This document shows, piece by piece, positions 1-14,297 of a stretch of DNA of 14,297 bases; the stretch's first letter is position 1, and each line of letters opens with the position of its first letter. The stretch covers positions 1 to 14,297 of the forward strand of contig JANXEM010000034.1 of the NCBI GenBank assembly GCA_025058435.1, written 5' to 3'. The notes under the pieces were generated by a model. That model did not search any database. It had not been told where the DNA came from and worked only from the letters and a program-made list of their open reading frames with translations. Source of the stretch: Candidatus Caldarchaeum sp. GTDB lineage: Archaea; Thermoproteota; Nitrososphaeria_A; Caldarchaeales; Caldarchaeaceae. A program made the translations under genes and the position numbers.

Positions 1-2
1 TA

Positions 3-473
3 GGCGACGGAAGACTCGGCAACCTAGTGGCTCAAGTGCTCTCAACAGTTGTCCACGAGGTTCACGTCTACGGGAAGCACAAGCGTAAAATGGATATCCT
101 AAGAGACCTAGGACTCAAATGTTTTCATGTGGACGAGTCTCTTGAACCTCATGCCTACGACCTAGTCGTTGAGGCGTCGGGAAAAACGACAGGCCTTGCC
201 ACGGCAGCCAACCTCGTCAAACCACGTGGGTTGCTCGTTCTAAAGACAACTGTCGCAGACGCCGTTTCGCTCAACCTGTCGCCGCTGGTCGTCAACGAGG
301 TTAACCTGCTCGGCTCGAGGTGCGGGCCTTTCCAACCAGCTTTACAAGCTCTCTCTAAAAAATTGGTCAAAGTCCAGCAGTTGGTGGACGCAGTCTACAG
401 CCTAGAGGAGTATTCGACAGCCTTCAAGCACGCCTCCTCTGCGGGCACTTTGAAAATCCTCATCAGACCCTAA
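3..473 (+). CDS. Zinc-type (MDR) alcohol dehydrogenase family protein, C-terminal part only
   Basis: The gene enters from before the window, and only the last 156 codons or so are present, ending at TAA 471-473. The first in-frame codons read GDGRLG, a Rossmann GxGxxG dinucleotide-binding loop. It is followed by a strand, acidic residues and the stretch DLVVEASG, typical of the NAD(P)-binding domain of medium-chain dehydrogenases. The C-terminal ALVKVQQLVDAVYSLEEYSTAF-like region is the usual MDR ending. The catalytic zinc-binding N-terminal half is outside the window, so substrate and metal dependence cannot be judged. The GTG at 27 is internal to the Rossmann domain and is not a real start. 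Family assignment is fairly sure; the substrate is unknown. Confidence 0.8.
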   Translation, partial: GDGRLGNLVAQVLSTVVHEVHVYGKHKRKMDILRDLGLKCFHVDESLEPHAYDLVVEASGKTTGLATAANLVKPRGLLVLKTTVADAVSLNLSPLVVNEVNLLGSRCGPFQPALQALSKKLVKVQQLVDAVYSLEEYSTAFKHASSAGTLKILIRP

Positions 474-690
474 TATCACTTAACAGATGAAAGGCCGGCA
501 ATACAGCTAAGCGACATACTTCTATCACATCCTTCTTCGAAGATCGCTGCAGACGGTAGATCGAAGATGAGGAACTAAACCAAGCTCTGAAACATCCGAA
601 GCGGTATCAAGAGGGCTGATTTCTCTTCAGACCTCATCTAAAAGCATGGCTCGGCAAGACCTCCGCGGGCGCCTAGTCATCGTCCCCTAG
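474..690. other. Intergenic stretch with no gene recognised
   Basis: These 217 bases separate the dehydrogenase gene from the 3' end of tRNA-Val. I see no supported ORF and no tRNA. There is no T-rich run that would make a convincing archaeal terminator. A few GATGA and CTGA words occur, but not with C/D-box spacing. Base composition looks less biased than in the coding regions. Confidence 0.5.
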
Positions 691-764
691 TGGGCCGGGG
701 CGGACTTGAACCGCCGACCTCCACCGCGTCAGGGTGGCGTCATACCAGGCTAGACCACCGGCCC
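691..764 (-). tRNA. tRNA-Val (anticodon GAC)
   Basis: Read on the minus strand, a full cloverleaf forms. The acceptor arm is GGGCCGG with CCGGCCC and discriminator A at 691. The D arm is GTCT/TGAC, with a 13-22 mismatch. The anticodon stem is CCACC/GGTGG with loop CTGACGC, so the anticodon GAC reads GUC and GUU valine codons. The variable loop is AGGTC and the T arm is GGCGG/CCGCC with loop TTCAAGT. There is no intron, and CCA is not encoded. G15 lies at position 750 and C48 is present, so the tertiary Levitt pair is intact and G15 is a normal archaeosine site. The first 15 nt overlap the 3' end of tgtA on the same strand. Confidence 0.96.
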
Positions 765-2345
765 GTTTCTCCGTTCTGTTGGTTTGTTTTCCGATGTATT
801 TAGGCGTTTTTTGGGTTTGAGGTATGTTGTTTGCAGGCTGCGGGCGAGGTCTTTGAGAAATCCCGGATATGTGTCGGGGCCAAAGTCCACGACATAGACA
901 TTTTTGTATCCGTTTCGCGTGATTGTTTCGGCGGTCTTTTCGAAGACCTTTTTTTCGAGTTTTTTCATCAGGTTTTCTGTGTAGTTTGTTTGGGATATCG
1001 GGTAAACGTTGTAGACCGAAAGCGGGATTAGGCCGAAAGGTGTTCCAGCCACGTAAACGTCGAAATCACTGTAGCCGATTGTTTCGGCGATTTTTTCGAG
1101 AAGGTTTGATGTGTTTCTCGAAGTTACGGCTCGATGGCTGACGATTACGGCCGTGTTTGACTGCGGGGCGGAGAATGTTTCGAGATTTTCTACAATTCTC
1201 CTGTATTCCGGTCTTTTGATACTGTTTTCGTCGTAGAGGAACAGGCCTCTCTTCTTGGTTACCGGGGTGTGAATCATCATGGTTTTGACCGTATCTTCAT
1301 CGCTCAACACGTTGGTGAAGGCGTCAAAAAGGGCTGGATGCGCTTTAGCCCTTTTTTCCAAAAGCTCGAAAAGCCTTCCCTCCCAAAGGGCCTGCTTAAC
1401 CGCGTTCACCTCCTCAAAACAAACATGAAGGTTGTGCAAAGCCAACAACCTGAAACGTTCAGGTTTCTCCAACGATTTCAGCTCTCTCGCAGAATATTCC
1501 AGACAAATTCGGCAACTGCAAGGAAGGTATGCAAGATTTTCTATCCGCGTCGTTCCGTCCTGTGTTAGATATCTGTCTTCGCTGGCGAATAGTGCGTACG
1601 AGGCGGAGTCAAACAAATCCACGCCAAGGGCGATTGCGATGGCGAAGACCATCGGATGGCCCGCGCCAAACAGATGAAGAGGCTTGACCGGCCCGAGCAA
1701 GCCACGGGTCGAGGAAATCATCGATGTCAGCTGTTTGTACCGGTACGCAGTCATCAGGGGAACGGGGCTTCCGAGGCAGTATAGACTGAACCCAAGTTTT
1801 TCGTATTCTTCGATGCATCGGGCGACCAAATCTCTGTAAAGTCCTCCCTGAACGGGGCCGACCCAGACGCATCTGCTTTCCGGTTCAACCAACTCCATCG
1901 TCAGTTTCACATTTGCCAAAGTTTCCTCGACAGTTTTCTCCGCCTCCCGCCGGCTCACCAACCCAGTCGGCCTGTCAAGCGGGACAGCTATGTCCGAGCC
2001 TATCGACTCCTGAAAAACAGCGATATCAGCGGCTGATGCAGCCACGTCGCCGTAAACCAACACCTGATAGCCGCCGGAATCAGTCATCACCACACCGTCG
2101 AAATCGATAAACCCGTGAACACCTTTTTCAACAACGGTCTCCTTAAACCGTTTCAAAAGAATGTAGGCGTTCGTGATGACTATTTGACAACGAAACAGCT
2201 TCTTCATCTCCATAGGGGGTATTACTTGGTTGACGGGGTTGATGACCGGAACGAAGGCAGGCGTTTCAACCTTCTTACCGCCCAAATGAAGGACGCCGAT
2301 CCTACCCAGCAAATCCTTATGCTTTATTTCGAACTCGGCCTTCAT
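750..2345 (-). CDS. tgtA: Archaeosine tRNA-guanine transglycosylase
   Basis: TgtA exchanges guanine for preQ0 at position 15 in the D-loop of archaeal tRNAs, the first committed step of archaeosine formation. The 531-residue product opens with the family sequence FEIKHKDLLGRIG. It has the active-site segment MTDSGGYQ (D89), PVQGGLY (164-170) and GVDLFDSA (241-248), which carries the second catalytic Asp. The zinc site is CSCRIC (276-281) plus H304, with the usual CxCx2Cx22H spacing. A C1-like domain follows, including PFGLIPLSVYNVYP. The protein then ends in a charged tail, and I see no C-terminal PUA domain, unlike the Pyrococcus enzyme of about 580 residues. ATG 2345 was chosen over TTG 2390 because homology begins there and a TATA-like element lies 31 bp upstream. 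The last 15 nt overlap tRNA-Val. Confidence 0.94.
   Translation of the reverse strand: MKAEFEIKHKDLLGRIGVLHLGGKKVETPAFVPVINPVNQVIPPMEMKKLFRCQIVITNAYILLKRFKETVVEKGVHGFIDFDGVVMTDSGGYQVLVYGDVAASAADIAVFQESIGSDIAVPLDRPTGLVSRREAEKTVEETLANVKLTMELVEPESRCVWVGPVQGGLYRDLVARCIEEYEKLGFSLYCLGSPVPLMTAYRYKQLTSMISSTRGLLGPVKPLHLFGAGHPMVFAIAIALGVDLFDSASYALFASEDRYLTQDGTTRIENLAYLPCSCRICLEYSARELKSLEKPERFRLLALHNLHVCFEEVNAVKQALWEGRLFELLEKRAKAHPALFDAFTNVLSDEDTVKTMMIHTPVTKKRGLFLYDENSIKRPEYRRIVENLETFSAPQSNTAVIVSHRAVTSRNTSNLLEKIAETIGYSDFDVYVAGTPFGLIPLSVYNVYPISQTNYTENLMKKLEKKVFEKTAETITRNGYKNVYVVDFGPDTYPGFLKDLARSLQTTYLKPKKRLNTSENKPTERRNGPVV
796..803 (-). promoter_or_regulatory. Possible TATA box for tRNA-Val inside tgtA
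   Basis: On the minus strand the word CTAAATAC is centred about 35 nt before the tRNA 5' end, preceded by a purine-rich tract. A start about 25 nt downstream would leave a leader of roughly 10 nt for RNase P to remove. It lies inside the tgtA coding sequence. The call rests on spacing and composition only. Confidence 0.35.
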
Positions 2346-2371
2346 CCAGAAACACACCCGACGCCAACCAA

Positions 2372-2380
2372 GTATTAAAT
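2372..2380 (-). promoter_or_regulatory. TATA box of tgtA
   Basis: On the minus strand ATTTAATAC is centred 31 bp before ATG 2345. This predicts a leaderless or very short-leader transcript. It argues against the longer TTG start at 2390, which would lie upstream of the element. Confidence 0.5.
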
Positions 2381-2394
2381 CACGAGGCAAACCA

Positions 2395-2402
2395 TTATTA
2401 AC
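2395..2402 (+). promoter_or_regulatory. TATA box of the PAC2-family gene
   Basis: TTATTAAC is centred about 28 bp before ATG 2426, which fits a leaderless transcript. It faces away from the tgtA TATA box within the 80-bp divergent intergenic region. Confidence 0.45.
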
Positions 2403-2425
2403 ACCGTCACTTAACAGAAAACAGC

Positions 2426-3127
2426 ATGCTCGAAACCGAAGTCTTTTCCGTCGACAGAAACGAGAACTTGAAGGTGTCGAACGGAGTTTTGGTCGAAGGA
2501 CTGCCCGGCATCGGGCTCGTCGCCAAAGTGGCGGTCGCTTATTTGTTACGCAACATGGAAGTGAGGAAGATAGTGAGGTTTTTTTCGCCCTTCTACCCGG
2601 CCATCGGCTACATTTCTGAAGGCAAACTGGTTTTCAGCTTCGCCGACATCTACCTCGCAAACCACACACCACCGTTACTCATTCTCTACGGAAACGCCCA
2701 ACCTTCCACAAGCTACGGACAATACGACCTATGCCAAAAAATCATCGACGTCTCGAAAAAAATCGGTGCATCAACCGTCCTCACCATAGGAGGTTACGGC
2801 AAAGAATCCGTATCCGAAAGAAGAACGATTTACTGCTCGTCGACAGATTCTTCGTTCCTCGACGAATGGGTGAAGAAGGTGGACGGCGTCAAATACAGCG
2901 GTCAGATAGTGGGTGCCGCAGGGCTTTTGACGGTGCTTGCTTCGGAGTCGGGGATGCAGAATTTTTCGATGCTCGTCGAAACCGCCGAAATGGCTCCAGA
3001 CTTTTTCGCAGCGAGACGTGCCGTGGAAGCACTCGTCAAACTTTTGGACCTTAAAATGAAAATTCCGACCGCCGAAGAGCTTTCCAAAGCATACCTCCTC
3101 AGCCTCATGGATTTCGAAGCCTTTTAA
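2426..3127 (+). CDS. PAC2-family protein (proteasome assembly chaperone 2-like)
   Basis: The 233-residue product has the hallmark N-terminal segment EGLPGIGLVAKVAVAYLL (24-41). It also has TVLTIGGYG near residue 128 and GAAGLL in the second half, as in archaeal PAC2 (former DUF75) proteins of similar length. Eukaryotic PAC2 helps assemble the 20S proteasome alpha ring. The archaeal members share the fold, but their role is not firmly established, so the function should be read as a family label. No signal peptide or membrane segment is evident, so the protein should be cytosolic. It is divergent from tgtA and is followed 48 bp later by a PDCD5 gene, a neighbourhood of informational and protein-handling genes. 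The start ATG is supported by TATA spacing. Confidence 0.85.
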   Translation: MLETEVFSVDRNENLKVSNGVLVEGLPGIGLVAKVAVAYLLRNMEVRKIVRFFSPFYPAIGYISEGKLVFSFADIYLANHTPPLLILYGNAQPSTSYGQYDLCQKIIDVSKKIGASTVLTIGGYGKESVSERRTIYCSSTDSSFLDEWVKKVDGVKYSGQIVGAAGLLTVLASESGMQNFSMLVETAEMAPDFFAARRAVEALVKLLDLKMKIPTAEELSKAYLLSLMDFEAF

Positions 3128-3137
3128 ACTGCATGAG

Positions 3138-3148
3138 GTTAAATATTT
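3138..3148 (+). promoter_or_regulatory. TATA box of the PDCD5 gene
   Basis: The A/T-rich element GTTAAATATTT lies between the PAC2-gene stop and ATG 3176 and is centred about 32 bp before that ATG. It is the only AT-rich element in the gap. Confidence 0.5.
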
Positions 3149-3175
3149 GGGAACACATTCGGTTGTTTAGGCTGG

Positions 3176-3517
3176 ATGTCGGCTGAAGACGAAGAGCTTG
3201 AGCGGATTCGGCAGCAGAAGATGGCAGAGATGCAGGCGAGGGTCGCCGAGGAGCAGGCGCGGCGGCAGAGGGAGCTCGAGAAGGCGGCGGCCCTTCGGGT
3301 TATTTTGACACCGGAAGCTCGGCAAAGGCTGAACAACCTCAAACTCATCAAACCCGAAATAGCGGAAAAAGTTGAATCCTACCTGATACAGATTTCGCAG
3401 AGCGGCAACGTCCGGCTCCCCATAGACGACGACGGCCTTAAACTCATTCTCGACAAAATCATGCCCAAGAAAAAAGAGACGAAGATTGAATGGCGTTCGA
3501 GGAACACGGGGTGGTGA
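3176..3517 (+). CDS. PDCD5-family DNA-binding protein
   Basis: This 113-residue protein matches the archaeal PDCD5/TFAR19 family (former DUF122) in length and layout. A charged N-terminal helix (residues 1-45) is rich in Glu, Gln and Arg, with the segment EEQARRQRELEKAAALRVILT. A compact helical core follows, including LTPEARQRLNNLKLIKPEIAEKVE. The C-terminus is VRLPIDDDGLKLILDKI followed by a basic tail. Family members bind nucleic acids and usually sit beside ribosomal or other informational genes in archaea, but their exact role is unclear. The gene has its own TATA-like element, and its stop is only 2 nt before the next start, so the two are probably co-transcribed. Confidence 0.9.
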   Translation: MSAEDEELERIRQQKMAEMQARVAEEQARRQRELEKAAALRVILTPEARQRLNNLKLIKPEIAEKVESYLIQISQSGNVRLPIDDDGLKLILDKIMPKKKETKIEWRSRNTGW

Positions 3518-3519
3518 AA

Positions 3520-3930
3520 ATGGTCTACATCGACGAAAGAACTCATCTGGAAAAGTTTCGCCAGTTCATAATCCTCAACACATGTGCTTCTTACATGCCG
3601 GCCGCCTACCTCCACGACACATCGGTTTTCCCCGAAAGAGACGCCGAACACGGCACAATATACGTCGAAGCTGTCTCCAAAGTTCCTCTCCGGGAAATGA
3701 GAGACGTCAAGTTCGTCAAGGTCGCTGAAGTACTCGGCGTAATCTACAAGTCGAAAAGCGGGAACACAGATTTGAAGTGGCGGCAGCTAAAGGGGCCTTT
3801 CGGGAGGGTTACGGGCGAAGCATCGCCGAATTCGGTCGTCAACCTCCTTGAATCTGGGGTTTTGAGGAAGGATTATCTCCTCAAAAAAATCGAAGAATCA
3901 GCTCCCAAAGCTGAAGAAGGGACCGGTTAA
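3520..3930 (+). CDS. Unrecognised protein of 136 residues, downstream of PDCD5
   Basis: I do not recognise this family. The product begins MVYIDERTHLEKFRQF. It is predicted soluble and mixed alpha/beta, has one Cys and no membrane segment or signal peptide, and ends in an acidic tail (EESAPKAEEGTG). ATG 3520 was chosen over ATG 3490 because it follows the PDCD5 stop by 2 nt and has the purine-rich GGTGGTGA just upstream. The earlier ATG would overlap PDCD5 by 28 nt. Codon usage resembles the neighbours and the frame is clean, so it looks like a real gene. In many archaea PDCD5 is followed by ribosomal proteins L39e and L31e, and this sequence does not resemble either. The context hints at an informational role, but this is inference. 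Confidence 0.75.
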   Translation: MVYIDERTHLEKFRQFIILNTCASYMPAAYLHDTSVFPERDAEHGTIYVEAVSKVPLREMRDVKFVKVAEVLGVIYKSKSGNTDLKWRQLKGPFGRVTGEASPNSVVNLLESGVLRKDYLLKKIEESAPKAEEGTG

Positions 3931-3935
3931 GCATA

Positions 3936-3946
3936 CGCTTAAGAAG
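3936..3946 (+). promoter_or_regulatory. Possible TATA box of argG
   Basis: CGCTTAAGAAG in the 39-bp gap is centred about 29 bp before ATG 3970. The match is weak but the spacing fits a leaderless argG-argH transcript. Confidence 0.35.
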
Positions 3947-3969
3947 GGGTTTTCTTTTGGGAAGATGTT

Positions 3970-5154
3970 ATGAAGGTGGCTTTAGCCTACAGCGGTGGCC
4001 TCGACACGACGGTGATGATAAAATGGATCAGCCAGCGTTACGACGCCGAAGTCATCACCGTAACAGTTGATGTAGGACAGGACGAAGATTTTGACGAAAT
4101 CGAGCAGAAGGCCTACAAAAGCGGTGCCGTCAAACATTACAGCGTCGACGCCAAACAAAAGTTCGCCGAAGAATATGTTGCGAAAGCGATTAAAGCCAAC
4201 GCCCTCTACGAGAAAAGTTATCCTCTTTCCTCCGCTTTGAGCAGGCCTTTGATCGCTGAAGAAACGGCGAAGGTCGCGTTGAAGGAGGGATGTGACGCCG
4301 TCGCCCATGGTTGTACAGGAAAGGGGAACGACCAGCTCCGTTTCGACGCAACTTTTGCGTCGGTCGCACCCGACCTGAAGATCATCGCACCCGTCCGAGA
4401 ATGGAACATGAGCCGGGACGAAGAAATCGAATACGCCCTCGAACACAACCTCCCCATCAACCCTGTCAAAAGCAGGTTCAGCGTCGACGAAAACCTCTGG
4501 GGCAGGTCCATCGAAGCCGCCGAGCTCGAAGACCCGTGGACCGAGCCCCCGACCGAGGCCTTCAAACTCGTTAAACCAATCGAACAAACACCTGACAAGC
4601 CGGAAGAGCTGGTCGTCGGCTTCGACGACGGAATTCCCACCACATTAAACGGCGAAAAGATGGGATTGGTCAAGTTGATTCGACACCTCAACCTCCTCGG
4701 AGGCCTTCACGGCTACGGGCTGGCCGACCACGTCGAAGACAGGGTCGTGGGCATAAAGTCAAGAGAGGTCTATGAATTGCCGGCCGCGCTCATCCTGATA
4801 AACGCCCATTCAGACCTCGAAAAAATGTACTTGGGCCGTCGGTTCCAATCCTTCAAACAGGTCGTCGACGCGACTTGGGCCGAGCTCGTCTACGGCGGTC
4901 TTTGGGCTGACCCGCTGCGCAAAGCTTTGGACCAATTCATCGACTATTCTCAGAGGGGCTTGAAAGGTGAGGTCAGGCTGCGTCTTTTCAAAGGTTCCAT
5001 GCGGATCTTGGGCCGGAGGGCCGAAAAGCCGTTGTATCATCACCGTTACATCACCTATGCTCGGGAAAGCGTTTTCGACCAGAAGGCGGGTGAAGGTTTT
5101 TCGAAGCTGTGGAGCCTTGAAACCCGTTTGAGCAGTTTGAGGGAGAAGGTTTAG
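3970..5154 (+). CDS. argG: Argininosuccinate synthase
   Basis: ArgG condenses citrulline and aspartate with ATP to form argininosuccinate, the penultimate step of arginine synthesis. The 394-residue length is normal. The ATP pyrophosphatase loop AYSGGLDTT is at residues 6-14. The citrulline/aspartate-binding segment GCTGKGNDQLRFD is at 114-126, and SVDENLWGRSIEAAELEDPW at 171-190 is near-identical to the family signature. All expected motifs are intact. The gene starts a two-gene operon with argH, separated by a single base. A TATA-like element lies about 29 bp upstream. Its placement next to a LysW cluster suggests citrulline comes from ornithine made by the same LysW machinery, but argF is not in the window. 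Confidence 0.97.
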   Translation: MKVALAYSGGLDTTVMIKWISQRYDAEVITVTVDVGQDEDFDEIEQKAYKSGAVKHYSVDAKQKFAEEYVAKAIKANALYEKSYPLSSALSRPLIAEETAKVALKEGCDAVAHGCTGKGNDQLRFDATFASVAPDLKIIAPVREWNMSRDEEIEYALEHNLPINPVKSRFSVDENLWGRSIEAAELEDPWTEPPTEAFKLVKPIEQTPDKPEELVVGFDDGIPTTLNGEKMGLVKLIRHLNLLGGLHGYGLADHVEDRVVGIKSREVYELPAALILINAHSDLEKMYLGRRFQSFKQVVDATWAELVYGGLWADPLRKALDQFIDYSQRGLKGEVRLRLFKGSMRILGRRAEKPLYHHRYITYARESVFDQKAGEGFSKLWSLETRLSSLREKV

Positions 5155-5155
5155 G

Positions 5156-6589
5156 TTGGAGGCGCCGCACCGCGGCGGAATGCTTTCAAGGAAGATGGAT
5201 GAAGACGCCGCACGCTATGCATCTTCATCCTCCTTCGACAGAGAAATCCTCGAAGCGACTGTTTACGTCAACGCCGCACATGTAAAGGCGTTGGAAAAAC
5301 TCGGCGTCATCAAACATCAAGAAGCCAGGGAAGCTCTGGAAGTTCTACGGTCTTTTTTGTTGCAGAGGCCGGAAATTCCGGAGACAGCGGAAGACATCCA
5401 CATCTTCATCGAATCTCTGGTGTCGAAGGCCGTCCCGGCTGTTGGTGAGATGCTTGCTCTGGGTAAAAGCAGGAACGATGCGGTTGTTGCGGCCGTCAAA
5501 CTCGAAGCGAAGCGGAGGATATATTCTCTTATGCAGCGAATTCTCGAAGCCGTCGAAGAACTTCTCAATCGCAGCATGGTTGACAAGGAGACGCTGTTTC
5601 CCGTCTACACCCATCTTCAAAGGGCCGCGCCGGCAACCTTTGGTTTTATCCTTCAGTCGTATGCCGTGAGGCTTCTCCGCTCCGTTTCGGCCTTGAACGC
5701 TGCTTTAGACGGATGTGAAGAATGTCCCCTCGGCTCGGCAGCCGTCGCCGGCACCTCCATACCGCTCGACAGAAGATTCATCGCCGAAACTCTCGGGTTC
5801 AAGAAGATTAGCGTCAACGCTTTGGAGGCCACGGCCTCCCGGGATTTCCTCATCGGCCTGCTTTCAGCCCTTCTTCAGACCGCTGTAGTGTTGTCTTCTT
5901 TTGCTGAGGAGATGGTTTTGTACAGCTCCGAGGAGTTTGGGCTTTTGTCGATGCCGGAAGAATTTTCCGCTACAAGCAGTATCATGCCGCAGAAACGCAA
6001 CCCCGTCGTCGCCGAAATCATGCGTACGAAAACGGCGGAGCTGCTGGGTCTTCTCACATCCGTCACCTTGATTTTGACCCGTCAGCCAAGCGGCTACAAC
6101 CTCGACCTCCAACAGACCACTCCAAAGCTCTGGAAAGCTGTTGAAGAAGTCGACGAAAGCATCAAACTTTTGACCAAAATCGTCAAATCCGTCGAAGTCG
6201 TCCGTGAAAGGGCTCGCGAGGCCTGCGGCCCTCCGACGGCGGCGGTCGAAATAGCCAACATCCTATCCGTGGAGAAAGGCGTTGGCTTCCGCACGGCCCA
6301 CCAAATTGCGGCCAAAATCAGCAGAAGTTTGGCATCGCAGACCCTTGACCAGAAAAGGTTGAACGAAATCTTTAGGGAACATGGTCTCGAGACGTTGAAG
6401 ATGGAGGAGGTGATGTCGATGATGGACCCGGTGAAAGTGGTCGGCCGCTATGAGGTCGACGGTTCGGCGAATCCTGTAATAGTAGCCGAAACAAGCGATT
6501 TACTTTTGAGCGAGGCCAGACGGTTGAAGACCGACATCCAGCTTCGGGACAAAGAGCTGTCGGATGTTTTCGACCGGTTGTTAGGCTGA
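5156..6589 (+). CDS. argH: Argininosuccinate lyase
   Basis: ArgH splits argininosuccinate into arginine and fumarate. It is a member of the fumarase/aspartase superfamily and is normally a homotetramer. The 477-residue product has EDIHIFIE (79-86), GKSRNDAV (103-110), YTHLQRA (151-157) and the signature loop TSSIMPQKRNP (273-283), with its catalytic Ser and Lys. YNLDLQQTTPKLW follows. Two usually conserved glutamines are alanine: SRNDQ is SRNDA and RAQP is RAAP. The start is taken as TTG 5156 because the N-terminal HRGGMLSRKMDE aligns with the family start and GGGAGAAGG lies just upstream. ATG 5180 is the alternative. The gene is one base after argG. Its 3' end overlaps the convergent lysK gene by 9 bp. 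Confidence 0.94.
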   Translation: MEAPHRGGMLSRKMDEDAARYASSSSFDREILEATVYVNAAHVKALEKLGVIKHQEAREALEVLRSFLLQRPEIPETAEDIHIFIESLVSKAVPAVGEMLALGKSRNDAVVAAVKLEAKRRIYSLMQRILEAVEELLNRSMVDKETLFPVYTHLQRAAPATFGFILQSYAVRLLRSVSALNAALDGCEECPLGSAAVAGTSIPLDRRFIAETLGFKKISVNALEATASRDFLIGLLSALLQTAVVLSSFAEEMVLYSSEEFGLLSMPEEFSATSSIMPQKRNPVVAEIMRTKTAELLGLLTSVTLILTRQPSGYNLDLQQTTPKLWKAVEEVDESIKLLTKIVKSVEVVRERAREACGPPTAAVEIANILSVEKGVGFRTAHQIAAKISRSLASQTLDQKRLNEIFREHGLETLKMEEVMSMMDPVKVVGRYEVDGSANPVIVAETSDLLLSEARRLKTDIQLRDKELSDVFDRLLG

Positions 6590-7678
6590 ATCATTTTCTT
6601 TGGCGAATTCTGCGTAGATTTTGGCCGCTGTGATGATGTCTTTTATTTCGACTGTTTCCATGGCTGTGTGGGCGAGGGTTGAGTCGCCGGGGCCGCATGC
6701 CACGATGTTTGGTGTGACGGCGACAAGTGTGTTCATGTCGCTTGTTCCTGTTTTTTTGACGACTTTGGGTTTCAGCCCCAGCCGAAGCATGGCTCTCTGC
6801 AGCCCTCTGGCGGCGGCGTTTCCGACGCTTGTCACGACGGGCTCGGTGATGTCGACGACCTGCATTTCGCAGTCCGATGCTTTTACGAACTGCTCCAGCT
6901 TTGAAATGATTTCTTTTGAAGTGTAGGGATGCGGAAAACGGATGTTCAAAGTTCCTTCCGCTTTCTCCGGAATTCTGCTAATCCAGTCACCGGCATGCAG
7001 AGTCGTCAGCGCCGACGTTATTTCCTCGTACCGTTCACCGCCGAACTCATGCTCCACCAAATTCCACAGCCTGAGAATTTTGGTCAAAGCCGATTCCGCG
7101 ATGTACGGAGCTGATGCGTGGCCTCCTTTCGCACGGGCGTGAACTTTGACGCTGACACTTCCCCTGTACGAAACAGCTATCCCGATGGTTCCCGTCGGCT
7201 CTCCGATGATGATTGAATCGGCTTTGAGACCTTCTTCGACCAGCTTCTTCGCGCCGCTGCCCATCCCCTCTTCGTCGACAAGACCAGCGACAATCAGCCG
7301 AACGTTCTTCAACTTGTCGGAAAGGTATCCACCGGCCAAAAGCATCGCGGACAAAGGCCCTTTCGCATCGACCGCACCCCTGCCGCTAATCCTTCCTTCA
7401 GAAACTTTGACCCGGAGTTCGCCGGGCACCGTGTCGACGTGGCTGACCAACATGACCGTCCGCCCACCCCTTCCAACCGCGGCGAAATAGTTGCCGACCT
7501 CATCCCTCCAAACATCACGGTATCCAAGGTCTCCGCAGACACGGTACCAAGTTCTTTCCAGACGCCGCTCTTCACCGGGCGGAGTGTAGACTTCCAGCAG
7601 TTGGACAAGCGTTGAAACCACGGCCTCTCGGTATATCTCCACCGAGCTCAAATCCGTTTCCGAAAGACAGGTTCGCAA
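6581..7678 (-). CDS. lysK: [LysW]-lysine (or ornithine) hydrolase, M20 family
   Basis: LysK releases the finished amino acid from the carrier protein LysW by cleaving the isopeptide bond, the last step of the LysW route. It is a metal-dependent M20-family carboxypeptidase. Visible metal and catalytic motifs are HVDTVPG (H80, D82), GAVDAKGP (D104), VDEEG (E136, E137), GEPTG (E160) and a late His in LAHTAME. GGHASAP (186-192) belongs to the dimerisation lid. The start is uncertain. TTG 7678 gives 365 residues, while TTG 7651 or GTG 7642 would give an N-terminus closer to the family. The gene is divergent from the cyclic-DPG synthetase-like gene with a shared 57-bp promoter region. It is separated from the rest of the lys operon by that gene and converges on argH. 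Confidence 0.92.
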   Translation of the reverse strand: MRTCLSETDLSSVEIYREAVVSTLVQLLEVYTPPGEERRLERTWYRVCGDLGYRDVWRDEVGNYFAAVGRGGRTVMLVSHVDTVPGELRVKVSEGRISGRGAVDAKGPLSAMLLAGGYLSDKLKNVRLIVAGLVDEEGMGSGAKKLVEEGLKADSIIIGEPTGTIGIAVSYRGSVSVKVHARAKGGHASAPYIAESALTKILRLWNLVEHEFGGERYEEITSALTTLHAGDWISRIPEKAEGTLNIRFPHPYTSKEIISKLEQFVKASDCEMQVVDITEPVVTSVGNAAARGLQRAMLRLGLKPKVVKKTGTSDMNTLVAVTPNIVACGPGDSTLAHTAMETVEIKDIITAAKIYAEFAKENDSA

Positions 7679-7683
7679 CCGTT

Positions 7684-7713
7684 TTGTATTAAGTATTTGC
7701 GTAAGGCTTTAAA
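7684..7713. promoter_or_regulatory. Divergent promoter region of lysK and the cpgS-like gene
   Basis: The palindromic TTTAAA at 7708-7713 is centred 26 bp before GTG 7736, a perfect leaderless spacing for the plus-strand gene. It is also about 33 bp before TTG 7678 on the minus strand. A second A/T-rich word, CTTAATAC read on the minus strand (about 7686-7693), could serve lysK from one of the shorter starts. Confidence 0.5.
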
Positions 7714-7735
7714 CGTCTTTCATCACTTTCTGGCC

Positions 7736-9072
7736 GTGGAAAGAGTTAAGACGGTTATAATGGGAGCGGCTGGACGCGATTGAGCCTGAAAAGGCTCCGC
7801 GAGTTCCACAACTTCAACCTTTACTTCCGCGACAGGCCCGAATATGAGGTGGTCGCGTTCACCGCCGCCCAGATACCGGGGATTGCGGGTAGAATTTATC
7901 CGTCTTCGCTCGCCGGACGGCATTATCCAAACGGCATCCCAATCTATGACGAGTCGGAACTCCCCCGAATAATCGATGAACACGCCGTCGACCTCGTGGT
8001 TTTTTCCTACAGCGACGTCAGCCACGAAGAGGTGATGCACAAGGCCTCGTTGGCGCTCGCCCACGGCGCGACCTTCATGCTTTTGGGCCCGCGTGCGACG
8101 ATGCTTAAGTCCTCGAAGAAAGTTGTCGCGGTCACCGGTGTAAAGACTGGGGTCGGAAAAAGCACTTTGTCGCGGCTGGTTGTGAGAACTTTGAAGGGGT
8201 TCGGGCTTAGGGTTGTCGTCGTTCGTCATCCCATGCCCTACGGTGTTTTGGAAAAACAGGTTGTCCAGAAGTTCGCCAGCATAGATGACGTCGAAAAACA
8301 TCGGTGCAGCGTTGAGGAGAGGGAAGAAATTGAGCCGCACGTCAGGGATGGGACGGTTGTCTTCGCGGGAGTAGACTACGGCCTTGTCCTCCAGAAAGCC
8401 GAAAAAATGGCCGACGTCATCGTCTGGGATGGGGGCAACAACGACTTTCCGTTTTTCAAGCCAGACCTACACGTAACGGTCGTGGACGCGACAAGGCCCG
8501 GCCTCGAAAGCTTGAGTTATCCCGGGGAAACCAACGTCCTGATGGCGGATTTGCTCGTAATCCATAAAGCCGATAAAACTTCTGCAGAAAATTTGGAAAA
8601 ACTTGCTGAAAAGCTGCGGAACATGAATTCGAAGGCGGAAATTGTTGTGACGGCTTCGGAGACGGTCGTCGACGGCGACGTTAAGGGGTTGCGGGTTGCG
8701 GTGGTTGAAGACGGGCCTTCGCTGACCCACGGCGTAATGGCCGTGGGCGTTGCGTATGAAACCGCCGTAGCGGCTGGAGCGGTTGTCGTCGACCCCAAGC
8801 CATACGCAGTGGGCTCCATCGCCGAAGCCTACAAGGAATACAGCCACATCGGCCCCGTCGTCCCGTCGGTGGGATACACGGAGGAGCAGCTAAAGGATTT
8901 GGAAAAAACCCTCAAAAACGTTCCCGCGGATGCAATAGTTTCGTCGAGCCCGGCGGATTTGTCGAAGGTTGTCAGCGTCGGAAAACCCTTTATCCGCGTA
9001 CGGTTTGAGGCCGTTCAGGTCGGGGGAAGGCCTCTGTCAGAGATTCTCGGCACCCTTTTCGCGGAGACCTGA
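7736..9072 (+). CDS. cpgS: Cyclic 2,3-diphosphoglycerate synthetase family protein, gene interrupted by a BHB intron
   Basis: The coding sequence is 7736-7780 joined to 7804-9072 (437 residues after splicing). The family (COG2403-type) has a P-loop ATPase/GTPase domain. The characterised methanogen member makes cyclic 2,3-diphosphoglycerate, a thermoprotective solute, but most members are untested. Visible conserved segments include AFTAAQIPGIAGR, FSYSDVSHEEVMHKAS, LLGPRATMLKSSK, the P-loop GVKTGVGKST (spliced residues 127-136), RHPMPYG, VWDGGNNDFPFFKPDL, VEDGPSLTHG and DPKPYAVGSI. The conserved N-terminus, MERVKTVIMGAAGRD, is encoded from GTG 7736 and then hits TGA at 7781. Removing 7781-7803 restores GAAGRDFHNFN in frame. 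Without splicing, only a start inside the intron (TTG 7780) would be possible, and it loses the N-terminal strand. The 3' end overlaps the convergent lysJ by 36 bp. Confidence 0.88.
7781..7803 (+). other. Putative 23-nt archaeal bulge-helix-bulge intron in a protein-coding gene
   Basis: The fold seen directly in the sequence is as follows. The outer exon helix is TGGA 7771-7774 with TCCA 7805-7808. The central 4-bp helix is CGCG 7775-7778 with CGCG 7798-7801. The 3-nt bulges are ATT 7779-7781 and AGT 7802-7804. The inner helix is GAGCC 7782-7786 with GGCTC 7793-7797, closed by loop TGAAAA. The strand order is the same as in archaeal pre-tRNA introns. Cutting each bulge between its second and third base removes 7781-7803, including the in-frame TGA, and joins GAT to TTC. 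This restores reading frame and family consensus exactly. Splicing itself is inferred. Confidence 0.85.
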
Positions 9073-10224
9073 AAGTTCGCGGGCTGTTTTTCTCAGCGTT
9101 TCAGCCGCGAAGGCCACGTCCCGCTCATTTATCACGTAAGGTGGGAGAAACCGGAGAACCGTCAACCCAGCTTTAAACCCGATCAACCCGTTCGACTGAA
9201 GACCTTTGATGAACTGCATAGGCTGTGTCCTCATTTCGATACCGACCATCAGCCCGACTCTTCGGAACGCCCGGAACAGGTTGGTGTTTTCTTCGACGAC
9301 GGGTTTCAAGGCCTCGCCGAGGGCGTTTCCCTTCTCCTCAGCCTGTTGCGGTACATTTTCTTCCATCAACACCTCCGTAGCCGCGGTAATTGCGGCGAGG
9401 GCCAGCGAATTTCCGCCGTAGGTGGAGCCGTGGTCTGTCTCCTTGACCTTTGACGCAACTTCTTCGGTCACTGCCACGAAGCTTGCGGGAAAACCTCCCG
9501 CCACGGCTTTTGCGGCTGTCAACATGTCGGGCATTATTCCAGCTCTTTCATGAGCCCACACAACACCCGTCCTGCCAAAGCCCGATTGAATTTCATCGAC
9601 TACCACGAAGGCGCCCACCTCTTTCGCCCTCTTTTCCACCGCCTTCATAAAATCGGTCGTGGCGGGTATGATGCCGCCTTCGCCTTGAACCGGCTCGAAT
9701 ATCACGGCCGCGAATTCTTCGTTAAGCCTGCGGTCGACGGTTTCCGCGTCGTTGAACGGAAGGAAGACGGCTTCGAACGGATACGGTTCAAAGCCTTCAC
9801 GGTATTTGCTGTTCCAAGTCACCGATAGAGCGGCCATCGTCCGGCCGTGAAAGCCGTTGTTGAAAGCCAGCACCTTCTTCCTTCCCGTGAGTTTTCGGCT
9901 GATTTTCAAAGCGAGTTCGACGGCTTCCGAGCCGCTGTTGAGGAAGAAGACTTTGGTCAGATGCGGTGGTAGGACTTGGCCGAGTTTTTCAAGACATCTG
10001 TCGAGCGCTTCTGTGTCGAAGGCGGGAGTAACTGTCATGTAGCTACCGAGCTGTTCAGACAGGGCCTTGACCACTTTCGGATGACGGTGGCCCAGAAACG
10101 CCGCCCCATAACCCATATAGAAGTCGAGATAACGCCGGCCCGAACTGTCCCAAACATACTGGCCTTCGGCCTTCGTAATGCGCAGTCCTCGGGGGCTGGC
10201 GAAACGGAGTAGCGATACGGTCAT
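9037..10224 (-). CDS. lysJ: [LysW]-aminoadipate semialdehyde / glutamate semialdehyde transaminase
   Basis: LysJ transfers an amino group, normally from glutamate, to the LysW-bound semialdehyde, giving LysW-lysine or LysW-ornithine. It is a class III PLP aminotransferase related to ArgD. Of its 395 residues, key parts are NSGSEAVE (96-103, phosphate-binding), FHGRT (125-129), EPVQGEGG (177-184) and VVDEIQSGFGRTG (208-220). The Schiff-base lysine is K239 in TAAKAVAGGFP. The ATG start overlaps the lysX stop as ATGA, so translation is probably coupled. It is the last gene of lysW-lysX-lysJ. Its 3' end runs 36 bp into the convergent cpgS-like gene. Specificity for the lysine versus arginine branch cannot be decided from sequence, and enzymes of this type often serve both. 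Confidence 0.95.
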   Translation of the reverse strand: MTVSLLRFASPRGLRITKAEGQYVWDSSGRRYLDFYMGYGAAFLGHRHPKVVKALSEQLGSYMTVTPAFDTEALDRCLEKLGQVLPPHLTKVFFLNSGSEAVELALKISRKLTGRKKVLAFNNGFHGRTMAALSVTWNSKYREGFEPYPFEAVFLPFNDAETVDRRLNEEFAAVIFEPVQGEGGIIPATTDFMKAVEKRAKEVGAFVVVDEIQSGFGRTGVVWAHERAGIMPDMLTAAKAVAGGFPASFVAVTEEVASKVKETDHGSTYGGNSLALAAITAATEVLMEENVPQQAEEKGNALGEALKPVVEENTNLFRAFRRVGLMVGIEMRTQPMQFIKGLQSNGLIGFKAGLTVLRFLPPYVINERDVAFAAETLRKTARELSGLREKGAENL

Positions 10225-11066
10225 CCTCTGACGGCTCTTACGGTGTTTTCCACTATTTTAGATGGGAGGTCGTATCCGGTGACGAGAACCGTGTTCCGGA
10301 ACTCGACGACCCCGTTGATTTCGTTGACCAGCAACCCTTTCTCTCGGGATTCGAGAATGTCCACGCCGAGGACGCCGCCGCCTACGGCATCGCCGGCCTT
10401 GATGACCAGCTCCCTCAGCTCGTCCGTGACCGGGCAGGGCTGGGCTTTGCCGCCTAGGGCCGTGTTGGTTTTCCACATCTTGCTGACCCGGTAAATCGCA
10501 ACCGGTACCTCACCCCACACGTAGAACGCTCGGATATCTCGTTCGGGTTTGTCTACGTGTTCCTGCAAGTAGTGAACTTTCATCTGAGGGTTGGGCATGT
10601 TTTCCCTCAGCTCGAGGATGTCGAGGAGCGATTGTTCGTCAAAGGCCCGTGCGATGTTCCTTCCCCAGCTTCCTGAAACTGGTTTGACGACGACGGGAAA
10701 GCCCATTTTGCGGGCGATGGACAGGGCCGTCTGCTTGTTGAAGGCGATGGCCGTCGCCGGCGTCGGGATGTTTCTTCTCGCGAGCATGGATGTTGTGATA
10801 AGTTTGTCGGCGGTGTTGCGCAGGACGTCGAGGCTGTTTACCACGATGTTTCCGTATCTTTCGAATATCGTTGTGGTGGCGAGCGCCCTGCTGAAGCTGA
10901 CGCATCGCTGTATGATGAAGCTCACGTCGAACCCGTTCGCTTCGTTTATCCAGAATTCTTTGTCGACGACGTGGACGGGTTTTGCCAAGTGGCCCAAATC
11001 GTTGATGGCTTGGAGAAGGGCCTTTTCTTCAAACCGGACAACGTCGTAGGCGAGCCCGATATTCAT
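10221..11066 (-). CDS. lysX: [LysW]-L-2-aminoadipate ligase (ATP-grasp)
   Basis: LysX uses ATP to join the alpha-amino group of 2-aminoadipate to the C-terminal residue of LysW, protecting it during lysine synthesis. Homologues called ArgX use glutamate, and some archaea have one enzyme for both. The 281-residue length fits the family. ATP-grasp features are KPVSGSWGRNIAR (128-140), RDIRAFYVWG (177-186), TNTALGGKAQPC (200-211) and the metal-binding VNEINGVVEFRN (247-258). The ending EFRNTVLVTGYDLP resembles LysX more than ArgX, but this is a judgement from memory of the families. The gene starts 3 nt after the lysW stop, and its own TGA overlaps the lysJ start. Confidence 0.94.
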   Translation of the reverse strand: MNIGLAYDVVRFEEKALLQAINDLGHLAKPVHVVDKEFWINEANGFDVSFIIQRCVSFSRALATTTIFERYGNIVVNSLDVLRNTADKLITTSMLARRNIPTPATAIAFNKQTALSIARKMGFPVVVKPVSGSWGRNIARAFDEQSLLDILELRENMPNPQMKVHYLQEHVDKPERDIRAFYVWGEVPVAIYRVSKMWKTNTALGGKAQPCPVTDELRELVIKAGDAVGGGVLGVDILESREKGLLVNEINGVVEFRNTVLVTGYDLPSKIVENTVRAVRG

Positions 11067-11069
11067 TCG

Positions 11070-11246
11070 TTACTGGCCCCAATCCTCCGCGACTTCTTCC
11101 GCAACCCTCAAAGACGCGGCGTTCTTCTCGTCGACAAAATATTCGAGCTGAGCACCGCAATCACCGCATTCAAACAACTCTCCCGGCAACGAGTCAGACG
11201 GCACTTCGACGGAGCCGCCGCAAACCGGACAAGCAAGGTTCACCAT
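11070..11246 (-). CDS. lysW: Amino-group carrier protein LysW (with terminal Gln)
   Basis: LysW is the small acidic carrier to which intermediates of lysine and arginine synthesis are attached. The 58-residue product starts MVNLACPVCGG. It has a zinc knuckle (C6, C9, C27, C30: CPVC and CGDC) and ends EEVAEDWGQ. Family members normally end EDWGE, and the side-chain carboxylate of that last Glu carries the substrate. Here codon 58 is CAG, followed by TAA. All other features are normal. It is the first gene of lysW-lysX-lysJ with its own promoter. ATG 11246 was chosen because the protein then has the usual length, with about 14 nt of leader after the predicted start site. It is too short for a simple length-filtered ORF list. 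Confidence 0.95.
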   Translation of the reverse strand: MVNLACPVCGGSVEVPSDSLPGELFECGDCGAQLEYFVDEKNAASLRVAEEVAEDWGQ

Positions 11247-11280
11247 TTCATTTTCACTGCGATTTGCTTCGTAACGCTGT

Positions 11281-11289
11281 TATTTAAGT
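11281..11289 (-). promoter_or_regulatory. TATA box of the lysWXJ operon
   Basis: Read on the minus strand, ACTTAAATA lies about 39 bp before the lysW ATG, which predicts a short leader of 10-15 nt. It gives lysWXJ a promoter separate from lysYZ. The 15-bp palindrome lies about 43 bp further upstream. Confidence 0.55.
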
Positions 11290-11331
11290 CGTTACCAGGA
11301 GGGGTTGCTATCGTCGATATTTTTTTATGAG

Positions 11332-11346
11332 CTACGATTTTCGTAG
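11332..11346. promoter_or_regulatory. Palindromic operator of Lrp-family type upstream of lysW
   Basis: CTACGATTTTCGTAG is a perfect inverted repeat with 6-bp arms and a TTT centre. Its core ACGATTTTCGT is the same as the centre of the Methanocaldococcus Ptr2 (Lrp-family) site GGACGATTTTCGTCC, as I recall it. It lies about 86 bp before the lysW start and upstream of the TATA box, the position used by activators such as LysM and Ptr2. An Lrp-type gene is present at 13315. The binding protein is inferred. Confidence 0.6.
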
Positions 11347-11365
11347 TCTGTCTCAGCCCATTTCG

Positions 11366-12160
11366 TCAAACGACGATAACCGTGCCCGACCCGCCGTCGG
11401 CCGCGGCTATCGGGTCATCCACCAGCCCCGAACAGATGTGAACCGTCTTCACACCCGATTCAACAGCTTTGACCGCCATCATGAGCTTCCGGTTCATCCC
11501 CGGGCCAATTCTTTCCAGAATTTGCATAGCCTCGGAAGACGAAATCCGTCCCACAACTTCGCCGTCCAAAAGAACTCCTTCGACGTCCGTCAAAAGGTAG
11601 AGTTTTTCGGCTTTCAAGGCCGCCGCTATGGCGGAAGCCGCGGAATCGCCGTCGACGTTGAGCAATTCACCTTCATCCCCCAAAGCCAAAGGAGAAAAGA
11701 CCAACACCAACCCGAGGTTGACCAAGGTTTCGATGAAGCCCGCGTCAACAACAGTAATCGTCCCTGTGTATCCGCCGTCTACGATTCTTTTTCTTCCTCT
11801 ATCGTCAAGGACGACCAACTTCTTCTTCCGCTGAGCTTTCACCACCGACCCGTCGACGCCCGAAAGATTAACGGCCTTAACCCCGCGGCTGTTGAGGTAG
11901 GCGGCAATCTCTTTCCCCAGCTTTCCAGCCATCACCATCGCGTAAACTTCAAGCTCTTCCGCATCCGTCAACCTGCTCCGAACACCCGACGGCGAAACAA
12001 CAATCTTCGGCTCGATTCCGAGCCTCTTCTCATACCGCGACACAATATCTCCACCTCCATGGACGAAGACGACGCCACGTCGATGGTTCGCCGCGACGGA
12101 GTCGAGAATTTTGTTTCGGTTGGAATCTAAGGCCCGTCCGCCAGCCTTTACAACTATCAC
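11366..12160 (-). CDS. lysZ: [LysW]-aminoadipate / glutamate kinase
   Basis: LysZ phosphorylates the side-chain carboxylate of LysW-bound aminoadipate or glutamate. It belongs to the amino acid kinase family, related to ArgB. Its 264 residues show KAGGR (5-9), VHGGGD (33-38), the substrate-loop segment SGVRSRLTD (58-66), NVDGD (168-172), TDVEGVL (191-197) and PGMNRKL (220-226), which precedes the final GGSGT. The start is GTG 12160, and there is no better start between it and the lysY stop 31 bp upstream. The short gap and lack of a TATA-like element suggest co-transcription from the lysY promoter. The downstream gap to lysW (119 bp) holds the lysW promoter and operator. Confidence 0.94.
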   Translation of the reverse strand: MIVVKAGGRALDSNRNKILDSVAANHRRGVVFVHGGGDIVSRYEKRLGIEPKIVVSPSGVRSRLTDAEELEVYAMVMAGKLGKEIAAYLNSRGVKAVNLSGVDGSVVKAQRKKKLVVLDDRGRKRIVDGGYTGTITVVDAGFIETLVNLGLVLVFSPLALGDEGELLNVDGDSAASAIAAALKAEKLYLLTDVEGVLLDGEVVGRISSSEAMQILERIGPGMNRKLMMAVKAVESGVKTVHICSGLVDDPIAAADGGSGTVIVV

Positions 12161-12191
12161 GATTCCGTCAACGCCGTTTCCGGATTTAAGC

Positions 12192-13250
12192 CTAAGCAGG
12201 CCGGAGCGGCGGGCTGTTCAACCCAGCCCTTTCGTCGAACCCGTGCAAAATGTTAAAGCACTGAACCGCCTGCCCGGCCGCTCCTTTCATCAAGTTGTCG
12301 ATGGCGGCGAAAAAAACGGCTCGTCCGATTCTTTTTTCGACTGCGAAGCCGACGTCGACGAAGTTGCTTCCGATGACGTATTTGGGGTCGGGATATCTGA
12401 AGGGGGTGCCGTGGACGATTCTGACAAACGGTTCTTTGCCGTAGCGGGCTGCATAGGCCTTCCATATTTTGGTTTCGTCGGTTTCGGTGTTCTGAAGCCA
12501 TACGTGGGATGATGCCAAAGCTCCTCGGACGGCTCCGACGGCATGCGGAACGAGGGCGACCTTGACCGGTTTCCCAGCGATTTTCGAAAGTTCCTGCTCG
12601 ACTTCCGCGACATGCCGATGGCCTTCAGCCTCGTAGGGCCTCATCACGTTCGCTCTTTCCGGATGATGCGTTCCGAGCGAAGGCTTGATGCCGGCTTCGC
12701 TGCTTCCCACCTTCAAGTCCACCGCTACGCGCTCCACGTCCACAAGTTTCTGCTCAAAGGCCGGAATCAAAGACAACAACGCCGCCGTCGAATTGCAGCC
12801 CGGACAAGCGACGAGAGTCGCCGACCTAATCTCTTCCCTATAAAGTTCGGGAAGACCGTAAACAGCTTTTTCGAGCAGGTCGGGCCTTGGATGAACGTCT
12901 TCGTACCAAATCCGGTAGTCTTCAAGGTTTTTGAGACGGAAGTCTGCACTCAAGTCCACAACCTTCAACCCCCTTTCGAGAAGCTGCGGCGTCAAAGACG
13001 ATGAAACGCCGTGAGGCGTGTTGACGAAAACCGTATCGCATTTCTCCGCCATCAATTCAACAGATACTTCGCTGAACTTCAAGCCCTTGTAAAACCCGCG
13101 AAGATGAGGATGAATCGCCGTGAAAGGCCTTCCAGCATATTCTCTTGAAGTGACGTAGGTGACTTCGACGTTCGGATGGACGGCCAAAATTCTCAGCAGC
13201 TCACCGCCGGTGTATCCGGAGCCACCGACCACTCCGACTTTTACGCTCAT
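12192..13250 (-). CDS. lysY: [LysW]-aminoadipyl / glutamyl phosphate reductase
   Basis: LysY reduces the LysW-bound acyl phosphate to the semialdehyde with NADPH. It is homologous to ArgC. The 352-residue product has the nucleotide-binding loop GGSGYTGGELLR (9-20), VNTPHGVSS (76-84), VDLSADFRL (98-106) and the catalytic Cys motif ACPGCNST (148-155; C152 aligns with the ArgC cysteine). GSSEAG (182-187) and GHRHVAE (210-216) follow, with the active-site His. The start ATG lies 27 bp after the centre of a palindromic TATA box, so the transcript is probably leaderless. It is first in the lysY-lysZ unit and divergent from the Lrp-type regulator. Confidence 0.95.
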   Translation of the reverse strand: MSVKVGVVGGSGYTGGELLRILAVHPNVEVTYVTSREYAGRPFTAIHPHLRGFYKGLKFSEVSVELMAEKCDTVFVNTPHGVSSSLTPQLLERGLKVVDLSADFRLKNLEDYRIWYEDVHPRPDLLEKAVYGLPELYREEIRSATLVACPGCNSTAALLSLIPAFEQKLVDVERVAVDLKVGSSEAGIKPSLGTHHPERANVMRPYEAEGHRHVAEVEQELSKIAGKPVKVALVPHAVGAVRGALASSHVWLQNTETDETKIWKAYAARYGKEPFVRIVHGTPFRYPDPKYVIGSNFVDVGFAVEKRIGRAVFFAAIDNLMKGAAGQAVQCFNILHGFDERAGLNSPPLRPA

Positions 13251-13273
13251 TCGGCTGAAACTTTCCGTCCGTG

Positions 13274-13281
13274 TTTATAAA
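13274..13281. promoter_or_regulatory. Shared palindromic TATA box between lysY and the Lrp-type gene
   Basis: TTTATAAA reads the same on both strands. Its centre is about 27 bp before the lysY ATG on the minus strand and about 26 bp before TTG 13303 (38 bp before ATG 13315) on the plus strand. It is the only strong TATA match in the gap, so one element may serve both directions. Confidence 0.55.
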
Positions 13282-13314
13282 GCCTAATACGGGAGGAACC
13301 CCTTGTTGGTGACG

Positions 13315-13746
13315 ATGTCGGACCAGCTCGATCCCGTCGACCGGCAGATTATCGAGATTTTGAAAAAGGATGCGAGGAAGAGCTACACAGAACTCGCCGC
13401 GGTTTTGAAGCTTTCTGAAGGCGCTGTGCGGCGGAGGGTTAGGAACCTCGTAGAAAAAGGGGTCATCAAATCCTTCACCATCGAGGTGGAAAAGGACTAC
13501 GCGGTCAAAGCCGTCACGTTCATCTCGATTAACCCCGCCGTTCCAACGCCGGAAGTCGCCGACAAGCTAATCAAAATAAACGGGGTCGAAGAGGTCTACG
13601 AAATCACGGGCGCACGCGACGTCATGGCCATCATATCGGTGCCTTCGATGGCAAGCCTCAACAAAACAATCGAGGAAATCAGAAACATTCCCGGCGTAAA
13701 TGAAACAAACACCAGCATAGTCCTGAGGCAGCTTCGTAGGCCCTAA
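13315..13746 (+). CDS. Lrp/AsnC-family transcription regulator, LysM-like
   Basis: The 143-residue product has an N-terminal winged helix-turn-helix. It includes LDPVDRQIIEILKKDARKSYTELA and the recognition region LSEGAVRRRVRNLVEKGVIKSFTIEV. A C-terminal RAM/AsnC ligand-binding domain follows (VEEVYEITGARDVMAIISV). This is the standard Lrp architecture. Its position divergent from lysY and next to the LysW genes suggests a LysM role: in Sulfolobus, LysM activates lysW when lysine is low. The start is taken as ATG 13315 from family length. TTG 13303, with GGGAGG six bases upstream, and GTG 13309 are alternatives. The likely target is the palindrome at 11332. The ligand is not known. Confidence 0.92.
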   Translation: MSDQLDPVDRQIIEILKKDARKSYTELAAVLKLSEGAVRRRVRNLVEKGVIKSFTIEVEKDYAVKAVTFISINPAVPTPEVADKLIKINGVEEVYEITGARDVMAIISVPSMASLNKTIEEIRNIPGVNETNTSIVLRQLRRP

Positions 13747-14216
13747 TCGATGACTTTAGCCCGGGACAACGCCAACAGCAGCTCGTCGTACCGGCTGTCT
13801 ATGTCGTTGACGGCTGATTCGGGGACGTCGAGGTTGACGGGGATTTTGTGTTTCCAGTAGTAGCCGTTCTCGACGTTGAGGCGTGTGAATACTCCGGTTA
13901 CCGTCGGCGGTAGACGGTAGTTGTGTTTGTTGAGGATGAATTCGACGAAGCATACCCGGTATGCTTTTTCATGGATGTCGCCGTAGAAAGTGTTGAAGTA
14001 TATGTGAAGTGGGGCGTTTCGGCTGTAGGTTTCCCACGTGGTGAAGTTGGTGTAGATAGGCTTCCAGCCGTCGTCGCGCAATATCTTGTCTTCCAGAGAG
14101 ATTGGCCTTTTCCATTCGCTGACGAGAAAGCCCCGCAATTCAAGCGTCGGCACAACATACCTATGAATGATGCCCTGTCTCATCAACTCAATCTTCTCCT
14201 TCAAACTCAGAGTCAT
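13743..14216 (-). CDS. Unrecognised soluble protein of 157 residues
   Basis: I do not recognise this family. The product starts MTLSLKEKIELMRQG and is rich in aromatic residues (FTTWETYSRNAPLHIYFNTF, YYWKHK). It has no membrane segment and no Cys-rich metal site. ATG 14216 is chosen over GTG 14228 because GGGTGG lies about eight bases upstream, and the GTG is itself part of that ribosome-binding tract. The frame is open with normal codon use, and an in-frame TAG lies upstream of the GTG. Its stop overlaps the stop of the convergent Lrp-type gene by 4 bp. No role can be inferred beyond its position. Confidence 0.7.
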   Translation of the reverse strand: MTLSLKEKIELMRQGIIHRYVVPTLELRGFLVSEWKRPISLEDKILRDDGWKPIYTNFTTWETYSRNAPLHIYFNTFYGDIHEKAYRVCFVEFILNKHNYRLPPTVTGVFTRLNVENGYYWKHKIPVNLDVPESAVNDIDSRYDELLLALSRAKVID

Positions 14217-14282
14217 CCGACGTTCCACCCGAAGTCGCGCCGTAACCGCTCCAACCTACGCCTTTCCCATAGGTTATGCCTG

Positions 14283-14290
14283 TTTAAAAC
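14283..14290 (-). promoter_or_regulatory. Possible TATA box for the 157-residue protein gene
   Basis: TTTAAAAC on the plus strand reads GTTTTAAA on the minus strand, about 70 bp before ATG 14216. This would give a leader of about 40 nt, consistent with the ribosome-binding tract seen there. It is close to the window edge and the support is weak. Confidence 0.3.
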
Positions 14291-14297
14291 CTCATTT

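Follow-up and report, generated by a model that had tools for sequence, protein, structure and literature searches.

How does a gene whose reading frame breaks fifteen codons from its start, within a motif that its protein family keeps, give rise to a full-length product? The question is posed by a gene for a GTPase or cyclic 2,3-diphosphoglycerate (cDPG) synthetase-like protein in a stretch of Candidatus Caldarchaeum DNA of 14,297 nucleotides (the window), the gene content of which includes lysine/arginine-type biosynthesis genes and TgtA. The nearest matches to the interrupted gene are three Candidatus Caldarchaeum proteins with 87-88% identity. As the initial annotation had it, the frame from GTG 7736 runs into a TGA at 7781-7783 and the rest of the protein resumes in a different frame, with FHNFN from 7804, and continues to a stop at 9070-9072. 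When GAT|TTC is joined on paper, GAAGRDFHNFN and a single frame of 437 codons result. The 23 nucleotides between are, with high confidence, a predicted mRNA intron of the bulge-helix-bulge (BHB) type, which the archaeal tRNA-splicing endonuclease would cut out, with an RtcB-type ligase joining the exons so that GAT|TTC restores the motif (Table 1).

Table 1. Features of the interrupted gene, with positions in the window
Feature	Position	Strand	Evidence and remarks
TATA-like TTTAAA (predicted)	7708..7713	+	28 to 23 nt before GTG
Exon 1	7736..7780	+	GTG start, 15 codons; reads VERVKTVIMGAAGRD, ends GAAGRD
Outer helix, 5' strand UGGA, exonic	7771..7774	+	fold; three of four pairs invariant, the fourth, outermost, unpaired in 2 of 6 sequences
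Central helix, 5' strand CGCG, 4 bp, exonic	7775..7778	+	fold; pairing in 100% of cells, both-side change in one pair
5' bulge AUU	7779..7781	+	fold; predicted cut after 7780
Intron (predicted), 23 nt	7781..7803	+	broken frame, fold, same-site inserts in relatives, covariation
Inner helix, 5' strand GAGCCU	7782..7787	+	fold; first five pairs scored, 100% paired, both-side change in three of them
Inner helix, 3' strand AGGCUC	7792..7797	+	fold and covariation scoring
Central helix, 3' strand CGCG, intronic	7798..7801	+	fold and covariation scoring
3' bulge AGU	7802..7804	+	fold; predicted cut after 7803
Exon 2 with stop	7804..9072	+	remaining 422 codons; GTPase / cDPG synthetase-like; PF02492 (CobW) above cut-off
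Outer helix, 3' strand UCCA, exonic	7805..7808	+	fold and covariation scoring

The protein family supplies the standard against which the join can be judged. Among the 120 homologues listed (8000 were scored), 103 have GAAGRDFH within their first 60 residues, so that alignment of the family confirms the motif and the junction matches it, both of which had been proposed from the single sequence. The other 17, P0001-P0016 and P0030, are truncated; they include every one of the 16 best matches, and those that are named are all Caldarchaeum. All 17 begin inside or past the insert site, with MSLKRLR[ED]FHNFN, MKKLREFHNFN (P0004), MKSHEFHNFN (P0007), HNFN (partial) or VAFTAAQIPG, and two start later still. 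The N-termini of P0004 and P0007 look as they should if a gene caller had taken the 3' end of an insert for the start of a protein, and the 17 entries are probably wrong N-terminally in databases, with the first exon missed. In the window protein and 11 members picked from the 120, G10-A11-A12-G13-R14-D15-F16-H17 is invariant, and the point of insertion is precisely the D15/F16 boundary. The name cDPG synthetase, as used in the initial annotation, is a loose one: there is a distant match to the solved enzymes (9sxb with an E value of 2e-14 over residues 69-320; 8oru and 8ork with 0.00099), but the names given at source are GTPase for some entries and cyclic 2,3-diphosphoglycerate synthase for others. 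The exon-2 frame had no match among NCBIfam models at an E value of 0.001.

The minimum-energy fold of the region is a BHB of -19.1 kcal/mol, equalled by 3 of 200 shuffles. Its outer helix of 4 bp, central CGCG/CGCG helix of 4 bp and two 3-nt bulges are as first described; the inner helix has 6 bp and not 5, and is closed by a GAAA loop. A scan with limits set to the strength of the window motif itself (outer helix at least 4, central 4 and inner at least 6 Watson-Crick pairs, intron at most 60 nt) detects exactly one such motif on the two strands of the window, and any at all in just 1 of 60 dinucleotide-shuffled windows. With the same limits the 1.68 Mb of the relative G004 yield two motifs, one of them the intron at the same site and the other, by reading, open in frame without a stop. 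A search of the window for group I or group II intron cores with Rfam at gathering score returned a tRNA as sole match, and 23 nt is in any case too little for a ribozyme core.

Relatives were sought in the order and in the class of the genome G001, which provided the same 44 genomes both times. A scan of contigs with the aligned query had listed at least 80 loci, none of those listed being titled Caldarchaeum, and one of these, L003 (Pelearchaeum), served as entry to the class search. The gene is present in 20 of the 44 genomes, in 15 without interruption (13 with GAAGRDFH and two, G021 and G022, with GAGGRDFH) and in five with an insert at the exact site, of 23 nt in G002, 24 in G003, 27 in both G004 and G005 and 26 in G006. 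Each insert brings a frameshift or an in-frame stop; an automated full-length match crosses one stop in G003, G004, G005 and G006, and begins at residue 14 in G002. Joining of the exons gives 437 residues for the window and for G002, 435 for G004, 436 for G005 and, up to the contig end, 355 for G003, and in G006 the exon-1 frame was found and exon 2 is open. Sequencing error, which had been considered unlikely at the outset, is ruled out by the second genome, G002 (L082), with the identical 23 nt and an exon 2 whose DNA is identical at 1101 of 1266 positions. Between these two loci the intron is identical at 23 of 23 nt, to be compared with 87% for exon 2 and 80% (48/60) for the 60 nt that precede the start codon; chance may account for the identity of the intron, or it may point to a constraint additional to pairing.

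The notion of a decaying pseudogene or a recent insertion, folded by chance, has the interrupted frame of the genomic sequence in its favor, but it is scarcely credible given an exon 2 that is open over 422 codons with a protein 87% identical to that of G002, same-site inserts in five genomes, and a motif met in so few shuffled windows.

In a tree the window groups with G002, G003, G004 and G005 in a single clade (100/99), and G006 is unresolved beside that clade and intronless sequences, so that the intron label needs two changes on the tree. The insert pattern GGG...CCCCACGA is common to G003-G006. The tree is compatible with one or more gains, and the common pattern favors a single one; probably one gain close to the base of Caldarchaeum was followed by retention.

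The insert sequence diverges while the BHB structure is conserved, as four of five measures on a small sample of six DNA sequences show (the window and G002-G006, with five distinct inserts; 13 pairs and 78 cells, five pairs of the inner helix being scored). Cells are paired to 100% in the central and inner helices and to 91.7% in the outer one, 97.4% of the 78 overall, and pairing drops to 35.9-51.3% when the structure is slid by 1-3 columns, an edge that would tend to arise in any case because the scored structure was drawn from the same six sequences. The covariation score and the percentage paired were reached by none of 500 shuffles. Changes on both sides are found in 4 of the 13 pairs, a number matched by 16 of 500 shuffles; an insertion at the same site with compensating helix changes, which the initial annotation had suggested looking for, is present in relatives. 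The number of pair types gives no support since 248 of 500 shuffles reach it. The third central pair is instructive, being C-G in the window and G002 and U-A in the other four: on the exon side it falls at the third position of an arginine codon (CGC or CGT), and so the exon change is silent, and is accompanied by the matching change in the intron. The canonical form, with two 3-nt bulges on opposite strands and the 4-bp exon-intron helix between them, is the minimum-energy fold in five of the six sequences; for G005 a 2-nt 3' bulge with a shifted outer helix is preferred. For G003 the fold does not stand out from shuffles, 31 of 200 of which do equally well; for the other five sequences the corresponding number is 0-4 of 200.

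Gene callers place the start of the protein within the insert, at TTG 7780 (MSLKRLREFHNFN), or further down, which would leave the frame upstream unused. A TTG is present in the window and in G002, and database proteins do start in such places, P0001-P0003 with the MSLKRLR[ED] sequence given above and P0006, P0008-P0014 and P0016 at VAFTAAQIPG or one to two residues around it. However, G003, G004, G005 and G006 have no ATG, GTG or TTG from the last in-frame stop to FHN. With four of six sequences lacking a start codon there, the annotated intronic TTG start is not a general explanation, and the possibility that relatives truly start at this TTG, named initially as one that would overturn the intron, fails as a general account. 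A start at the TTG would also discard the part of the invariant motif that lies in exon 1, where the codons for the last seven residues, MGAAGRD, differ only synonymously in all six sequences; on this comparison exon 1 is constrained as protein. A start within or beyond the insert is thus highly unlikely.

A different way of keeping the insert out of the protein would be for ribosomes to bypass it in an unspliced RNA, helped by the hairpin, as known for phage T4 gene 60, where matched take-off and landing codons are the defining feature. The insert is short and has a hairpin, a stop directly follows the last exon-1 codon in the window and G002, and GAC and GAT, two codons for the same residue, flank the gap in two of the six sequences, G004 and G005. 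Yet the codon before the insert and that before FHN are identical in none of the six (GAT/GAG, GAT/GAG, GAC/GAG, GAC/GAT, GAC/GAT and GAT/GAA), and bypassing has no need of two 3-nt bulges around a compensated 4-bp exon-intron helix, all of which makes it exceedingly improbable.

Removal of the insert by splicing, the preferred reading, would proceed as follows. Transcription would start at or next to GTG 7736 and give a leaderless mRNA. A T/A-rich hexamer begins 25-30 nt before the exon-1 start in all six sequences, the hexamers having been picked by eye with no chance control. Under the archaeal promoter spacing rule such a distance is expected for a leaderless transcript, and the placement of TTTAAA fits one from 7736 or near. 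The BHB is predicted to form in the transcript, the endonuclease would cut between bases 2 and 3 of the bulge on each strand, and RtcB would seal the exons into a single message of 437 codons. Translation of the unspliced message would yield a peptide of 15 residues in the window and G002 and of 17-20 residues in G003, G004 and G005; as it stops after 15 codons in the window, the full enzyme should depend on splicing.

Endonuclease genes (PF01974) number two in G001, G002 and G004-G007, and one was found in G003. The alpha subunit of G004 matches that of Aeropyrum pernix (3p1z_B; E value of 2.6e-51), keeps the catalytic-triad histidine and has, with positions counted by hand, K36 aligned to Lys44 of the Crenarchaea-specific loop, a lysine of a type that confers broad substrate specificity on the endonuclease (PMC6379350). 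The beta subunit matches 1a79 and, as read from the alignment, has no histidine there. By sequence, the relatives encode a two-subunit, Aeropyrum-like endonuclease, of a type that may act on substrates other than tRNA; for the host of the window such an enzyme is presumed, because the genes were read in the genomes of relatives. In the intronless G001 (L108/L081) and G007 (L109/L085) the gene for the weaker-matching endonuclease subunit divergently adjoins the same GTPase gene; the window has a LysK-like gene where these two have the subunit gene. RtcB was found in four of the five intron genomes (G002, G004, G005 and G006), and a search of those five did not find it in G003. The RtcB gene of G004, G005 and G006 (L275, L276 and L277) has a large in-frame insertion, perhaps an intein, with frames of 888-964 codons.

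A candidate for splicing in another kind of transcript is a tRNA-Gln gene of G004 (534190-534304, + strand), where by our reading a BHB insert of 21 nt follows the anticodon at a distance of one base on the 3' side. ARAGORN places a 22-nt intron elsewhere in the same gene, and so two introns are possible there. Run with introns allowed, ARAGORN reports 20 genes in G004, many of the introns being doubtful; of 15 checked, 6 overlap some loose BHB. The tRNA-Gln insert and one in cbf5, considered next, suggest an active splicing pathway.

The gene cbf5 is, reportedly, where archaeal pre-mRNA introns were found by Watanabe in 2002. In all five intron genomes it is split in two at model position 70-71 (L269 in G002, L273 in G003, L272 in G004, L271 in G005 and L270 in G006), with an insert of 13-14 nt in the D codon of GHGGTLDP, removal of which gives GHGGTLDPAVSGVLP. 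Each of the five has a 9-bp outer and a 4-bp central helix; the inner helix is reduced to 0-2 bp, and fold prediction has the 5' bulge paired or merged with the loop, which makes this a relaxed form and not a canonical BHB. Across the class, cbf5 is in two pieces at the GTLD site in 26 of 44 genomes, runs through in 15 and is partial or absent in 3, the DNA having been read in six of the 26 split genomes. In G008 it runs through with an in-frame TAG, and in G010 (C1 703500-704455) the frames break at GHGGTL and resume with DPAVTGVLP. The inserts are shorter than the published cbf5 introns, which are of BHB type, occur in Sulfolobales and Desulfurococcales and have lengths of 16-44 bp (Yokobori 2009, PMC2738675). 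With published tRNA introns spanning 11-175 nt (PMC2738675) and the clade's own cbf5 inserts shorter again than the cbf5 minimum, 23 nt is not extreme, and the description of the GTPase intron as among the shortest imaginable has to be dropped.

How many more such introns might there be? The whole contig of G004 (1,680,938 bp) has 28,313 loose BHB motifs. A codon-bias filter left 137, the best 60 of which are, by reading, mostly chance joins, with the known intron absent among those listed. Strong motifs with open joined frames amount to 566, and the GTPase intron is at rank 8 (the best 70 of 566 being listed). Peptides from joined frames were also matched to relatives. A set of 31,039 queries run on 1.10 Mb left 167 (best 40 listed), a set of 40,321 from laxer motifs run on 2.07 Mb left 23 once near-duplicates were merged, and in both comparisons the GTPase intron ranks first. 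By reading, no other protein-coding join with convincing matches on both sides was found among the rows listed; a tRNA-Gln insert also emerged. Three candidates were rejected on reading: at 1401587 the unspliced frame fits the relative better, at 1192446 there is an ordinary TFB zinc ribbon, and at 1499160 the frame is open unspliced. The scan falls short of being exhaustive, as its references cover about half of one intronless relative, G010 (780 kb of 1.57 Mb); it missed cbf5, as the inner helix there is below the first limit and the known reference copies are themselves interrupted.

Tentatively, and with the balance somewhat against it, Caldarchaeum may keep a few mRNA BHB introns, in at least the GTPase gene and cbf5, each exactly in an active-site motif, with the endonuclease gating enzyme production in that a leaderless message would specify just a peptide of 15-20 residues until spliced. 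Such introns would then be commoner in archaea than thought, overlooked because gene callers trim the first exon. If the intron is real, BHB introns of pre-mRNA can arise and persist beyond cbf5 and beyond the classical Crenarchaeota, and a search route suggests itself, namely families in which all members from one clade lose the same N-terminal motif.

In the literature searched, no paper was found for diphosphoglycerate synthetase, intron and archaea together. An RNA-seq study of about 2013 is said to have dealt with unusual archaeal transcripts and could hold further cases. Two papers name no protein gene of archaea other than cbf5 as carrying a BHB intron (PMC7714728, 2020; PMC4810243, 2016), and the main text of a paper on Caldiarchaeum tRNA introns is without mention of mRNA or cbf5 (PMC3293823). 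No coding-sequence BHB intron besides those of cbf5 and a viral case cited in PMC2738675 was found in the literature searched, which had most subscription journals outside it. The initial view that archaeal mRNA introns are few, with cbf5 the best known and none in this family, agrees with the literature searched, which names cbf5 and the viral case alone, and so the Caldarchaeum case would, within that literature, be a known kind of intron, of the cbf5 pre-mRNA type, that occurs in a second gene and in another lineage.

Comparison with the known systems bears on both likeness and difference. Like cbf5 introns (PMC2738675), that of the GTPase gene is a short BHB in a protein gene, too small to hold a nuclease gene, and is predicted to be cut between the second and third bases of the bulges; it too disrupts a functional residue, in a lineage with a hetero-oligomeric endonuclease. 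Unlike published cbf5 introns, it is in a different gene, site and lineage, and its BHB is mostly canonical, with two 3-nt bulges, whereas those newly described for cbf5 in PMC2738675 are unconventional with two exceptions. The helix-bulge geometry equals that of archaeal pre-tRNA introns, for instance the 21-nt one in the tRNA-Gln of G004, but here the insert sits in an mRNA and interrupts codons. The 12-bp sequences that PMC2738675 cites as putative introns of protein genes in an archaeal virus are likewise very short, intron-like and in a coding gene; on that account their splicing is undemonstrated and functional proteins are possible with the insert, in contrast to the Caldarchaeum inserts, each of which breaks the protein, and clade-wide. 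The BHB of HVO_1309 in Haloferax (PMC7714728) is, as proposed for the Caldarchaeum intron, an mRNA substrate of the splicing endonuclease, but it is in the 5'-UTR and the Caldarchaeum intron would be within the coding sequence.
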